This document shows, piece after piece, positions 1-64,000 of a DNA stretch of 64,000 bases. Under the pieces are notes generated by a model. It saw only the letters and a list, made by a program, of their open reading frames with translations. It ran no database searches and was not told the DNA's origin. The translations under genes and the position numbers were made by a program. The stretch is from Flavobacteriaceae bacterium D16 (GTDB lineage Bacteria > Bacteroidota > Bacteroidia > Flavobacteriales > Flavobacteriaceae). The DNA is taken from NCBI GenBank assembly GCA_021295155.1, contig JAJTJC010000036.1:310001-374000 (forward strand), written 5' to 3'. Every line of letters begins with the position of its first letter. Position 1 is the first letter of the stretch.

Positions 1-622
1 TGGTGACTCCCGTATATTCCTCAATCCCGTCTACCACAAAGTCCAGAGTCTTGGAGGCAGCCAGGTAGGTGAGCATCGAGTATAAGGCAGCTTCTACAGA
101 AAGCAGATAAGCGGCAGCCAAAAATATCAGGATATTAACCAGGATAATCACGTCCCCTATTTTGGTCCCCAGTTTGCGACTTAGAAATATGGCCAGAACT
201 TCGGTCCCATCAAGTACGGCTCCCCCACGTATAGATAAACCAATTCCAGCGCCCAGGAAAAATCCTCCAAAAACAGCAACCAATAGTTTATCCTTTGTTA
301 CCTCCGGAAAAGTGAACAAGGCAAGAACCAGGGCTAATCCCAGAATGGCTATGCTGGCCTTAATAGCAAAATTCTTACCTACTACCTTGAATCCCAGCAT
401 TAAAAATGGGATGTTGACAAGAATGATCAATAACCACAACGGCATCTCCGTTACCTCAGTGATCAAAAGCGAGATCCCGGTAACACCACCATCAATAAAT
501 CGATTGGGTAAAAGGAAACTTTCCAGCCCAAATGCGGCTGCAAATACCCCGACGGTGATAAAAAAGAAATCGGAGAGTAGCGGTTTTATGTCTTTCCAGA
601 GCATTTTGAATTTTCCTTCCAT
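1..622 (-). CDS. YitT family membrane protein (C-terminus outside window)
   Basis: The reading frame opens at ATG 622-620 and stays open to the window edge, so the C-terminal part is missing. A clear AGGAGG Shine-Dalgarno lies at about 627-632, overlapping the stop of the upstream TolC-like gene, so the two are probably co-transcribed. The product begins MEGKFKMLWKD and has several hydrophobic segments with the Gly-rich GVTGISLL and GAGIGLSIRGGAVLDGTE stretches typical of the YitT (DUF161/DUF2179) family. These are multi-pass inner-membrane proteins of unknown function. The visible part matches the membrane domain; whether the usual C-terminal soluble domain is present cannot be seen. Confidence 0.85.
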   Translation of the reverse strand, partial: MEGKFKMLWKDIKPLLSDFFFITVGVFAAAFGLESFLLPNRFIDGGVTGISLLITEVTEMPLWLLIILVNIPFLMLGFKVVGKNFAIKASIAILGLALVLALFTFPEVTKDKLLVAVFGGFFLGAGIGLSIRGGAVLDGTEVLAIFLSRKLGTKIGDVIILVNILIFLAAAYLLSVEAALYSMLTYLAASKTLDFVVDGIEEYTGVT

Positions 623-629
623 AAACCTC

Positions 630-2030
630 CTAAAGGTTTTTAGGATTAATAGCCAAACTGCGGAATAGCTTTGCCTTGGCAAAGTAATACTTGTTTTGCA
701 GCTGATTCCTTTTAAGTTCTGCTTCGATCAGTTTACTTTCTCGTGAGTTTATCAGGAACAAGGAGCTTTCCCCAAAACTGAACTTGCGTTCTTCTGCGGA
801 TAACAGAGTCTGATAATCCGTCACTATAGAAGTGATCAAACGATTCTGGTTATCAAATGAATCCAGTTCCTGGTATATTGCTCTGATCTTATTTTGGATC
901 TCAACCCCGGCATTGTCAAACTCAAATTGGGCATCACTAAGTTTGAATTTGGCAAGTTTCAGGTCTCCCCGTTCTTTTCTTAAGAATAGTGGAAAACTCA
1001 CATTGACACCCCCTTTATATTCATCGGTGACGAAGGAATTGATCAATTCCGGGGTTGCGGTCAGGAAATTGTATTCCAGATCAATTCGGGGCAATAATTT
1101 GTTCGCTTTTAGCCTTTTGTCTACTTCCAGTCCGGCCACCTTAAACTCCAGAGAGCGAAGCTTCGGATGGTTCTCCAGGGTAAAACTGTCTAATGGTGTC
1201 CCCTCTATTTCAAGAGTGGTGTCTATCACATCGTCCATGAAGATGTCGGGGATCACATTCTCCTGGAGTTCTACAGGTACATTATCCGCCAACCAGAGAA
1301 AATTTGATAGCTGCAGCGACTTATTGAAGTATTTTACTTTAGCCTGCTCAAGGCCCAATTCCCGATTTTCCACAGCGATTCTGGCCTCTACCGTATCAAT
1401 GGCGGCCAAATCTCCCGCCATGGCACTTTTGCGAATTCCTTCAAAACGTATTCGTGCGTTCGTCAGGAAATTACGGAAAACCACCTGGTCGCGATAAGCC
1501 TGTAACCAGTCAAAATAGGCGGCAGCAGCCTCAAAAAGGATGGTGTTTACGGCAAGGTCTCTGTCTGCCTTTGTTTGCTCGCGAAAGAATTTAGCTTTTC
1601 TTAAAGTAGCCATTCGGTCGTTGATCCACAAGCCCTGGCCCACAGGCACCGATACTCCTGCACTATAAAGACCATCTGCTGGAACCGTTTCATCAGGGTT
1701 TATGTAAACTCCTTCATTTTGCTCGAAATTACCCTTCAGTTCAATCCCGAACCAGGTAGGTACTTTAAATGTGGCGTTAAGCCGGTCGTAGTACTCAGTA
1801 CCGTCGAACTCCTTGCGCTCGTAATCCAGCTCTAGTTTAGGGTCAAATCCCCCACGGGCCTTCATAAGGTTGGCCTGGCCTACCCCTATCTGTAATTCGG
1901 CTTGTCTGGCAATTGGATGGTATTTTTTTACATAGCCCAAATACTCCTTGAAATTGAGCACAAGGGTATCCTGCGCCATACCCTCAAGCACGCTTAGCAG
2001 AACTAATATTATGAAAACAGTACGTTTCAT
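630..2030 (-). CDS. TolC-like outer-membrane efflux channel
   Basis: This 466-residue protein starts with a signal peptide (MKRTVFIILVLL..GMAQ, about 20 residues). It then shows the two long alpha-helical repeats typical of the outer membrane efflux protein family, with heptad-rich helices near residues 140-240 and 330-440. It would form the trimeric tunnel across the outer membrane for the HlyD adaptor and ABC exporter encoded directly upstream. The gap to the HlyD gene is only 2 bp, and the YitT gene follows 7 bp downstream, so all are one operon. The substrate is not evident; export of a peptide, lipid or drug is possible. Confidence 0.9.
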   Translation of the reverse strand: MKRTVFIILVLLSVLEGMAQDTLVLNFKEYLGYVKKYHPIARQAELQIGVGQANLMKARGGFDPKLELDYERKEFDGTEYYDRLNATFKVPTWFGIELKGNFEQNEGVYINPDETVPADGLYSAGVSVPVGQGLWINDRMATLRKAKFFREQTKADRDLAVNTILFEAAAAYFDWLQAYRDQVVFRNFLTNARIRFEGIRKSAMAGDLAAIDTVEARIAVENRELGLEQAKVKYFNKSLQLSNFLWLADNVPVELQENVIPDIFMDDVIDTTLEIEGTPLDSFTLENHPKLRSLEFKVAGLEVDKRLKANKLLPRIDLEYNFLTATPELINSFVTDEYKGGVNVSFPLFLRKERGDLKLAKFKLSDAQFEFDNAGVEIQNKIRAIYQELDSFDNQNRLITSIVTDYQTLLSAEERKFSFGESSLFLINSRESKLIEAELKRNQLQNKYYFAKAKLFRSLAINPKNL

Positions 2031-2032
2031 AC

Positions 2033-3385
2033 TTATTTTTTCTCAGCGGTTTTACCGGTATCAAAAGGTTGATAATAATTTGGGGGGAAACCATTGAGTT
2101 GCCTCCAAAGTTCAAACCAGATAGGAACATCCTCCAGAAGAGCCAAGGTATTGGCGCCAGAACCCACTCTGAGGTCTTTTGGCCAGGCATGGTCATCCGG
2201 ATCCGGGGCTACCAGTACGCGGTACTTACCATTATCACTTATAAAGGTTTCAATCGCCACCACTTTACCCCCATAGGTCCCGTATGACACATTGGGCCAC
2301 CCACTGAATATAATTACGGGCCATCCATCAAACTGTATCCGAACCTTTTCATCCAAATGGATCAAAGGCAGGTCTATAGGCTCTACAAAGGTCTCCACGG
2401 CCATTTCATACTCCGAAGGCATGATGCCAACCAATTGCTCTCCTTCCTTGAAGGTTCCACCCACTCCAGCCCTTATGGCCTTGTTAATGAATCCATTTTG
2501 AGGAGCCTTGATATAGTACATCTCATTGCGAATTTCATAATTAGTACGCTCATTCTGCAATTTGGTAACCTGTGCTTCTGTATCGAACTGATTGCTCTCC
2601 GCGGTGAATTTATCACTCTGAGCCTTGGAAACCTTGTCCGTATACGAGGCCATAACTCGATTTATCTCTACCTCGGCATTGATAACCTCATTTTTACTAG
2701 CCAGGAGTTTGTTCTCCTGAGAAATTAACTTGGCTTGCGCTTCCTGCAATTTCAATCGCTTTTCTTCCACACTAGTAACCGGTTTAAGGCCTTCACCTTC
2801 CAGCTGCACAACTCGGTCGTACTGCCTATTGGCTATGGTAATATTGGTCTTAGCTGCTTCCAGGTCAATACTGTCGCTTTTTACCTTAAGGTGAGCCTGT
2901 AACAGTTTGTTTCGCGCCTGCTGGAGTTTAAGTCCACGCTCCTTGATAAGTGCATTGATTTGATTATCCAAGGCTTTAACTTTACCCTGATAGGAGTTTA
3001 CAGACAGCGATTTGGCATCTATCTGCTGACCTGTTCGCTGTACAAGCTGCGGGTCAAAATACTCGTTCTTTATTTCCGAGATATGGAGGATGGTATCTCC
3101 CTTTTTAACATAATCGCCTTCCCTTACGTACCAGCGCTCAATTCTACCCGGTATTGGCGATTGTATGGTTTGAGGACGCTGATCCGGCTTCAGGGTGGTT
3201 AAGAACCCTTTCCCGGAGATAGTCTGCGTCCATGGCAGGAATAATATAATCAGCATTATTCCGGCAAACACCAACAAGAAACGATTGAAGTGTTTATAGT
3301 GACGCTTGTGAAATACCTTTCGCGCAGAACTAAACCGTAACAGGTCTATCTTCTGATTTAATTTATTTGGTGATATATTGAGCAT
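2033..3385 (-). CDS. HlyD-family membrane fusion protein
   Basis: A 450-residue periplasmic adaptor. It has a short cytoplasmic N-terminus, one membrane helix at about residues 36-52, and a split biotinyl-lipoyl-like domain around residues 70-105 and again after residue 290 (YIKAPQNGFI). Between them is a long coiled coil (about 120-285) and a beta-barrel region follows. This is the type I secretion/ABC-exporter adaptor layout. It sits 10 bp downstream of the ABC gene and 2 bp upstream of the TolC-like gene, giving a complete tripartite exporter. Confidence 0.92.
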   Translation of the reverse strand: MLNISPNKLNQKIDLLRFSSARKVFHKRHYKHFNRFLLVFAGIMLIILFLPWTQTISGKGFLTTLKPDQRPQTIQSPIPGRIERWYVREGDYVKKGDTILHISEIKNEYFDPQLVQRTGQQIDAKSLSVNSYQGKVKALDNQINALIKERGLKLQQARNKLLQAHLKVKSDSIDLEAAKTNITIANRQYDRVVQLEGEGLKPVTSVEEKRLKLQEAQAKLISQENKLLASKNEVINAEVEINRVMASYTDKVSKAQSDKFTAESNQFDTEAQVTKLQNERTNYEIRNEMYYIKAPQNGFINKAIRAGVGGTFKEGEQLVGIMPSEYEMAVETFVEPIDLPLIHLDEKVRIQFDGWPVIIFSGWPNVSYGTYGGKVVAIETFISDNGKYRVLVAPDPDDHAWPKDLRVGSGANTLALLEDVPIWFELWRQLNGFPPNYYQPFDTGKTAEKK

Positions 3386-3395
3386 GGCGCTTAGC

Positions 3396-5063
3396 TTAAC
3401 TTTCTTCTGTTATTCTCCCTTTTTCCATAGTAATAATCCGGCCGCAACGGCTTTTCCAATCGGTGTTGTGGCTCACCACAATCAAAGCCCAGGGGTTAGA
3501 GGGATCTGTCAGAAAATCCATTATCCTCCTCGATTCATCTCTATCAAAATGATCCAACGGATCTTTGAGGATTAGTAGCCTGGGGCGTTTTACTATACTC
3601 CGGGCAAGTACTATTTTCTTGGCAATTACAAAGGGTATTTGTTTGCCTTCCGGGTACAAAGTCGTTTTCAGCCCAAAGGGTTGTTCTTTTACAAATTGGA
3701 TGAGTCCGGCGTGCTCCAGAGCCCAGTAAACGTCTTCTTCGGAAATATCTTTATCTCCAAAGGTGATGTTTTCCAAGATACTTCCCTCAAAGGGGGACTC
3801 CTCGGCAAGGGACTTCCCAATATGTGAACGATAATAATTCAGGTTCAAACTTTTCAGGGACACGTTATTAATATATATAGCCCCACTTGAAGGTTCAATG
3901 ATCCCAGCTATAAGCCTTAATAGCGTGGACTTTCCAGAGCCGCTATTCCCCTGCAATAATATCGTGCAATCGGGGGTGATGGAGAAAGAAACTTCCCTAA
4001 TAATTTCTATCTCGCGGTCCGGAACTCTATAACCAACCTGATCCAGTTCAACCACAAAACCCTCGTCCTCTCCGAAAGGTTTTTCACCATCCTGGGGCTC
4101 CAGTTCCTTGTCTACCACTTGTCCCAATTTTTCAAGAGAGGTAAGCAGATCATAAAACGTTTCCAAACCAAGGATCAGCTTCTCTACCGAAGTGATAACC
4201 AGGAGAATAATGATTTCCGCAGCTACGAACTGACCGATATTCATTTCCTGGTTTAATACGAGTATACCGCCTATAAGGAGCAATCCGATCGTAACCAGAA
4301 CCTTAAATCCGATCATTTGTATAAATTGAATGACCAGAATCTTGAAGTGGCTTTCCCGGGCTACCAGGTATTCGGAAACCAGGTGGTCATTTTTATCCAT
4401 GGCCAGGCTTGTTTTTCCAGATAATTTGAAACTTACAATAGACCGCGCTACCTCCTGTATCCAGTGTGCCACTTTGTATTTACTCTTGGATTCTTCAAGA
4501 CTGGTTTCGAGTCCCCGCTGTGCGGTAAATTTAAAAACAAGGTAAATCAGTATCAGTAAAAGAATACCGTAGATGATAAAGAAGGGGTGATAAAATGACA
4601 ATAACATCAACCCAAAGATTATTTGTAAAAGCGCCGCCGGGAAATCGACCAGGATTTTGGCAAGTCCTTTTTGAACCGTAAGGGTATCAAAGAATCGATT
4701 CGCCAGTTCAGGTGGATAAAAATTACGCAACGCACTCATCTTTATCTTAGGAAAGCGATAAGAAAACTCAAAGGATGCCCTGGTAAAAATTTTCTGCTGG
4801 ACATTTTCAATAATCCTAATCTGCATCAATTGCAACATCCCGCCAAAAGCAACCCCGAGGGTAACCAAAACAACTAACACAATCCAGGATGTACTTACCT
4901 GTGCTCCCTGTATCAGGTTAATGATCGCCTGTATACCCAAAGGAAGCGTCAGATTGACCAGCCCTGCGAATATGGCGTAGTAAAAGGTTTGCAAAATATC
5001 CCGCTTATCTAATTTCAGCATTCCTATCAAACGCTGCCAGGCGGATAATACATTCTTAGCCAT
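3396..5063 (-). CDS. ABC exporter half-transporter with degenerate nucleotide-binding domain
   Basis: A 555-residue fused permease-ATPase. The membrane domain (residues 20-320) has about six helices. The nucleotide-binding domain follows with an intact Walker A, GNSGSGKST, at 372-380 and an H-loop His at 532. The other ATPase motifs are lost: the signature LSGGQ position reads IPFVI (476-480), the Walker B Asp is Lys500 (LLILKD), the catalytic Glu is Asp501, and the Q-loop Gln appears replaced by Glu near 421. It overlaps the TetR gene by 8 bp and precedes HlyD and TolC genes. No partner half-transporter is encoded here. It may pair with an ATPase encoded elsewhere, or bind ATP without efficient turnover; this is inference from sequence. 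Confidence 0.9.
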   Translation of the reverse strand: MAKNVLSAWQRLIGMLKLDKRDILQTFYYAIFAGLVNLTLPLGIQAIINLIQGAQVSTSWIVLVVLVTLGVAFGGMLQLMQIRIIENVQQKIFTRASFEFSYRFPKIKMSALRNFYPPELANRFFDTLTVQKGLAKILVDFPAALLQIIFGLMLLSFYHPFFIIYGILLLILIYLVFKFTAQRGLETSLEESKSKYKVAHWIQEVARSIVSFKLSGKTSLAMDKNDHLVSEYLVARESHFKILVIQFIQMIGFKVLVTIGLLLIGGILVLNQEMNIGQFVAAEIIILLVITSVEKLILGLETFYDLLTSLEKLGQVVDKELEPQDGEKPFGEDEGFVVELDQVGYRVPDREIEIIREVSFSITPDCTILLQGNSGSGKSTLLRLIAGIIEPSSGAIYINNVSLKSLNLNYYRSHIGKSLAEESPFEGSILENITFGDKDISEEDVYWALEHAGLIQFVKEQPFGLKTTLYPEGKQIPFVIAKKIVLARSIVKRPRLLILKDPLDHFDRDESRRIMDFLTDPSNPWALIVVSHNTDWKSRCGRIITMEKGRITEES

Positions 5064-5742
5064 TGTATTCTTTTTTTAGGGTTTTAAACACCAGGTCAAC
5101 AAAAAACTCGGCCGGCGGTAAATTTTCATTGCAATCGGTCATGGACGAAAAATGGTCTATAAGGAAATATTGATGCAGCCCCCCTTCCAATATGGAACTG
5201 GCAAGGCTGGCTGGATATTTATAAGAAGAATTAACGGCCTGTATCATTTCGCGAATCCGATTGACCAGCCGCTTGTATATAATGAAATACCCTTCTTTGT
5301 TCTCCTGATCTACTTCCTTGGTGAGATACGATTTCGAGTATTCGTTTATTACGATCTTGTTGAGCAAAATCTCATTGATATGCGAGAAGGAAGCATCGAC
5401 CTCCGTAGCCCGGGTTAAGATACGTATAGCGCTAGCCAGCTTATCTTCCGGATTTGGAATACTGTTAGTGGCAAATACGAGCTGATACTCAAGCCATCCC
5501 CAGTACCAGGAAGCCAGGTACAACAATAATTTGTGCTTATTTTCAAAATACCGGTAGATAGAACTTTCATTAGAACCAATCTGTACTCCCAGTTTTTTGA
5601 AGGTAAACGCTTCAAACCCCATGTCATGTATCATAAGGATACTATGCTCAATAATGCGTTTTCCCAAATCAGATGACTCAGGGTCCTTGACATAGATTTT
5701 ATCATTGATGTTAATCTTTACAGATTGTAGCAGTCGTTCCAT
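5056..5742 (-). CDS. TetR-family transcriptional regulator of the exporter operon
   Basis: A 228-residue repressor-type protein with an N-terminal helix-turn-helix at about residues 46-70 (TFKKLGVQIGSNESSIYRYF), the hallmark of TetR proteins, and a helical ligand/dimer domain after it. I chose ATG 5742-5740 rather than the upstream in-frame ATG at 5787. A -7 promoter box (TATATTTG, 5771-5764) and an inverted repeat lie between the two, so the upstream start would probably lie ahead of the transcript. As first gene of the operon, overlapping the ABC gene by 8 bp, it most likely represses its own operon and responds to the exporter's substrate. Confidence 0.88.
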   Translation of the reverse strand: MERLLQSVKININDKIYVKDPESSDLGKRIIEHSILMIHDMGFEAFTFKKLGVQIGSNESSIYRYFENKHKLLLYLASWYWGWLEYQLVFATNSIPNPEDKLASAIRILTRATEVDASFSHINEILLNKIVINEYSKSYLTKEVDQENKEGYFIIYKRLVNRIREMIQAVNSSYKYPASLASSILEGGLHQYFLIDHFSSMTDCNENLPPAEFFVDLVFKTLKKEYNG

Positions 5743-5763
5743 AAGCTTTCCGTTTAACGAACG

Positions 5764-5784
5764 CAAATATAATAGTATTACTAT
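5764..5784 (-). promoter_or_regulatory. TetR/exporter promoter with overlapping operator-like inverted repeat
   Basis: Reading the minus strand, TATATTTG at 5771-5764 fits the Bacteroidota -7 consensus TAnnTTTG. Directly upstream is a perfect inverted repeat, ATAGTA-T-TACTAT at 5772-5784. A related core AGTAATACT recurs at about 5816-5824. This is a natural site for autorepression by the TetR protein. The assignment is by position and symmetry only. Confidence 0.5.
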
Positions 5785-5847
5785 CATACCTTAATAGTTT
5801 AACTTACTTTTAACATTAGTAATACTCTGCGATAATGCTCTCGGTGT

Positions 5848-5855
5848 TATATTCG
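5848..5855 (+). promoter_or_regulatory. Probable -7 box for the tandem small exported proteins
   Basis: TATATTCG differs by one base from TAnnTTTG and lies 38 bp upstream of ATG 5893. It is close to the second AGTAATACT copy, so the TetR protein might also affect this promoter. Weak, position-based call. Confidence 0.35.
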
Positions 5856-5892
5856 CAAAAAACAGTAAGTTTTTTTGATTTATCAATGATTT

Positions 5893-6297
5893 ATGTTCCG
5901 TATCAGTGTCATATTTGCGATATTTGTAATAGCGGCATTTTCAGCTAATGCTCAGGAAAAGGTGTATTCCCTCAATGCTTATGAATTTGAGGCTACCCGA
6001 ACAGATGCCTTATTGGATCCTGCGTTTAGAAAACTGGAGTTGGAAAAGGATAAACACCTTACCCTGCCAGAACCTTTAATACGCAATATTTTAAACCATG
6101 GAGGTATTGGAAATACCGTTAATATATACGGTAAAACGTTGATCATTGAAGAGGTGAATCCGCAAATGGATGGATCAATTGAACTGGTAATACGAAAAGA
6201 AAACGGAAAATCTTTTTTCAATTACTATCCCAAGGTTAAGGCCAGGTTGATCCCCAATAGCAACAATAAAACTAATATTAAAACAAGAGAATTTTAA
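5893..6297 (+). CDS. Small exported protein of unknown function (paralog A)
   Basis: A 134-residue protein with a signal peptide ending in ANAQ (about residue 20). I do not recognise the family. Its C-terminal half (VNIYGKTLIIEEV..GSIELVIR..NGKSFFNYYPKVKARL) aligns with the same region of the next gene (MKQLAGKKVVVDAI..GSTLITLR..DGKKFFRAYPTVKASL). The two are therefore tandem paralogs, 12 bp apart and surely co-transcribed. The product is predicted to be periplasmic or surface-located. The N-terminal half between the signal peptide and residue 65 is not shared. Confidence 0.75.
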   Translation: MFRISVIFAIFVIAAFSANAQEKVYSLNAYEFEATRTDALLDPAFRKLELEKDKHLTLPEPLIRNILNHGGIGNTVNIYGKTLIIEEVNPQMDGSIELVIRKENGKSFFNYYPKVKARLIPNSNNKTNIKTREF

Positions 6298-6309
6298 ACC
6301 CTTTGACTT

Positions 6310-6663
6310 ATGAAAGCTATTTTATTAAGTATCGTACTGATTGGGTGGTTCAATTTCATGCAACCCGAACCCAAAATTCAAGAGATTCAAGTAAATGATG
6401 TACTTGTGATTCAGCAGCCTACTGGTCCTGATTTCAAGTATATTCATTTTCCAAGGAAAAATTTTATCATCAAAAGGGGAGGAATTCCCAATATGAAACA
6501 ACTTGCCGGAAAGAAAGTGGTAGTGGATGCGATTTCCTATAAGGAGGATGGCTCTACATTGATTACACTGCGCAGGCAGGATGGAAAGAAATTCTTCAGG
6601 GCATATCCTACTGTAAAGGCATCTTTGGAAAACGCGCTGGATTCTGGCGAGTTACTCCAATAA
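6310..6663 (+). CDS. Small exported protein of unknown function (paralog B)
   Basis: A 117-residue protein with a hydrophobic N-terminus (MKAILLSIVLIGWFNFM) that may be a signal peptide or an uncleaved anchor. It shares the G-I-x-N .. GK .. DGS .. RR.DGK.FF..YP.VKA.L pattern with the upstream gene, so it is its paralog. The function is unknown. It is followed directly by a hairpin and T-run, closing a two-gene unit. Confidence 0.72.
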   Translation: MKAILLSIVLIGWFNFMQPEPKIQEIQVNDVLVIQQPTGPDFKYIHFPRKNFIIKRGGIPNMKQLAGKKVVVDAISYKEDGSTLITLRRQDGKKFFRAYPTVKASLENALDSGELLQ

Positions 6664-6672
6664 AAATTCCAC

Positions 6673-6736
6673 AAGCACCGGCCGCAAGCAGATTCCATAC
6701 CGTTAACTCATTCGTTCTCAGGTCGGTGCTTTTTTA
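6673..6736 (+). terminator. Terminator with long loop
   Basis: AAGCACCG (6673-6680) pairs with CGGTGCTT (6724-6731), extended inward by three more pairs including one G-U. A run of T follows. The loop is about 37 nt, unusually long for a terminator, but the stem is GC-rich and lies right after the paralog pair. Confidence 0.6.
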
Positions 6737-6827
6737 TTGTCCCAATTCTAAATACAACTAAGCATAAGGGTGTCAGCTCTAACACTGATGCATAAAGACC
6801 TCAGCATTTGCTGTATAAAGGCCAGGA

Positions 6828-7751
6828 TCAATACTCTTCAATCCAGCTAAAATGGTCCGCAATTATTCTGTTTTTTTCTTCTTCTATATATTCCAGAAAG
6901 GCCTCGGCGGCAGGAGAAAGTGCCTTGGATTTTAGCCAGATCAGATTCCAGGTTGTACTTATAGGCAATCCCGTTACCGGGATAATCTGAAGGTCTTTGT
7001 TCTTTAGTTCATTTTTAATTCCTATCAAAGGCATAATGGAGCAACCTAAACCTGCAATCACGGCTTGCTTAACTGCCTCATTTGAAGTAAGCTCAATTTT
7101 CTTCTGAGAGGGTAATCTTATTTTGGCCAGAAAGGCTTCCATAGCATTACGTGTTGCCGACCCCGTTTCCCGGAATATCAGTGGCAATTCCTCAAATAGC
7201 TGTCGCTTACTGGCCTTATTCTCTATATCCATTCTGGATGAACCCACAAAGTACAGTCTGTTCTCCATGAGCTCCACAGCATTGACTTTTAGTTTTTTGG
7301 GGAGTACGGAGACCATTGCAAAATCAACCTCATTGTTTTCCAAGCTCTTTACCACTCGGGATTTATTGGTAACATCCATAATTAAATCCACCCCCGGATG
7401 TTGTTCCATAAACCCGGATAAAAAATAGGGGATAACATATTTTCCGGTTGAGACTACGGAAATATTTAAGCGTCCGGTTAATTTACCTTTATAGGAAAGG
7501 GTTTTATAATTAATAGCGTAAACCTCGTTTAATATTTTCTCTGCTGCCTCTGCTATTTCTTTGCCAAATTCTGTAACATATAATTGCCTCCCTACCACTT
7601 CCGTAAGGGGTATTGAGAATTGATCCTGGAACTTTTTTAACTGAATAGACACTGCTGGCTGAGTAAGGTGTAGCTCTTCTGAAGCTTTTGTAATGCTCTG
7701 ATGTTGAGCGATTTTTAGAAACACTTGAAGCTGGTGCAAAGTATAATTCAT
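6828..7751 (-). CDS. LysR-family transcriptional regulator, CbbR/CysB-like
   Basis: A 307-residue LysR-type regulator. It has an N-terminal winged helix-turn-helix (residues about 18-37, SITKASEELHLTQPAVSIQL) and a two-lobed effector-binding domain from about residue 90. It is divergent from a cluster ending in an SbtA bicarbonate transporter. LysR proteins such as CmpR, CcmR and CbbR commonly control carbon-concentration or CO2-fixation genes, so control of this cluster is likely. Its start codon overlaps a 17-bp palindrome-like site that recurs upstream of the second small gene. Autoregulation is typical of the family and suggested by this overlap. Confidence 0.88.
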   Translation of the reverse strand: MNYTLHQLQVFLKIAQHQSITKASEELHLTQPAVSIQLKKFQDQFSIPLTEVVGRQLYVTEFGKEIAEAAEKILNEVYAINYKTLSYKGKLTGRLNISVVSTGKYVIPYFLSGFMEQHPGVDLIMDVTNKSRVVKSLENNEVDFAMVSVLPKKLKVNAVELMENRLYFVGSSRMDIENKASKRQLFEELPLIFRETGSATRNAMEAFLAKIRLPSQKKIELTSNEAVKQAVIAGLGCSIMPLIGIKNELKNKDLQIIPVTGLPISTTWNLIWLKSKALSPAAEAFLEYIEEEKNRIIADHFSWIEEY

Positions 7752-7765
7752 AACTATAATTTATG
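7749..7765. promoter_or_regulatory. Candidate LysR operator, copy 1
   Basis: CATAACTATAATTTATG, a 17-bp imperfect palindrome with CATAA/TTATG ends, covers the LysR start codon. Fourteen of 17 bases match the perfect palindrome at 8474-8490. The shared ends and matched length in the same locus suggest a binding site for the divergent LysR protein. The region is AT-rich, so chance similarity is possible. Confidence 0.45.
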
Positions 7766-7766
7766 T

Positions 7767-7783
7767 TTTGTATTACAAATATA
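7767..7783. promoter_or_regulatory. LysR-type T-N11-A box overlapping the LysR promoter
   Basis: TTTGTA-T-TACAAA (7767-7779) is a perfect inverted repeat of the T-N11-A form bound by LysR proteins. It overlaps the minus-strand -7 box TATATTTG at 7783-7776, whose transcript would start near 7770, a short distance before the LysR ATG at 7751. A regulator bound here would occlude its own promoter. On the plus strand, CATCTTTG at 7810-7817 is a one-mismatch -7 box for the divergent gene. Confidence 0.45.
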
Positions 7784-7830
7784 TATAATTATTTATCATT
7801 AATATTTTTCATCTTTGTCCCAGATTTAAA

Positions 7831-8094
7831 ATGATGGGAAAAAAATATACGCAGACACATCCATTTGAACAGGGTGTAATCAGGCTCAATACGATTCCAA
7901 TCAGAAGCCAAAAGAAAAAGGAAAAGCGAAAGGTATTAGTAGATGCCTTTCTTTTTTTGCTCTTTTTAAATCTTATAGCTATCGCCATAGCACTGTCTTA
8001 TTTCAACAATTATCTGTTTCTGGATCAATTACTGGCAGGCGGGTTTATCGTTTTGGCACTTGGCACTATCAAATGGATAAGTAAAGAAAATTAA
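7831..8094 (+). CDS. Small two-helix membrane protein, unknown
   Basis: An 87-residue protein with a basic N-terminal half (RSQKKKEKRK) and two predicted membrane helices at about residues 32-54 and 60-80. I do not recognise a family. It is the first gene of the cluster divergent from LysR, 30 bp upstream of the next gene, and ends upstream of the SbtA transporter. By inference it may help locate or regulate the transporter, but nothing in the sequence proves this. Confidence 0.7.
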   Translation: MMGKKYTQTHPFEQGVIRLNTIPIRSQKKKEKRKVLVDAFLFLLFLNLIAIAIALSYFNNYLFLDQLLAGGFIVLALGTIKWISKEN

Positions 8095-8124
8095 TACGTG
8101 GGTTAACACAAAGCAATTGTAATT

Positions 8125-8406
8125 ATGAAAACAAAACAAAACATTCAGCTTGTAGACGGGGAGTTCACCCCTTCCGAGGCCTCAGATGTGATCATGTCTC
8201 TTATTGATCAAAAGATCAATTTCCACAAACTACAACGCCTTGCATTATGCGAAGGTTTTTACGGGGCAGACACCGAATATCCTGACGGTCGTATAGGAGA
8301 ACTGGAAGAAGAGAAAGATATAGCCAGGGATTTCATTTCCCAGGTACGTTATCAGGGTAAGAAATTAAAGATCAACGGGATCCTGGAAATCACCTTGATG
8401 GATTAA
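8125..8406 (+). CDS. Small soluble protein of unknown function, SbtA-locus paralog A
   Basis: A 93-residue soluble protein without signal peptide or membrane helix. It shares a clear pattern with the gene at 8663: NIxLVxGxFxPSEAxDVxxxLIxxKIxFHxxQ, then an EG, an RI..L segment rich in Glu/Lys, and a C-terminal G..L.IN...I. The predicted fold is a helix-rich start (PSEA..LI..KI.FH), a second helix, and a closing strand. It has no PII-like T-loop, so it is not a standard SbtB. It lies inside a LysR/SbtA cluster, so a regulatory or partner role in bicarbonate uptake is the simplest inference. Confidence 0.75.
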   Translation: MKTKQNIQLVDGEFTPSEASDVIMSLIDQKINFHKLQRLALCEGFYGADTEYPDGRIGELEEEKDIARDFISQVRYQGKKLKINGILEITLMD

Positions 8407-8473
8407 CCGTATTACGATCATTAATACAATCGGGTCGTTTCGGCATTAAGAACGAATCGCCTAATTTTTATTC

Positions 8474-8490
8474 CATAAATAATATTTATG
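8474..8490. promoter_or_regulatory. Candidate LysR operator, copy 2 (perfect 17-bp palindrome)
   Basis: CATAAATA-A-TATTTATG is a perfect inverted repeat with 8-bp arms and a single central base. It lies in the 256-bp gap between the two small paralogous genes and matches the site at 7749-7765 at 14 of 17 positions. The rest of the gap (8407-8662) is AT-rich and holds no gene I can support. It probably contains a promoter for the second small gene and sbtA. Confidence 0.5.
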
Positions 8491-8662
8491 CTTTACATTA
8501 TTTAAATATATATTAATTAATGTTATTTAATCTTTCTATTTGTTTCCAAAGCAGCAACTCATCGTTTAAATATATCGACAATATATACCTGAGTGGAATT
8601 ACTGTCAAATGCAAATTCCCAGGATATTGACGTGATCTAAACTGAAAATCTATACAAATTTG

Positions 8663-9046
8663 ATGGAAAGCAGAATTTCTCGTTGGGTCCGGGGCAATAA
8701 AAAGAATTCCAGGTTGAGCAAAAATTCCCCGGAGCAACCGTCCTCCGCCCCGGGGAATATCACCCTGGTAAAAGGAAGTTTCTCCCCCTCGGAAGCCGCA
8801 GATGTTTTGTTAACCCTTATTAACGATAAAATAAAATTTCACAGCATCCAGATTCTTAACCTTACGGAAGGATCGGACAAGGATATCGCTTACTCAGAAG
8901 AAAGGATTAAAGCCCTGAAAGCAGCCAAAGCAGAGATCACAGAAATGGTTGTAGAGGCCAGAAATAAAGGACTTGTCCTTGACATAAACAGCAGTATTGA
9001 TATTCGGATGCGTCCCCAGCCCATCAATAAACAGAATAGCGACTAG
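8663..9046 (+). CDS. Small soluble protein of unknown function, SbtA-locus paralog B
   Basis: A 127-residue protein, with ATG at 8663 chosen over an adjacent TTG. The first 32 residues are basic, Ser/Pro-rich and probably disordered. The rest (from NITLVKGSFSPSEAADVLL) is a paralog of the 93-residue protein at 8125. It ends 8 bp before the sbtA start codon, so the two are surely translated from one transcript. In cyanobacteria the gene beside sbtA encodes the PII-like regulator SbtB; here this unrelated family takes that place. A role as transporter regulator is inference. Confidence 0.75.
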   Translation: MESRISRWVRGNKKNSRLSKNSPEQPSSAPGNITLVKGSFSPSEAADVLLTLINDKIKFHSIQILNLTEGSDKDIAYSEERIKALKAAKAEITEMVVEARNKGLVLDINSSIDIRMRPQPINKQNSD

Positions 9047-9054
9047 CCCATACT

Positions 9055-10017
9055 ATGGATTTACACCTGATCCTCGATAACCTGACCAACCCTGCACTCT
9101 TATTCTTTTTCCTGGGGATTATTGCAGTCCAATTGAAAAGTGACCTGGAAATTCCGGCGAATTCTTCCAAGTTTATATCCCTTTATCTGCTTTTCTCTAT
9201 TGGATTTAAAGGAGGACAGGAATTGGCCCATAGCGAACTTAATCTCGAAATTCTCTGGTCACTCCTTTTTGGCATCTTCCTTGCCCTTTTAGTGCCACTA
9301 TATACCTTTTTCATCCTTAAAAGGAAATTCAGTATTGAGAATGCGGGGGCAATTGCTGCGGCATATGGGTCCGTAAGTGCCGTTACCTTCGTAACTGCTG
9401 TTTCCTTTCTGGAGATAGAACAAATCACATTCGGGGGGCATATGGTAGCTGTAATGGCCTTGATGGAAGCCCCTTCCATTATTATAGGTGTATTGTTAAT
9501 GGCTGTTTTCGCCAAAAGCCTTAAAAAGGATTTTGAAATGGGCAAAATAGTCCACCATTCCCTTACCAACGGCAGTGTTTTATTGATACTGGGTAGCCTT
9601 GTGATAGGCTTTCTTGCAAGTGATGCGCAGGCCAGGGGCATTGCCCCATTTACAACCGATATCTTTAAGGGGTTCCTTGCTGTTTTCCTTTTGGACATGG
9701 GCATCACCAGTGGTAAAAAGCTTTCTTCCTTTCTTAAAAAGGGAGGTTTTGCCTCACTGTTTTCCATTGTGATTCCTATTGTGAATGGCTGTGCTGTAGC
9801 AATTGCCAGCGGATTTATCACCGAAAGTGTTGGAAACAGATTCCTCTTTGCTATATTGGCTGCAAGCGCATCCTACATTGCCGTACCTGCTGCGATGAGG
9901 CTGGCAGCGCCTAAAGCAAATCCCAGTCTTTACATCCCAATGGCACTGGCCATCACTTTTCCCTTTAACATCACCCTGGGAATGCCTATATACCTTTACA
10001 TCATTCAAATGACTTAG
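9055..10017 (+). CDS. sbtA: SbtA-type sodium-dependent bicarbonate transporter
   Basis: A 320-residue protein with about ten membrane helices in two inverted halves. It shows SbtA features: a K.GG first-half motif (FSIGFKGGQEL), the GSVSAVTFVTA segment, a middle cytoplasmic loop, a second-half LDMGI motif, and the terminal ASASYIAVPAAMRLAAPKAN..IPMALAITFPFNI..G.P.Y run that mirrors cyanobacterial SbtA. It is shorter than cyanobacterial SbtA (about 370), mainly because the central loop is short. It would import bicarbonate with sodium across the inner membrane, feeding carboxylases such as PEP or pyruvate carboxylase in a heterotroph. The upstream neighbours are the two unknown small proteins and the divergent LysR. 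Confidence 0.85.
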   Translation: MDLHLILDNLTNPALLFFFLGIIAVQLKSDLEIPANSSKFISLYLLFSIGFKGGQELAHSELNLEILWSLLFGIFLALLVPLYTFFILKRKFSIENAGAIAAAYGSVSAVTFVTAVSFLEIEQITFGGHMVAVMALMEAPSIIIGVLLMAVFAKSLKKDFEMGKIVHHSLTNGSVLLILGSLVIGFLASDAQARGIAPFTTDIFKGFLAVFLLDMGITSGKKLSSFLKKGGFASLFSIVIPIVNGCAVAIASGFITESVGNRFLFAILAASASYIAVPAAMRLAAPKANPSLYIPMALAITFPFNITLGMPIYLYIIQMT

Positions 10018-10096
10018 TTCCATATCAAAGGCTCATCCAAGAAGTGGAAATTCTGTATCTTCAGGATTAATTGGCACACGAATTGAACCCAAAATC

Positions 10097-10657
10097 ATGA
10101 AGAAAAAATGCGGCTGGTGTTTAGGGGATCCACTTTATGAGAAATACCATGATGAGGAATGGGGCGTACCCGTTAAGGACGACCAGACACTTTTTGAGTT
10201 TCTTATTCTGGAGACCTTTCAGGCGGGATTAAGCTGGATTACCGTTTTGCGAAAACGGGAGAATTTCAGAAATGCTTTTGATCAGTTCAACTACCATAAA
10301 ATTGCCCGATATGATGAATCTAAAATCGCAACTTTACTGCAAGATGCAGGTATAATCCGAAACCGACTAAAGGTCAGGGCCACGGTAAGCAATGCGCAGG
10401 CTTTCCTAAAAGTACAGGACGAGTTTGGCAGCTTTAGCAAATACATGTGGAATTTTGTAGCGGGTAAACCTATCCGAAATCAGCTTGAAGACTACCGAAG
10501 CGGCCCTGCCACAACCCCACTTTCGGATGCCATTAGCAAGGATCTTAAAATTCGTGGCTTTAAATTTGTGGGAAGTACTGTTGTATATGCACACATGCAG
10601 GCCACAGGAATGGTTAATGATCATGAAACCTCATGCTTTCGATATGAAGAAGTATAA
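10097..10657 (+). CDS. tag: DNA-3-methyladenine glycosylase I
   Basis: A 186-residue base-excision repair enzyme that removes 3-methyladenine from alkylated DNA. The N-terminal KKCGWCLGDPLYEKYHDEEWG block is diagnostic of Tag. The zinc snap residues are visible as Cys5 and His18 near the N-terminus and the HETSC pair near the C-terminus. The length is normal. The last 14 bp overlap the start of the next gene, indicating translational coupling. Confidence 0.95.
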   Translation: MKKKCGWCLGDPLYEKYHDEEWGVPVKDDQTLFEFLILETFQAGLSWITVLRKRENFRNAFDQFNYHKIARYDESKIATLLQDAGIIRNRLKVRATVSNAQAFLKVQDEFGSFSKYMWNFVAGKPIRNQLEDYRSGPATTPLSDAISKDLKIRGFKFVGSTVVYAHMQATGMVNDHETSCFRYEEV

Positions 10658-11231
10658 TTCGCTTGTCGCTCTTTTATTATTATTTTTTGTCACAACAGGC
10701 TGGGCACAAAACAAATACGAACGGGAATTTCGTATTAAGAAATCGCAATTTCCTGAAAACGCTTATGCCTATCTGACAAATGAGTTGGAAAATGCAAATC
10801 GCATTCGTTACTATAAGGAAATAGATAGCAACAAGGTCAGTTTTGAGGTAAAATTTAAAAAAGACCGCCTATTTTACAGTATAGAATTTGATTCTACTGG
10901 AGAATTGGAGGACGTTGAAATCCTGATCAAGGAGGTAGATATCCCCAAATCAAGTTTAGAAGCCATCAATGCCTACCTAAAAGAAAACTTTACTAAATAC
11001 CGGATCAGAAAAATCCAACAGCAATATTCCCGCGTTGCCTTTGGAAGCATCACGAATACCCTCAAAAAAGCATTTCAGAACCTGATCGATCCAAAAATCA
11101 ATTATGAGCTGATCGTGGGCGGCAAAACGGATGGTAATTACCAGGATTACGAGATACTCTTTGATGCAGAAGGGAACTTCATTAGTTTAAGGAAATCCCT
11201 CCCGGCCAATTACGATCATGTACTTTATTAA
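10644..11231 (+). CDS. Exported protein of unknown function beside a DUF2490 protein
   Basis: A 195-residue protein. I chose ATG 10644 because it gives a clean signal peptide (MKKYNSLVALLLLFFVTTGWAQ); upstream in-frame starts lie deep inside tag. The mature part has alternating charged strands (VSFEVKFKKDRLFYSIEFD) reminiscent of the beta-lactamase-inhibitor-like PepSY/PF11396 fold, but I would not assign it firmly. It overlaps tag by 14 bp and the DUF2490 gene by 14 bp, so the three form one operon. The function is unknown; a periplasmic location is likely. Confidence 0.75.
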   Translation: MKKYNSLVALLLLFFVTTGWAQNKYEREFRIKKSQFPENAYAYLTNELENANRIRYYKEIDSNKVSFEVKFKKDRLFYSIEFDSTGELEDVEILIKEVDIPKSSLEAINAYLKENFTKYRIRKIQQQYSRVAFGSITNTLKKAFQNLIDPKINYELIVGGKTDGNYQDYEILFDAEGNFISLRKSLPANYDHVLY

Positions 11232-11904
11232 GAAATGTCTGCTTCCTTTGGGTTTGCTTTATCTGGCTTCTCCTCTGTGGAGCCAGGAAGACCTGGTCTC
11301 GTTCTGGCAACCCAGCATTTCTGTTAATTATAAGGTTGCTCCAGGTTATGAACATAATTTTTCCCTATCTAAAAGGAGTTTCACCTATCAGGATTCTGAA
11401 TGGCAGCTTAATGTCAGACAGCTGGACCTTGTTCATTTTTCGAAATTTACGCTCCTGGATAATCAAAGTGTGGGTCTTGGGATTCAGTATCGCTTCAATA
11501 AGGTATTTGAATCTGGGAAAGCCAATGAATTACGATTGACCCAACAATACAATATAACTTTTCGTCCAAGGATAGTCAGATTCGGGCATCGCATTAGGTC
11601 AGAACAACGCATTTTTAACCTGAGAACCATACACCGTTTCAGATATCGCTTTGCCCTTGACCGTCCATTGATTGGTGAAAAGCTGGATATTGGGGAACCT
11701 TACTTTGTTGGCACCCTGGAAAGTGTCTTAAGTGTTGGCCGTAGTCAAAGTCCACAATACGATCAACGCATCGGACTAAATATAGGCTGGTTGCTTTCAC
11801 AAAAGGGAAAAATACAGGCAGGGTTTGAGTACCGTCGAGAGGATTTTACAACTGCTGGAGAAGATCTGTTGTTCTTCAACACCACACTAGTCCTCTCCCT
11901 TTAG
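11218..11904 (+). CDS. DUF2490 outer-membrane beta-barrel protein
   Basis: A 228-residue protein with a signal peptide ending near SPLWSQ. It has regularly alternating amphipathic strands (EWQLNVRQLDLVHFSKF, GLGIQYRFNKVFE, GFEYRREDF) ending in the aromatic/Leu terminal strand typical of outer-membrane barrels. The FWQPSISVNYKV start and the overall layout match DUF2490 of Bacteroidota. The function is unknown. It overlaps the preceding exported protein by 14 bp, and its 3' end overlaps the convergent aat gene by 18 bp. Confidence 0.82.
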   Translation: MYFIKKCLLPLGLLYLASPLWSQEDLVSFWQPSISVNYKVAPGYEHNFSLSKRSFTYQDSEWQLNVRQLDLVHFSKFTLLDNQSVGLGIQYRFNKVFESGKANELRLTQQYNITFRPRIVRFGHRIRSEQRIFNLRTIHRFRYRFALDRPLIGEKLDIGEPYFVGTLESVLSVGRSQSPQYDQRIGLNIGWLLSQKGKIQAGFEYRREDFTTAGEDLLFFNTTLVLSL

Positions 11905-12549
11905 GAGTTTCAAAAAGGATTTTCGCGAAATTTCCTCAGCGCCCATAGTTTGAAGGTGAGGTGTATAAAGCTGACAGTCAATTAGTGAATAGCCTTTTTT
12001 AACTAAATCCTCAGCGAACATTATCAAAGCAAATTTTGAAGCATTGTCTACAAGACTGAACATGCTTTCACCGCAAAAAACATGACCCAGATCAACCCCG
12101 TAAAGTCCGCCTACCAATTCATCATCTTTCCATACCTCATAAGACTTAGCGATACCAAGTTGGTGCAATTTCAGGAAGGCTTTTTTCATCTGTTTGGTAA
12201 TCCAGGTTCCTTCCTGACCTTTCCTTTGTATGGAAGCACAGGCATCTATAACCTGTTCGAAGGCGGTATTTACGCGAATCTCAAAAACATTAGAATTAAT
12301 AAGCTTCCTCATACTTTTTGAAATCCTGACCCGGGAAGGAAACAAAACCATTCTGGGGTCCGGACACCACCATAAAATCAGGGAATCTTCATTAAACCAG
12401 GGAAAAATACCATTCCTATAAGCAAGAATAAGGCGCTCAGGAGATAAATCGCCCCCTACCGCAAGAAGTCCTTCTGAATTTGCCATGGAAACTGGAGGGA
12501 ATTCAAGTTTATCCGTTAGAAAGTATAATGGTGAGTGTTGTTTTTTCAC
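11887..12549 (-). CDS. aat: Leucyl/phenylalanyl-tRNA-protein transferase
   Basis: A 220-residue enzyme that adds Leu or Phe from aminoacyl-tRNA to proteins with N-terminal Lys or Arg, marking them for ClpS/ClpAP (N-degron pathway). Diagnostic blocks are LLAVGGDLSPERLILAYRNG, FPWF, WWCPDPRMVL and GGLYGVDLGHVFCGESMFS. The start is GTG (12549-12547), required to include the FPPV region; no upstream ATG is in frame. It is convergent with the DUF2490 gene. Confidence 0.95.
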   Translation of the reverse strand: MKKQHSPLYFLTDKLEFPPVSMANSEGLLAVGGDLSPERLILAYRNGIFPWFNEDSLILWWCPDPRMVLFPSRVRISKSMRKLINSNVFEIRVNTAFEQVIDACASIQRKGQEGTWITKQMKKAFLKLHQLGIAKSYEVWKDDELVGGLYGVDLGHVFCGESMFSLVDNASKFALIMFAEDLVKKGYSLIDCQLYTPHLQTMGAEEISRKSFLKLLKGED

Positions 12550-12583
12550 TGTCTGGCCTTTAGCAGAATTTACAACATTGAAA

Positions 12584-12736
12584 TTAGAATATCAAAAGAC
12601 CACTAACAAACACCAGGATAACTGCCATCATAAATAGCAAGGTATAGGACAGTATTTCTTTGGCTTTTAATTTGGTGATCCCATAAGCCAGTACCATTAC
12701 GACTTTGGGTAAAGGCACATTTAAATACAATGCCAT
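12584..12736 (-). CDS. Possible 50-residue membrane protein or gene remnant
   Basis: An ATG-initiated frame of 50 codons in the gap between aat and the DUF3127 gene, ending in TAA. The product is one or two hydrophobic helices separated by a KLKAKEILSYTLLF segment. That segment loosely resembles the C-terminal end of a multi-pass permease such as a short-chain fatty acid transporter, so it could be a decayed transporter end rather than a gene. No strong ribosome site is seen. Low confidence either way. Confidence 0.3.
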   Translation of the reverse strand: MALYLNVPLPKVVMVLAYGITKLKAKEILSYTLLFMMAVILVFVSGLLIF

Positions 12737-12794
12737 TTTCCAGGATCATTGGTAAGCGCTACCCATGCCACAATTCTAACAGAAGTACAGACTT

Positions 12795-13172
12795 TTAGAA
12801 CGGCAGGTCGTCATAGTCTTCCTCCTTAAGATCGTCTGCCGGTTCAAAGCTGTCTAGCGGAGGAGTTGGGGGTGCCCCGGCTTCCGGAATTGCTTCTTCC
12901 ATGGCTTCGATACGCCATCCCTGTATGGAATTAAAGTATTTGGTTTCACCCTGCGGGTTCACCCATTCTCGTCCTCTCAGGTTGATACTTACTTTAACCT
13001 GCTGACCCGTAGCAAATTTATCCAGTAAGTCTGTTTTATCCTGAATAAACTCAATTAACAGGTGTTGTGGATATTGTTCTTCTGTGGTTATAACCAATTC
13101 CCTCTTTCGGAATCCGTTATTACCAAAGGTTTTCGTTTCATTAATTAGTTTTATCCTTCCTTGTATCTCCAT
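12795..13172 (-). CDS. DUF3127 protein with SSB-like acidic tail
   Basis: A 125-residue protein of the DUF3127 family found in Bacteroidota. The first 90 residues are a compact beta-rich domain (IQGRIKLINETKTFGNNGF..RELVITT) that resembles an OB fold. A Pro-rich linker follows, and the protein ends in an acidic tip EEDYDDLPF. The same DDLPF ending closes the SSB protein at 34193, where it is the docking tail for DNA-repair partners. It lies 3 bp downstream of the flavin reductase gene. A role in DNA metabolism is inference from the tail and fold. Confidence 0.85.
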   Translation of the reverse strand: MEIQGRIKLINETKTFGNNGFRKRELVITTEEQYPQHLLIEFIQDKTDLLDKFATGQQVKVSINLRGREWVNPQGETKYFNSIQGWRIEAMEEAIPEAGAPPTPPLDSFEPADDLKEEDYDDLPF

Positions 13173-13175
13173 CTT

Positions 13176-14060
13176 TTACAGGTTAACCATTAGTATTTTC
13201 CATGCGGAATCCGCATCGTTGTTATTTAAATATTCTTTTGCTTTGCTATGTAGTAAAATTGGGTCATCTGCGCTAATCAAGGCCCGTAACGAGGCATCTT
13301 TATCAATAAAAGCTTCCACCTCTTTCTGGGAGGGTAAACGTTCTACATTTCCCAATTGCCCCAGGTCGTTACCATTAAGGACTTTGCTATTGCGAATTTC
13401 CATAGGTATCTGGTCTACCCCCATTCCAAGAGTTGAGAGCGGTTTGGGCACCTCAAACATGCCCATATTAGCCCTGGAGTACCAATTCCCCCCCATACGT
13501 GCCACCTGATCTATTTTATGCTGATCAATGGCTCCATTTTTGTCAAGTATGTCCCTGTGTATATGAATCTTGAGCACTTCAGAGAAAACCAGGTTACCAG
13601 CACCTCCTTCTTTTCCAAGTGCTTCTACCTTGGTTACCTTACACTCGAACTGTACTGGAGATTCGGCCACCCGAAAAGGGGCAACCAAATCTGCTTTTAA
13701 CATGGTTAATCCAGATTTTACAAATTCGTTCTCTCCCTGGGCATATTCCGTACTGGCCAGTGACATTTGCTGTACTATATCATAATTTACCACATTGATA
13801 ACCACTTCTTTGGTTTCCAGAACATTTTCCAGGGTATGCTTTGTAGTATTGTTCCTAACCCGGCGGGCAGGAGAAAAAATGAGTACAGGCGGATTGGCAC
13901 TAAAGACATTGAAAAAACTAAACGGGGAGAGATTAGGAGCACCTTCCTTATCCACCGTGCTTGCAAATGCAATTGGTCTGGGCCCCACCGCCCCAAGCAA
14001 ATACCCATGTAATTTGGGGGTGGGAAGATCGGAAGGGAGGATAGAAATAACTTCGCTCAT
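13176..14060 (-). CDS. Flavin reductase-like (FMN-binding split barrel) protein
   Basis: A 294-residue protein whose first 190 residues carry the flavin-reductase-like split barrel: LLGAVGPRPIAFAST, GAPNLSPFSFFNVFSANPPV and KHTLENVLETKEVVINVV. This family binds FMN and either reduces flavin with NAD(P)H or has an uncharacterised role. The last 100 residues are an added helical region not needed for the barrel. It is followed 3 bp later by the DUF3127 gene. A -7 box (TATTTTTG, 14074-14067) sits just before the ATG, hinting at a leaderless transcript. Confidence 0.85.
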   Translation of the reverse strand: MSEVISILPSDLPTPKLHGYLLGAVGPRPIAFASTVDKEGAPNLSPFSFFNVFSANPPVLIFSPARRVRNNTTKHTLENVLETKEVVINVVNYDIVQQMSLASTEYAQGENEFVKSGLTMLKADLVAPFRVAESPVQFECKVTKVEALGKEGGAGNLVFSEVLKIHIHRDILDKNGAIDQHKIDQVARMGGNWYSRANMGMFEVPKPLSTLGMGVDQIPMEIRNSKVLNGNDLGQLGNVERLPSQKEVEAFIDKDASLRALISADDPILLHSKAKEYLNNNDADSAWKILMVNL

Positions 14061-14170
14061 AGCTTACAAAAATAAACAAATTGAAGGCTAACGGAAAGGG
14101 ATTACAACAGGAAATAAGCACAACATATTCCTCTAATTTGAGTTATCTTTAAGGTGTATAGGATCGATGG

Positions 14171-15319
14171 ATGAATTTTAATCCCAGAAAGAAAATTTCC
14201 AACTTTATTCTCCTGTTGGCTTCCTTTGTGATCGTTAGCTTAATCCTCTGGAACACCAACAGCTTTTTTAGAAAATTTAAAGAGGAGGAACGTCATAAAA
14301 TGGAGATTTGGGCTATGGCCCAGGCAGAATTTCTATCCCTTCCGGCGGATGCAGATCCTGGCAACCTTCCTCTGACCATATTCCAGAATAATGCCTCCAC
14401 CCCTATGATCCTTGTAAATAAGGACAGCACCTTCAAGACCAATAACATGCCCGTGGAACTGATAAAGGACACGGTCTATCTCATGAAAAAATTACGGCAG
14501 TTTAAGAGTGAAAACACCCCTATAACTATGGAAGACAAGGGCGAATACCTGGCCACCTTATACTATGGGAATTCCGAGGTCTTAAATAAGCTCAAATACT
14601 ATCCTATAGCCTTAATGCTTATTATTTTCCTGTTTGGGGCAGTACTCTATTTTTTATTTAAAACCAATAAAGCTTCAGAACAGAATAAACTTTGGGCTGG
14701 AATGGCCAAGGAAACCGCACACCAGATAGGTACACCACTGACCTCACTACTGGGCTGGAATGAGTTGTTAAAGAACGAGGACATCAATTCAGAGATATCC
14801 AGGGAAATAGAAAAGGATATTGATCGTTTACAAACTATAACGGAACGATTTTCCAAAATAGGATCTTTACCCGCATTACAGAGGTGTAATCTGGTTGCAG
14901 AGACACGTAATGCCTATGATTATTTGAGAATCAGAAGTTCCAGGCTTATACAATTTTCGTTTGATTCGCAGGATGTGGATTTCCCGGTAATGCTCAACCC
15001 TTCTCTGTATAACTGGACAATTGAAAATCTGGTAAAAAATGGGATTGACGCCATGAAGGGAAAAGGAAACATTGCTATTGAAATCATACCTGCAGGCAAG
15101 TTCGTAAACGTCTTGATCTCAGATACGGGTCATGGGATTGCCCGAAGCGATTTCCAGAATATTTTCAATCCCGGTTATACGAGCAAGAGGCGCGGCTGGG
15201 GACTGGGGTTATCTCTGGTCAAACGAATAGTAGAAGAATACCACAATGGAAAGGTTAAGGTCCTTTCCTCTAGCAAAGAGGGCACTATTATGCAGATATC
15301 ACTTAAAATTTGTGCTTAA
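14171..15319 (+). CDS. Sensor histidine kinase (orphan)
   Basis: A 382-residue membrane kinase. A first helix (about 11-28) and second helix (about 145-163) flank an extracytoplasmic sensor region of roughly 115 residues with no recognised domain. The dimerisation helix carries the phospho-acceptor His184 in KETAHQIGTPL. The ATPase domain shows the N box (ENLVKNGIDAM, 285-295), the G1 box DTGHG (318-322) and G2 box GWGLGLSLV. It ends just before the next gene (ATG 15322). No response regulator is encoded nearby, so its partner is elsewhere. Confidence 0.92.
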   Translation: MNFNPRKKISNFILLLASFVIVSLILWNTNSFFRKFKEEERHKMEIWAMAQAEFLSLPADADPGNLPLTIFQNNASTPMILVNKDSTFKTNNMPVELIKDTVYLMKKLRQFKSENTPITMEDKGEYLATLYYGNSEVLNKLKYYPIALMLIIFLFGAVLYFLFKTNKASEQNKLWAGMAKETAHQIGTPLTSLLGWNELLKNEDINSEISREIEKDIDRLQTITERFSKIGSLPALQRCNLVAETRNAYDYLRIRSSRLIQFSFDSQDVDFPVMLNPSLYNWTIENLVKNGIDAMKGKGNIAIEIIPAGKFVNVLISDTGHGIARSDFQNIFNPGYTSKRRGWGLGLSLVKRIVEEYHNGKVKVLSSSKEGTIMQISLKICA

Positions 15320-15321
15320 TT

Positions 15322-15684
15322 ATGTCGAGTGAAAAGGAAGTAATACTGAAAGAAGCTGAGATCACTAATAATTGCCCTGAGTGTTTTAATCAGGACATGA
15401 GGCTGACATTTTTCCAGAAACATCGCATATCGCGATGGTATTATCAGATTACGGGGGAAGTAACCTACCAGATAGTTTGCAATACCTGTAATTCTAAAAT
15501 CTATCCGGTGAAATGGACCGATGATATCGAACGTTCTTTTGATTATTATCAAAAGATGGTCACTCCAAAGAAAAAGGGGATTAAACTTAGTAAACTTTCT
15601 TTCTTTCTGATAATTTCCCTGCTGCTAATAGCCGGGGTCCTTTATTATCTTTTCTATACCGGAATCATCCAAGTTCAGCCTTAA
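15322..15684 (+). CDS. Zinc-ribbon, C-terminally membrane-anchored protein
   Basis: A 120-residue protein with two CxxC pairs (CPEC and CNTC) about 35 residues apart, a zinc-ribbon pattern, and one membrane helix near the C-terminus (about 92-112). ATG 15322 is preferred to an upstream TTG because it follows the kinase stop codon directly. It is probably co-transcribed with the histidine kinase and may be an accessory. The family is not recognised. Its last 20 bp overlap the convergent HIT gene. Confidence 0.75.
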   Translation: MSSEKEVILKEAEITNNCPECFNQDMRLTFFQKHRISRWYYQITGEVTYQIVCNTCNSKIYPVKWTDDIERSFDYYQKMVTPKKKGIKLSKLSFFLIISLLLIAGVLYYLFYTGIIQVQP

Positions 15685-16057
15685 TTTTTCGGGCTATTTC
15701 CTCAAATTCCTCAGTACTCAGTGAAACCTTGCTGCCAAAGGTGGCGTCTGCCATGCTCCGTAGTGGTATCAGATGTACGTGTACATGAGGCACTTCTAAT
15801 CCGATAACAAATATCCCAACCCTTTTGCATTCAATTGCAGACTCCAGGGCCAATCCAACTTTACGGGCAAAGGCCATAAGACCGGAATACATTTCCTTTT
15901 CAAGGTCTAATATTTTGTCAACTTCCTTTTTGGGAACACAAAGAGTATGGCCGGGTGCATTAGGGTTAATATCCAGAAATGCATAAAAATTATCATCTTC
16001 TGCCACCTTGTAGGAGGGAATTTCACCCTGGATTATTTTGGTAAAAATACTAGCCAT
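15665..16057 (-). CDS. HIT-family nucleotide hydrolase/transferase
   Basis: A 130-residue Hint/PKCI-type protein. It carries the histidine triad HVHVHLIP near residue 92 and the family start ASIFTKIIQGEIPSYKVAED. Such enzymes split purine nucleoside phosphoramidates and adenylated substrates, and the natural role in bacteria is uncertain. The length is full. It lies downstream of greA but is separated from it by a terminator. Confidence 0.93.
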   Translation of the reverse strand: MASIFTKIIQGEIPSYKVAEDDNFYAFLDINPNAPGHTLCVPKKEVDKILDLEKEMYSGLMAFARKVGLALESAIECKRVGIFVIGLEVPHVHVHLIPLRSMADATFGSKVSLSTEEFEEIARKIKAELG

Positions 16058-16103
16058 ATAAGCTGTTTTAATTGTTTACATTCTCAACTGATGTAAATTA
16101 AAA

Positions 16104-16132
16104 AATCCTTTGCGAATAGTACACAAAGGATT
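16104..16132 (-). terminator. Terminator after greA
   Basis: On the minus strand AATCCTTTG pairs with CAAAGGATT across an 11-nt loop and runs into TTTTTT. It separates greA from the HIT gene. Confidence 0.7.
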
Positions 16133-16155
16133 AATATTTCTCGTAAACGGAATGT

Positions 16156-16632
16156 TTATTCCCTGGTGATTTCAAGTATTTCTAATTTCAGCGTTCCATT
16201 GGGGACAGATATTTCGGCAATATCCCCTACTTCCTTACCTAGCAGTCCCTTTCCAATTGGTGAGGTCACTGAAATTTTTCCAGTTTTAAGATCAGCCTCA
16301 CTTTCAGCCACCAGAGTATAGGACATCTGCATACCATTTTGCTGGTTTTTCAGCTTGACCGTAGATAACACCAGCACCTTGGACACATCCAATTGTGATT
16401 CATCTATCAGCCGTGCATTGGCCAGCGTTTCCTCCATTTTGGCAATCTTTAGCTCAAGTAAGCCCTGAGCTTCCTTTGCCGCGTCGTACTCTGCATTTTC
16501 AGATAGATCCCCTTTATCCCTGGCTTCAGCGATTGCCTGGGAAGCCTTAGGCCTTTCCACATCACGGAGTTGGTTTAATTCTTCCCTTAATTTCTTCAAT
16601 CCTTCCGCAGTGTAATAAGATACGTTGCTCAT
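16156..16632 (-). CDS. greA: Transcription elongation factor GreA
   Basis: A 158-residue full-length GreA. The N-terminal coiled coil contains the RDKGDLSENAEYDAAKEAQ tip with the acidic residues that stimulate RNA cleavage by stalled RNA polymerase. The C-terminal FKBP-like domain contains the TSPIGKGLLGKEVGD block. Monocistronic, with a terminator downstream. Confidence 0.97.
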   Translation of the reverse strand: MSNVSYYTAEGLKKLREELNQLRDVERPKASQAIAEARDKGDLSENAEYDAAKEAQGLLELKIAKMEETLANARLIDESQLDVSKVLVLSTVKLKNQQNGMQMSYTLVAESEADLKTGKISVTSPIGKGLLGKEVGDIAEISVPNGTLKLEILEITRE

Positions 16633-16684
16633 AACTTCATTTTTTGGATTCCCCTTAAACTTATTCTAACTCTATTTTATAACA

Positions 16685-16815
16685 AATCCCGCTCAAGAGC
16701 AGGATTAGATCAACCGGCCATTTTGCATCATTTTAGTCAACTGCTATAATAATAGGGGTGTAGCATCTAAATGGAGTTGTTCTAATAGGAAAATCCTCTT
16801 TTTTCAAGAGGATTT
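16685..16815. repeat. Two hairpins in the greA / lipoprotein divergent gap
   Basis: The 239-bp gap 16633-16871 holds an imperfect hairpin at about 16685-16706 (ATCCCGCTC-AA-GAGCAGGAT) and a perfect 10-bp one at 16791-16815 (AAATCCTCTT, loop TTTTC, AAGAGGATTT). Neither is followed by a T-run, so they do not look like normal terminators. The rest is AT-rich promoter DNA; CAACTTTG near 16843 is a one-mismatch -7 box for the gene at 16872. Confidence 0.4.
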
Positions 16816-16871
16816 AGCACAAATATATGCATTTTTTGCTCAACTTTGTCTAAATAAACAGTATTGCAGCT

Positions 16872-17312
16872 ATGGCCATTCGCCGATATACCGGGATTTT
16901 AATATTCATACTACTCTTTTCCTGCAGCAATAACGGCAGCAGGAGGAATCCTTATTTGCAAGAGCGGGGATTCCGATTTGAGATCAACCTGAATTTACCT
17001 TTGTACAGCCCTTTGAGCAATCCCGGAAACGCGGTCTACGTCAATAGTGTTAATGCAGGTATTAGAGGAGTCTTTGTCATCAATACTGGTTTTGACTTTA
17101 TGGCCCTGGAAGCCAGCTGCCCTAACCATGTACCCAATAATTGCTCTACCATGGAACTGGATGGGCAAATTGCGAGGTGTTCCTGTGAAGAATTTGAATA
17201 CAGCCTTTTTAACGGTCAGCAATTGAACCGTCCCGATGACGGTGAGCGTTACTACGATATGCTCATTTACAACACCGCCCGCAGTGGTAGTACTATAGTG
17301 ATTTCCAACTGA
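16872..17312 (+). CDS. Rieske-like lipoprotein lacking canonical cluster ligands
   Basis: A 146-residue predicted lipoprotein with lipobox LLFSC (Cys18). The C-terminal part has the layout of a Rieske domain: a first loop ASCPNHVPNNC (Cys83, His86), then a second loop ARCSCEEFEYSLFNGQ (Cys103, Cys105). In a true Rieske protein the loops read CxH and CxxH; here the spacing of the first is changed and the second His is Glu106. A [2Fe-2S] cluster is therefore doubtful. It is convergent with, and abuts, the TonB receptor gene. Confidence 0.65.
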   Translation: MAIRRYTGILIFILLFSCSNNGSRRNPYLQERGFRFEINLNLPLYSPLSNPGNAVYVNSVNAGIRGVFVINTGFDFMALEASCPNHVPNNCSTMELDGQIARCSCEEFEYSLFNGQQLNRPDDGERYYDMLIYNTARSGSTIVISN

Positions 17313-19487
17313 TTAAAAAACTACCGTGGCCCCGAGCAGAAAGTTGATTCCGGCCTGGGGATAGTACCCAGCACCTTCTACAGTGGTTACTGTTCCCGGA
17401 TTGCTAAAATCATCATCAAAGGTGAAAAAGTAACCGTTGGACACGAACTTGGCATCAAAAATATTGTTTAGCAGACCTGACAGTGTAATAGATTTTGCAA
17501 ATCTATTCAGCTTTATCTGGTATTGCACATTAAGATCTGTTTGAGAATAAGCTTCCAGAATACTGCTCTCAGAATCGATATTTCCCATATATTGCTCTCC
17601 TACATACTTGGTCAAAAGTGCTAGTTCCAATTCAGGGGTCGGTGTCCATCCCAGCCGGTTTCCTATAATCACCTCCGGTGAAAAGGCGATATTGGTATTG
17701 CCCAGGTTTTGTAGATTACCGTCTCGTTGGAAAACAAAATCGATATTCTTATTACTACTGAGCGCAATATTTGGCTGCCAGTTAAACTGTTCACCAATAT
17801 TGATATTCGCCTCCAATTCTAATCCTAAACGGTAACTATCTCCAACGTTAGCCCTTAGAGGTGCTCCAACATCGTTTAATTCACCAGTCAGCACTAGTTG
17901 GTCTTTATAACGCATATAATAAACGTTTGCGTTGACCTGGAAATCAGGATTCAGGTACCTCCACCCCAGCTCAAAATCGTTCAGTTTTTCTGGCCTGGGG
18001 CTCCCATTTTCATAATCATTCCGGTTAGGCTCACGCTGGGCCACAGCATAGGAAAAGTAAAAGCTGCTATTCCTGTTTAAGATATAGGTTAGACCTGCCT
18101 TAGGGTTGAAAAAGTTAAAGGTATCGTCCACAATTCCCGTTTCAGCACCATTAGCCTTATACCGTACCGTACGATATTGCATATCCCCGAAAAGTCTCCA
18201 GCGATCATTCAGAGAGTAGTTTGTTTTGGCAAAAATATTGAAGTCGGTTTTCCGGGAGTCATCTTCATAATACCGATCCCGTATAAAACTGTCCGGAGCC
18301 TGGCGTGCCCAAATAACCTCTCCAAAATGGTCTCCCTGATAGTTGTTTAAACCGCCCCCGATCACCAGATCATAAGATTTGGCCCGCTTATTTACAGAAA
18401 ATACAGTCCCATAAAAATCATTATCCAGCCATCTTCTTCTCACCAAATCGGTTGTGGTTATCAGTTCGCCATTAATGTTTACTGGAAGAAAGCCGTAAGT
18501 ATCAAAATCATCATCTTCCCTGAATTGCTCAAAATATCCACGCCCCCTGGTATAGTGAAGGGCAAAGTGGCTACTCCATTCACCATCCCAGTTTTCGTTC
18601 CAATGCAATTGTGCATGATCCTGCTTGTAATTATCTACTTCATTTTCATAGAATCTGGTAGTTCCATTGTCATCGGTGTATATTCCTGCGGGATTAAATG
18701 TACGGTCTGTATCCAGGGTAGCGGCATCAATTCCAAACCAGGACTGATAGGTAATTTCATGTCCTCCGAACAGTACGGCTTTAATCAAGGTGTTTTCATC
18801 CTTAAAAGCCCCTTGCAGAAAATAAGATTCTAATTCGGAAGCGGCCCGGTCTATATAACCATCTGATGTAATTCTGGATAAACGTCCTGAGAGTTCAAAT
18901 TGGTCATTGAGCATCCCGGTGCTGAATTTCATATTATTGCGCAGGGTATTAAAACTACCAAAGGAAGAGGCTATCTGTGCGTAGGCATCCTCAGAAACAG
19001 CATCGGTTAAAATATTGAGACTGGCTCCAAAAGCTCCAGCACCATTGGTAGAAGTCCCTACCCCCCTTTGCAACTGCAAATTCTCCGTCGAAGAACTGAA
19101 GTCAGGTAGATTTACCCAGAAGGTGCCATGAGATTCTGAGTCGTTATACGGGATACCGTTGATGGTCACATTAACACGAGTAGCGTCGCTTCCCCTAACC
19201 CGGATACCTGTATAGCCAATACCTGCACCGGCATCAGAAGTAGTTACCACAGCAGGTAAAAAATTCAATAGTATTGGGATATCCTGACCCAGATTCCGTG
19301 GTGCTATTTCGCTTTTATCCAGATTGGTAAAAGTAAGTGGGATTTCCTTGGTAATCCTAATGGCCGACACCATAACCTCATCGAGTTCAATTTTTCTGGT
19401 GTCCAGAGAATCTTTTTTGGTTTTTTCCTGCGAAAAAGCCACTGAGCAGGTAAAAGCCATTACGATGGCAATCAATAATTTTTTCAT
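17313..19487 (-). CDS. TonB-dependent receptor under TPP riboswitch control; probable thiamine receptor
   Basis: A 724-residue outer-membrane receptor. The start ATG 19487 gives a clean signal peptide (MKKLLIAIVMAFTCSVAFSQ). A TonB box-like segment (ELDEVMVSA) is followed by the plug (about 35-165, with RVRGSDATRVNVTINGIPYND) and a 22-strand-type barrel ending in a terminal aromatic residue (VVF). It lacks the N-terminal CarboxypepD-like domain of the second receptor in this window. A TPP riboswitch sits directly upstream. In Bacteroidota, receptors with this arrangement (called OMR1 in comparative work) are predicted to import thiamine or its precursors. The neighbouring permease, kinase and thiamine-binding-fold protein agree. 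Confidence 0.9.
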   Translation of the reverse strand: MKKLLIAIVMAFTCSVAFSQEKTKKDSLDTRKIELDEVMVSAIRITKEIPLTFTNLDKSEIAPRNLGQDIPILLNFLPAVVTTSDAGAGIGYTGIRVRGSDATRVNVTINGIPYNDSESHGTFWVNLPDFSSSTENLQLQRGVGTSTNGAGAFGASLNILTDAVSEDAYAQIASSFGSFNTLRNNMKFSTGMLNDQFELSGRLSRITSDGYIDRAASELESYFLQGAFKDENTLIKAVLFGGHEITYQSWFGIDAATLDTDRTFNPAGIYTDDNGTTRFYENEVDNYKQDHAQLHWNENWDGEWSSHFALHYTRGRGYFEQFREDDDFDTYGFLPVNINGELITTTDLVRRRWLDNDFYGTVFSVNKRAKSYDLVIGGGLNNYQGDHFGEVIWARQAPDSFIRDRYYEDDSRKTDFNIFAKTNYSLNDRWRLFGDMQYRTVRYKANGAETGIVDDTFNFFNPKAGLTYILNRNSSFYFSYAVAQREPNRNDYENGSPRPEKLNDFELGWRYLNPDFQVNANVYYMRYKDQLVLTGELNDVGAPLRANVGDSYRLGLELEANINIGEQFNWQPNIALSSNKNIDFVFQRDGNLQNLGNTNIAFSPEVIIGNRLGWTPTPELELALLTKYVGEQYMGNIDSESSILEAYSQTDLNVQYQIKLNRFAKSITLSGLLNNIFDAKFVSNGYFFTFDDDFSNPGTVTTVEGAGYYPQAGINFLLGATVVF

Positions 19488-19540
19488 CCGTAAAATTGTT
19501 ACGAATAAAAGGGGCAATTATTCTGGGTTGCTGATTTAAC

Positions 19541-19560
19541 TATTCCGGAGAAACGGAATA
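19541..19560 (-). promoter_or_regulatory. Hairpin between riboswitch and TonB receptor gene
   Basis: A perfect 7-bp inverted repeat, TATTCCG / CGGAATA, with a 6-nt loop lies just after the 3' end of the TPP riboswitch and 54 nt before the start codon. It lacks a T-run, so it is not a standard terminator. It may be part of the riboswitch expression platform. Confidence 0.4.
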
Positions 19561-19568
19561 CATCCAAA

Positions 19569-19684
19569 TGGTGCTTGCACCTCCCTTCCCGGCATTACCC
19601 GGGCAGGTTCATTGGGTATAATCTCAGCCCTGATCAATACTCTAGTCCAAGTAAACAGACTCTATTACTAATCAAAGCACCCCT
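19569..19684 (-). promoter_or_regulatory. TPP (THI-element) riboswitch
   Basis: On the minus strand the aptamer shows the invariant blocks in order: the 5' P1 arm GGGGTGC (19683-19677), CTGAGA (19627-19622), ATACCC, TGAACCTG (about 19611-19604), then GGGTAATGCC (ending 19591), the AGGGA block and the 3' P1 arm GCACC (19574-19570). A long variable arm of roughly 45 nt precedes CTGAGA. It senses thiamine pyrophosphate and should repress the TonB receptor when the cofactor is plentiful. The remaining parts of the 302-bp gap (19488-19568 and 19685-19789) show no gene. Confidence 0.95.
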
Positions 19685-19789
19685 TTTGAGATGGTGTAAA
19701 GGTACAACAGTACCCTCTTTCCCAAAAAGAATGCGATGGAATTTTACATCGATACACTTATAAAAGGAAGGCAAAAGGGTGTTTGCAGC

Positions 19790-21337
19790 TTATTTAGACC
19801 TACCTTGATGGGCAGGTTTCAACAAATCGTTGACTGTTTTTACCGGATTGAATGTGAGCTGTGGCACTTCTACAAATATCGTATTCCAATAGGCCATGGC
19901 TCCGTTCCAAAGCCCTGGTAATTCCAATGCTTTCAATGGTTTACCATCCTTTGTTTTATGTGAAATAAATCCCTGATCACTATCCACAAAATTAAGGAGG
20001 TTATACTTTTCGCCGCGATGATTCCTTATCCCGCATACCAGATCTACCGGGTTAAAATGGGTGGCATCATTGAAGATACTTTTTTGTGTATCGTCTCCGA
20101 GGTTGGCCTGAGCAGATTCTACTATTTGTAGCGAAACATGATTTCGTGGATCTCTAACCCAGTAAGGGCCTCCTCCAGGTTCACCTTCATTTCGCACCAT
20201 TCCACATACCCGTATAGGCCGATTAATCTTATCTTTTAAAATATCCAGCTGTTCTGCCAGGCTAAAGCTGGAATAATTTTCAGAGAATCGAACGTTCAGT
20301 TCCCCGATCAGGAATTCCTTAATTTCTGCAAGTTGCTCTCCGGTTATTCCGGAATCTTCCAGTATAGCTGCATATCGAAAAGCCCTTTCCTGAATACTTA
20401 GTAATACCCCTGCAAGAAGTTTTTTGCTTGCTCCGGATTGTTTTGCAATTTCCGGTACAGCTACATTGTCTATGTTTTTAATAAATATAAGATCTGCCTC
20501 TTGCTCATTGAGGTTTTCGATAAGTGCTCCATGTCCGCCAGGCCGGAACAACAGACTACCGTCTGCCTGTCGGAAAAGCTGATTTTCAGGAGTTACCGCA
20601 ATAGTGTCTGTAGATGGTTTTTGAAAGGAGTAATCTACAGTAAATCGAGTTCCGGTTTTCTTTTCAACCCGCTTCTGAATCGCTGCATAGGTTTCTTTAA
20701 ATAAGGTTTCGTGCTGCGGTGAAATAGTGAAATGGAGCTGGGCCTTACCTCCTGTGGAAGCGTAATCTGAAGCTTCCATCAAGTGCTCCTCGAAAGCCGT
20801 GGCCACGTGTGAATCATAATGGTGAAAAGGCAAAATCCCCTTTGGGTAAAAATCATAATTGAGCCCCGAAGGATCGAGCATCTTATGGATAAAGTGCGCC
20901 ATAGCCCTTCCAGAGTCTGAAAATTTCTCCTCAACGATACTCAGAACATTTTGATAAAATGGAAAGCGTTCCAAATTTTCAGCAAACATCCTTATATCCT
21001 TGTCGCCAGTTCTTTCCAAATATTCTTCCAGTGTTTCCTTTCCCGGGTTAAAGGCTTCCAAAAAGTTAAAAAGAGCCTTGAACATTCGGGAAGCAGCGCC
21101 TGAAGCAGGAACAAACTTGAGAAGTACCAGGGAAGCAGTAGACTTTTCGAATGCCTTGACGATATTCTGGGATTCTTCTTCCGTATATCTAAGTATGCCA
21201 TCACCTACAACAGCCGCTCGCTCCAGCCGGGTAAATGGAATTCCATCAATAAAGGTCTCTATCTGCTTCAGAACCTTCTTCTGGGTAATTCCCATTTTCT
21301 CCAGCTGTTTCAAGTCGTTTTCTAGAAAATCAATCAT
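19790..21337 (-). CDS. DUF4301 family protein in thiamine uptake cluster
   Basis: A 515-residue cytoplasmic protein of DUF4301, known mainly from Bacteroidota. Recognisable blocks include LLKFVPASGAASRMFKALF, which resembles the glycine/Ser-Arg nucleotide-binding loop of sugar-nucleotidyltransferase-like folds, then PKGILPFHHY and LLFRPGGHGALIENLN. A nucleotidyltransferase-like activity is therefore plausible, but the reaction is unknown. Its start overlaps the stop of the NadR-like kinase gene by 4 bp (ATGA). The TPP riboswitch and receptor gene follow it, so a link to thiamine metabolism is inferred from context. Confidence 0.85.
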   Translation of the reverse strand: MIDFLENDLKQLEKMGITQKKVLKQIETFIDGIPFTRLERAAVVGDGILRYTEEESQNIVKAFEKSTASLVLLKFVPASGAASRMFKALFNFLEAFNPGKETLEEYLERTGDKDIRMFAENLERFPFYQNVLSIVEEKFSDSGRAMAHFIHKMLDPSGLNYDFYPKGILPFHHYDSHVATAFEEHLMEASDYASTGGKAQLHFTISPQHETLFKETYAAIQKRVEKKTGTRFTVDYSFQKPSTDTIAVTPENQLFRQADGSLLFRPGGHGALIENLNEQEADLIFIKNIDNVAVPEIAKQSGASKKLLAGVLLSIQERAFRYAAILEDSGITGEQLAEIKEFLIGELNVRFSENYSSFSLAEQLDILKDKINRPIRVCGMVRNEGEPGGGPYWVRDPRNHVSLQIVESAQANLGDDTQKSIFNDATHFNPVDLVCGIRNHRGEKYNLLNFVDSDQGFISHKTKDGKPLKALELPGLWNGAMAYWNTIFVEVPQLTFNPVKTVNDLLKPAHQGRSK

Positions 21338-21897
21338 CTTTCAAGGAGTTGGTCTATAGATTTTATTGCTTCGCGAAAGCGTGCTTCTTCCGTTCCCTTT
21401 AAGGTAATAAAATTGCGATTATATTTTATCAATGTGTTTTTAAAATAAGCAAACATTTGTTCCCTTTCATTGGGTTTATCTCTCAGGTCGTCCTTTTCCC
21501 AGGGGATGTCGATACTGGTCAACAAATACAAATCATAACGGTTAAGCAATGCGTATTTTTCCAAAACGGGATCACAGAATCCTAAATAATATGCCTCTGA
21601 GTAGACCTTGGTTTCTAAGAGATCTGTATCGCAGATTAGCAGTCTATCTGCATTTTTAGACAGGCTATTTTCAAGGTCCATCTGCCCTAGTGCAATAGGT
21701 AACAGGTCTACCGGCTCACAGGTTCGCTGTTCCCTGTTCCACTTTTCCTGAAGGTACTCGCGTGCATACTCAGGCACCCACAGTGTATTGTAGTGTTCCG
21801 CCAATTGTTCGGCAAGTGTAGTCTTCCCGGTAGATTCCGGGCCAAATAGCACTACCTTAACAAGGTCTGAGGGCTCTTGTTTAAGTTTCTCTTCCAT
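21334..21897 (-). CDS. NadR-like P-loop kinase, possibly acting on thiamine
   Basis: A 187-residue AAA_28/NadR-type kinase. It has Walker A GPESTGKTT at residues 19-27, the family-typical VPEYAREYLQEKW, a LLICDTDLLETKVY acid block and a DIPWEKDDLRD substrate region. In NadR this domain phosphorylates nicotinamide riboside. Here no NMN adenylyltransferase domain is fused. The gene overlaps a PnuC-family permease gene by 46 bp within a cluster of thiamine signs, so phosphorylation of imported thiamine is an attractive alternative. Nicotinamide riboside remains possible. Confidence 0.8.
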   Translation of the reverse strand: MEEKLKQEPSDLVKVVLFGPESTGKTTLAEQLAEHYNTLWVPEYAREYLQEKWNREQRTCEPVDLLPIALGQMDLENSLSKNADRLLICDTDLLETKVYSEAYYLGFCDPVLEKYALLNRYDLYLLTSIDIPWEKDDLRDKPNEREQMFAYFKNTLIKYNRNFITLKGTEEARFREAIKSIDQLLER

Positions 21898-22490
21898 GCC
21901 AGATAACCAAAAATGGCGATAAGGGTAAATAGGAAATACTGAAAGGAAGTAAAGATAAGCCCTTTATACAAATATAAGGGTACAGAGATTACATCCCCCA
22001 GGATCCAAAATATCCAATTCTCTATTTTTTTACGGGCCATTAACCACATCCCGACAAAGAAAATAGCCGTAGTGACTGTATCTACGTAAGCAGTCCAGGT
22101 ATTGAACTTATTAAAAAACAGATAGATAATCACCACAAATACCAAAGTTCCGGCAAATAGAAACAGGGACCAGCGCCTTTCCTTGCTGTTAGTTCGGGTT
22201 ATCGGTATAAAATGGGTCGCATCTACTTTACGGGTCCAGACATACCAACCGTAAACACTCATTGCAAAATAGTAGGCATTGATCAGCATATCGCCCAACA
22301 AGCCGAAAATCAATAAAATGTATACAAAGATTCCTGTGCTAATTATCCCTGTTGGAAAGACCAGTATATTTTCGCGCTTGGCATACCACACACTTAAAAA
22401 CCCAAATACCACACCAATAATTTCGAGAGTAATCAGGTAGGCAGGAGTATGGTCATATTGGGCAAATATCCAATCAAAAATGTGGCTCAT
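21852..22490 (-). CDS. PnuC-family vitamin permease (PnuT or PnuC)
   Basis: A 212-residue inner-membrane protein with about seven helices and the PnuC signature segments (LEIIGVVFGFLSVWYAKREN, YYFAMSVYGWYVW, FFVGMWLMARKKIENWIFWI). ATG 22490 is preferred to an upstream TTG. PnuC proteins facilitate diffusion of nicotinamide riboside, riboflavin (PnuX) or thiamine (PnuT), with trapping by a kinase. Its neighbours here are a thiamine-binding-fold protein (17-bp overlap upstream), a P-loop kinase (46-bp overlap downstream) and a TPP-regulated receptor, so thiamine (PnuT) is the better guess. Confidence 0.85.
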   Translation of the reverse strand: MSHIFDWIFAQYDHTPAYLITLEIIGVVFGFLSVWYAKRENILVFPTGIISTGIFVYILLIFGLLGDMLINAYYFAMSVYGWYVWTRKVDATHFIPITRTNSKERRWSLFLFAGTLVFVVIIYLFFNKFNTWTAYVDTVTTAIFFVGMWLMARKKIENWIFWILGDVISVPLYLYKGLIFTSFQYFLFTLIAIFGYLAWKRNLNKSPQTLLR

Positions 22491-22734
22491 ACTGGCTTCG
22501 GTCAGATTTAACAATCTTTAAAAAAAACAAACCGCGATCGGCATCCATGAGCGCTTCCTTCATCGCCTCCTGCAAAAATGGCATCAGCTGGTCATAATCC
22601 CCATAAATCTGCGTGCTCAATGGATTCTCCATCACTTTGAACCCTGAAGCTCGGAGGTTTTTGATAAAGGCAATGATCGGGGGTTCAAATTCGTCCTGGA
22701 GCGGACTAAGGGTAAGTTCTACGGATACCTGCAT
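22474..22734 (-). CDS. Thiamine-binding fold protein, MTH1187/YqgV family
   Basis: An 86-residue ferredoxin-like-fold protein. The pattern VELTLSPL..EFEPPIIAFIKNLRASG..V..NPLSTQIYGDYD matches the MTH1187/YqgV family, of which the related YkoF binds thiamine. It is the first gene of the permease-kinase-DUF4301 string and overlaps the permease gene by 17 bp. It may bind imported thiamine in the cytoplasm. The only gap upstream is 50 bp to the phosphopantetheinyl transferase gene. Confidence 0.82.
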   Translation of the reverse strand: MQVSVELTLSPLQDEFEPPIIAFIKNLRASGFKVMENPLSTQIYGDYDQLMPFLQEAMKEALMDADRGLFFLKIVKSDRSQYEPHF

Positions 22735-22784
22735 CTTGTCAATTAGTTTGTGGTGAAATTACAACCTTTTGGGGTATCAGAGAC

Positions 22785-23414
22785 TCAGATACGCAAGGCA
22801 TATACGCAGGTAAAACCCTCAAATTCCAGAAAGAAAATGTTGTAATTAGACTGCTCTCCCTGAAATTCAGCCTTTCCTGACGTGTTCCCTGTAGTCAGGT
22901 CAAATTCCTTGATATCGATATGTTGATAAAAACTGATACCCGGGATAGACAGAATTTTATAGACTGATTCCTTGGCGCCCCAAAGCACTGTAAGCTTACG
23001 GACCAAATCGAGTTCCTGGCTGCTGCTATCATACTCCAAATCAGTAAATTTATGAGCAATTCGTGCAATCTTATCTCTTTGTTTCTCAATATCAATCCCC
23101 ACTTTTATGTGTTTACTGACAATTATCCCGGTAAAATTGTGTGAGTGGGTAATAGAGATGTAATTCCCGTCTTGTAGATGAGGTTTCCCAAGAGCATCAT
23201 AATACAAATCATGGTCCTTGTATCCAGCCTCAGCGAGCAAGTGCCGGATGCTGAGAAAACCCCTCCGATGTAGTTCAGATTTCATCCCCTCCAAACGCGT
23301 CCGGCTATTTTCTGTTAATACAATGGGAGACTGGAGCGTAGACTCCTGTTCTTCAACCTTCCAGAGGTATATGCTAATGTCTGGCGTTACTGCTAATGTT
23401 TTGTAAAGAGGCAT
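22785..23414 (-). CDS. 4'-phosphopantetheinyl transferase, Sfp-type
   Basis: A 209-residue enzyme that transfers phosphopantetheine from CoA to a carrier-protein Ser. The magnesium-binding GIDIE is at residues 106-110 and WGAKESVYK at 145-153; the ITHSHNFTG block (88-96) also fits. The length is typical of compact Sfp-like enzymes. It may serve the fatty acid carrier or a secondary pathway. It lies upstream of the thiamine cluster on the same strand and is divergent from ahcY. Confidence 0.92.
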
Positions 23415-23434
23415 AGGATTATTTCAGTTATCAT

Positions 23435-23442
23435 TACCTTTG
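23435..23442 (+). promoter_or_regulatory. ahcY promoter -7 box
   Basis: TACCTTTG fits TAnnTTTG exactly and lies 57 bp upstream of ATG 23500. It overlaps the alternative upstream TTG start at 23440, which it argues against. Confidence 0.55.
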
Positions 23443-23499
23443 CTGCGATTTAATCAGCTGCCATCTGTAGGTAGCGAATGTAAAAAGAAAATTATTGAT

Positions 23500-24816
23500 A
23501 TGAGTACCAAAACCATCCCTTACACCCCATACAAAGTGAAGGATATTGCCCTTGCTGAATGGGGAAGAAAAGAAATAAACCTGGCAGAAGCTGAAATGCC
23601 AGGACTGATGGCTCTCAGAGAAGAATACGCAAATGAACAACCCTTGAAAGGGGCCCGTATTGCGGGATGCCTTCATATGACTATCCAAACAGCAGTATTA
23701 ATTGAAACCCTGGTAGCCCTTGGTGCAGATGTTACCTGGAGTTCCTGCAACATTTTTTCTACACAGGATCACGCTGCAGCGGCAATTGCAGCGGCTGGGA
23801 TCCCTGTTTATGCCTGGAAAGGGATGACAGAACAGGAATTCGACTGGTGTATTGAGCAAACTTTGTTTTTTGGTGAAGAACGCCAACCCCTGAATATGAT
23901 CCTTGACGATGGTGGTGATCTGACCAATATGGTTTTGGATAATTACCCGGAGCTCACCAGCGGAATCAAAGGATTATCTGAAGAAACCACCACGGGGGTA
24001 CACCGGCTTTACGAGCGGTTCAAAAATGGGGTTCTCCCGATGCCTGCCATCAATGTAAATGATTCTGTTACCAAATCGAAATTTGATAATAAATACGGTT
24101 GCCGGGAAAGTGCTGTTGACGCCATAAGGCGTGCCACAGATACCATGCTTGCCGGTAAACAAGTTGTAGTAGCAGGTTATGGTGATGTTGGAAAGGGAAC
24201 TGCAGCTTCCTTCCGTGGTGCCGGCGCAATTGTGACCGTAACTGAAATTGACCCTATTTGTGCTCTGCAAGCCTGTATGGATGGATATGAAGTGAAAAAA
24301 CTGGAAAGTGTTGTAGGTAAGGCAGACGTCGTGGTTACGGCTACAGGAAATAAAGACATTATCCAGGAAAAGCATTTCCGCAGCATGCGCGATAAGGTCA
24401 TTGTTTGTAACATCGGGCATTTCGATAATGAAATAGATATGGCCTGGCTCAACAATGAATATGGAGATACCAAGGATGAAATTAAACCCCAGGTAGATAA
24501 ATATACGGTTGACGGGAAGGACATTATTGTCCTGGCTGAAGGTCGCCTGGTTAACCTGGGCTGTGCCACCGGACATCCCAGTTTTGTGATGAGTAATTCA
24601 TTTACTAATCAGGTACTTGCGCAGATAGAGTTGTGGAACTACAGCGCTAAATACGAGAATAAGGTCTATATGCTGCCTAAGCATCTGGATGAGAAAGTAG
24701 CCAAATTACACCTGGAGCGTTTAGGCGCAGAGCTTACTGAATTACGTAAAGACCAGGCGAGTTATATCGGGGTAAAACCTGAAGGTCCTTTTAAACCTGA
24801 CTATTACAGGTATTAG
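23500..24816 (+). CDS. ahcY: Adenosylhomocysteinase
   Basis: A 438-residue NAD-dependent enzyme that splits S-adenosylhomocysteine into adenosine and homocysteine, keeping methylation running. The NAD-binding GYGDVGKG, catalytic-site blocks LDDGGDLT and [13 protein letters not shown], and the family C-terminus KPDYYRY are present. The start is ATG 23500, fixed by the family N-terminus and the promoter position. A strong terminator follows. Confidence 0.98.
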
Positions 24817-24840
24817 AAATTTTACCTGTACCCATAAAAA

Positions 24841-24871
24841 AACCCGCAACTGTAGTTGCGGGTTTTTTTAT
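24841..24871. terminator. Bidirectional terminator between ahcY and rpmA
   Basis: AACCCGCAAC (24841-24850), loop TGTA, GTTGCGGGTT (24855-24864), with A-run before and T-run after. It serves both convergent genes. Confidence 0.9.
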
Positions 24872-24888
24872 TTTGTTTGATAAGCGTT

Positions 24889-25149
24889 CTAAGCCTCAAA
24901 AGGATCTACAGAAACAAAGGATTTCCCTCCTGATTTCTTATCGAACCTCACAATGCCGTCTATTTTGGCATGTAAAGAATGGTCTTTCCCGGCATAAACA
25001 TTCTCACCAGGATTGTGTTTAGTCCCTCTTTGTCTTACAATGATATTTCCGGCTATTGCAGGTTGTCCCCCAAAAATCTTAACGCCGAGGCGTTTCGATT
25101 CCGATTCTCTACCGTTTTTAGAACTACCAACACCTTTTTTATGTGCCAT
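24889..25149 (-). CDS. rpmA: 50S ribosomal protein L27
   Basis: An 86-residue ribosomal protein near the peptidyl-transferase centre. It starts directly with [16 protein letters not shown], so it has no Firmicutes-type cleaved N-terminal leader. It is encoded 42 bp downstream of rplU, the usual pair. Confidence 0.98.
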
Positions 25150-25191
25150 GATATTTATGTTTTAACCGGGTACCTCCCGGCAGATTCTACT

Positions 25192-25743
25192 TTATTTGCT
25201 TAATGCCTCGATTAGTTCGGCCTTCTTCATTGAAGAATATCCGCTAATACCTTTGGCTTTGGCCATTTCCTTCAGCTCAGCTACTGTATTCTTACTAAGA
25301 TCAGTAGCAGGTTTCGCTACTTTAGCTTTAGGCTTCTCCTGCTTGGGAGCTTCCTTAACCACTTTTTCAACCTTTTTGGCTGCAGGTGCTTTAGGGGTTT
25401 CAGCTTTCTTTGGAGCTGCTTTCTTAGCTCCTTTAGCTACGATACCCTCGATTAATAATTCGGTCAGTTGCTGGCGATGCCCATTCTTGACTCGATATCC
25501 TTTACGTCTTTTCTTCTTGAAGACAATTACCTTATCTCCCTTCAGGTGTTTAACGACTTTAGCCTCTACTGCGGCTCCGTCTATAGCCGGGGCGCCAATC
25601 GTAATGTCTTTACCATCTTCCAATAAGAGGACGTCGTGAAAAGTTACTTTCTTTCCTTCCTCTTCTCTAAGACGGTGCACATATACTTTCTGGTCTTTCG
25701 CAACCTTAAATTGCTGCCCTGCTATCTCTACAATTGCATACAT
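25192..25743 (-). CDS. rplU: 50S ribosomal protein L21 with C-terminal Rho-N-like extension
   Basis: A 183-residue L21. The first 105 residues are the normal protein (MYAIVEIAGQQFKV..KRRKGYRVKNGHRQQLT). They are followed by an Ala/Lys/Pro-rich linker and a C-terminal helical module, NTVAELKEMAKAKGISGYS (149-167) plus KKAELIEAL, that matches the Rho N-terminal/SAP-like nucleic-acid-binding motif. The usual L21 length is near 103. A -7 box TATATTTG lies at 25827-25820, giving a leader of about 70 nt. Confidence 0.95.
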   Translation of the reverse strand: MYAIVEIAGQQFKVAKDQKVYVHRLREEEGKKVTFHDVLLLEDGKDITIGAPAIDGAAVEAKVVKHLKGDKVIVFKKKRRKGYRVKNGHRQQLTELLIEGIVAKGAKKAAPKKAETPKAPAAKKVEKVVKEAPKQEKPKAKVAKPATDLSKNTVAELKEMAKAKGISGYSSMKKAELIEALSK

Positions 25744-25819
25744 ACGCTATCTGTTAATACTTAAATGTTTTGTTTCGATTAATCCCGGGAATTTTATCTC
25801 CTTTAGGATCAAGCGGGTG

Positions 25820-25827
25820 CAAATATA
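25820..25827 (-). promoter_or_regulatory. rplU-rpmA promoter -7 box
   Basis: TATATTTG on the minus strand, an exact TAnnTTTG match, 77 bp upstream of the rplU ATG. Confidence 0.55.
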
Positions 25828-25875
25828 CTGCTAAAATGCGAAATCGCAAGGCTTTTAATCTGAATTTAAGGCCAC

Positions 25876-26319
25876 TTATTTTAGATTCCTGGACGCCTTA
25901 AACAGCTGCATAAAAGTTAGGGTAAGCACCAAGGTTGTTGCAAAACCCATAATAGCCACCGTGAAAAACACTATAGCTTCAAAGCTTTGATAATTATTAA
26001 ACCATGTAGTGGTAAGTTGCTTCAGAAAATCGGGAGCAATCTCCTCAGCATAAACAGCAAAAAATACGGTAAAAATAAGGGTAGCCACAAAACCGGTAAC
26101 CAGTCCGGTTTTGAAACCCACCCCGTAATTGAAATCTTCCTTAAGTTCAATTTTTCGGTACTTAATGGCCTCATAAATTCCAAAACCGGTTATGATCCCA
26201 TTAAAAAGGCTATAGAAAATATTGGTGTGGAGGTCAACCAGGGACAGAAGTAAAAAGTAACCCACCAGGCTTCCACTGGTCGCTATTCCAAATCGGATGG
26301 GAAGACTAAAGCGCATCAT
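25876..26319 (-). CDS. DUF4199 membrane protein
   Basis: A 147-residue protein with four predicted membrane helices (about 10-27, 32-48, 70-92, 115-138) and the GIYEAIKYRK..G..F..GFKTGL loop typical of DUF4199, a Bacteroidota family of unknown function. It stands alone between rplU and the M16 peptidases. Confidence 0.8.
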   Translation of the reverse strand: MMRFSLPIRFGIATSGSLVGYFLLLSLVDLHTNIFYSLFNGIITGFGIYEAIKYRKIELKEDFNYGVGFKTGLVTGFVATLIFTVFFAVYAEEIAPDFLKQLTTTWFNNYQSFEAIVFFTVAIMGFATTLVLTLTFMQLFKASRNLK

Positions 26320-26500
26320 CTTGTTAGTGTTTTATGGTTCCTCAGTAAAATAAGAAATATGTTGCGATTTTGATTAAAATCTTGTTAAATCTATACCGCA
26401 AACGTAAAAGCTGTGGGAAAATCCAACTTCACCCCTTAAATTAGCCAGGCAATCCTTTATTTTGGGGTTGTTATTTATTAATCATCTAAAAACACAACGT

Positions 26501-27823
26501 ATGAAAACGCGATTATCGTTGGCAGTCTCAGCATTATTTTTGTTGGTTTCTGTCAATGCTCAACAGGTTACCTATGAAGAATATGACCTGGACAATGGCC
26601 TGCATGTGATTTTACATCAGGACAATTCCGCTCCGGTAGTTACCACTTCGGTCATGTACCATGTAGGTGGTAAAGATCGTACAGAAGGTCGTACAGGTTT
26701 TGCCCATTTGTTTGAGCATCTTCTGTTTGAAGGCACCAAAAATATTCCAAAAGGGAAGTGGTTCGAAATTGTATCCTCCAACGGAGGGACCAACAATGCT
26801 AATACCTCTCAGGACCGCACCTATTATTATGAAGTATTTCCATCAAATAACCTTGAATTGGGATTGTGGATGGAATCGGAAAGGTTGCTGCACCCCATAA
26901 TTGACCAGTCAGGAGTAGATACGCAACAAGAAGTGGTTAAAGAGGAAAAGCGTTTGCGTTATGACAATTCTCCATACGGCCAACTACTTCCTGTATTGGG
27001 TAAAAACCTTTTTAAAGTCCATCCGTATAAGGACCCTAATATTGGTTATATGGAAGATTTGGATGCTTCAACCCTGGAGGATGTAATCGCTTATAACAAG
27101 AAATACTATGTTCCAAACAATGCTGTGCTAATAGTTGCAGGTGACATTGACGTCCCAACAACCAAGAAAATGGTTCAGGACTACTTCGGTGATATCCCCA
27201 GAGGAGCTGACATTCAGCGCAACTATCCTATGGAAGAGCCAATTACTCAAGAAATAAGAAGTAAAGCATACGATAAGAATATTCAAATCCCGGCAGTGGG
27301 AGCTGCTTATCGTACACCTGGTTTCCGCGAGCGCGATGCTTATGTTCTTGAAATGATCTCCGCCTATTTAAGTGATGGGAGGAGTTCCAAACTTTACAAG
27401 AAAATGGTAGACGACCAGAAACAGGCTTTGCAGGTGGGTGCTTTTAGTATCCCGCAGGAAGACTATGGTATGTACCTGGTCTTTGCTTTACCAGTTGGGG
27501 AAACAAGCCTGGAAACACTTATTACAGAAATGGAAGAGGAAGTTGCCAAAGTCCGTGAAGAACTGATCTCAGAAAGGGATTATCAAAAGCTTCAGAACAA
27601 GTTTGAGAACCGTTATGTGAATTCCAATTCAAGTATTCAGGGTATTGCTGGTTCTCTGGCTACCTATTATATGCTTTACGGCGATACGGAACTTATAAAT
27701 AAAGAAATTGAAATCTACCGCTCTGTTTCGAGGGAGGAGATTCAAGCTGTAGCGGAAAAATACCTGAAACCTAATCAAAGGGTAATTATCGAATACTTAC
27801 CTGAAGAAAAAATGGAAAACTAA
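26501..27823 (+). CDS. Exported M16 zinc peptidase (catalytic subunit)
   Basis: A 440-residue pitrilysin-family peptidase. ATG 26501 gives a signal peptide ending VNAQ. The inverted zinc motif HLFEH is at residues 69-73, and the downstream Glu of the metal site lies in the EVVKEEKRLRYDN block. Two roughly equal homologous halves follow the usual M16B layout. The next gene, 1 bp further on, encodes the partner subunit without the zinc motif. Together they should form a periplasmic heterodimeric peptidase. Confidence 0.95.
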   Translation: MKTRLSLAVSALFLLVSVNAQQVTYEEYDLDNGLHVILHQDNSAPVVTTSVMYHVGGKDRTEGRTGFAHLFEHLLFEGTKNIPKGKWFEIVSSNGGTNNANTSQDRTYYYEVFPSNNLELGLWMESERLLHPIIDQSGVDTQQEVVKEEKRLRYDNSPYGQLLPVLGKNLFKVHPYKDPNIGYMEDLDASTLEDVIAYNKKYYVPNNAVLIVAGDIDVPTTKKMVQDYFGDIPRGADIQRNYPMEEPITQEIRSKAYDKNIQIPAVGAAYRTPGFRERDAYVLEMISAYLSDGRSSKLYKKMVDDQKQALQVGAFSIPQEDYGMYLVFALPVGETSLETLITEMEEEVAKVREELISERDYQKLQNKFENRYVNSNSSIQGIAGSLATYYMLYGDTELINKEIEIYRSVSREEIQAVAEKYLKPNQRVIIEYLPEEKMEN

Positions 27824-27824
27824 A

Positions 27825-29906
27825 ATGAAAAAAATATTTATAACATTCGTTTTGGCATTTGTTGCATGTAGTGTTCATGCTCAAATAGACCGATCTAAAA
27901 TGCCCGAACCAGGCCCTGCACCGCAGATTAATTTGGAAGACCCTCACCGGTTTGAATTGAACAACGGATTAAAGGTTCTGGTTGTTGAAAACCATAAGCT
28001 CCCACGTGTTTCCATCCAGCTTAGCCTGGACAATCCTCCCACCCTGGAAGGTGATAAGGCGGGGGTTGCTGATCTAATGGCAAGCCAGCTAGGTAACGGA
28101 TCAACCAACATACCTAAGGATGATTTTAATGAAGAAGTGGATTTTTTAGGAGCTAACATTAGCTTTAGTTCACGAGGAGCTTTCGCCAGTTCCCTGTCCA
28201 AATACTTTCCTCGAATCCTGGAACTAATGGCAGATGCTGCTATTAATCCCAATTTCACCCAGGAAGAATTTGATAAGGAAAAAGATAGGCTTATTACCGG
28301 GCTAAAAACTCAGGAAAAGGATGTTTCTGCAATTGCAGGGAGAGTCCGCTCAGCCCTGGCTTACGGCACCAACCATCCATATGGTGAATATGTAAGTGAA
28401 GAAACCGTAAACAATGTGCAGCTTGCAGATGTGCAAAATTTCTACAGTAACTATTTTGTGCCAGCAAATGCTTATATGGTGGTTATTGGCGATGTTACAT
28501 TTGATCAGGTGAAGGAATTGGTCACAGAAAGTTTCACTCCCTGGACCAAGGCGTCACCTCTTTCTCTGAGTTATTCCGAACCTAAGGATGCCCAGTATAC
28601 TCAAGTTAATTTTGTAGATGTTCCCAATGCGGTCCAGTCTGAAATAGCAGTACAAAATTTGGTCAACTTGAAAATGAAAGATCCAGATTACCTTTCGGCC
28701 CTGGTAGCTAACCAAATCCTCGGGGGTGGAGGTGAAGGAAGATTATTCCTGAACCTTAGAGAAGACAAGGGGTATACCTACGGTTCTTATTCCAGTATAC
28801 GGAGCAACAAATGGGCTTCTTCAACATTTTCAGCTACTGCCAGCGTAAGGAATATGGTTACCGATAGCTCTGTGGTAGAAATATTAAGTGAGATAGACCG
28901 TATTTCGAAAGAACCAGTAAGCGAAACGGAACTTGAAAATACCAAAGCCAAATATGTAGGCAGATTTGTAAGGGCTCTGGAGCAGCCTTCCACTATCGCC
29001 AACTATGCACTTAACATTGAGACTCAGGACCTTCCTGATGACTTCTATAAAACCTACCTGGAGCGAATTAATGCCATTACTGTTGACGACGTTCAAAAAG
29101 CGGCTCAGAAGTATTTTAATGTAAAAAATGCCCGTATCGTGGTTGCTGGTAAGGGTAGTGATGTTTTGGAGAATCTGGAGAAGGTGAACTTTAACGGAAG
29201 GAAGGTTCCTGTTATGTATTACGACAAGTATGCGAACAAAACCGAGAAACCCGATTACAGTGCTGCCCTGCCAGAAGGCATGTCCGTACAATCTGTAGTG
29301 GATAAGTATTTTGAAGCCATTGGCGGCAAGGACAAGGTTAGTCAGATCCAATCATTAAAACTGGTCTACGAAGGTGAGGCCATGGGTGCAAAAATCAGGA
29401 GCGAGGAGAAACGGACCTCTGACAGATTTGCGCAGACCACCTATATGAACGATGCCCCTATGATGGGTGTTATCGCCAAGGGAGATGAGTTGTATATGAA
29501 GCAGGGCGGACAGAAGAGACCTCTGCCTCCACAGATGCAGCAAGATATGTTAAGCGCTGCGAAGGGTGTTTTCCCAGAGCAAAACTTTGTTGCCGGGGGT
29601 AAAGCCAAGATTGCAGGCACAGAGGAAGTAGAAGGAAAAGAAGCCGTTAAGATTGAAGTTCCCGGTGAGGTTGTGCAGGTTGTGTACTATTACGACATGG
29701 AAACTGGTTTAAAGGTGAAAGAAGCCCAAATTATAAATATGAACGGGCAAACTCAAAACCAGGAAGTATTGTACAAGGAGTATCAGGAAATTGACGGAAT
29801 TAAATTTCCAGGTATCCGAGTGGGTTCTATGGGGCCACAGAAGATAGAAAGCAAACTCCTGGAAGCAGTAATTAACATCGAGGTCAGCGATGCTGATTTT
29901 GAATAG
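27825..29906 (+). CDS. Exported M16 peptidase-like partner with extra C-terminal domain
   Basis: A 693-residue protein with signal peptide (ending VHAQ). The first 450 residues are M16B-like but the zinc motif is missing: the expected HxxEH region reads DLMASQLGN. It keeps the R/Y pair (LFLNLREDKGYTYG) seen in noncatalytic substrate-binding subunits. The last 210 residues (from YFEAIGGKDKVSQIQSLK) form a separate beta-rich domain resembling LolA/DUF4292-like lipid-binding folds. It is translationally adjacent to the catalytic subunit and followed by a terminator. Confidence 0.93.
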   Translation: MKKIFITFVLAFVACSVHAQIDRSKMPEPGPAPQINLEDPHRFELNNGLKVLVVENHKLPRVSIQLSLDNPPTLEGDKAGVADLMASQLGNGSTNIPKDDFNEEVDFLGANISFSSRGAFASSLSKYFPRILELMADAAINPNFTQEEFDKEKDRLITGLKTQEKDVSAIAGRVRSALAYGTNHPYGEYVSEETVNNVQLADVQNFYSNYFVPANAYMVVIGDVTFDQVKELVTESFTPWTKASPLSLSYSEPKDAQYTQVNFVDVPNAVQSEIAVQNLVNLKMKDPDYLSALVANQILGGGGEGRLFLNLREDKGYTYGSYSSIRSNKWASSTFSATASVRNMVTDSSVVEILSEIDRISKEPVSETELENTKAKYVGRFVRALEQPSTIANYALNIETQDLPDDFYKTYLERINAITVDDVQKAAQKYFNVKNARIVVAGKGSDVLENLEKVNFNGRKVPVMYYDKYANKTEKPDYSAALPEGMSVQSVVDKYFEAIGGKDKVSQIQSLKLVYEGEAMGAKIRSEEKRTSDRFAQTTYMNDAPMMGVIAKGDELYMKQGGQKRPLPPQMQQDMLSAAKGVFPEQNFVAGGKAKIAGTEEVEGKEAVKIEVPGEVVQVVYYYDMETGLKVKEAQIINMNGQTQNQEVLYKEYQEIDGIKFPGIRVGSMGPQKIESKLLEAVINIEVSDADFE

Positions 29907-29926
29907 CTTTCTTTAATGAATTGGAA

Positions 29927-29957
29927 AAGCGCCTCAATTACGGGGCGCTTTTTTTTT
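29927..29957. terminator. Terminator between M16 pair and EamA gene
   Basis: AAGCGCC (29927-29933) pairs with GGCGCTT (29944-29950) with a following T-run. It overlaps the stop codon of the convergent permease gene. Confidence 0.85.
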
Positions 29958-30821
29958 GTTCACCAGGTACACTCCTATCAGGATTACCACAGCTGCCAAT
30001 AACTGGATAAGGGTAAAACGCTCTCCATCCAACACACCCCAAAAAACACCTACAATAGGAATCAGGTAGGTCACCGAAACCGAAAAAACCGGTGTGGATA
30101 TCTGGATTAGGCGGTTAAACATCACCTTGGCAACACAGGTCCCAAGTATACTTAAAATAACCAGGTAACCTACTGAAGTAAAAAAATTTGGAGAACCCAT
30201 AACCTCAGCACTCAGTGCCCCGGAAAAAAGCAGAACAACAATGGCTGGAACCACCATCACAGCGAAATTACCTACGGCAATTCCCAAAGGTGAAACATCC
30301 TGTAATTTACCTTTGATAATGTTGGCGTTTAGTGCATAACATATAGTAGCAATTATTACCAACCCGGAATACCAATAATTCTGGTCAGGGTTGATGTCTG
30401 CTCCCAGAAAGATCAACAATGAAGCGCCAATTAGGCCTATCAATACGCCTATTAATTGGTTTGATGTAAATCGGATCCTGAACGCGAGGTAACCTATAAA
30501 TATCGTAAATAAAGGAACACAGGAGTTTAGGATGGAGGCTACACCGCTGTCTATTTCGGTCTGGGCAAAAGCAAAAAGGAATACAGGAAAAAAACTGCCC
30601 AGCATTCCTGAAATGGCAATCCATTTCCATTGCTCTCGGGAGATACCCCTTAAAGTCTTTAAACCATAGATAAACAAAAAAAGTGTTGTAATAACGATGC
30701 GGACAGATCCCATTTGAACCGGGTTGAAACCTTCCAGACTCTTTTTGATCAGGATGTAGGATGTACCCCAAATCAAGGAGAGTGTGATAAGATAAAACCA
30801 CTTTCGGTTCACATCGCTCAT
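29934..30821 (-). CDS. EamA/DMT-family permease
   Basis: A 295-residue drug/metabolite transporter with about ten membrane helices in two EamA repeats. ATG 30821 is preferred over an upstream TTG. Typical elements are LIWGTSYILIKKSLEGF near the start and the internal repeat boundary near residue 150. The substrate cannot be predicted; amino acids or metabolites are common in the family. Confidence 0.88.
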   Translation of the reverse strand: MSDVNRKWFYLITLSLIWGTSYILIKKSLEGFNPVQMGSVRIVITTLFLFIYGLKTLRGISREQWKWIAISGMLGSFFPVFLFAFAQTEIDSGVASILNSCVPLFTIFIGYLAFRIRFTSNQLIGVLIGLIGASLLIFLGADINPDQNYWYSGLVIIATICYALNANIIKGKLQDVSPLGIAVGNFAVMVVPAIVVLLFSGALSAEVMGSPNFFTSVGYLVILSILGTCVAKVMFNRLIQISTPVFSVSVTYLIPIVGVFWGVLDGERFTLIQLLAAVVILIGVYLVNKKKAPRN

Positions 30822-30878
30822 GGTCACAATTTTCCGCAAAAGTGGAACTTTTTAGGAACAAAATGTATGCTTTATTCG

Positions 30879-30886
30879 TAAATTTG
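30879..30886 (+). promoter_or_regulatory. -7 box for lipoprotein gene
   Basis: TAAATTTG is an exact TAnnTTTG match, 20 bp before ATG 30907. Confidence 0.5.
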
Positions 30887-30906
30887 GGTTTTATTTAACC
30901 TGCATC

Positions 30907-31332
30907 ATGAGAACACAATTTGCTAGTTTACTTATCCTAATCAGTCTTTTATTTTCCTTTTCCTGTAAAGACGAGAAAGCTGAAAAAACTCCTTCTAAAA
31001 TGGAGGAAGTGATGGCCGTTCACGACGAGGTAATGCCTGAAATGAAAACGATTGGTCAATTAGTTTCTGAACTGCAGCCCCTTGCCGACTCCACTGCAAC
31101 AGGACAGGAATATGCCCAAGCCGTGGATGACCTTAAAGCTGCTCACAAATCTATGATGGATTGGATGGCCGGTTTTGGTAAACGCTTCGATTCTGAGGAA
31201 ATTATGGATGGTAAAGCCTTAAGTGAAGAAAAGCAAACCTGGTTACTCGAAGAGGAAGCAAAAGTTAAAGCTATGAAAGAACAAGTTGATTCCAGCATAG
31301 CCAGGGCCAAAGAACTATTGAGTAAAGATTAA
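30907..31332 (+). CDS. Small helical lipoprotein, unknown
   Basis: A 141-residue predicted lipoprotein (lipobox SFSC, Cys20). The rest is almost entirely helical and charged (AVHDEVMPEMKTIG.., EEEAKVKAMKEQVDSSIARAKEL), likely a coiled coil in the periplasm. I do not recognise a characterised family. Its 3' end overlaps the convergent dehydratase gene by 4 bp. Confidence 0.75.
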   Translation: MRTQFASLLILISLLFSFSCKDEKAEKTPSKMEEVMAVHDEVMPEMKTIGQLVSELQPLADSTATGQEYAQAVDDLKAAHKSMMDWMAGFGKRFDSEEIMDGKALSEEKQTWLLEEEAKVKAMKEQVDSSIARAKELLSKD

Positions 31333-32264
31333 AAAGGAAGGTTCCCCAGGTCTACATTCCCTCCTGAGATGACTATACCTACCTTTTTTCCCTGAAATCG
31401 ATCAGATTCTCTCAGGACAGCGGCCAAAGCTACGGCACTGGAAGGCTCGACTATTATTTTCATTCGTTCCCAAATTAATTTCATGGCCTGGATGATCTCG
31501 TCCTCAGTGACCCTGATAATATCGTCAACATACTTTCGGATTAAGGGAAATGTCTTGTCGCCCAAAACAGTCTTGAGACCATCGGCAATGGTATTGGTAG
31601 TTACATTGGATTCAATCTTGCCGGAATGGAAAGAACGATAGGCGTCATCTACCTCAAAAGGTTCAGCCCCAATGACCCGGCAGTCCTTCCCAAAGTAATG
31701 GGCTGACAGCGCGGAACCTGCAATTAAGCCACCTCCACCCACCGGGGTTACTACAAATTCCAGGTCAGGATAGTCTTCCAGAAGCTCAAGGGCTGCTGTT
31801 CCCTGACCCATAATCACTTCCGGATCATTGGAAGGATGCATAAAAGTAGCACCGGTCTCCTTTACAATTCGATCTGCTTCAGCCTCCCTGGCTGAAAGTG
31901 TTGGGGCACATATATAGATCTCGCCACCATAGGCCTTAACCCCTTCCATTTTTACTTTGGGTGCACTGGAGGGCATCACAATATGCGCATCAACACCAAG
32001 GCTTTGTGCTGCCAGGGCCAATGCCTGGGCAAAATTTCCTGAAGAATGCGTCACCACCCCTTTGCTTCGTTGAGATGCACTGAGCTGTAAAATTGCGTTT
32101 GTAGCTCCCCGAATCTTATATGCCCCCATTCGCTGGAAGTTTTCACATTTAAAATATACCTCTGCCCCAGCCTTATTATTAATAAGGTGAGACGTTAAGA
32201 CAGGGGTACGATGTATGTAAGGTGTGATCCTTTTCTGAGTTTCTATGAGTTTCTGCTTATCCAT
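31329..32264 (-). CDS. Threonine/serine dehydratase-like PLP enzyme
   Basis: A 311-residue fold-type II PLP enzyme. The Schiff-base Lys50 lies in ENFQRMGAYKIRGA, the Gly-rich phosphate loop is PVGGGGL, and the C-terminal SGGNVD contacts the pyridine. It lacks the ACT-like regulatory domain of biosynthetic IlvA, so it is of the catabolic threonine dehydratase/serine racemase type. Likely products are 2-oxobutanoate or pyruvate plus ammonia, or D-serine. Confidence 0.92.
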   Translation of the reverse strand: MDKQKLIETQKRITPYIHRTPVLTSHLINNKAGAEVYFKCENFQRMGAYKIRGATNAILQLSASQRSKGVVTHSSGNFAQALALAAQSLGVDAHIVMPSSAPKVKMEGVKAYGGEIYICAPTLSAREAEADRIVKETGATFMHPSNDPEVIMGQGTAALELLEDYPDLEFVVTPVGGGGLIAGSALSAHYFGKDCRVIGAEPFEVDDAYRSFHSGKIESNVTTNTIADGLKTVLGDKTFPLIRKYVDDIIRVTEDEIIQAMKLIWERMKIIVEPSSAVALAAVLRESDRFQGKKVGIVISGGNVDLGNLPF

Positions 32265-32299
32265 AATTTGGGATTCAGTTTATACAATATGTTATAAAC

Positions 32300-32851
32300 C
32301 TATTGCCATTCAATGGTTTCCATTATCCTCCTGATATCCTTTTGCAAGTAGATAGCAGCCGGGTATATGGAATCATAGTTCGGTTTCGCATAAAAGTAGA
32401 GTGAGCCGGTTACAAAATGCCGGGTGCTATCGGTAACATAGAACTGTGCCTGGGAGGCTGCATTTCCCCTAACTTCGTAAAACATTCCATAAACCGAATC
32501 TTCCGGATTGATAAAAGGCTGTTCGGAAATGTCATCGGCCTTGATCACGTGCTCATAGGACAATTTTTGGGCATCAGAAAGGAGGGAATTCAGATTCTCT
32601 TCTACCGGTTTATAGGTGATGTATATTGCACCTTTTAACAAAGGATAGTCCAGGGTAATGGCGTTATTTCCTTCCTTTTTTACACTGGCAATAGCATTCC
32701 CCTGAAATTGGAATTTCCCGGATTTCATGGGAACATGTTTGGCCTGGGGGTAATCTAACCTGAGCATTCCTTTAGGTTTAGGAAGGGTTTCATCTCCGCA
32801 TGAGAGAAAAAACACAAAAAATATTATTGGGGCAAACCACTTATAGCGCAT
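32300..32851 (-). CDS. gldD: Gliding motility lipoprotein GldD
   Basis: A 183-residue lipoprotein (lipobox FLSC, Cys18) with the GldD pattern PKGMLRLDYP near the start, a Tyr-rich YITYKPVEENL segment and the YGMFYEVRGNAASQAQFYVTDS block. GldD is needed for gliding and type IX secretion in Flavobacterium. Its start overlaps the gldE 3' end by 11 bp, the conserved gldE-gldD pair. Confidence 0.95.
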   Translation of the reverse strand: MRYKWFAPIIFFVFFLSCGDETLPKPKGMLRLDYPQAKHVPMKSGKFQFQGNAIASVKKEGNNAITLDYPLLKGAIYITYKPVEENLNSLLSDAQKLSYEHVIKADDISEQPFINPEDSVYGMFYEVRGNAASQAQFYVTDSTRHFVTGSLYFYAKPNYDSIYPAAIYLQKDIRRIMETIEWQ

Positions 32852-34169
32852 GAGGTAAGGTAACTTTAATTTGTTTCAATCTCTTTTTATCCAGGCTTTC
32901 TACCACAAACTGGTAGTCCTTAAACTGAACGGACTCCCCCCTTTTTGGAAAACTTCCAGCAATTTCCAAAACAAAGCCTGCTATAGTTTCCGATTCGCCT
33001 TTTTGTTCCTCAAAATCCTCCTCATCCTCTATATGAACCACCCTGTAGAAGTCTTTCAATGTCGTTTTTCCCTCAAAAACATAATTGTACTCGTCGAGCT
33101 TGGAAAACACCAGGTCTTCATCGTCAAATTCATCACTGATGTCGCCTACAATCTCCTCAATAATGTCTTCCAGGGTAACGATTCCCGAAGTGCCACCGTA
33201 TTCATCAACTACCACAGCAAGATGATTCTTTTTATCCTGAAACTCCAACAGGAGGTCGTCCAGCTTTTTATTTTCCGGAACAAAGTAAGGTTCTCTTATC
33301 AGAGAGGTCCAGTTATATGTTTTCCTGTCAATATAGGGCAGCAGGTCCTTTACGTACAGCACTCCAAGCACATTATCTACATTCTCTGAGTAAACGGGGA
33401 TACGGGAATAGCCATGTTTTTTTATCTCCTCCAGAACCTCGGAGAATTTCATATCATCACTCAGGGCGAATATATCAATACGGGGTCGCATTACCTGTTT
33501 GGTATCTGTATTACCAAAGGACACGATCCCTTCAAGTATTTTCTGTTCCTCCCTGGTGGTATCCCCTTCAGAAGTGAGCTCAAGGGCCTGGGAAAGGTGA
33601 TCCACACTGAGATTGGATTTACGCCGGCCCAGCCGCTCATACATAAAAATGCTGGCCTTTCTCATAGGTGTGCTTAATGGGGTTAACAGAAAGTCCAGGG
33701 TTTTCAGGGGGTAGGCCATAAGATGAGAAAAAGGCTTTTTGTTCCTGTTCGCATAGATCTTAGGCAAAATTTCTCCAAACATTAAAATAAGAAAGGTCGC
33801 TACCACCACCTCTAGTAAAAAGCGCACTGAGATAAAGGAAAGCAGTATATAGTTGATTCCAGAGAATAAGGTGTCTCCAATGGTATTGAATAGCAATACG
33901 ATGCCAATATTAATAGCATTATTGGTTATCAGTATAGTTGCAAGAAGCTTTTTGGGGCGTTCAAGTAGTTTGATTACAATTCCCCCTCTATTGGATTTAG
34001 TTTCTCTTATTTCATTCAGATCCGTTACTGAAAGCCCGAAAAACGCCACCTCGGCCCCAGAAATAAGGGCAGAACAGCATAATAGCGCCACCATAATAAT
34101 TAGTCGTACTATCAGGGCGCTATCTGCGGTAATCAATCCAATAAATAAACTATAGGGGTCAGGGTCCAA
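32841..34169 (-). CDS. gldE: Gliding motility-associated protein GldE (CNNM/CorC-like)
   Basis: A 442-residue membrane protein. It has an N-terminal CNNM (DUF21) domain of four helices (about 10-190), two CBS domains (about 210-330, MRPRIDIFAL.. and FVPENKKLDDLL..VVDEYGGTSGIVTLEDI) and a C-terminal CorC_HlyC domain. The start is TTG (34169), which yields the expected MDPDPYSL beginning; no better ATG exists. GldE supports GldD function in gliding motility. Confidence 0.93.
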   Translation of the reverse strand: MDPDPYSLFIGLITADSALIVRLIIMVALLCCSALISGAEVAFFGLSVTDLNEIRETKSNRGGIVIKLLERPKKLLATILITNNAINIGIVLLFNTIGDTLFSGINYILLSFISVRFLLEVVVATFLILMFGEILPKIYANRNKKPFSHLMAYPLKTLDFLLTPLSTPMRKASIFMYERLGRRKSNLSVDHLSQALELTSEGDTTREEQKILEGIVSFGNTDTKQVMRPRIDIFALSDDMKFSEVLEEIKKHGYSRIPVYSENVDNVLGVLYVKDLLPYIDRKTYNWTSLIREPYFVPENKKLDDLLLEFQDKKNHLAVVVDEYGGTSGIVTLEDIIEEIVGDISDEFDDEDLVFSKLDEYNYVFEGKTTLKDFYRVVHIEDEEDFEEQKGESETIAGFVLEIAGSFPKRGESVQFKDYQFVVESLDKKRLKQIKVTLPHAL

Positions 34170-34192
34170 TAGCTATGAATTTTGGGATTCAA

Positions 34193-34660
34193 TTAGAAGG
34201 GCAAATCGTCATCCTCTTCCGGTTCTGCCAATGGTTCCGATGCAACCTGCGGCTTTTGCATACGTTCTGCACCCGGTTGTGCTGATCTCTCCACGGAAGA
34301 ACCAGCATTGGCCATACTTTCCTGTTTGGTAGACAGGAAAGTAAAATCCTGCACATGAATCTCCGTAGTATATCTCGTGCCGCCATCTTCCCCCTGCCAT
34401 TGCCGGGTTTTTAGGCGACCTTCCACGTAAATCTTGTCTCCTTTATTGAGGTACTTTTCACATATCTCCGCTGCTTTATTGCGGAGCACTATGTTGTGCC
34501 ATTCCGTATTGGTGACCTTTTCACCTGTCTGTTTGTTGGTATAGGTTTCATTGGTTGCAATGGGAAAACGGCCTATACAATTTCCTCCTTCAAAATAATG
34601 AAGTTTTACTTCGTCTCCTAAATGCCCTATCAGCATTACCTTATTCAGTGTTCCACTCAT
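34193..34660 (-). CDS. ssb: Single-stranded DNA-binding protein
   Basis: A 155-residue SSB. The OB fold spans residues 1-108 (MSGTLNKVMLIGHLGDEVKL..TEWHNIV..KGDKIYVEGRL), followed by a flexible Ala/Pro/Glu linker and the conserved tip EEDDDLPF that docks repair and replication partners. It sits between mutY and gldE, a common flavobacterial gene order. Confidence 0.97.
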   Translation of the reverse strand: MSGTLNKVMLIGHLGDEVKLHYFEGGNCIGRFPIATNETYTNKQTGEKVTNTEWHNIVLRNKAAEICEKYLNKGDKIYVEGRLKTRQWQGEDGGTRYTTEIHVQDFTFLSTKQESMANAGSSVERSAQPGAERMQKPQVASEPLAEPEEDDDLPF

Positions 34661-34700
34661 AACTTGTCTATTAAATCAAAAATACGAAAATTTGTTGCTC

Positions 34701-35762
34701 TTAGGCATTTTCCAGCGCATTGCTGTTCACCAGGTAATTTTCAATAAAATCTGCAATAAGAACCGGCACTGGATACTGTTGTATTGAAGAGAGCGGGATG
34801 CCTTCATTAAGCTCCTGATTAACAGTAACCAGCCAGAAATTGACGTTGAGATGTTGATGAGAGAGTTTGTGAATAATCTTCTGATCATTCATCTTCACCA
34901 CTTCTTTTATCCCGTTGTCACCAATTCTTTTCTCTATTTCCTGATGTAAAACATCTTTATCTATTTCTTTTTCTGCTTCAACAAAGGGAAACTCATAGAG
35001 GTTTTGCCAAATTCCTCGTCCTTCCCTTTTTTTAAATAGTGTTTGTCCTTCGGCATCTTTTACAATAAGGTAGTTCAGAAAGCGATGCCTGACCCTCGTT
35101 TTGTTTCCTTTGATCGGTAGGGTATTGATTTGTTCCTTTTGGAGTGCCTGGCAGCCGTCGTTAAGTGGGCAGGAAGCACATTCCGGTTTCCTTGGTTTAC
35201 AGTGCAGGGCACCGAACTCCATCAAGCCCTGATTATAATCCCTGATATGCTCCTGGTCCATTATTTCCCGGGCCAATTCCTTAAAATACCGGGCTCCTTT
35301 AGGGCTATCTATGGGTAAATCAACTCCAAAATAACGGGCCAAAACCCGATACACATTGCCATCAACTACAGGCTCTGGTTGTTCAAAGCTAATTGATGCA
35401 ATAGCACTTGCGGTATAATCGCCTACCCCTTTTAGTTTTATTAAATCGGTATAATTATCCGGGAAGTTTCCGTTGTACTGGTTTGCAATGATCTTTGCCG
35501 TGGCATGGAGATTCCGTGCTCTGGAATAGTATCCCAAACCCTGCCATAATTTCAATACAGTTTCCTCGCTGGCGTTGGCCAGATCGAAGACTGTGGGAAA
35601 TTTGGCAATAAATTTCTCGTAGTAAGGAAGGCCTTGGGCAACGCGTGTTTGTTGCAAAAGAATTTCCGATAACCAAATCTTATATGGGTTGGTAGTTTGT
35701 CTCCATGGCAGAGGTCGTTTATTCTCCTCATACCAATCCAGAATTTTACGGGAAAAAGACAT
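34701..35762 (-). CDS. mutY: A/G-specific adenine glycosylase MutY
   Basis: A 353-residue repair enzyme that removes A mispaired with 8-oxoG. It shows the catalytic LSEILLQQTRV block, the helix-hairpin-helix LKGVGDYTASAIASI, the catalytic Asp in PVVDGNVYRVLARY, the [4Fe-4S] Cys set C-x6-C-x2-C-x5-C (CKPRKPECASCPLNDGC) and a C-terminal NUDIX-like 8-oxoG recognition domain. A -7 box TACATTTG lies at 35788-35781. Confidence 0.97.
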   Translation of the reverse strand: MSFSRKILDWYEENKRPLPWRQTTNPYKIWLSEILLQQTRVAQGLPYYEKFIAKFPTVFDLANASEETVLKLWQGLGYYSRARNLHATAKIIANQYNGNFPDNYTDLIKLKGVGDYTASAIASISFEQPEPVVDGNVYRVLARYFGVDLPIDSPKGARYFKELAREIMDQEHIRDYNQGLMEFGALHCKPRKPECASCPLNDGCQALQKEQINTLPIKGNKTRVRHRFLNYLIVKDAEGQTLFKKREGRGIWQNLYEFPFVEAEKEIDKDVLHQEIEKRIGDNGIKEVVKMNDQKIIHKLSHQHLNVNFWLVTVNQELNEGIPLSSIQQYPVPVLIADFIENYLVNSNALENA

Positions 35763-35780
35763 GGGGTTTCAGGTAAGGCG

Positions 35781-35788
35781 CAAATGTA
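35781..35788 (-). promoter_or_regulatory. mutY promoter -7 box
   Basis: TACATTTG on the minus strand, an exact TAnnTTTG match, 18 bp before the mutY ATG, implying a very short leader. Confidence 0.5.
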
Positions 35789-35841
35789 AAGGATTATGTA
35801 CTTAAAATTAGCACTTTACCAGAAAGAAAGAATTTAATTTA

Positions 35842-35849
35842 TATATTTG
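35842..35849 (+). promoter_or_regulatory. HU gene promoter -7 box
   Basis: TATATTTG, exact TAnnTTTG match, 36 bp before the HU start codon. Confidence 0.55.
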
Positions 35850-35885
35850 CAAGCCTGAAAAACGTATATAAACTATATAATTAAA

Positions 35886-36176
35886 ATGACTAAAGCGGAT
35901 ATCGTATCTAGGATCTCAGAAAAACTGGGAATGGAAAAAGGAGATGTACAAGCTACTGTAGAATCTTTCATGGAAGAAGTAAAATCTTCCCTTGAAAATG
36001 GAGACAATGTTTACTTAAGAGGATTCGGTAGTTTCATCGTGAAGACAAGGGCAGAGAAAACCGGCAGGAATATCTCTAAAAATACTACTATTAAAATCCC
36101 CGCACACAACATTCCGGCATTCAAACCCGCAAAGGTATTTGTAGAAGGCGTAAAGAGTAACGTCCAAGTAAAATAA
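35886..36176 (+). CDS. HU-family DNA-binding protein
   Basis: A 96-residue nucleoid protein with the HU/IHF pattern MTKADIVSRISEKLG, the DNA-arm region (VYLRGFGSFIVKTRAEKTGRN) and a C-terminal IPAHNIPAFKPAK motif. It bends and compacts DNA as a dimer. It is followed 24 bp later by a tiny basic gene. Confidence 0.95.
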   Translation: MTKADIVSRISEKLGMEKGDVQATVESFMEEVKSSLENGDNVYLRGFGSFIVKTRAEKTGRNISKNTTIKIPAHNIPAFKPAKVFVEGVKSNVQVK

Positions 36177-36200
36177 TAACACTATTAAAAGTAGAACTTC

Positions 36201-36290
36201 ATGCCGAGTGGTAAGAAAAGAAAGAGACATAAGGTAGCTACTCACAAGCGAAAGAAACGCAGGAGAGCTAACCGACACAAGAAGAAGTAG
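36201..36290 (+). CDS. 29-residue ultra-basic protein, probable ribosome-associated peptide
   Basis: A complete frame ATG 36201 to TAG 36290 encoding 29 residues, of which 10 are Lys, 7 Arg and 3 His; it begins MPSGKKRKRHKV and ends NRHKKK. Such composition is typical of very small ribosomal proteins that thread through rRNA (compare bTHX or the small extra proteins found in Bacteroidota ribosomes). It lies between HU and RNase G. The following terminator stem starts within its last codons, which supports a real transcript ending here. The function is inference. Confidence 0.7.
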   Translation: MPSGKKRKRHKVATHKRKKRRRANRHKKK

Positions 36291-36312
36291 TTATACAACT
36301 GCTTCTTTGTTT
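36282..36312 (+). terminator. Terminator after HU / basic peptide genes
   Basis: AAGAAGTAGTT (36282-36292) pairs with AACTGCTTCTT (36297-36307), one G-U pair, loop ATAC, followed by T-rich TGTTTTATT. The left arm overlaps the stop codon. Confidence 0.65.
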
Positions 36313-36431
36313 TATTACGTTCATTGACATAAGAATTCCAGTTAATAGGATTTCGACGGGTTTTTACAACCTGTGATAACTATTGTATAATCACTTTTTC
36401 CCAAATCTGGGAAAAACCTAAATCGAAACAG

Positions 36432-37979
36432 GTGAAAAGAGAATTAATCGTAAGATCCGATTCTAATGCCGTCGATTTTGCTTTATTGAAAGATGGAAAA
36501 CTCATAGAACTTCACAAAGATATTGACGACACTAAGTTTAGTGTAGGTGATATTTTCCTGGCCAAAATCAGGAAGCCCGTTACCGGGTTAAATGCCGCTT
36601 TTGTCAATGTGGGTTATGAAAAAGATGCCTTTCTGCATTATCATGACCTGGGGCCACAGTTGTCCTCAATGCTCAAGTTCATCAAAAGAGTGAGTATGGG
36701 TAAACTTAAAGAGTATACCCTTAAAAATTTTCCATTCGAGAAAGACATTGACAAGCATGGCAGCATAAACGATGCTGTAAAAGCCAACCAGTCTCTCTTA
36801 GTGCAAATTGTTAAAGAGCCAATCTCCACCAAAGGGCCCAGGATAAGTTCAGAACTTTCCATTGCAGGCCGATATTTGGTTATGGTACCGTTTTCGGACC
36901 GCGTTTCCGTTTCCCAAAAAATTGGGAGTAAGGAAGAAAAAGACCGGTTAAAACGTCTTGTAAAAAGTATCAAGCCAAAAGGTTTTGGAGTAATCATAAG
37001 AACAGTTGCAGAAGGCAAAAAAGTCGCAGAATTAGACAAGGATTTGCAAAATTCGCTGAATAAATGGACAGCGATGTGTAAGAAATTGTATAAAGCACCC
37101 ACCCCATCTAAAGTCCTGGTAGAATTAAACCGGGCCTCCTCTATCCTGAGGGATGTATTTAACGATACCTTTACAGGTATCTATGTGGATGACGAAACGC
37201 TTTATAACCAGATCAAAGATTACGTTCAGGAAATTGCCCCCTCTAAGGAATCCATAGTAAAACTGTATTCATCTTCTGTTCCCATATTCGAGAAATTCGG
37301 AATTGAGCGCCAGATAAAAACTTCTTTTGGTCGTACCGCTTCTATGAGCAAAGGTGCCTACCTTGTTATTGAACATACCGAAGCTCTTCATGTTATTGAC
37401 GTGAATAGTGGTAACCGTTCCAATAAAGCCAAAAATCAGGAAGACACGGCCCTGGAGGTCAATTTACTTGCAGCCGCCGAAATAGCCCGGCAATTAAGAC
37501 TGCGGGACATGGGCGGTATCATAGTAATCGATTTTATCGATATGATCAGATCAGAGAACAGAAGGAAATTGTATAATTTCCTAAGGGATGAGATGAAAGA
37601 TGACAGGGCTAAACATAAAATTCTGCCTCCTAGTAAATTCGGGCTGGTTCAAATTACCAGACAGCGCGTGCGCCCCGAAGTTAATATTAAAACCACGGAA
37701 GAAGATCCAAGTGGTAAGGGAGGAGAAGTAGAAGCCCCCATTGCAATCATTGACAAGATTAATGTAGACCTTGAAAAGATTTTAAAAGGTCGAAACAAAA
37801 ACAAAGCTCTTGTCTTGAACGCACATCCGTTTATAGCGGCATATCTCACAAAAGGATTTCCCTCCGTACGTTCCAAATGGTTTATGGAACATCAGAAATG
37901 GATTAAAATCCAACCCAGGGATGCCTATACCTTTCTAGAATACCGTTTTCAGGATAAAGAAGGGAAAACGATTACCTAG
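36432..37979 (+). CDS. rng: Ribonuclease E/G family endoribonuclease
   Basis: A 515-residue RNase G-type enzyme starting at GTG 36432. The N-terminal S1-like domain (GDIFLAKIRKPVTGLNAAFVNVG, about 38-120) is followed by an RNase H-like region and the DNase I-like catalytic core, whose metal-binding Asp residues lie in LHVIDVNSGN and GGIIVIDFIDM. The Cys-x2-Cys zinc link seen after the catalytic core in E. coli RNase E/G is absent; that region reads PEVNIKTTEEDPSGKG. A role in rRNA and mRNA processing is expected. Confidence 0.95.
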   Translation: MKRELIVRSDSNAVDFALLKDGKLIELHKDIDDTKFSVGDIFLAKIRKPVTGLNAAFVNVGYEKDAFLHYHDLGPQLSSMLKFIKRVSMGKLKEYTLKNFPFEKDIDKHGSINDAVKANQSLLVQIVKEPISTKGPRISSELSIAGRYLVMVPFSDRVSVSQKIGSKEEKDRLKRLVKSIKPKGFGVIIRTVAEGKKVAELDKDLQNSLNKWTAMCKKLYKAPTPSKVLVELNRASSILRDVFNDTFTGIYVDDETLYNQIKDYVQEIAPSKESIVKLYSSSVPIFEKFGIERQIKTSFGRTASMSKGAYLVIEHTEALHVIDVNSGNRSNKAKNQEDTALEVNLLAAAEIARQLRLRDMGGIIVIDFIDMIRSENRRKLYNFLRDEMKDDRAKHKILPPSKFGLVQITRQRVRPEVNIKTTEEDPSGKGGEVEAPIAIIDKINVDLEKILKGRNKNKALVLNAHPFIAAYLTKGFPSVRSKWFMEHQKWIKIQPRDAYTFLEYRFQDKEGKTIT

Positions 37980-37980
37980 T

Positions 37981-38018
37981 AAAAAGCGGCTTCAAATATA
38001 TTTGAAGCCGCTTTTTTT
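37981..38018 (+). terminator. Strong terminator after rng
   Basis: A 36-bp perfect palindrome, with arms AAAAAGCGGCTTCAAATA and its complement, followed by more T. It starts just after the rng stop codon. Confidence 0.92.
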
Positions 38019-38085
38019 ATGCACTCCATCCAAATTTCGGACTTTATTTAATTGATCCATATTTTTTAAATTCGTCAGTAAATCC

Positions 38086-40491
38086 ATGATAGTGAAAAAA
38101 CCATTCCTACTGTTTTCCTGTTTGATCCTTTTGTTTGCTTCCTGTAACGATGCAGAAGAAACAAATCAAATGAAGGATATCCTAGATCAGGTTGCATCCA
38201 TTACCGGTAAAGAAGCCTATCTGCAATCACCTTTTGTTACGGCTGGAGATCGACTTTATATGGTCGGACACCAGGATGGCAGCTTTCCTGAAATAGGATG
38301 GCACGTTCAGGGAGAAATGGGTGGTATCTGGAATCACCCTATCAAATTAATGGATGGTTTGGAACTTTCATTAGTTGAGGATGGGAAAGTAATCAAACTG
38401 GAAAAAGCTGAACGTTTTATAAATTATCCATTTGCAAATGAACACAGGTATTCCTTGCCCGGATCACAACTGCAGTTAACCAGAAGGCAATATGTGCCGG
38501 ATGGTTATGAAGGGATAATAGTAGAATACCATTTGCAGAATGACGCCGAAACAGCCAGAAACCTGGAACTTAACTTTACCGGATATTCGGATTTGAGACC
38601 AGTATGGCTTGGTGAACGTACCGGAATGATCGATTCTAAAGACGAAGGACAATATGAAAAATTGTTGGGAGCCTGGATTTTCAAAGATCAAAACAATCCC
38701 TGGCATTTAGTTTTTGGAGCCGATTCTAAACCAGCTACCCAGAAGCAGGCCGACACGCCTTATCAAGGGTTAGGTAAGGCAGGATCGTTATCGTACTCCC
38801 TCGAAATTCCCGGGGGCTCCGGTTCTACAATAACTTTTACTATAGCAGGTTCTTATACCTCCGAAGAATCGGCCATAAACACTTATACCGTGCTCCAGCA
38901 AAACAAACTTGAGTTTCTGAAAGCCAAAAAAAAACGTTACGAACGTTTATCAGAAAAGTCTAAGCTCAGTATTCCGGATCCAAAATTGCAGCAAACTTTT
39001 GAGTGGCTCAAGTATAACTGTGACTGGCTGGTCAGAACAGTTCCGGAAATTGGGACAGGAATCACAGCTGGAATTCCAGATTATCCATGGTGGTTTGGTG
39101 TAGATAGCGAGTATGCTCTTCGCGGTTATATGGCAATAGGGCAAACAGACGTAGTCCATAAAACCATCAGGTTGTTAGACAGTGTTTCCAGAGCAGTCAA
39201 TGGAAATGGGCGTATCATCCATGAAATGTCTACCAATGGAACGGTCTTTAATCCTGGTAACATCAATGAAACGCCACAATTTGCCTCGCTGATATGGGAA
39301 ATCTATTTGTGGAACGGAGATAAAGAATTCCTTAAAAAATACTACCCCACTATCAAGCAAGGACTTGCATGGTTAATGGAAACCAAGGACGAAAACCAAA
39401 ACTTATTTCCTGATGGTTTTGGGATGATGGAAATTCATGGCCTGGACAGCGAGATGATCGATGTCGCTAGCTATACACAGAGGGCATTTTCTGATGCCGC
39501 AAAAATGGCCGAAGTTTTGGGAGAGGACACTCAGGCTGCCAATTACCAGGAACTGGCGACTGCGTTAGCGGTCAAAATAAATAATGAATTTTGGTCTGAG
39601 GAATTCAATTCCTTTGCCGACTTCATCGGTACTGACGAACAAGCCCTTCATTTGATCGACGATGCTATAGTTCGGGCAGATACCTTAAACAAACCCTGGG
39701 CGGTTGAAGAATTAAAACAAACCGCAAAAAAGATCCGGGAAAATCCCTCGAATGAACCAAGGCCGTTCGTCCTGCATCACAACTGGGTTGTGAATACACC
39801 CATGGAAATGAAAATAGCTGAAGAAGAAAAGGCCATCAAAGCTCTGGAAACAGCAGAAAGGTTTGTCAATCCCTTTGGTGTTTTTGTTACGGGTATTGAC
39901 CGAGATGCCTCTGCAGGCTCAGATGACGGATCCTTTCAGGGCAGTAAAGTATTCTCCTATACGGGTGCGGTTATGACCTTGCCCACCGGTGTTCAGGCAG
40001 TTGCTGAAAACAATTACGGCAGGCCGGATCAGGCGCTGAATTACTTAAATCGGATGGCCCGCACCTTTAGCTATGCGCTTCCGGGGAGTGTGTATGAGGT
40101 ATCTCCGGATTATGGCATGATAACCCAAGCCTGGAATATTTATGCTTTTGCTATTCCTATCGTTCAGCAATTTTTTGGAATACAGCCCAATGCCCCAGAA
40201 AAGAAAATTGTGGTTGAACCACAAATGCCATCTGAATGGAAAAATGCCAGTTTGGAAAATGTTATTGTTGCCGATAATGCCGTTTCAGTTACCTATTTAA
40301 AAGAAGGAAATATTACCCGGATACGAGTTAGACAAGAACAACCAGACTGGACACTTGAATTGATCCCTCCAAAATATTCTGGGGCTAAATATGAGGTGTC
40401 CGGGAAGAATGTAACACAAGAAGACCTTAACGGCTCCCCGGTTTTTAGGACAAGGGCTTCCGAAATTGTTTTGGAGATCCATTCAAATTAG
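38086..40491 (+). CDS. Exported glycosidase-like lipoprotein, (alpha/alpha)6 amylo-1,6-glucosidase type
   Basis: An 801-residue predicted lipoprotein (lipobox FASC, Cys20). The N-terminal third is a beta-sandwich (about 25-270) and the middle is an (alpha/alpha)6 barrel with YPWWFGVDSEYALRGYMAIG, resembling the substrate-binding block of glycogen-debranching and related glycosidases. The C-terminus is a small beta domain (about 700-801). It likely acts at the cell surface or periplasm on an oligosaccharide. No SusCD pair is adjacent, so the substrate is open, and the exact GH family is uncertain. Confidence 0.75.
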   Translation: MIVKKPFLLFSCLILLFASCNDAEETNQMKDILDQVASITGKEAYLQSPFVTAGDRLYMVGHQDGSFPEIGWHVQGEMGGIWNHPIKLMDGLELSLVEDGKVIKLEKAERFINYPFANEHRYSLPGSQLQLTRRQYVPDGYEGIIVEYHLQNDAETARNLELNFTGYSDLRPVWLGERTGMIDSKDEGQYEKLLGAWIFKDQNNPWHLVFGADSKPATQKQADTPYQGLGKAGSLSYSLEIPGGSGSTITFTIAGSYTSEESAINTYTVLQQNKLEFLKAKKKRYERLSEKSKLSIPDPKLQQTFEWLKYNCDWLVRTVPEIGTGITAGIPDYPWWFGVDSEYALRGYMAIGQTDVVHKTIRLLDSVSRAVNGNGRIIHEMSTNGTVFNPGNINETPQFASLIWEIYLWNGDKEFLKKYYPTIKQGLAWLMETKDENQNLFPDGFGMMEIHGLDSEMIDVASYTQRAFSDAAKMAEVLGEDTQAANYQELATALAVKINNEFWSEEFNSFADFIGTDEQALHLIDDAIVRADTLNKPWAVEELKQTAKKIRENPSNEPRPFVLHHNWVVNTPMEMKIAEEEKAIKALETAERFVNPFGVFVTGIDRDASAGSDDGSFQGSKVFSYTGAVMTLPTGVQAVAENNYGRPDQALNYLNRMARTFSYALPGSVYEVSPDYGMITQAWNIYAFAIPIVQQFFGIQPNAPEKKIVVEPQMPSEWKNASLENVIVADNAVSVTYLKEGNITRIRVRQEQPDWTLELIPPKYSGAKYEVSGKNVTQEDLNGSPVFRTRASEIVLEIHSN

Positions 40492-40518
40492 ACTTCTATT
40501 ATTTCCAAAATCAATTCT

Positions 40519-40995
40519 ATGAAGCCTTCAAGACAATCGTATTCTGTAGAAGAAGCCCTTAAAAAAATGGGTCGATACTGCGCCTACCAGGATCGGTGTC
40601 ATCATGAAGTCCGACAAAAGCTTTGGGAAATGAATATGATTCCGGAAGCTATTGACCATATCATGGCCTACTTAATTGAGCATGACTTCCTTAATGAACA
40701 GCGATTTGCCGAAAGCTATACCAGGGGGAAATTCAGGATCAAAAACTGGGGTAAGGTCAGGATTGTACGTGAACTTAAGCAAAGGGATATCTCCCAGTTT
40801 ATCATAAAGCATTCGCTACGTCAAATTACGGATCAGGAATACCATAAGGTTTTGGACGGTCTGGCCCGAAAACGGCTTGAAGCTTTAGCTAATCGAACTA
40901 GAATGGAAAAAAAGCAAAAGCTCGCCTCCTATTTACTGTATCGCGGTTGGGAAAATGACCTGGTTTATGATAAAATAAGGGAGTTGTTAGACTGA
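40519..40995 (+). CDS. recX: RecX-family regulatory protein
   Basis: A 158-residue all-helical protein with three RecX repeats: ALKKMGRYCAYQDRCHHEVRQKL, FLNEQRFAESYTRGKFRIKNWG..RIVRELKQRDIS, and a third ending YLLYRGWENDLVYDKI. RecX limits RecA filament growth. It is not next to recA here. Confidence 0.93.
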   Translation: MKPSRQSYSVEEALKKMGRYCAYQDRCHHEVRQKLWEMNMIPEAIDHIMAYLIEHDFLNEQRFAESYTRGKFRIKNWGKVRIVRELKQRDISQFIIKHSLRQITDQEYHKVLDGLARKRLEALANRTRMEKKQKLASYLLYRGWENDLVYDKIRELLD

Positions 40996-41003
40996 TCTCG
41001 CAA

Positions 41004-41882
41004 CTAGGCACTTTTTCTATTGTACTCCCTGAGGTAACGGTCTGTTTTGCTGATTGCCTTTTCATTTTTCCAGTCAATCCACTTTTGCCCCTGCAATCTC
41101 CGCATCATATTGTCAAAATACCTCATAATTGCAATATTGTAAATGGCCTTACACAGGTTTTTGGGATTACGTGCTATGCCCCGTAAACTCATGGAAATCC
41201 CGGGAGATATATATTTCATATAATGCCAGTAGCCCTCCGGTATATAAAGTGCATCCCCATGATTTAAACTGGCTTTATAACCACTGACATGTTTTAATGC
41301 CGGCCAGGTGTCATAGTCAGGATTGGAAAAATTAATACTCTCATGAGTAATAAGGGAATGCGGTATTTTATAAAGCAGTTTGTTTTGCGTTTGCGGAAAC
41401 AGAATGCATTCTTTTGTTCCATCGAAATGGAAGTGAAATATATTGGCGAGATCAATATCGTAGTGCATAAAGGTGTGGGAGTCCCTTCCTCCAAAAAACA
41501 ACATGGGTAGGCCTTTCATAAGTTTAACCCCCATTTCTGGAAAGGAAAAATCCTTTTGCAAACCTGGCACCTCTTTAAGAACATTCCACAGAAATATCCG
41601 GTATTTGGTAGGTTCGGATTTAAGCAGATCAACATAATCGGCCATTTTCATTCGGGCGTGGGGTTCATTAAACCCATCTTCATGTTGAACCGGCCGGTCG
41701 TCATAAAGAGGAACGATCTTCTCTCCTGCTACCTGCTTCATATAATCCAGGTTCCATTTGGAAAAAGCAGGCCAGTCTTCCATAAGTCCTTCCAAAACCA
41801 CTGGTTTTTGTGGCTTGAAATACTCCTTTTGAAAGGCTTCTGGGGTCAGTGCTTTTCGTCTGGGGATGTCCTGTAGGTTCAC
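41004..41882 (-). CDS. JmjC/cupin-8 type Fe(II)/2-oxoglutarate oxygenase
   Basis: A 292-residue protein of the cupin-like (PF13621) group. The family start PVVLEGLMEDWPAFSKW is followed by the metal ligands H140-Y-D142 (FMHYDIDLANIFH) and H220 (YIPEGYWHY). Relatives hydroxylate proteins or RNA, but no substrate can be named. The start is GTG (41882); no suitable ATG is in frame near the family N-terminus. Confidence 0.88.
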   Translation of the reverse strand: MNLQDIPRRKALTPEAFQKEYFKPQKPVVLEGLMEDWPAFSKWNLDYMKQVAGEKIVPLYDDRPVQHEDGFNEPHARMKMADYVDLLKSEPTKYRIFLWNVLKEVPGLQKDFSFPEMGVKLMKGLPMLFFGGRDSHTFMHYDIDLANIFHFHFDGTKECILFPQTQNKLLYKIPHSLITHESINFSNPDYDTWPALKHVSGYKASLNHGDALYIPEGYWHYMKYISPGISMSLRGIARNPKNLCKAIYNIAIMRYFDNMMRRLQGQKWIDWKNEKAISKTDRYLREYNRKSA

Positions 41883-41964
41883 AGATATTCAGGTTTATAA
41901 AAAACCCAAAGGTAAAAAAAATCCGTATCTGGCAATTTGAAAAGTTAGTCGGCCAAGCCTTACA

Positions 41965-43047
41965 TCAAGCTTTTGAACGCTTGCGTGCCGCTTCGTTACG
42001 ATCAATCTTATGCCCCGGTCGGGTCCATTTGGGGTTCTCCCCCACGGGAGCGATGTTGGAATCCTGTTCTTCTACTGTTACGGGCTGAGGCGCTTTTTTA
42101 AATGCTTCCTGCGGTTGCAACCCAAGCAGGTTGAACATTTCCATATCCTCATTCACATCCGGATTGGGCGTTGTAAGCAGTTTGTCTCCTGCAAATATGG
42201 AATTGGCCCCAGCGAAGAAACAAAGTGCCTGCCCTTCCCTGCTCATTTCGGTTCGCCCTGCCGATAGCCTTACCTGAGTTTTGGGCATTACTATCCTTGT
42301 GGTTGCCACCATGCGTATCATATCCCAGATAGGAACAGGTTCCATATCTTCCATTGGAGTTCCTTCAACAGCTACCAGTGCATTAATAGGAACCGATTCT
42401 GGTTGAGGGTTCAATGTGGAAAGTGCTACCAGCATACCGGCACGATCTACCAGTTTTTCACCCATCCCAATAATACCTCCACTGCATACCGTTACATTCG
42501 ACTTTCTAACATTATCTATCGTTTGTAACCTGTCTTCAAATGCACGGGTGGAAATGACATCCTTATAGTAATCTTCCGAAGTATCCAAATTGTGATTGTA
42601 GGCATACAAACCGGCCTCTGCCAATCGCTGGGCCTGGTTTTCCGTAAGCATTCCCAGGGTACAGCACACCTCCATATCCAGCTTGTTTATTGTCCTTACC
42701 ATTTCCAGAACCTGATCAAATTCAGGACCATCTTTTACATTACGCCAGGCAGCTCCCATACATACCCGGGAACTTCCTGAGGATTTAGCCCTAAGCGCCT
42801 GCGCTTTTACCTGCTGCACAGACATAAGGTCGTTTCCTTCAATATCGGTGTGATAGCGGGCAGCCTGCGGACAGTATCCACAGTCTTCAGGACAACCCCC
42901 TGTTTTTATGGAAAGTAAAGTAGATACCTGGACAGTGTTCGGGTCATGATGCAAACGATGTACTGTTGCCGCCTGATAAAGCAATTCCATTAGCGGTTTG
43001 TTGTAAATCTCCAATACTTCTTCCTTGGTCCAGTTGTGTCTTTCCAC
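41965..43047 (-). CDS. bioB: Biotin synthase
   Basis: A 360-residue radical-SAM enzyme that inserts sulfur into dethiobiotin. The SAM-cluster motif CPEDCGYC (Cys52, Cys56, Cys59) and AGRTEMSRE are present. A C-terminal tail of about 40 basic/polar residues extends past the core. The start is GTG 43047. A -7 box (TATTTTTG, 43080-43073) gives bioB its own promoter downstream of the ketoacyl synthase gene. Confidence 0.97.
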   Translation of the reverse strand: MERHNWTKEEVLEIYNKPLMELLYQAATVHRLHHDPNTVQVSTLLSIKTGGCPEDCGYCPQAARYHTDIEGNDLMSVQQVKAQALRAKSSGSSRVCMGAAWRNVKDGPEFDQVLEMVRTINKLDMEVCCTLGMLTENQAQRLAEAGLYAYNHNLDTSEDYYKDVISTRAFEDRLQTIDNVRKSNVTVCSGGIIGMGEKLVDRAGMLVALSTLNPQPESVPINALVAVEGTPMEDMEPVPIWDMIRMVATTRIVMPKTQVRLSAGRTEMSREGQALCFFAGANSIFAGDKLLTTPNPDVNEDMEMFNLLGLQPQEAFKKAPQPVTVEEQDSNIAPVGENPKWTRPGHKIDRNEAARKRSKA

Positions 43048-43072
43048 AATCGTTTTATTTATATGATATAAT

Positions 43073-43080
43073 CAAAAATA
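43073..43080 (-). promoter_or_regulatory. bioB promoter -7 box
   Basis: TATTTTTG on the minus strand is an exact TAnnTTTG match, 26 bp before the GTG start. A TTG suitable as -33 element lies 21 bp further upstream. A small inverted repeat CTATT-TC-AATAG between them could bind a regulator. Confidence 0.5.
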
Positions 43081-43157
43081 GGTTTTCTCTATTTCAATAG
43101 CCAATATATACAATCAAAATTAAAGGCTAAGACCTTTATCAAACGGCATTTCACGAA

Positions 43158-44321
43158 TTAATCCGGTCGCTGCACCAGGATACTTACTGCATTCCCCCCG
43201 AATCCCACGGCATTGACCATTATCTTGTTAAGCCTTGCAGGAAAACTCCTGTTTTTATTAAAGGGAACCGGGATAAACTCTTGTTGCTGCAACATCAATA
43301 TGGCCATTTCCAGGCTCAGCACACCAGACGCCCCAAAGGTGTGCCCTATCTTCCATTTATTGGTGGTTAAGGCTGGTACGTTTTTCCCGAAAACCGTTTC
43401 AATGGCCCTGAACTCAGCGAGATCGCCTTTTACTGTACCGGGAGCATGCATAACAATTGCATCTACTTCTGCCGGGTTCAATCCGTTTAACGCAGTCTTC
43501 ATGGATCTCTGGAAACATTGGGCCTCCGTAGACAGGGAAACACTGTGTTCTAATATCTCGGTAGCATAGCCCATACCCGTTATATAGGCAAGTGGTTCTT
43601 TACTGGGGTCTGTTTCCAGGCAGATAGCTCCTGCGCCTTCTCCCAACATCATGGAGTTTGAACCCTTTTCAAGGTCCAGGGCCCGGCAGGGAAATTCATT
43701 TTCTTCTTCAGTATATATCTTGAGGGCACGCATCTGCGCAAGGGTAAATGGCGTTAATGCCGCTTCAGATCCGCCCACTAAAAATTTGTCTGTCATTCCG
43801 CTTCGCAGCCAAGCTATCCCGTTGAGTAGGGCGTGAAGTGCCGTGGAACAGGTAATGGAGTGGGAAATTTCAGGCCCTTTGGTCTGTAAATCATGGGCCA
43901 CCCAGGAAGATATATTACCCAGTGTCGTATTGGGGGAGGTTCTTGTAGCCGTACTGTTTCGTTCCAGAAAATCCCTATGGTATTTTTCGAATAGCCCCGT
44001 AGCACCCCGGCTTGAGCCAAAATTTACTCCAAATGCCTCTTTTCCTTCCCAGCCAGACCTTGCAACGGCCATCCGGGAAACCAGCATAGCAAACAGGACT
44101 GAGCGGTCTAAGCCGTTGTACTGGCTGTTTTCTTTCCGAAGTGCCTGTACAAGTTTTTCAGCACCCTCATCCAAAGGCACTGTCCAATAGTTCTGTCCAC
44201 CAATTTCCTTTTTCCGGGCAAGTGTGCCGGCATCAAGGTAGTGATTCCACGCTTGTTGTGGCTTGTGTCCCAATGCTGATATACTGGAAATAGCGGTAAT
44301 CCCTATTTTTTGGGAATGCAT
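43158..44321 (-). CDS. Beta-ketoacyl synthase-like protein in biotin cluster, one catalytic His missing
   Basis: A 387-residue KAS II/FabF-like thiolase-fold protein. The nucleophile Cys158 is in SITCSTALHAL. The second active-site His327 is in KIGHTFGASG with Lys323 before it. The first catalytic His, normally in NAHGT, is replaced: the sequence reads MHAPGT with Pro294 at that place. It lies between bioA and bioB on the same strand, so a role in making the pimeloyl moiety of biotin is plausible. The missing His suggests altered or no decarboxylation activity. Confidence 0.88.
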   Translation of the reverse strand: MHSQKIGITAISSISALGHKPQQAWNHYLDAGTLARKKEIGGQNYWTVPLDEGAEKLVQALRKENSQYNGLDRSVLFAMLVSRMAVARSGWEGKEAFGVNFGSSRGATGLFEKYHRDFLERNSTATRTSPNTTLGNISSWVAHDLQTKGPEISHSITCSTALHALLNGIAWLRSGMTDKFLVGGSEAALTPFTLAQMRALKIYTEEENEFPCRALDLEKGSNSMMLGEGAGAICLETDPSKEPLAYITGMGYATEILEHSVSLSTEAQCFQRSMKTALNGLNPAEVDAIVMHAPGTVKGDLAEFRAIETVFGKNVPALTTNKWKIGHTFGASGVLSLEMAILMLQQQEFIPVPFNKNRSFPARLNKIMVNAVGFGGNAVSILVQRPD

Positions 44322-44426
44322 ATTGAAAGGAATATTTCAGGCAAAAGTAATGCTTATCTCTATCATCCCGCAAGTATGCAGAATACCTTAGCAATCCAAA
44401 GTATTTATCGTCCTAGCTGAGCAGTA

Positions 44427-45704
44427 TTATTGTTGGTATTCCTCTAAAACCTCAATAATGGAATTGTATACGCGTTGGAGTTGTTCATCAGAAATGATGT
44501 ACGGTGGCAGTAAATACAGAATATTTCCAAGCGGTCTCAGGAAGACCCCACGTTCCATGAATTGTCTGAATAACCGATCTCTCAGATCTCCATAACGTTC
44601 CATGGTCACCGCAAGCTCGAAGGCATAGATAACTCCTATCTGCCGTGTATTCATCACCATCGGGTTTTTGGATAACTCCTGATCGAACGATTTATGGGAA
44701 CGCATTATCCTTTGAATGTTGGCTTGCATTGCTGGTGATTTTAACAAATCTATGCCTGCCAGTGCCGCAGTACAGGCAAGAGGGTTTGCTGTATAGGTGT
44801 GTCCGTGGAAGAATCCCTTTTCAATACTGTCGCTGTAAAAAGCCTCAAAAACTTCTGTAGTGCAACTGGTAACCGCCATGGGCATAAGACCGGCCGTTAG
44901 GGCCTTGGATAAACAAATAATATCCGGCTTTTCTGTCAAATGATCTGAGGCAAAGTAGGTGCCGGTTTTACCAAAGCCGGTCATAACTTCATCAGCTATG
45001 GTAACCACATTATTGGCTTTCATCATTTTGAGAAGGATATTCAATCCGTCAGCATCGTGAGTTTTCATGCCTGCGGCCCCCTGAACCAGAGGTTCGTATA
45101 TAAACCCAGCAACCGCATGCTCCTGCAATAGCCTTCCTAGCAGGGACTCAAGTTCATGAATGTTTTCTTTAGTCGGCACAGGAATTCGCTTAACCTGCAG
45201 GGACAGTTCTTCAAATGGGCCATTGTAAACCGAAAGTCCGGAGACAGACATGGCGCCAAAAGTGTCGCCGTGAAATCCTTCTTCAAAAGCTATCAAAACA
45301 TTACGCCTTTCACCACGGTTAAAATGGTATTGAAGGGCCATTTTAATCCCAATCTCTGTTGCTGTAGATCCATTATCAGAAAAAAACAACTTCTCCTGGT
45401 TGTCTGGCAAAATCGCTATCAGTGCTTCGGACAGCGCTACTGCAGGCTCATGGGTAAATCCACTGAAAACCACCTGGTCCAGTACCTGCATTTGAGCAGT
45501 TACCGCTTTTAAAATGGCTGGGTTGCAATGGCCATAAACACAGGTGTACCATGAAGATATAGCATCGATATATTCCCTGCCACTTTCGTCCGTAATAATT
45601 GCTCCCTTAGCGCTGGAAATACCCAACATCTCCGGATGAAGCTTGTGCTGGGTAAGGGGATGCCATATGTGTTTCTGATCTCGTTTTGATAAGTGGGTCT
45701 GCAA
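44427..45704 (-). CDS. bioA: Adenosylmethionine-8-amino-7-oxononanoate aminotransferase
   Basis: A 425-residue class III PLP aminotransferase that makes 7,8-diaminopelargonate. The family start HIWHPLTQHKLHPEM, the active-site Lys in DIICLSKALTAGLMP and the DEVMTGFGKTGT block are seen. The start appears to be TTG 45704, placing the WHPLTQ motif at the usual position; the next in-frame ATG would cut it away. It is divergent from the GT39-like gene. Confidence 0.96.
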   Translation of the reverse strand: MQTHLSKRDQKHIWHPLTQHKLHPEMLGISSAKGAIITDESGREYIDAISSWYTCVYGHCNPAILKAVTAQMQVLDQVVFSGFTHEPAVALSEALIAILPDNQEKLFFSDNGSTATEIGIKMALQYHFNRGERRNVLIAFEEGFHGDTFGAMSVSGLSVYNGPFEELSLQVKRIPVPTKENIHELESLLGRLLQEHAVAGFIYEPLVQGAAGMKTHDADGLNILLKMMKANNVVTIADEVMTGFGKTGTYFASDHLTEKPDIICLSKALTAGLMPMAVTSCTTEVFEAFYSDSIEKGFFHGHTYTANPLACTAALAGIDLLKSPAMQANIQRIMRSHKSFDQELSKNPMVMNTRQIGVIYAFELAVTMERYGDLRDRLFRQFMERGVFLRPLGNILYLLPPYIISDEQLQRVYNSIIEVLEEYQQ

Positions 45705-45767
45705 TTCCTGTTCTTTAAAAAAGATGATACAATTTATCTATATTGCAGTTCGGGGAATTCCCAGAAT

Positions 45768-47261
45768 ATGCGAAACAAAGGTAAGACATCTCCTATTTCC
45801 ATTTACCATAAGGCATCTGGTAAAGTGCTACTGCCGATCCTGTTTTTCCTGAGCCTTTTTATTCGATTTCCTTTCTTTTTCAGGGATTATATTGACCGGG
45901 ATGAAAGCACCTTTATTTTAGTAGGACAGGCCCTGGTAGATGGATACCTGCCTTACACCTATCTCTGGGACCTCAAGCCACCGCTGATATTCTTCATCAT
46001 GGCAGGGTTAATCTCCCTGTTTGGGAAAAGTTTCATCGCAATCCGTCTTTTTGGAGTATTAGCCGTTGCCCTTACTGCCCTTTTCACATTTCAAATTGGC
46101 AAAGAAGTATTTAGCCGAAAAATTGGTTTTTGGTGCTCTCTGGCTACCGTTTTATTCTTAAGCTTATTCGGAAGTCTACAGGGAGTAATGTCCGAGCATA
46201 TTAGCATGCTTTTTTTTGTACCCAGTCTCTTTATTCTGATACGATATAAAAAGAACAAACATCTTTTTTTATCAGGGTTGTTGATGGGTCTTGCTATCAT
46301 GACCAAAATTAACCTGGCCTATCCGGCTCTTTTCATAGCTATATACATTTTTATTGTAAATACCCGGCAGCTTTCATGGGATAGCGGATTGAAGAAAGGC
46401 CTGTGTTTAGGTATTCCCATCCTGCTCATAATTGCACTTACCATCCTGCCTTATATGCTAAATGGTCAAGTACATATTTGGTGGAATTCTGTAGTACTCG
46501 CCCCTTTGGAATACACAAAGGCTGAACCTTTTGCTCCGGAAAAAATCTTGCCTTTTGTTATTATCATCTCAGCTTTCTTTTTCTTCGTCTGGAGAAAACA
46601 AAAAATCAATTTTAAGGATCCTAAAGTTCAATTACTGTTTATAGCGCTATCAGGAGTGTGTTTTTCATTTATTAAGGGAGGAAAGGTAAACGGACATTAT
46701 TTGATTCAGCTTTATCCGATGCTGCTGCTGTTTGCAGGAGCATTTCTTTCCAGTATTGCAATCTTCAGAAAATGGAAAACAGGTCCAATTATGCTGGTGT
46801 TGCTTTTTCTCCTGCCCATTGAAAGCTATCGTGAATACCACGCCATATATATGCATAACAAGGAACGGGGCAGCTACTTTAACGGGGAAGGTTTCCGAGT
46901 GCCACAATATCTGAAGAAGGAGGGCTTAGATAAAGAAGACGTGTTTTTCCTGGAATACCATATCGGGTACTGGTTGTTAGACCAGTCGCCCCTAACTTTG
47001 GCGGCAACCCACCCCAGTAATCTTTGCCGGGATGAATTATTCCCCTACTTCGACAATCCCAGGAAAACAGCCATGGAAGAATTGAAATATATCATGGAAG
47101 ACCTGAAACCGGGAATAGTAATTATTCGAAAGAATAAGCGCATTTTTAACAAAAAAGAGGAGGCTGCCAATGAATATACAACCCGTTTTATACAGGATCA
47201 TTACGCCTTACACACTACCCTTGATAATGCAGAAATCTATCTAAGATCCGAGACCAGATAA
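45768..47261 (+). CDS. GT39-like membrane glycosyltransferase
   Basis: A 497-residue multi-pass membrane protein with about ten helices. The first periplasmic loop carries DYIDRDESTFILVGQALVDG, where the Asp-Glu pair is the catalytic signature of the PMT/ArnT (GT-C, family 39) fold; the second loop has YTYLWDLKPP. It would transfer a sugar from a polyprenyl-phosphate donor. The ATG 45768 start avoids overlap with bioA. It stands in opposite orientation between bioA and bioD and overlaps the bioD 3' end by 21 bp. Confidence 0.85.
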   Translation: MRNKGKTSPISIYHKASGKVLLPILFFLSLFIRFPFFFRDYIDRDESTFILVGQALVDGYLPYTYLWDLKPPLIFFIMAGLISLFGKSFIAIRLFGVLAVALTALFTFQIGKEVFSRKIGFWCSLATVLFLSLFGSLQGVMSEHISMLFFVPSLFILIRYKKNKHLFLSGLLMGLAIMTKINLAYPALFIAIYIFIVNTRQLSWDSGLKKGLCLGIPILLIIALTILPYMLNGQVHIWWNSVVLAPLEYTKAEPFAPEKILPFVIIISAFFFFVWRKQKINFKDPKVQLLFIALSGVCFSFIKGGKVNGHYLIQLYPMLLLFAGAFLSSIAIFRKWKTGPIMLVLLFLLPIESYREYHAIYMHNKERGSYFNGEGFRVPQYLKKEGLDKEDVFFLEYHIGYWLLDQSPLTLAATHPSNLCRDELFPYFDNPRKTAMEELKYIMEDLKPGIVIIRKNKRIFNKKEEAANEYTTRFIQDHYALHTTLDNAEIYLRSETR

Positions 47262-47864
47262 GCTTTGGTTAAATGCCTGAGCATATTTTTTGATTACTTC
47301 CTTAGTAAACTCCGGTTCTTCCCCAATGCGACCCAAACAAGCTGCCTTAGACTTTTCCAGGATAATCTGTTCCGTAGTGGGATGTTCCTCACCGCTAAAG
47401 ATCAAAGATGCTTTTAATCCACGGTTTTTTATTGCCTCAAGGGATAATAAGGTATGATTGATACTGCCCAGATAATGCCGTGACACCACCACCACATGAT
47501 AATTTGGTTGTATAAGGTCTGCTATGGTGTCTGTCTGGTTTAACGGGACCAATAGTCCTCCTGCGCCTTCAATCACCAGGTGATTGTTTGTTTTCGGTTC
47601 TTTTATTGCCATCAGATCAATTTGGACCCCATCTATTTCAGCTGCAGCATGGGGGCTTATTGGTGTATTTAAGGCGTAGCTATTCTGATGGATTACCGAG
47701 TTTTTATTGGAAATTAACTTGGCTATTTTATGACTGTCTGAATAATCCAGATCACCGGCCTGTATCGGCTTCCAGTAGTCAGCCTCTAAAGCTTCAACCA
47801 ATATTGCCGAAGCAATTGTCTTCCCAACCTCGGTGGAGATACCGGTTACAAATATCCGCTTCAT
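47241..47864 (-). CDS. bioD: Dethiobiotin synthase
   Basis: A 207-residue ATP-dependent enzyme closing the ureido ring of biotin. The P-loop GISTEVGKT lies near the N-terminus, KPIQAG and the VIEGAGGLLVPL block follow. It starts 1 bp after the DUF2007 gene and is clearly in the bioF operon. Confidence 0.96.
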   Translation of the reverse strand: MKRIFVTGISTEVGKTIASAILVEALEADYWKPIQAGDLDYSDSHKIAKLISNKNSVIHQNSYALNTPISPHAAAEIDGVQIDLMAIKEPKTNNHLVIEGAGGLLVPLNQTDTIADLIQPNYHVVVVSRHYLGSINHTLLSLEAIKNRGLKASLIFSGEEHPTTEQIILEKSKAACLGRIGEEPEFTKEVIKKYAQAFNQSLSGLGS

Positions 47865-47865
47865 A

Positions 47866-48270
47866 TCAATGGTTTTTGTTCGGTTTGGTGATCATCCCGC
47901 ATTTGGTGCATTTGTATTTCTTTTCTTCCAGAAATGGAAAAAGTTTGTGAAGCAGGGATTTCCTGCTGTAATACACTTCAGAGCGATTTGCCTTACAGTT
48001 AGGGCATTTAACAGGTTGCCCGCTATCATCAACCGCATAGGGCCTGATCTCATTATAGATCTTTAGGGCACGTTCCTTGTCCTTACTGTAGACCGATAGC
48101 TTTACCCCACCAATAGCACTGCTAATCAACGGATCCATATTCAAGGTATTTTCATCCCTTAAGACCACCGGAATCCCTTCGGATTCCAATTTTGATTTAA
48201 TTACCTGTACATCGGCAACATATTCGAAAGAACCTAGGATGAAGAATTCCTGGTTTATGTTTTTATCCAT
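47866..48270 (-). CDS. DUF2007 protein with zinc ribbon, inside the bio operon
   Basis: A 134-residue protein. Residues 8-75 are a DUF2007-type domain (FILGSFEYVADVQVIKSKLESEGIPV, then KLSVYSKDKERALKI). The C-terminal part has CPNC and CTKC pairs forming a zinc ribbon. It overlaps bioF by 16 bp and is 1 bp from bioD, so it is tightly co-expressed with biotin synthesis, though the family has no known role in it. Confidence 0.82.
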   Translation of the reverse strand: MDKNINQEFFILGSFEYVADVQVIKSKLESEGIPVVLRDENTLNMDPLISSAIGGVKLSVYSKDKERALKIYNEIRPYAVDDSGQPVKCPNCKANRSEVYYSRKSLLHKLFPFLEEKKYKCTKCGMITKPNKNH

Positions 48271-49427
48271 AGCGCGAAAAGCAGTTTTAGAACTGCATCA
48301 ATTTCTTTTTTATTATTAAAACTATGAAGGATTAACCGAATCCTTTCTTTTCCTGCAGGAACCGTTGGCGCCAATATGGGCCTAACGTCAAAACCTTTGT
48401 CCTGAATACTCCTGGCCGCCTGTTTTACTATCTTATTATCGGAAAGGATACAACTTTGTATAGCTGAGTTACTTTCAACAAAGGCTTCCCGGAAACCCAA
48501 CTCCCGAATCCGGGACCTGAAGAACGCAATATGTTCTGAAAGCAGATCTTGTTGCTCCTTGCCGGTACTTTTTCTTAAATGATTATGCGCCTCCCTAATG
48601 GTAACCAGGCTGTGTGGAGGCAGGGCCGTGGTATAAATAAAACTCCTGGCAAAATTAACGAGGTATTGCATTAGAATTTTACTTCCCAAAACTGCGGCCC
48701 CATGGGCGCCAAGAGCCTTTCCAAAAGTTACAATCCGGGCAAAAACAGCATCATGTAATCCCATTGATTCAAGCAGGCCGGCACCTGATTCCCCAAAAAC
48801 CCCTACTGCATGGGCTTCATCAACAACAAGGTATGCTCCATATTGTTGGCAAAGGGCTGTCATATTCTTTAAATCAGGGGAATCGCCATCCATGGAGAAT
48901 ACCGATTCCGTAACCACATAAACCACAGGCTCGCCAGGAGCAGAATCTTCAACCTGGAATCTGTCCAACAAATTTTGGAGGTCATCCAGGTTGTTATGCT
49001 TAAACTTATAGGCTTTTGCATTTGAGATGCCAATCCCGTCACGAATACTGGCATGACTGAGTTCATCGTAAAGGATTAGATCCCCTTTCTGAGGAACTGA
49101 GCCAAAAAACCCCAGGTTGGCGTCATAACCCGAATTGAAAATAAGTGCTCCCTCTGAATGATAATATTCGGAAAGCATTTGCTCTGTATTTTCATAAAGG
49201 CCAGAATTACCAGAAAGAAGCCTTGAACCAGAAGATCCATTGGCTATGATTTTGTGTTCTTTAAGGTACTGGGAAACCCGGCTAGATAATTCAGTACTTC
49301 GTGCAAATCCCAGATAATCGTTGGAGCAAAAATCAATCTTCCCCTCAATGGAAGTAAGGTTTCTTAGGGCATTGATTGCCTTTCTTTCTTGCAGTTTTTT
49401 TTTGAGTCGTTCTGGAAAATGCTCCAT
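48255..49427 (-). CDS. bioF: 8-amino-7-oxononanoate synthase
   Basis: A 390-residue PLP enzyme joining pimeloyl-ACP/CoA and alanine, the first committed ring step of biotin synthesis. Blocks CSNDYLGFA, GSSGSRLLSGN, DEAHAVGVFG and the Lys in VTFGKALGAHGA are present. ATG 49427 fits the family N-terminus. A -7 box TACATTTG at 49439-49432 sits so close that the mRNA may be leaderless. Confidence 0.95.
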   Translation of the reverse strand: MEHFPERLKKKLQERKAINALRNLTSIEGKIDFCSNDYLGFARSTELSSRVSQYLKEHKIIANGSSGSRLLSGNSGLYENTEQMLSEYYHSEGALIFNSGYDANLGFFGSVPQKGDLILYDELSHASIRDGIGISNAKAYKFKHNNLDDLQNLLDRFQVEDSAPGEPVVYVVTESVFSMDGDSPDLKNMTALCQQYGAYLVVDEAHAVGVFGESGAGLLESMGLHDAVFARIVTFGKALGAHGAAVLGSKILMQYLVNFARSFIYTTALPPHSLVTIREAHNHLRKSTGKEQQDLLSEHIAFFRSRIRELGFREAFVESNSAIQSCILSDNKIVKQAARSIQDKGFDVRPILAPTVPAGKERIRLILHSFNNKKEIDAVLKLLFALWIKT

Positions 49428-49431
49428 GCAG

Positions 49432-49439
49432 CAAATGTA
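49432..49439 (-). promoter_or_regulatory. bioF promoter -7 box abutting the start codon
   Basis: TACATTTG, exact TAnnTTTG match, four bases upstream of ATG 49427. Transcription would begin at or inside the start codon. Confidence 0.4.
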
Positions 49440-49488
49440 AGGCATAGGGGATATAATTCGTAAATTCATAGGGGTAAACCCAATTCAA

Positions 49489-50025
49489 ATGGATCCAATC
49501 AGGTATACCACTGTCTCGTCTGAGGATGAATTGATGCAAATACTGGAACTACAAAAGGCCAACCTCCCGGAAATGCTTACCGATAAGGAATTGCAGGATG
49601 AAGGATTCGTTACCGTAGTACATACTTTGGAACTTTTGAGCAGCATGAATGAGCGCTGCCCCCATATTCTGGCTAAATCAGGGGATGAGGTTATTGGGTA
49701 TGCCTTATGTATGCATCCTGATTTCAGGAAGGAAATCGATATCCTTAAACCCATGTTTCAGGAAATAGACAAGGTAATCTCCCCTGAAGCGCCTTATCTG
49801 ATTATGGGACAGATCTGTATCGACAAGCCTTACCGGAGGAAAGGGATATTCAGGGGTTTATACCAAAAAATGCTGGAAAGTACACAGAAGGAGTTTTCCA
49901 AGATCATTACTGAAGTGGATGGAAGAAATCAACGGTCTTTAACTGCCCATTATGCGGTGGGGTTCCAGGACCTGAGCCAATACCAAAGTAATGGGCGTGA
50001 CTGGTACCTCATCACCTTACAATAA
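49489..50025 (+). CDS. GNAT-family acetyltransferase
   Basis: A 178-residue acetyl-CoA-dependent N-acetyltransferase. The CoA-binding motif is IDKPYRRKGIFRGLYQKML and the C-terminal motif is N..AHYAVGFQDL. The substrate is unknown. It is divergent from bioF. Confidence 0.88.
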   Translation: MDPIRYTTVSSEDELMQILELQKANLPEMLTDKELQDEGFVTVVHTLELLSSMNERCPHILAKSGDEVIGYALCMHPDFRKEIDILKPMFQEIDKVISPEAPYLIMGQICIDKPYRRKGIFRGLYQKMLESTQKEFSKIITEVDGRNQRSLTAHYAVGFQDLSQYQSNGRDWYLITLQ

Positions 50026-50056
50026 AAAAACCATACCCTGGGGTATGGCTTTATAA
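50024..50056. terminator. Bidirectional terminator between GNAT gene and atpC
   Basis: CCATACC / GGTATGG arms (50031-50048) with an A-run on the left that serves the minus-strand atpDC operon and a short T-rich stretch on the right. Confidence 0.8.
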
Positions 50057-50076
50057 TGTTCAATATCGCTTTCCAA

Positions 50077-50355
50077 TTAATCAGCGAGTACGATCACCTT
50101 ATTGTCGTTCAATTCAACCGTTCCACTATTGATGGCCAGGATTGTTTTTCCTTTGTCATCTTTAGTGAATTTAGCCTCATACTCTTCTTCAAGCTTTATA
50201 TCGCCATCGAATTTTACAAGACCTTCCTGTAACAGAGAAACTATAGGTGCGTGATTCTCCAGCATTTGAAACTCACCGTTAACCCCAGGCACAGTAACAG
50301 AACTTACTTCTCCTGAGAATAAGGTTGCTTCCGGTGAAACGATTTCTAAATACAT
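50077..50355 (-). CDS. atpC: F1Fo ATP synthase epsilon subunit, short form
   Basis: A 92-residue epsilon subunit containing only the N-terminal beta-sandwich domain (MYLEIVSPEATLFSGEVSSVTVPGVNGEFQML). The C-terminal inhibitory helix hairpin of longer epsilon subunits is absent, as is common in Bacteroidota. It follows atpD by 29 bp. Confidence 0.95.
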   Translation of the reverse strand: MYLEIVSPEATLFSGEVSSVTVPGVNGEFQMLENHAPIVSLLQEGLVKFDGDIKLEEEYEAKFTKDDKGKTILAINSGTVELNDNKVIVLAD

Positions 50356-50384
50356 AGTGGCAAATTCTAGAGTTCTTTGGATCC

Positions 50385-51947
<1,563 letters not shown>

Positions 51948-51975
51948 TTAGAATTCCAGGTCCATTTTTCGGCTG

Positions 51976-51983
51976 CAAAGATA
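51976..51983 (-). promoter_or_regulatory. atpDC promoter -7 box
   Basis: TATCTTTG on the minus strand, exact TAnnTTTG match, 83 bp before atpD. Confidence 0.5.
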
Positions 51984-52030
51984 GGATATTCCTTCTGAAA
52001 TCAGAATGGATTCCGCCTCTTTTTTTGCAT

Positions 52031-52060
52031 ATAAAAAAAGCACCGGAAAACCGGTGCTTT
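52031..52060 (-). terminator. Terminator after the large TonB receptor gene
   Basis: AAAGCACCGG (52037-52046), loop AAAA, CCGGTGCTTT (52051-52060). On the minus strand it is followed by a T-run. Confidence 0.9.
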
Positions 52061-52081
52061 GTAAATGCTTTATCCTAAGAT

Positions 52082-54865
52082 TTAAGGGTTTATCGTCCAG
52101 GATACGTAGAAAATAGATCCTACAGCTCCTGTACCTACAGCAGAGAAATATTCCTGTCCCAAAATGTTAGATCCCCCTGCCTTGAAAATTGATTTAATAC
52201 TAGGCACTGCATAGTTGATCTGGGCATCCAGAACACTATAAGACGGGATTTGTCCATCGGCAAAAGTAGCCTGCCAGAAGTAAGTGTCGCTCCAGCGGTA
52301 GTTTACATTAAATCCAAAGTTCTCGAACAGGGCCGCGTTTCCAAATGAGGCCTTCACCTTGTGATTAGGAGTGTTGAAGTTTGTTCGGAAATCGGGAAAT
52401 GCTGCCTGGTCAAAATCTAGATCAGCATAGGTATAATTTACACCAATATCATAATTTCCAAAGATCTTGGCATCCACACCAATTGTTGCACCATAGGAAT
52501 CAATGTCCACCAGGGCGTTGGTATAGGTCTGATAGGCCTGGAAATCATTATTTTGCAATGCTAGCAATGATAGGGAATTGTCACCTACCTGCCCATAAAA
52601 GGGAACCAATACCGTAGTCTGGGAAATGAAATTCTCATAACGGTTCCAATAGGCGCTCAAGTCTATAACCACTTTTCCAAATTGTGCCCGGTAACCTGCC
52701 TCTACAGCGGTGATTTCTTCCGGCTGCACCAGTGGTGTGTCAAACTCACTGTTTGGATTTGTATTTACCGGAGCCTGTGGCGCTCCTGCACTAACAGATG
52801 CTAAAGAGAAAGCGTTATCATATGCCGACCTGCCTATGACACTCACATTCGTTAAACCAGTAAGGGTCTGTCCTGCAGCTGAAAGGGCAAAGTTCCTGAC
52901 ATCCCGGTCCAGGTTATCCGGGGCCGATCCCACGAGAATAGCCCTACCCGCATCTAAGCCTATGAAAAGATCCTGTGTTGTGGGGTTCCGGAATCCCTGC
53001 TGGTAAGAGACCCTGAAGTTTTGTTTTTTATCAGCTCCAGCCGTATACACGAAGGAAACCCTTGGCGATACAAAACCGTCGAAGAACTCATTCTTGTCAT
53101 AACGCAGGGATCCTGTAAACTTCAAACGCTCATCCATCATTTTTTTCTGTACCTGCATATAGGCTCCATATTCATTGTAGGAAATAGGACCGTCCAAATC
53201 TGTAAAAATAGTCCCTTGAGAATTCAGTTCATATTCCCTAAATGAACCTCCTATCTGAATATCGGCAAAATCGCCGGTGAGATAGCTGAAATTATAGTTT
53301 GCATCTACATGTCGGAACTTGGTGTTGTCAATAAATTTCGCCCCTGTTGTCAGGTTACCATCCGCAATAATACGGTTGAACGTACTCTGAAAGGCTGGCG
53401 TTCCAGGAATCAAGCGGCCGGTATCAGCTGCCTGCCTGGCTAATGCATGCGAAGTTGTCTCATCCAGTGGATTTCCTGTTCCAATACCCAGACGCGCCCC
53501 AATATAGGTTGCAGCATAATCGCCAAACCAGTCATTGTCGGATTTCCATGCCCGGTTTACGTTAAGGGCAGCAAAGCGGGTATCATAGGAATCCCCGGAA
53601 TTTTCAGAAGTGATATATCCCCTTAGGAAGAAGTTGTTGTTCCGGATCTCTATTTTGTGTTGCTGCAATATGAAATTTCGTATGGCATAGCGGCTGGCCC
53701 CCTGGTAAATGGTATTTCCCCTACCTACACGGCCGTTGTAAATTATTTCGAAATCATCGGCAAAGGGACGGAAGTAAACAGAAAAATCAGTCTTTACACT
53801 TTCTGCACCGTAATCGATCAAATCCCTTTCGTCATATCCTGTACGAGAAACATCCGCAGAACCAATTGTGCCTGAAGGCAGCCCTCCTGCCAATGCGTCG
53901 AAATCAAGAGGAACGGTAAAGTCATCTCCATAAACGTTAAGTCCGTCATAGGCAGGATTCGAGCGATCGGCACCAGGTCTAAAAATGTCCTCCCTGCTAT
54001 TAGCATGCCAGTCTTCCCCGCTTAGGTAAGAGAAGTTAGCCTTAATAGCAAATTTATCACTGAAGGCATGTGCAGCACGCACTCCAAAGTCGTAATAACT
54101 ATTATCGCCTGCAGCTTCCTGGGAAGTAATCCCGGTTTTAAAATATGCGCTTATGCCCTGAAAGTCAAATGGGCTTTTACTTCTCATGAAAAGAATTCCG
54201 TTAAAGGCACCTGCCCCATAGAGTGCAGAAGATGCACCAGGAAGGATTTCCACGCTTTGCACTTCCAATTCGGACATCCCCACCAGGTTTCCCAGTACAA
54301 AGTTTAGCCCTGGGGCGGTATTATCCATCCCGTCTACCAATTGCATAAACCGCGTATTCGCAAAGGTTGCGAAACCACGGGTATTGACCGACTGGAAGGT
54401 TAAACTGTTGGTGTTGATATCAACCCCCTTGAGGTTTTGCAGCCCGTCATAGAAGGAGGCTGCCGTAGTATTTTTTATTTCCTTAAGACCAAATCGTTCA
54501 ATAGATACCGGTGATTCAAAAACCCGTTCCGGCGTACGCGAAGCCCCGATAACTACCTCATCCAGGCTGGTGGCGCTAAAATCAAGCCCAATCCTCAAAT
54601 CATCACTTGCTTCCGTAACAGCAACCGTTCGTGAGGCATAGCCAGTATAGGAAACCACGATATTAAAAGGAGTGGTTGATGGTGCTTGCAGCGTAAATTT
54701 TCCATCAAAATTAGTAGTTGTTCCCGTCGTGGTTCCTTCAACAAGGATAGTTGCTCCAATAAGTGGTTCACCTGTTTCGCTATCCACAACACTTCCGCCG
54801 ATTTGCGTTTGAGAATACGCAAAAAACCCCATAAACAATAGGGTTCCTAGAATCAATCTTTTCAT
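52082..54865 (-). CDS. TonB-dependent receptor with CarboxypepD-like domain
   Basis: A 927-residue outer-membrane receptor. It has a signal peptide (MKRLILGTLLFMGFFAYSQ), a CarboxypepD-regulatory-like domain (about 20-95, IGGSVVDSETGEPLIGATI), a plug (about 110-230, with VNTRGFATFANTRFMQLVDG) and a large barrel. It has no SusD partner here, so it is not a clear glycan importer. The substrate is unknown. Monocistronic between glmS and atpD with its own terminator. Confidence 0.92.
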   Translation of the reverse strand: MKRLILGTLLFMGFFAYSQTQIGGSVVDSETGEPLIGATILVEGTTTGTTTNFDGKFTLQAPSTTPFNIVVSYTGYASRTVAVTEASDDLRIGLDFSATSLDEVVIGASRTPERVFESPVSIERFGLKEIKNTTAASFYDGLQNLKGVDINTNSLTFQSVNTRGFATFANTRFMQLVDGMDNTAPGLNFVLGNLVGMSELEVQSVEILPGASSALYGAGAFNGILFMRSKSPFDFQGISAYFKTGITSQEAAGDNSYYDFGVRAAHAFSDKFAIKANFSYLSGEDWHANSREDIFRPGADRSNPAYDGLNVYGDDFTVPLDFDALAGGLPSGTIGSADVSRTGYDERDLIDYGAESVKTDFSVYFRPFADDFEIIYNGRVGRGNTIYQGASRYAIRNFILQQHKIEIRNNNFFLRGYITSENSGDSYDTRFAALNVNRAWKSDNDWFGDYAATYIGARLGIGTGNPLDETTSHALARQAADTGRLIPGTPAFQSTFNRIIADGNLTTGAKFIDNTKFRHVDANYNFSYLTGDFADIQIGGSFREYELNSQGTIFTDLDGPISYNEYGAYMQVQKKMMDERLKFTGSLRYDKNEFFDGFVSPRVSFVYTAGADKKQNFRVSYQQGFRNPTTQDLFIGLDAGRAILVGSAPDNLDRDVRNFALSAAGQTLTGLTNVSVIGRSAYDNAFSLASVSAGAPQAPVNTNPNSEFDTPLVQPEEITAVEAGYRAQFGKVVIDLSAYWNRYENFISQTTVLVPFYGQVGDNSLSLLALQNNDFQAYQTYTNALVDIDSYGATIGVDAKIFGNYDIGVNYTYADLDFDQAAFPDFRTNFNTPNHKVKASFGNAALFENFGFNVNYRWSDTYFWQATFADGQIPSYSVLDAQINYAVPSIKSIFKAGGSNILGQEYFSAVGTGAVGSIFYVSWTINP

Positions 54866-55040
54866 TCGTCTACTGAGTTAATTAGTTTAGTTTAACCAGC
54901 AAGATACTCATTTTTTTGCATGAGAATTGCAAATCCGCAAAAAGTAAGGGGTGTTGTTTCTAAATATACAATTTAAGTGCCTGAATAATTGGGACTTGAT
55001 AATTAGGTGGGGGGGTGATGTTCAAACCAAAACACACCGC

Positions 55041-55066
55041 TTCTTACAGGGTAATTCCTGTAAGAA
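55041..55066 (-). terminator. Hairpin downstream of glmS
   Basis: TTCTTACAGG (55041-55050), loop of 6, CCTGTAAGAA (55057-55066). It lies right after the glmS stop but is not followed by a clear T-run, so it is a weak terminator or mRNA-stabilising hairpin. The rest of the gap to 54866 shows nothing more. Confidence 0.5.
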
Positions 55067-55087
55067 AAGTTGAAATGTTAAGTATTC

Positions 55088-56935
55088 TTATTCTACGGTA
55101 ACCGACTTGGCCAGGTTTCTGGGTTGGTCTACATTACAACCCCGCATAACAGCAATATGGTAGGACAATAACTGTAAAGGGATGGTGGTCAATAATGGGC
55201 TCAGACTCTCAAAAGTCTCCGGGATCTCAATTACATGGTCTGCGAGTTCGCGAACTTGCTCATCGCCTTCTGTTACTATGGCAATAATCTTTCCGCTTCT
55301 GGATTTGATCTCCTGAATATTGCTTACCACCTTTTCATAATGACCTTTTCTGGTAGCAATCACGATTACAGGCATTTGCTCATCGATCAGGGCAATGGGA
55401 CCGTGTTTCATTTCCGCAGCCGGATAGCCTTCTGCGTGGATATAACTGATCTCTTTGAGTTTTAATGCTCCCTCGAGTGCCACGGGGAAATTGTATCCCC
55501 TACCCAGGTATAAACAATTGTCAGAATCCTTGTAAGACTCAGCAATAATTTCCACCAGTGGGTTTCCTTCAAGGGTCTTTTCTACCTTGGAAGGAATACC
55601 TTCGAGCTCAATAAGGTATTGATGGAACTGCTCTTCAGAAAGTTCTCCTTTCTCCTTGGCAAGTTTTAAAGCAAGTAATGTCAGTACGGTAATCTGAGTG
55701 GTAAAGGCTTTTGTAGAAGCCACCCCTATTTCAGGGCCAGCATGGGTATAAGCACCGGCATGAGTTTCTCTGGCAATGGAAGATCCTACCACATTACACA
55801 CCCCAAAAACAAAGGCACCGTTATCTTTTGCGAGTTTTATTGCAGCAAGGGTATCTGCCGTTTCACCGGACTGGGAAATCGCAATCACCACGTCATTTTC
55901 CGTAATTACAGGGTTTCTGTACCGGAATTCCGAAGCATATTCTACTTCGACCGGAATCCTGGCGAGATCTTCAAATATGTACTCGGCAACAAGGCCTGCA
56001 TGCCATGAAGTTCCACAGGCAACAATAATAATACGGTTAGCATTGAGAAATCTTTCCAGATTCTGGTCCAAACCAGACATTTTAATAATCCCTTGATTTA
56101 CAAGCATCCTCCCTCTGTAAGTATCCTGTATAGCTCTGGGCTGCTCGTAGATTTCTTTCAGCATGAAGTGGTCATACCCTCCTTTTTCGATCTCTTCAAT
56201 ATTCATTTGCAATTCCTGTATCATGGGATAGGTAATTGCATCATCCTGAATTTTTCGCAGTTTGATTTCTTTCCCAAGACGTACCACAGCCATCTCTCCA
56301 TCCTCCAGATATACGGCATTCTTGGTAAATTCAATAAAAGGAGAAGCGTCCGATGCAATAAAGAATTCATCTTCGCCAACTCCAATCGCTAAGGGACTCC
56401 CTAGTCTTGCTACAACAATTTCGTCTGGCTTTTGCTTGTCAAATACAGCAATTGCATAAGCTCCAACAACCTGGTTAAGGGCCATTTGAACAGCCTTGCC
56501 CAACTTTACCCCTTCTTGTTTTTTTACTTCCTCTATCAGGTTAACCAATACCTCGGTATCAGTATCCGAATCGAAGTGATAACCCCTGTTCGTAAGCTCC
56601 TGCTTAATAGATCCGTAATTCTCAATTATTCCGTTGTGGATAATTACCAGGTCTCCGGAATTAGAGTAATGCGGGTGAGAATTTACATCATTAGGTACTC
56701 CGTGAGTTGCCCATCTTGTATGGCCAATTCCAAGGTATCCGGCAAGGGATATGGTATTTTCAGAAATATTCTTGAGATCCTCAACCTTCCCTTTTGTTTT
56801 GGACATATTTATCTCACTACCGTCATAAAGAGCGATCCCGGCACTATCATAGCCCCGGTATTCAAGTCTTTGTAATCCCTTAATTATAATAGGATATGCA
56901 TCTCTATGACCAATATAACCAACTATGCCACACAT
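55088..56935 (-). CDS. glmS: Glucosamine-6-phosphate synthase (isomerizing)
   Basis: A 615-residue enzyme making glucosamine-6-phosphate from fructose-6-phosphate and glutamine for cell-wall synthesis. The N-terminal glutaminase domain begins MCGIVGYIG with nucleophile Cys2 and contains GIGHTRWATHG. Two SIS domains follow (SQSGETADT, STKAFTTQ), and the C-terminus NLAKSVTVE is the family standard. Confidence 0.98.
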   Translation of the reverse strand: MCGIVGYIGHRDAYPIIIKGLQRLEYRGYDSAGIALYDGSEINMSKTKGKVEDLKNISENTISLAGYLGIGHTRWATHGVPNDVNSHPHYSNSGDLVIIHNGIIENYGSIKQELTNRGYHFDSDTDTEVLVNLIEEVKKQEGVKLGKAVQMALNQVVGAYAIAVFDKQKPDEIVVARLGSPLAIGVGEDEFFIASDASPFIEFTKNAVYLEDGEMAVVRLGKEIKLRKIQDDAITYPMIQELQMNIEEIEKGGYDHFMLKEIYEQPRAIQDTYRGRMLVNQGIIKMSGLDQNLERFLNANRIIIVACGTSWHAGLVAEYIFEDLARIPVEVEYASEFRYRNPVITENDVVIAISQSGETADTLAAIKLAKDNGAFVFGVCNVVGSSIARETHAGAYTHAGPEIGVASTKAFTTQITVLTLLALKLAKEKGELSEEQFHQYLIELEGIPSKVEKTLEGNPLVEIIAESYKDSDNCLYLGRGYNFPVALEGALKLKEISYIHAEGYPAAEMKHGPIALIDEQMPVIVIATRKGHYEKVVSNIQEIKSRSGKIIAIVTEGDEQVRELADHVIEIPETFESLSPLLTTIPLQLLSYHIAVMRGCNVDQPRNLAKSVTVE

Positions 56936-57041
56936 ATGTTTTCAGATTATTTACTTGATAAAGTTACTGTTTGAATACATTCCCTGCCAATATATCGTTC
57001 AGATAACGCAAATCTTCTACGATTGGTATCCATGTTCCGAT

Positions 57042-58853
57042 TTAGTTGGTCTCAGTGTAGAAAATTTCGAGTTTTAACTTACGATCTTCTGTTTCCGGAA
57101 CATTACTCCCAATTAAGATTGTTCCCAGCGGACTGATATTACTACTTACAGGAATTCTTTTCTCTACCATTCCCGGGAGGATGGTGTTTGAAGTGCCTGT
57201 AAATCGAATATCCGAAGTCATCATCAAACCAAGAGTTGCATTTGTAGAGTCGCGTACAATTATATTATTAAGGTATTCGGTAATGCGAACCGTATATTTT
57301 AGGCCCTTATCATCTTCCTCTTCAAGGAAACCATCGTAGGTCAGATACAGTCCAAAAGCCGACTGAGATACCGAATTTTCCGTTTGCTCATTGAAAAGGG
57401 GTTGATTTGTCTCGGCATTATACAAGTAGAGCCTTGGTGGTTCAGGAACACCCCCTACATTATCCAGGGCCTCCCGGTCTACATAAAAAACAAGATTAGC
57501 TTCATTGATCACCCAATTGTTGGCCTTAATCTGATTAATGGCGTCTTCCCCATTATTTTCATCAAATAGCCTGACCTCAGCATAAGACCCCCCTCCTGCT
57601 TTGAGGTAAATTCTGGAAGCGTTTTGCCCGGAGTCCATCTCATCAAGGATGTTTGGCGGGAAAGGTTCATTAACAAGCGTATTGACGGCATTGCCATTGA
57701 TTGGAGTAAAATTGGTGCCCCCGGTTATCAGGCCTAACTCATAAGTCCTCTCCTCGCGTGCAATTTCACCGTCATTAACAACGTCATACTCATATTCTAT
57801 GGTTATACGTGCATTGGTAAAGTTTAAAAGGAGCATGATGTCATCATCGGTACCAATTGAGAAATTAAACCCCCTAATAAAGTCATTGAAATTAGAGCTA
57901 CTTACCAATTCAGGTTGCCCCTCTTTATCAATTATATTTTCTTGAAAAAAATCAGGATCAAGAGAAACCTGTACTCCTGGTTGCAGGCGTTCATCTACTA
58001 ATTCGGATTCATTCACATCCGTGGTTTCGGGGTCATCTTCCTGAAAGGTGATAAATTCCTCGTCACTTATCTGTACCTGTCCTTCAAATAACACTTCAGA
58101 AACAAAAGTTGGGGCAAATTCCTGACTAGAATAGTATTCCTGAGCCTCCAAAAAACCGAAATCCGGGTCAAGGTCTCTAAGGAAATAGGTAGATCTTTCA
58201 ATTTTTAGGGTAAACGGTGTTGAGCGGTCTCCATAGATGCTGTCGAGATCTACCTTTCTTGGAAATACGTTTGCCAGGGTTTGTTCATCCACGTCGTCGA
58301 GTATACCATCACCATCGGTATCATCGTCTAATGGATTAAGACCTGCAATGCGTTCCTGGTTATCTGTTAAGCCGTCACCATCAGAATCACTATTAGGATC
58401 ATTAGGATCCTCATCAAATATGTTGGGTACCCCATCCTGGTCTAAATCAGAATTGCTGTTCTGTAAATAGGGGATATAGAAAGTAACCGCTGTTACGGTT
58501 TCATTCTCTGGAATTGCGGGAATTGCATCGTCCGGATTAGGGTTGTCCTCTGATGACTGACTATATTCTCCAAATATGGGGTTGCCACTAGCTAAGGAGA
58601 CCTGTGAATTAACACTGGCTGAAGTCTTACCATAAATTGGATCATTGTAATTTCCCAGCTGATAGATAGGCAACTTATTGGTTGGGATTGCTTCGATCTT
58701 TTTATTATAGGCAAAAACATCAAAAACAGCTTTGTCAGTAACAAACGGTTCTCCGCCAATAACTCCTTCCCCCGGGGTTATCAGATCCTCTTCACATGCT
58801 AAAAAGACCAATAAGAAAACCCCTCCGATTAAGGTAAGCACATTCTTTCTCAT
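57042..58853 (-). CDS. DUF4270 lipoprotein with inserted thrombospondin type 3 repeats
   Basis: A 603-residue predicted lipoprotein (lipobox FLAC, Cys20) of the DUF4270 family of Bacteroidota. ATG 58853 is chosen over an upstream TTG. Residues 137-190 contain Asp-rich calcium-binding TSP3 repeats (DLDQDGVPN, DSDGDGLTDNQE, DTDGDGILDDVDE) between two beta-rich parts of the DUF4270 domain. It is probably exposed at the cell surface. It starts 17 bp after the GT5-like gene, so the two are co-transcribed. Confidence 0.88.
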   Translation of the reverse strand: MRKNVLTLIGGVFLLVFLACEEDLITPGEGVIGGEPFVTDKAVFDVFAYNKKIEAIPTNKLPIYQLGNYNDPIYGKTSASVNSQVSLASGNPIFGEYSQSSEDNPNPDDAIPAIPENETVTAVTFYIPYLQNSNSDLDQDGVPNIFDEDPNDPNSDSDGDGLTDNQERIAGLNPLDDDTDGDGILDDVDEQTLANVFPRKVDLDSIYGDRSTPFTLKIERSTYFLRDLDPDFGFLEAQEYYSSQEFAPTFVSEVLFEGQVQISDEEFITFQEDDPETTDVNESELVDERLQPGVQVSLDPDFFQENIIDKEGQPELVSSSNFNDFIRGFNFSIGTDDDIMLLLNFTNARITIEYEYDVVNDGEIAREERTYELGLITGGTNFTPINGNAVNTLVNEPFPPNILDEMDSGQNASRIYLKAGGGSYAEVRLFDENNGEDAINQIKANNWVINEANLVFYVDREALDNVGGVPEPPRLYLYNAETNQPLFNEQTENSVSQSAFGLYLTYDGFLEEEDDKGLKYTVRITEYLNNIIVRDSTNATLGLMMTSDIRFTGTSNTILPGMVEKRIPVSSNISPLGTILIGSNVPETEDRKLKLEIFYTETN

Positions 58854-58870
58854 ACTCAATCGCTTCAATG

Positions 58871-59680
58871 CTAATTTAATACTTCTGTAGTGTAAAACTG
58901 CGTATAAGCCTCTTCAAATTCCTGTATTGAAACGTACGGTAAGGTGGGTATTTGTAGCTTTTCCACATGAGCCATTACTTCTTCAGGAATTTCTTCTGAG
59001 GCTAAAATAACGGCATCGGAGTAATCGACTGCTACTTTTAACAAATTATTATAGGAAGCCTTTTCCAAAGTGGCAAGGCTTTCTGCGTCAATGCCGTCAT
59101 ATGCTATTTTACTTTGCATACTTGCATCAAGTTCTCCTTCAAAACCCCTTCCATAAATGGAAGTTACAATTTTGCTATCTGCAAAGATGGGCTCATCCGA
59201 ATAGAACTTCCGCAGATAGAGGGGTAAAAGAGAAGCCATCCAGCCATGAACATGTATAATATCCGGAGACCAATTGAGCTTCTTAACAGTTTCCACCACT
59301 CCTTTGGCAAAGAAAATGGCTCTTTCGTCATTATCAGGAAATAAATTGCCCTCCGCATCTGTGAATGTAGCTTTACGCTTAAAATATTCCTCGTTATCGA
59401 TAAAATAAACCTGGATTCTCTCCCTGGGTATAGAGGCCACCTTTATTATTAGGGGCATATCCAGGTCATTGATAACCAAATTCATTCCAGATAAGCGAAT
59501 TACTTCGTGGAGTTGGTGCCTGCGTTCATTAATGTTTCCATACCTCGGCATAAAAATCCGAATCTGGCCCCCGCTGCTGTTAACCATCCTTGGGGCTTCA
59601 TAAGACATTAAAGAAACTTCATTCTCGGGTAAATAGGGTACTAATTCAGAAGATACAAACAATATCTTTTTACCATTCAT
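58871..59680 (-). CDS. Single-domain glycogen/starch synthase-like (GT5) protein
   Basis: A 269-residue protein matching only the N-terminal catalytic half of GT5 glycogen synthase: KILFVSSELVPY at the start, GGQIRIFMPRYG, then WSPDIIHVHGWMASLLPLYL. The C-terminal ADP-glucose-binding Rossmann domain is absent, and the frame is intact with no trace of it downstream. A complete glycogen synthase is near 480 residues. It has a -7 box TAATTTTG at 59724-59717 and is divergent from panC. The activity is uncertain. Confidence 0.85.
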   Translation of the reverse strand: MNGKKILFVSSELVPYLPENEVSLMSYEAPRMVNSSGGQIRIFMPRYGNINERRHQLHEVIRLSGMNLVINDLDMPLIIKVASIPRERIQVYFIDNEEYFKRKATFTDAEGNLFPDNDERAIFFAKGVVETVKKLNWSPDIIHVHGWMASLLPLYLRKFYSDEPIFADSKIVTSIYGRGFEGELDASMQSKIAYDGIDAESLATLEKASYNNLLKVAVDYSDAVILASEEIPEEVMAHVEKLQIPTLPYVSIQEFEEAYTQFYTTEVLN

Positions 59681-59716
59681 ACAAGTAGTATTTCGGTTAT
59701 CGAAGAAACGTAGCTG

Positions 59717-59763
59717 CAAAATTACAAAAATTATGTAGAATACCTGTAATTATAGTAAGTTTG
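59717..59763. promoter_or_regulatory. Divergent promoters for GT5-like gene and panC
   Basis: Minus-strand TAATTTTG (59724-59717) for the GT5-like gene and plus-strand TAAGTTTG (59756-59763) for panC, both exact TAnnTTTG matches within the 102-bp gap. Confidence 0.55.
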
Positions 59764-59782
59764 CACGCCCTTAACTGGAGAT

Positions 59783-60631
59783 ATGACTGCGATTTATACT
59801 CGTGCTGAACTTCGAAACTTCCTCGAGGCCGAAAAGGCTCAAAGTAGGCAGATAGGATTAGTACCCACTATGGGAGCCCTGCACCAGGGTCACCTGAGCC
59901 TTGTTGAAAAGGCTATTCAGGAGAATGATCGTGTTATTGTAAGCATATTTGTTAACCCTACTCAATTTAATAACCAGGATGACCTGGATACATATCCCCA
60001 AAACCTGGAAGCCGATCTGGACCTATTAAAACCATTCCTTCCCAAAGTTGTGGTTTTTGCCCCTTCGATTGAGGAAATGTATACCGATCGGGTAAAAGCT
60101 GAGAATTATGACCTGGGCGGTCTAGATCATGTAATGGAAGGGGCTCACCGTAAAGGCCATTTTGAAGGGGTAGCAACCATTGTGGAAACATTACTCAGAA
60201 CCACCTCCCCAGACAGGGCCTATTTTGGAGAAAAGGATTACCAGCAATTACTAATTATTAAAAAACTCATTAGAGATAAAGGGCTGGATGTAACTATCTG
60301 TCACTGCCCTATTGTCAGAGAACCCAATGGACTGGCGATGAGTTCCCGTAATTCACGCCTGCCAAAACGACTTAGAGAGCGGGCCGGAATCATTTTCAAT
60401 ACGCTACAGTCTGCCAAGAAGCAATTTGGCACAAAAAGTGTAACTAATATTGAGGAATGGGTGGAGGAGGTTTTTAGAAATGAGCCGGATTTTGAACTGG
60501 AATATTTTTCCATATCCGACGCCAATACCCTGATTCCCGTTGATCAAAAACATATAAATAAAGAATACAGGGCTTTTATAGCCGTTTATGCCGGAGATAC
60601 CAGGCTAATCGATAACCTTGCCCTGAATTGA
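59783..60631 (+). CDS. panC: Pantothenate synthetase
   Basis: A 282-residue enzyme that joins pantoate and beta-alanine using ATP. Motifs VPTMGALHQGHLSLV with the HxGH nucleotide site, FVNPTQF, FGEKDYQQL and the KMSKS-like AMSSRN are visible. panD follows 13 bp later, providing the beta-alanine. Confidence 0.98.
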   Translation: MTAIYTRAELRNFLEAEKAQSRQIGLVPTMGALHQGHLSLVEKAIQENDRVIVSIFVNPTQFNNQDDLDTYPQNLEADLDLLKPFLPKVVVFAPSIEEMYTDRVKAENYDLGGLDHVMEGAHRKGHFEGVATIVETLLRTTSPDRAYFGEKDYQQLLIIKKLIRDKGLDVTICHCPIVREPNGLAMSSRNSRLPKRLRERAGIIFNTLQSAKKQFGTKSVTNIEEWVEEVFRNEPDFELEYFSISDANTLIPVDQKHINKEYRAFIAVYAGDTRLIDNLALN

Positions 60632-60644
60632 TTAATTTTGTCCG

Positions 60645-60995
60645 ATGCAAGTAGAAGTTGTTAAATCGAAAATACACCGGGTCCGCGTTACAGGAGCGGA
60701 TCTCAACTATATTGGAAGTATCACTATTGATGAAGACCTTATGGATGCTGCTAACATCATAAGAGGTGAAAAAATTCAGGTAGTTAATAACAATAATGGC
60801 GAACGACTGGAAACCTATGTTATTCCAGGACCAAGGGGAAGTGGTGAGTTAACCTTAAATGGAGCCGCTGCCAGAAAAGTTGCAGTGGGAGACATACTCA
60901 TCCTTATTACGTATGCCCGGATGGATATTGAAGAAGCCAGATCCTTCAATCCGGCCCTTGTCTTCCCCAATGAAGAGACCAATCTTTTACAATAA
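60645..60995 (+). CDS. panD: Aspartate 1-decarboxylase
   Basis: A 116-residue pyruvoyl enzyme making beta-alanine. The self-cleavage site is Gly24-Ser25 in [17 protein letters not shown]; Ser25 becomes the pyruvoyl group. The [13 protein letters not shown] start and [12 protein letters not shown] blocks fit. In operon with panC. Confidence 0.97.
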
Positions 60996-60997
60996 TT

Positions 60998-61963
60998 TTG
61001 AACAAAAACCTGGTCAGACTTCTTAAAACCATTCTCCCAATAGGCTTTGGCCTTTTTTTGGTCTGGTACTCTTACGCCGTTACCTCAGAAGAAGATCGCA
61101 GACAAATCATTAAATATATTGGTGAGGCAGACCTTTTGTGGGTGAGCTTATCCATAATCATCGGCATACTCAGCCATATATCCCGTGCTGTGCGATGGAA
61201 TTACCTCTTGGCTCCTCTGGGGTATAAGCCAAAAATTATCAATAATATCCTGATAATACTTATGGCGTATTTCACTAATCTGGGAATTCCCAGATCCGGG
61301 GAAGTCCTAAGAGCAACAGCCCTGGCAAGTTATGAAAACGTGCCTTTTCAAAAGGGATTTGGAACCATAGTGACGGAAAGGGTTATAGACCTGCTCATGC
61401 TGTTTTTGGTAATATCTTTTGCCTTATTTTCTCAAACCGATATTATTATGGGCTATTTGAAAGATCATGGCCTTGGAATGGGTACCACTCTGGCTGTTGT
61501 GGGGGTGGGTATACTGGGCATGTTTATCTTCCTGGCCTTTATGAGAAGATCCTCCTCTCGATTAGCCATCAAGCTCAAGGATTTTGTAAAGGGCTTACTC
61601 GATGGGGTATTGAGTATTTTTAAAATGGAAAAAAAGTGGCCCTTTGTCTTTCATACCCTTTTTATTTGGGCTGCTTATGTCTTTATGTTTTGGGTGATCA
61701 AATTTACGGTCGCAGAAACCGTTTCCCTCAGCTTCGGAGAATTGCTGGTGGCTTTTGTAGCCGGGGCGTTTGCGATGTCTACGACCAATGGCGGTATCGG
61801 ATTGTATCCTATTGCTGTCAGCGCTTCCCTGGGTATTTTTGGCGTCAGTTCCGTTGGCGGAGATGCTTTTGGCTGGATCATGTGGATTGCCCAAACCTTG
61901 ATGATCGTTGTTTTTGGCGCAATATCCTTCCTGATCATACCGTTATTGAACAGGAACAGATAA
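60998..61963 (+). CDS. UPF0104/LPG-synthase-TM family membrane protein
   Basis: A 321-residue protein with about eight helices of the lysylphosphatidylglycerol-synthase transmembrane family without the lysyl-transferase domain. Typical blocks are SHISRAVRWNYLLAPLGYKP, NLGIPRSGEVLRATAL and GGIGLYPIAVSASLGIFG. The start is TTG 60998, 2 bp after the panD stop; the next ATG would remove conserved sequence. Co-transcription with panCD is likely, and the function is unknown. Confidence 0.88.
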   Translation: MNKNLVRLLKTILPIGFGLFLVWYSYAVTSEEDRRQIIKYIGEADLLWVSLSIIIGILSHISRAVRWNYLLAPLGYKPKIINNILIILMAYFTNLGIPRSGEVLRATALASYENVPFQKGFGTIVTERVIDLLMLFLVISFALFSQTDIIMGYLKDHGLGMGTTLAVVGVGILGMFIFLAFMRRSSSRLAIKLKDFVKGLLDGVLSIFKMEKKWPFVFHTLFIWAAYVFMFWVIKFTVAETVSLSFGELLVAFVAGAFAMSTTNGGIGLYPIAVSASLGIFGVSSVGGDAFGWIMWIAQTLMIVVFGAISFLIIPLLNRNR

Positions 61964-61990
61964 TCGATACTGTCCTTCTAAAAGCAACCC

Positions 61991-63136
61991 ATGAAACGAA
62001 TTTTATTGTCCCTGGCATTTGCCATTAGCTTCCTGGGGCTCAAGGCCCAGGTTACTCAGGAAATATTTGAATCCTTTAAACTTCAGGAAAGACGTAATAT
62101 TCAATACTATATCCCGGAAGACTATGATCCGGGGAAGAAATACCCGCTGGTTATTGTACTGGACGGAGACTACCTGTTTGACCTGGTAGTCGCAAATTCA
62201 AAATTTTACAGCAAATTTCAGGGCATGCCCGAAACGATTATACTGGGCGTAGGACAACAGCCGGATAATCTAAGGTGGGAAGACTGTGCTTTTGATGAGC
62301 GCAATGGTTTGCCAGGTGAAAAAGGGCCTCAATTCTATGAATTCCTTGGGATGGAAGTCATCCCATTTCTCGAGACTACCTATAGCACAGCCCCTTTCAA
62401 AATTTTTGTGGGCTACGACATTACAGCCAATTTTGGTAACTATTTCCTGTTTAAAGATAGATCGCTGTTCAATGCTTATATCAGCATATCCCCATTCCTG
62501 GCTCCTGATATGGCAAGTCGCGTCCCTGAACGCCTGAACATACTTCAACAGCAGATCTACTATCATTTAATAGTTCCTACAGGAACTGGAGATAATTGGA
62601 ATGCCACCTTGCAATTAGACAGGGGGTTAAAGAGCCTGGAAAAGGAAAATATTCAATATTTCTATGATGAATACAAGGACGCTGATGACACCTCAGTAAT
62701 CACTTATGGCCTGGGTAAGGCATGGGACAGGACATTTGGTCTTTTTAAACCCATTACCCCACAGGAATACAAGACACAAATCCTGACTTCGGAAGGTCCT
62801 GTCTTTGATTATCTTAAAAAGAAATACGACAAAATTGAATCCCTATTTGGTTTTCAAAAACAGGTTGAACTAAATGACATTATGGCCATATACGCCGGTT
62901 GTCGAAAAAAAGACGATTTTGAATCCCTCAAACCCCTAGCTGAATTGTGTAAATCGGCTTTTCCCGAAACCATGCTGGGCTATTATTTTGAAGGGGAGTA
63001 CTACGAAGAGATCGGGGAACCTAAAAAGGCACTGAGAACCTTTGAGAAGGCCTTTGGCATGCAGGAAATTGATTTCCTGACCAAGGACATGGCCCTCGAG
63101 AAAATGGAAGCTCTCAAAGCCGATTTCGGATACTAG
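61991..63136 (+). CDS. Exported esterase-like alpha/beta hydrolase without Ser nucleophile
   Basis: A 381-residue exported protein (signal peptide ending LKAQ). The first 270 residues follow the putative-esterase D fold (PLVIVLDGDYLFD, ETIILGVGQ, YISISPFLAP). The nucleophile elbow, normally GxSxG, reads G141-Y-D143-I-T, so the Ser is Asp and the enzyme is probably inactive or works differently. The C-terminal 100 residues are helical TPR-like repeats. It closes the panCD-UPF0104 string, followed by a hairpin. Confidence 0.82.
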   Translation: MKRILLSLAFAISFLGLKAQVTQEIFESFKLQERRNIQYYIPEDYDPGKKYPLVIVLDGDYLFDLVVANSKFYSKFQGMPETIILGVGQQPDNLRWEDCAFDERNGLPGEKGPQFYEFLGMEVIPFLETTYSTAPFKIFVGYDITANFGNYFLFKDRSLFNAYISISPFLAPDMASRVPERLNILQQQIYYHLIVPTGTGDNWNATLQLDRGLKSLEKENIQYFYDEYKDADDTSVITYGLGKAWDRTFGLFKPITPQEYKTQILTSEGPVFDYLKKKYDKIESLFGFQKQVELNDIMAIYAGCRKKDDFESLKPLAELCKSAFPETMLGYYFEGEYYEEIGEPKKALRTFEKAFGMQEIDFLTKDMALEKMEALKADFGY

Positions 63137-63162
63137 CATCTACATGTAAATAGTAAGGCCAA

Positions 63163-63196
63163 TACCGGGAAAGTATCCGGTAGGTTTTTGTTTTTC
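63163..63196 (+). terminator. Probable terminator before radA
   Basis: TACCGG (63163-63168) pairs with CCGGTA (63177-63182) over an 8-nt loop, followed by GGTTTTTGTTTTT. Confidence 0.6.
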
Positions 63197-63242
63197 CTGC
63201 AGGACACGATATCTTTAGGGTCTTGCTCACCAACAGGGAACC

Positions 63243-64000
63243 ATGGCCAAAACAAAAACAGCATTTTTCTGCCAGAACTGCGGCACACAATACGCCAAAT
63301 GGATTGGCCAGTGTTCCGCTTGTAAAGGGTGGAACACCATTGTAGAAGAGGTTATCCAAAAAGAATCTACTTCCTGGAAATCCAATCAGGGAGATTCCCG
63401 TACTGCAAAGCCTCGCAGAATCAAAGACATTAGCCTGGATAAAGAAACACGCTTAGACCTGTGGGATGCAGAGTTTAATCGGGTACTGGGTGGGGGGCTA
63501 GTACCTGGTTCGCTTGTGTTACTTGGTGGCGAACCCGGTATTGGAAAGAGCACCCTGGTCTTACAAACCGTCTTAAAACTCCCCATAAAATCCCTGTATG
63601 TATCCGGAGAAGAAAGTGAGAAGCAGATTAAAATGCGGGCAGAAAGGATCCTGAAAGGAAATGAAAATTGCTTTATTCTAACCGAAACCAAGACCCAGAA
63701 CATATTCCGGCAGCTGGAAGCCATGGAACCAGAGCTGCTTGTAATCGATTCCATTCAAACCTTACATACTGATCACATCGAATCTGCCGCTGGCAGTATT
63801 TCGCAAATTCGGGAATGTACGGCAGAGCTGATCCGTTTTGCAAAAGAAACACATACCCCAGTAATTTTAATTGGTCACATAACAAAAGAAGGACAAATTG
63901 CAGGCCCTAAGATTCTGGAACATATGGTAGATACCGTTTTACAATTTGAGGGCGACCGGCATTATGTATATCGTATCCTGAGGGCATTGAAAAACCGCTT
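63243..64000 (+). CDS. radA: DNA repair protein RadA (C-terminus outside window)
   Basis: A frame from ATG 63243 open to the window end (252 residues seen of about 450). The N-terminal zinc finger CQNCGTQYAKWIGQCSACKGW (Cys10, 13, 24, 27) and the RecA-like P-loop GGEPGIGKSTL are diagnostic, followed by YVSGEES and VIDSIQTL. RadA drives branch migration of recombination intermediates. The KNRFG motif and the Lon-like C-terminal domain would lie beyond the window. Confidence 0.95.
   Translation, partial: MAKTKTAFFCQNCGTQYAKWIGQCSACKGWNTIVEEVIQKESTSWKSNQGDSRTAKPRRIKDISLDKETRLDLWDAEFNRVLGGGLVPGSLVLLGGEPGIGKSTLVLQTVLKLPIKSLYVSGEESEKQIKMRAERILKGNENCFILTETKTQNIFRQLEAMEPELLVIDSIQTLHTDHIESAAGSISQIRECTAELIRFAKETHTPVILIGHITKEGQIAGPKILEHMVDTVLQFEGDRHYVYRILRALKNR

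Follow-up and report, generated by a model that had tools for sequence, protein, structure and literature searches.

The window, that is the whole stretch of 64,000 nucleotides that was analysed, carries on its minus strand a gene for a TonB-dependent receptor, a TPP riboswitch aptamer 5' of it and, upstream of the aptamer, genes for a DUF4301 protein, a NadR-type kinase, a PnuC-superfamily permease and a thiamine-binding-fold protein (TBP) (Table 1). Every minus-strand gene named in an earlier note on this DNA was located in its place as an open reading frame with a Pfam match. The PPTase gene, next in line, was missing from that note.

Table 1. Features of the cluster, numbered from the first letter of the window
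Feature	Position	Strand	Family match or remark
TonB-dependent outer-membrane receptor (OMR1/OMthi-like), 724 aa from ATG	17313..19487	-	PF00593 + PF07715
TPP riboswitch aptamer with long P3 arm	19565..19694	-	RF00059, 40.7 bits
Promoter -7-like box TACCTTTA, immediately 5' of aptamer	19697..19704	-	Position as TAnnTTTG in relatives
DUF4301 protein, predicted UDPGP-type nucleotidyltransferase fold	19790..21337	-	PF14134, E 2.1e-209
Stand-alone NadR-type (RNK) kinase, 187 aa, proposed thiamine kinase	21334..21897	-	AAA_28, E 4.5e-43
PnuC-superfamily permease	21852..22514; start probably ATG at 22490	-	PF04973, E 4.2e-53
Thiamine-binding-fold protein (TBP), 86 aa	22474..22734	-	PF01910, 29.7 bits, cut-off 24.9
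4'-phosphopantetheinyl transferase (PPTase, ACPS), upstream neighbour	22785..23414	-	PF01648

The kinase and DUF4301 genes overlap by 4 nt, PnuC and the kinase by 46 nt, and TBP and PnuC by 17 nt when PnuC is started from the ATG at 22490. The receptor reading frame was opened by the ORF tool at a TTG at 19517; the ATG start moves it to 19487. The permease operon and the receptor probably form two transcription units.

The aptamer and its promoter-like box

The aptamer was matched to RF00059 in a local search (E 1.2e-6) with a score below the Rfam gathering score of 54.3, and was the sole TPP match of the genome-wide search (E 1.9e-6). No match above the gathering score was present in the loci of six relatives; the kinase-adjacent switch of G015 lies above it at 58.9 bits. 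The columns of the conserved core (CTGAGA, ACCC, GAACCT, TAAT) were invariant in 36 sequences, 35 of them relatives pre-chosen by a pattern of the same core. In these 36 sequences 11 chosen pairs of helices P2, P4 and P5 were standard in 99.7% of 396 cells. Cells changed on both sides numbered 39 against 11.2 in shuffles, with a score of 0.282 against 0.130, and covariation of the P5 helix was seen among relatives. The counts of pairs changed on both sides (4 against 2.7; 31/500 shuffles) and of pair types (8 against 7.2; 113/500 shuffles) did not stand out.

A TAnnTTTG box, which we take to be the promoter -7 consensus, was found at the same spot 5' of the aptamer in 68 of 69 relatives, with 1.3 expected from control stretches. 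In the window's own box, TACCTTTA, A replaces the last G. Because this promoter-like box stands just 5' of the aptamer, the switch probably has its own promoter and probably controls only the receptor directly. The position of the aptamer before the TonB receptor, as described in the earlier note, was borne out; it does not lie ahead of the remaining genes, being downstream of the permease and kinase.

A strong small hairpin follows the aptamer core directly in 28 of 70 loci (4.0 expected from shuffles); that of the window scores 7, below the mark of 8. By eye, its 5' arm could alternatively pair with the CACC preceding the aptamer. The native aptamer was absent from a single-strand fold prediction. 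Switches in the collected loci were located by motif pattern and not with Infernal; the pattern gives some false matches, such as an intragenic one in L070, and misses Infernal-detected switches in L095 and L255.

The encoded proteins and their neighbours in relatives

The predicted model of the kinase (pLDDT 92.6) was matched by Foldseek to NadR chains, best to 8x7f_A (E 8.5e-12, TM 0.85 by query), and the P-loop GPESTGKT is present. AAA_28 was the sole family above cut-off; an NMN adenylyltransferase (NMNAT) domain is lacking. The predicted fold is that of nicotinamide riboside (NR) kinase, which counts against a role in thiamine. To our knowledge this kinase family has so far been associated with vitamin B3. 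No NadR-type thiamine kinase was found in the open-licence literature searched, among the matches listed and in the portions of text that these offered. In a tree of 37 hand-picked kinases the group stood apart from NadR with support of only 84/87 and long branches. Two relatives carry, separately from the cluster, an NR-type pair of PnuC and a two-domain NadR (CTP_transf_like + AAA_28).

The permease is named an NR transporter by NCBIfam (108.9 bits, cut-off 42.45). A tree of 41 hand-picked PnuC rows gave two separate clades (support 99/94), and the clade of the window's permease differs from that of the TPK-linked permease in the relative G164. The receptor is 40% identical (286/711 columns) to the receptor of the TPP-TonB-PnuC-TPK locus in G164. 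No signal peptide was seen by eye in the TBP, which is probably cytosolic.

The best 80 of 572 confirmed PnuC relatives were taken, so that the loci compared are those of the nearest relatives. PnuC and the kinase occur together in 80/80 of these loci, the TBP lies no more than 3 kb from the kinase in 69, a TPP-motif match is in range in 71 and the PPTase is a neighbour in 73. Much synteny, the PPTase included, is shared by these loci, and this counts against joint function in thiamine salvage. No NadA or NMNAT homologue was found within up to 10 kb in any of the 80; a further 60 loci gave NadA in one (L082) and NMNAT in two (L091, L093). The comparison proposed in the earlier note, conservation beside NAD genes or beside thiamine genes, came out for thiamine on these counts and on the kinase tracking the absence of ThiE and TPK (see below).

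A same-strand TPP switch lies downstream of the kinase in 35 of 48 relatives, at distances from 21 nt to 9.1 kb (45 nt or less in six). The kinase contig is without a TPP match in 12 of the 48, although one of these, G177, does show a motif match in place (L291); the match is 235 kb off in one relative. In two genomes of family f8 and one of f14 the TBP, kinase, TPP switch and receptor are grouped and PnuC is located elsewhere. In such PnuC-less loci the TBP is matched weakly, the two that were run against Pfam scoring 22.5 and 23.5 bits (cut-off 24.9). Kinase matches in family f7 are weaker, some being away from any switch (L288, L289).

The model of the DUF4301 protein (pLDDT 91.5) was matched to UDP-GlcNAc pyrophosphorylase (Foldseek E 1.2e-9) and aligned to this type of fold with Z 21.6 and rmsd 3.4 over 334/515 residues; a UDP-sugar-pyrophosphorylase (UDPGP-type) fold is thus predicted. 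Across the phylum, 26 of 148 genomes have the family, and the open-licence literature searched gave one paper that lists DUF4301. The 13 DUF4301 loci inspected outside the order (L262-L274) all gave no phmmer match at E 1e-5 to the kinase, PnuC or TBP of the window, and in two genomes, G064 (L072) and G119 (L290), DUF4301 is kept and the kinase gone. The reading of DUF4301 as a thiamine gene was accordingly rejected, and its presence in the cluster is not explained by thiamine. One of the 13 loci, L268, has a TPP-motif match ~7.4 kb away. An rRNA operon was considered as the content of a 5-6 kb gap that can separate DUF4301 from the switch, and was rejected, no rRNA motif being found in seven loci. 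In L062 this gap holds an 842-aa opposite-strand reading frame.

Kinase-DUF4301 fusions occur in 3 of the best 80 loci and in 9 of 46 other kinase loci, a set that takes in two true NadR loci (L091, L093). PPTase-kinase fusions, two of them confirmed by Pfam, occur in 3 of the 46. Since the PPTase fuses to the kinase as well, the DUF4301 fusion is weak evidence, and fusions were rejected as proof of joint chemistry.

Thiamine genes across the order

The window's genome contains ThiL (319 bits). No match to ThiC, TPK (PF04263) or ThiK was found in it, and no ThiE above cut-off (a 21-bit partial match only). Kinase presence was called with author-set cut-offs of E <1e-40 in a sample of 60 genomes and E <1e-20 in 148, ThiE at >100 bits; presence lists for the kinase/ThiE/TPK and PnuC tables were entered by hand from the search results. 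In the 60-genome sample 39 genomes have ThiL and neither ThiE nor TPK, and are therefore on paper unable to convert imported thiamine to TPP. The kinase is present in 37 of these 39, the two exceptions being incomplete genomes (87% and 83%), and in 11 of the 20 genomes with ThiE or TPK. Of the 37, G173 was counted as without ThiE, its ThiE-family match needing neighbouring pieces to reach the cut-off (33.2 bits), and G017 as having ThiL on a match below cut-off (78.6 bits); omission of both gives 35/37. ThiK was above cut-off in 0/60 genomes, with five weak matches.

Order-wide, 148 genomes comprised 85 with the kinase only, 41 with TPK only, 8 with both and 14 with neither; in some genomes scoring took in 23 candidates only. 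Of the 134 genomes that carry kinase or TPK, 131 have PnuC, against 1 of 14 with neither; at 90% completeness or above the figures are 106/109 and 1/4. In genus g2 TPK and the kinase occur together in 8 of 10 genomes, which counts against the thiamine salvage reading. The 41 genomes with TPK only come from family f5 (19), family f16 (19) and elsewhere (3). Because the kinase/TPK counts follow clades, independent events are few; when the 60-genome sample is restricted to family f1, the kinase/TPK test yields no better than p 0.026.

Proposed pathway, alternatives and known systems

The cluster is probably a thiamine (vitamin B1) salvage set of a likely B1 auxotroph, in which the receptor, permease, TBP and kinase all most likely serve thiamine. 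The receptor would carry thiamine through the outer membrane, its synthesis being lowered when TPP is plentiful if the switch acts as its known class does. PnuT reportedly works by facilitated diffusion, and by analogy the PnuC-type permease would probably pass thiamine over the inner membrane in this way. The small cytosolic TBP may bind thiamine or hand it on. The stand-alone kinase, on the strength of its co-occurrence, would convert thiamine to thiamine monophosphate and so trap it, and ThiL, which is present elsewhere in the genome, would make TPP; the monophosphate could alternatively come from outside or from YjbQ. The joint role in thiamine proposed in the earlier note is supported for the receptor, permease, TBP and kinase, the kinase tracking the absence of ThiE and TPK; the switch, with a promoter-like box of its own, would control only the receptor directly. 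The cluster is complete, as that note held probable, only when ThiL is counted, and not within the locus itself.

The permease and kinase could instead be an NR salvage pair (PnuC and ribosylnicotinamide kinase) that merely adjoins a thiamine receptor. The NCBIfam name and the NadR chains as closest solved relatives of the kinase point this way, as does a PnuC of the same clade in G003, a genome with TPK and no kinase, where nadA lies two genes off on the other strand. This is quite unlikely: NadA and NMNAT homologues are absent from all of the best 80 loci, the window's kinase is without the NMNAT domain that both NR-type paralogues have, and such a pair predicts neither the link to missing ThiE/TPK or to the TBP nor the PnuC-less loci in which kinase, TPP switch and receptor are found grouped. 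TPP switches and YkoF-like proteins serve thiamine precursors too, and the TBP of L288 additionally matches Pfam Ykof, so the imported compound could be a precursor or breakdown product (HMP or thiazole alcohol) that the kinase phosphorylates, while YjbQ or some other enzyme couples the two halves; YjbQ is named as a ThiE alternative in excerpts from PMC5613172. A genome without a ThiC match or ThiE above cut-off that keeps ThiL makes this decidedly unlikely, and the kinase alternates with TPK, whose substrate is thiamine itself, so that whole thiamine fits better.

Inherited synteny without joint function, thiamine concerning the receptor only, would account for a PPTase with no known thiamine role holding the same place in 73 of the best 80 loci and being able to fuse to the kinase. 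It is very unlikely, however, as the set is reshuffled across families with PnuC drawn from the two separate clades, kinase, switch and receptor stay grouped in some loci without PnuC, and whether a genome has the kinase goes with its thiamine genes at other places. An extension of the thiamine salvage reading, which by analogy with the kinase and adenylyltransferase of NadR makes the kinase a new thiamine kinase family across Flavobacteriales and has DUF4301 nucleotidylate its product to an undescribed storage or signal form of thiamine, is speculative and improbable.

If thiamine salvage is correct, a NadR-type thiamine kinase would fill the missing B1 salvage step in many related bacteria and provide a marker for B1 salvage. 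The annotations "NR transporter" and "NadR-like kinase" would be corrected across an order, and it would be shown that the vitamin specificity of Pnu permease and kinase pairs need not follow the family name. According to excerpts of PMC8552899, Flavobacteriales are potential B1 auxotrophs whose B1 uptake genes are highly expressed in the sea.

In the proposed reaction, thiamine to thiamine monophosphate and then ThiL, the kinase would resemble ThiK (YcfN) of E. coli, which belongs to another protein family. DUF4301 is alike in predicted fold to the UDP-sugar pyrophosphorylases UGP and UAP at ~9-20% identity in structure alignments, and its motifs SGAA-RM, GHGAL and N-DN resemble theirs. The neighbouring PnuC-superfamily permease and RNK-fold kinase are shared with PnuC-NadR salvage of nicotinamide riboside, whereas here the NMNAT domain is absent and a TPP switch and thiamine-binding-fold protein are found instead. 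With the OMR1/OMthi-PnuT-Tnr3/TPK thiamine operon of Bacteroides, as given in excerpts from Costliow and Degnan (2017, PMC5613172), the cluster shares a TPP switch before a TonB receptor, a PnuC-superfamily permease and an adjoining phosphorylating enzyme. It differs in that a NadR-type kinase replaces thiamine pyrophosphokinase, the permease and kinase genes are placed upstream of the switch with a promoter-like box between, and TBP and DUF4301 are added. The cluster appears to be a variant of the OMR-PnuT-TPK system in a new form.

Gene layout and neighbourhood in relatives

The cluster most likely serves thiamine salvage: the NadR-type kinase would convert thiamine to thiamine monophosphate, with ThiL taking over from there. 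The genes, the aptamer and its covariation, the promoter-like box and the co-occurrence are observed; what receptor, permease, TBP and kinase act on, and how the cluster is regulated, is inferred. Adjoining genes overlap from the thiamine-binding-fold protein (TBP) through DUF4301.

Features of the cluster and of its downstream flank in the window
Feature	Coordinates	Strand	Position
4'-phosphopantetheinyl transferase (PPTase)	23414-22785	minus	first in order of transcription
TBP	22734-22474	minus	second in order of transcription
PnuC permease	22514-21852	minus	third in order of transcription
NadR-type kinase	21897-21334	minus	fourth in order of transcription
DUF4301	21337-19790	minus	fifth in order of transcription
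TPP aptamer	19694-19565	minus	between DUF4301 and TonB receptor
TonB receptor	ATG at 19487 to 17313	minus	last in order of transcription
Small putative lipoprotein	16872-17312	plus	convergent with receptor gene

The lipoprotein had no Pfam match; its cysteine/histidine spacing is reminiscent of a degenerate Rieske motif.

Neighbourhoods were compared in the best 80 of 572 loci (closest PnuC relatives; Flavobacteriaceae or Flavobacteriales, their genus placement partly our assumption), some of which end at contig ends. Genes were counted up to 3 kb from the kinase, and TPP motif and receptor up to 10.5 kb downstream. PnuC and kinase were present in all 80, PPTase in 73, TPP in 71, receptor in 70, and TBP and DUF4301 in 69 each. 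A second set of 60 loci, picked around PnuC (41) or kinase (19), held 46 with a kinase, accompanied by PnuC (37), PPTase (33), receptor (32), TPP (27), TBP (23) and DUF4301 (20). The set of genes differs in other families: L096, L097 and L098 carry TBP-PnuC-kinase-TPP-receptor without DUF4301; L283, L284 and L285 carry TBP-kinase-TPP-receptor with PnuC elsewhere; L288 carries TBP-kinase alone. TBP matches of L283, L285 and L288 were weak, scoring 21.6 to 23.5 bits where Pfam sets its cut-off at 24.9. At three loci of family f7 (L280, L281, L282) the PPTase is fused to a NadR-type kinase in one reading frame, which precedes a receptor and, at two of these loci, also a TPP-motif match.

DUF4301, a Pfam family without a function, gave a confident AlphaFold model (pLDDT 91.5) with the predicted fold of UDP-sugar and UDP-GlcNAc pyrophosphorylases; its stretches SGAA-RM, GHGAL and N-DN show little or no variation. 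Fusions of DUF4301 to the kinase occur in 3 of the best 80 of 572 loci and 9 of the 46 kinase loci of the second set; outside the order, DUF4301 stands apart from the cluster in 13/13 loci seen.

TPP aptamer and control of the receptor

The TPP match (40.7 bits, E 1.2e-6) is the sole one in the 3.2 Mb genome, rated 99.99% complete, and is below Rfam's cut-off, as are receptor-linked aptamers at six relatives' loci (L062, L065, L074, L096, L097, L098). Aptamers of this kind often fall under the gathering cut-off in the group, and standard annotation would therefore miss them. The switch beside the kinase in genome G015 does exceed the cut-off. The aptamer is real. In an alignment of 36 sequences, made up of the window and 35 relatives out of the 69 used for the promoter-box count, helices P2, P4 and P5 paired in 99.7% of 396 cells. 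In P5, four pairs had changes on both sides; such cells numbered 39, compared with 11.2 in shuffles. The covariation score of 0.282 dropped to at most 0.132 when the partner was shifted by 1 to 3 columns. Two of five measures did not stand out against the shuffles; pairs changed on both sides (4 against 2.7; 31 of 500) and further pair types (8 against 7.2; 113 of 500) were not outstanding.

In 68/69 relatives (1.3 expected from control stretches), GGGGTG is preceded at a distance of 20 to 25 nt by TAnnTTTG, which we take to be the Bacteroidota -7 box; the window has TACCTTTA there. Because of this promoter-like box before the aptamer, the receptor most likely has its own promoter. At L062, an 842-aa opposite-strand reading frame lies between receptor and permease operon. 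Among 48 kinases of a 60-genome sample, a same-strand TPP switch lay downstream in 35 (six within 45 nt), and for no kinase was the nearest switch close upstream; 12 had none on the contig and one had a switch 235 kb off. The switch can control the receptor directly, and permease and kinase are probably outside its direct control.

At the aptamer's 3' end, GGTGCAAGCACC (window 19570-19581) could either fold into a small hairpin or base-pair with the CACC that precedes the aptamer, alternatives that may resemble a two-state switch. In 28/70 relatives the aptamer core is followed by a strong hairpin.

Thiamine genes and the probable need for the kinase

The window's genome holds ThiL (319 bits) and a 21-bit partial ThiE-family match below cut-off; no match to ThiC, thiamine pyrophosphokinase (TPK) or ThiK, the E. 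coli thiamine kinase, was found in it. In the 60-genome sample (kinase 48, TPK 6, ThiE 19, ThiC 15), the kinase was present in 37 of the 39 genomes that have ThiL and lack both ThiE and TPK, the two exceptions being 87% and 83% complete. It was found in 11 of the 20 with ThiE or TPK (Fisher p 5e-4) and together with TPK in 1/60 (p 8e-4; p 0.026 within family f1), p-values that overstate independence since the counts are strongly clade-structured.

Order-wide, 148 genomes divided into kinase only (85), TPK only (41), both (8) and neither (14). All eight with both belong to genus g2, where the kinase is in one long frame with DUF4301 wherever the locus was read; two of ten g2 genomes gave no kinase match. 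Of all the results, this co-occurrence speaks most against the kinase and TPK simply replacing each other one for one.

PnuC was present in 131/134 of the order-wide genomes with kinase or TPK and 1/14 with neither (106/109 and 1/4 at completeness of at least 90%). It was kept in 40/41 TPK-only genomes, among them 18/19 of the 0.6-Mb TPK-bearing genomes of family f16.

Thiamine and nicotinamide riboside

NCBIfam names the window's permease a nicotinamide riboside transporter, and the kinase is predicted to fold like NadR's kinase domain, which would suit nicotinamide riboside as the substrate; two genomes with a thiamine-type locus, however, carry a PnuC-NadR pair apart from it (L091, L093), and the NadR of that pair includes an adenylyltransferase domain. 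The earlier note had proposed thiamine uptake and trapping and held that NAD genes adjoining permease or kinase in relatives would speak against it; a NadA or NMNAT homologue was found in none of the best 80 of 572 loci, in keeping with thiamine. NadA was near PnuC in one genome, kinase-less and TPK-bearing (L082, 9783-12097), where nadA, on the opposite strand, is two genes away from a PnuC of the window's clade.

A tree of 41 chosen PnuC rows gave two clades (support 99/94), one with the window's permease and the other with the TPK-linked PnuC of genome G164, two NadR-linked PnuCs, those of families f4, f6, f11 and f15, and two of f7. Loci of one kind thus use PnuCs of two lineages. The G164 locus, TPP-TonB-PnuC-TPK, has the arrangement known from Bacteroides (PMC5613172). 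The receptors of G164 and of the window share 40% identity.
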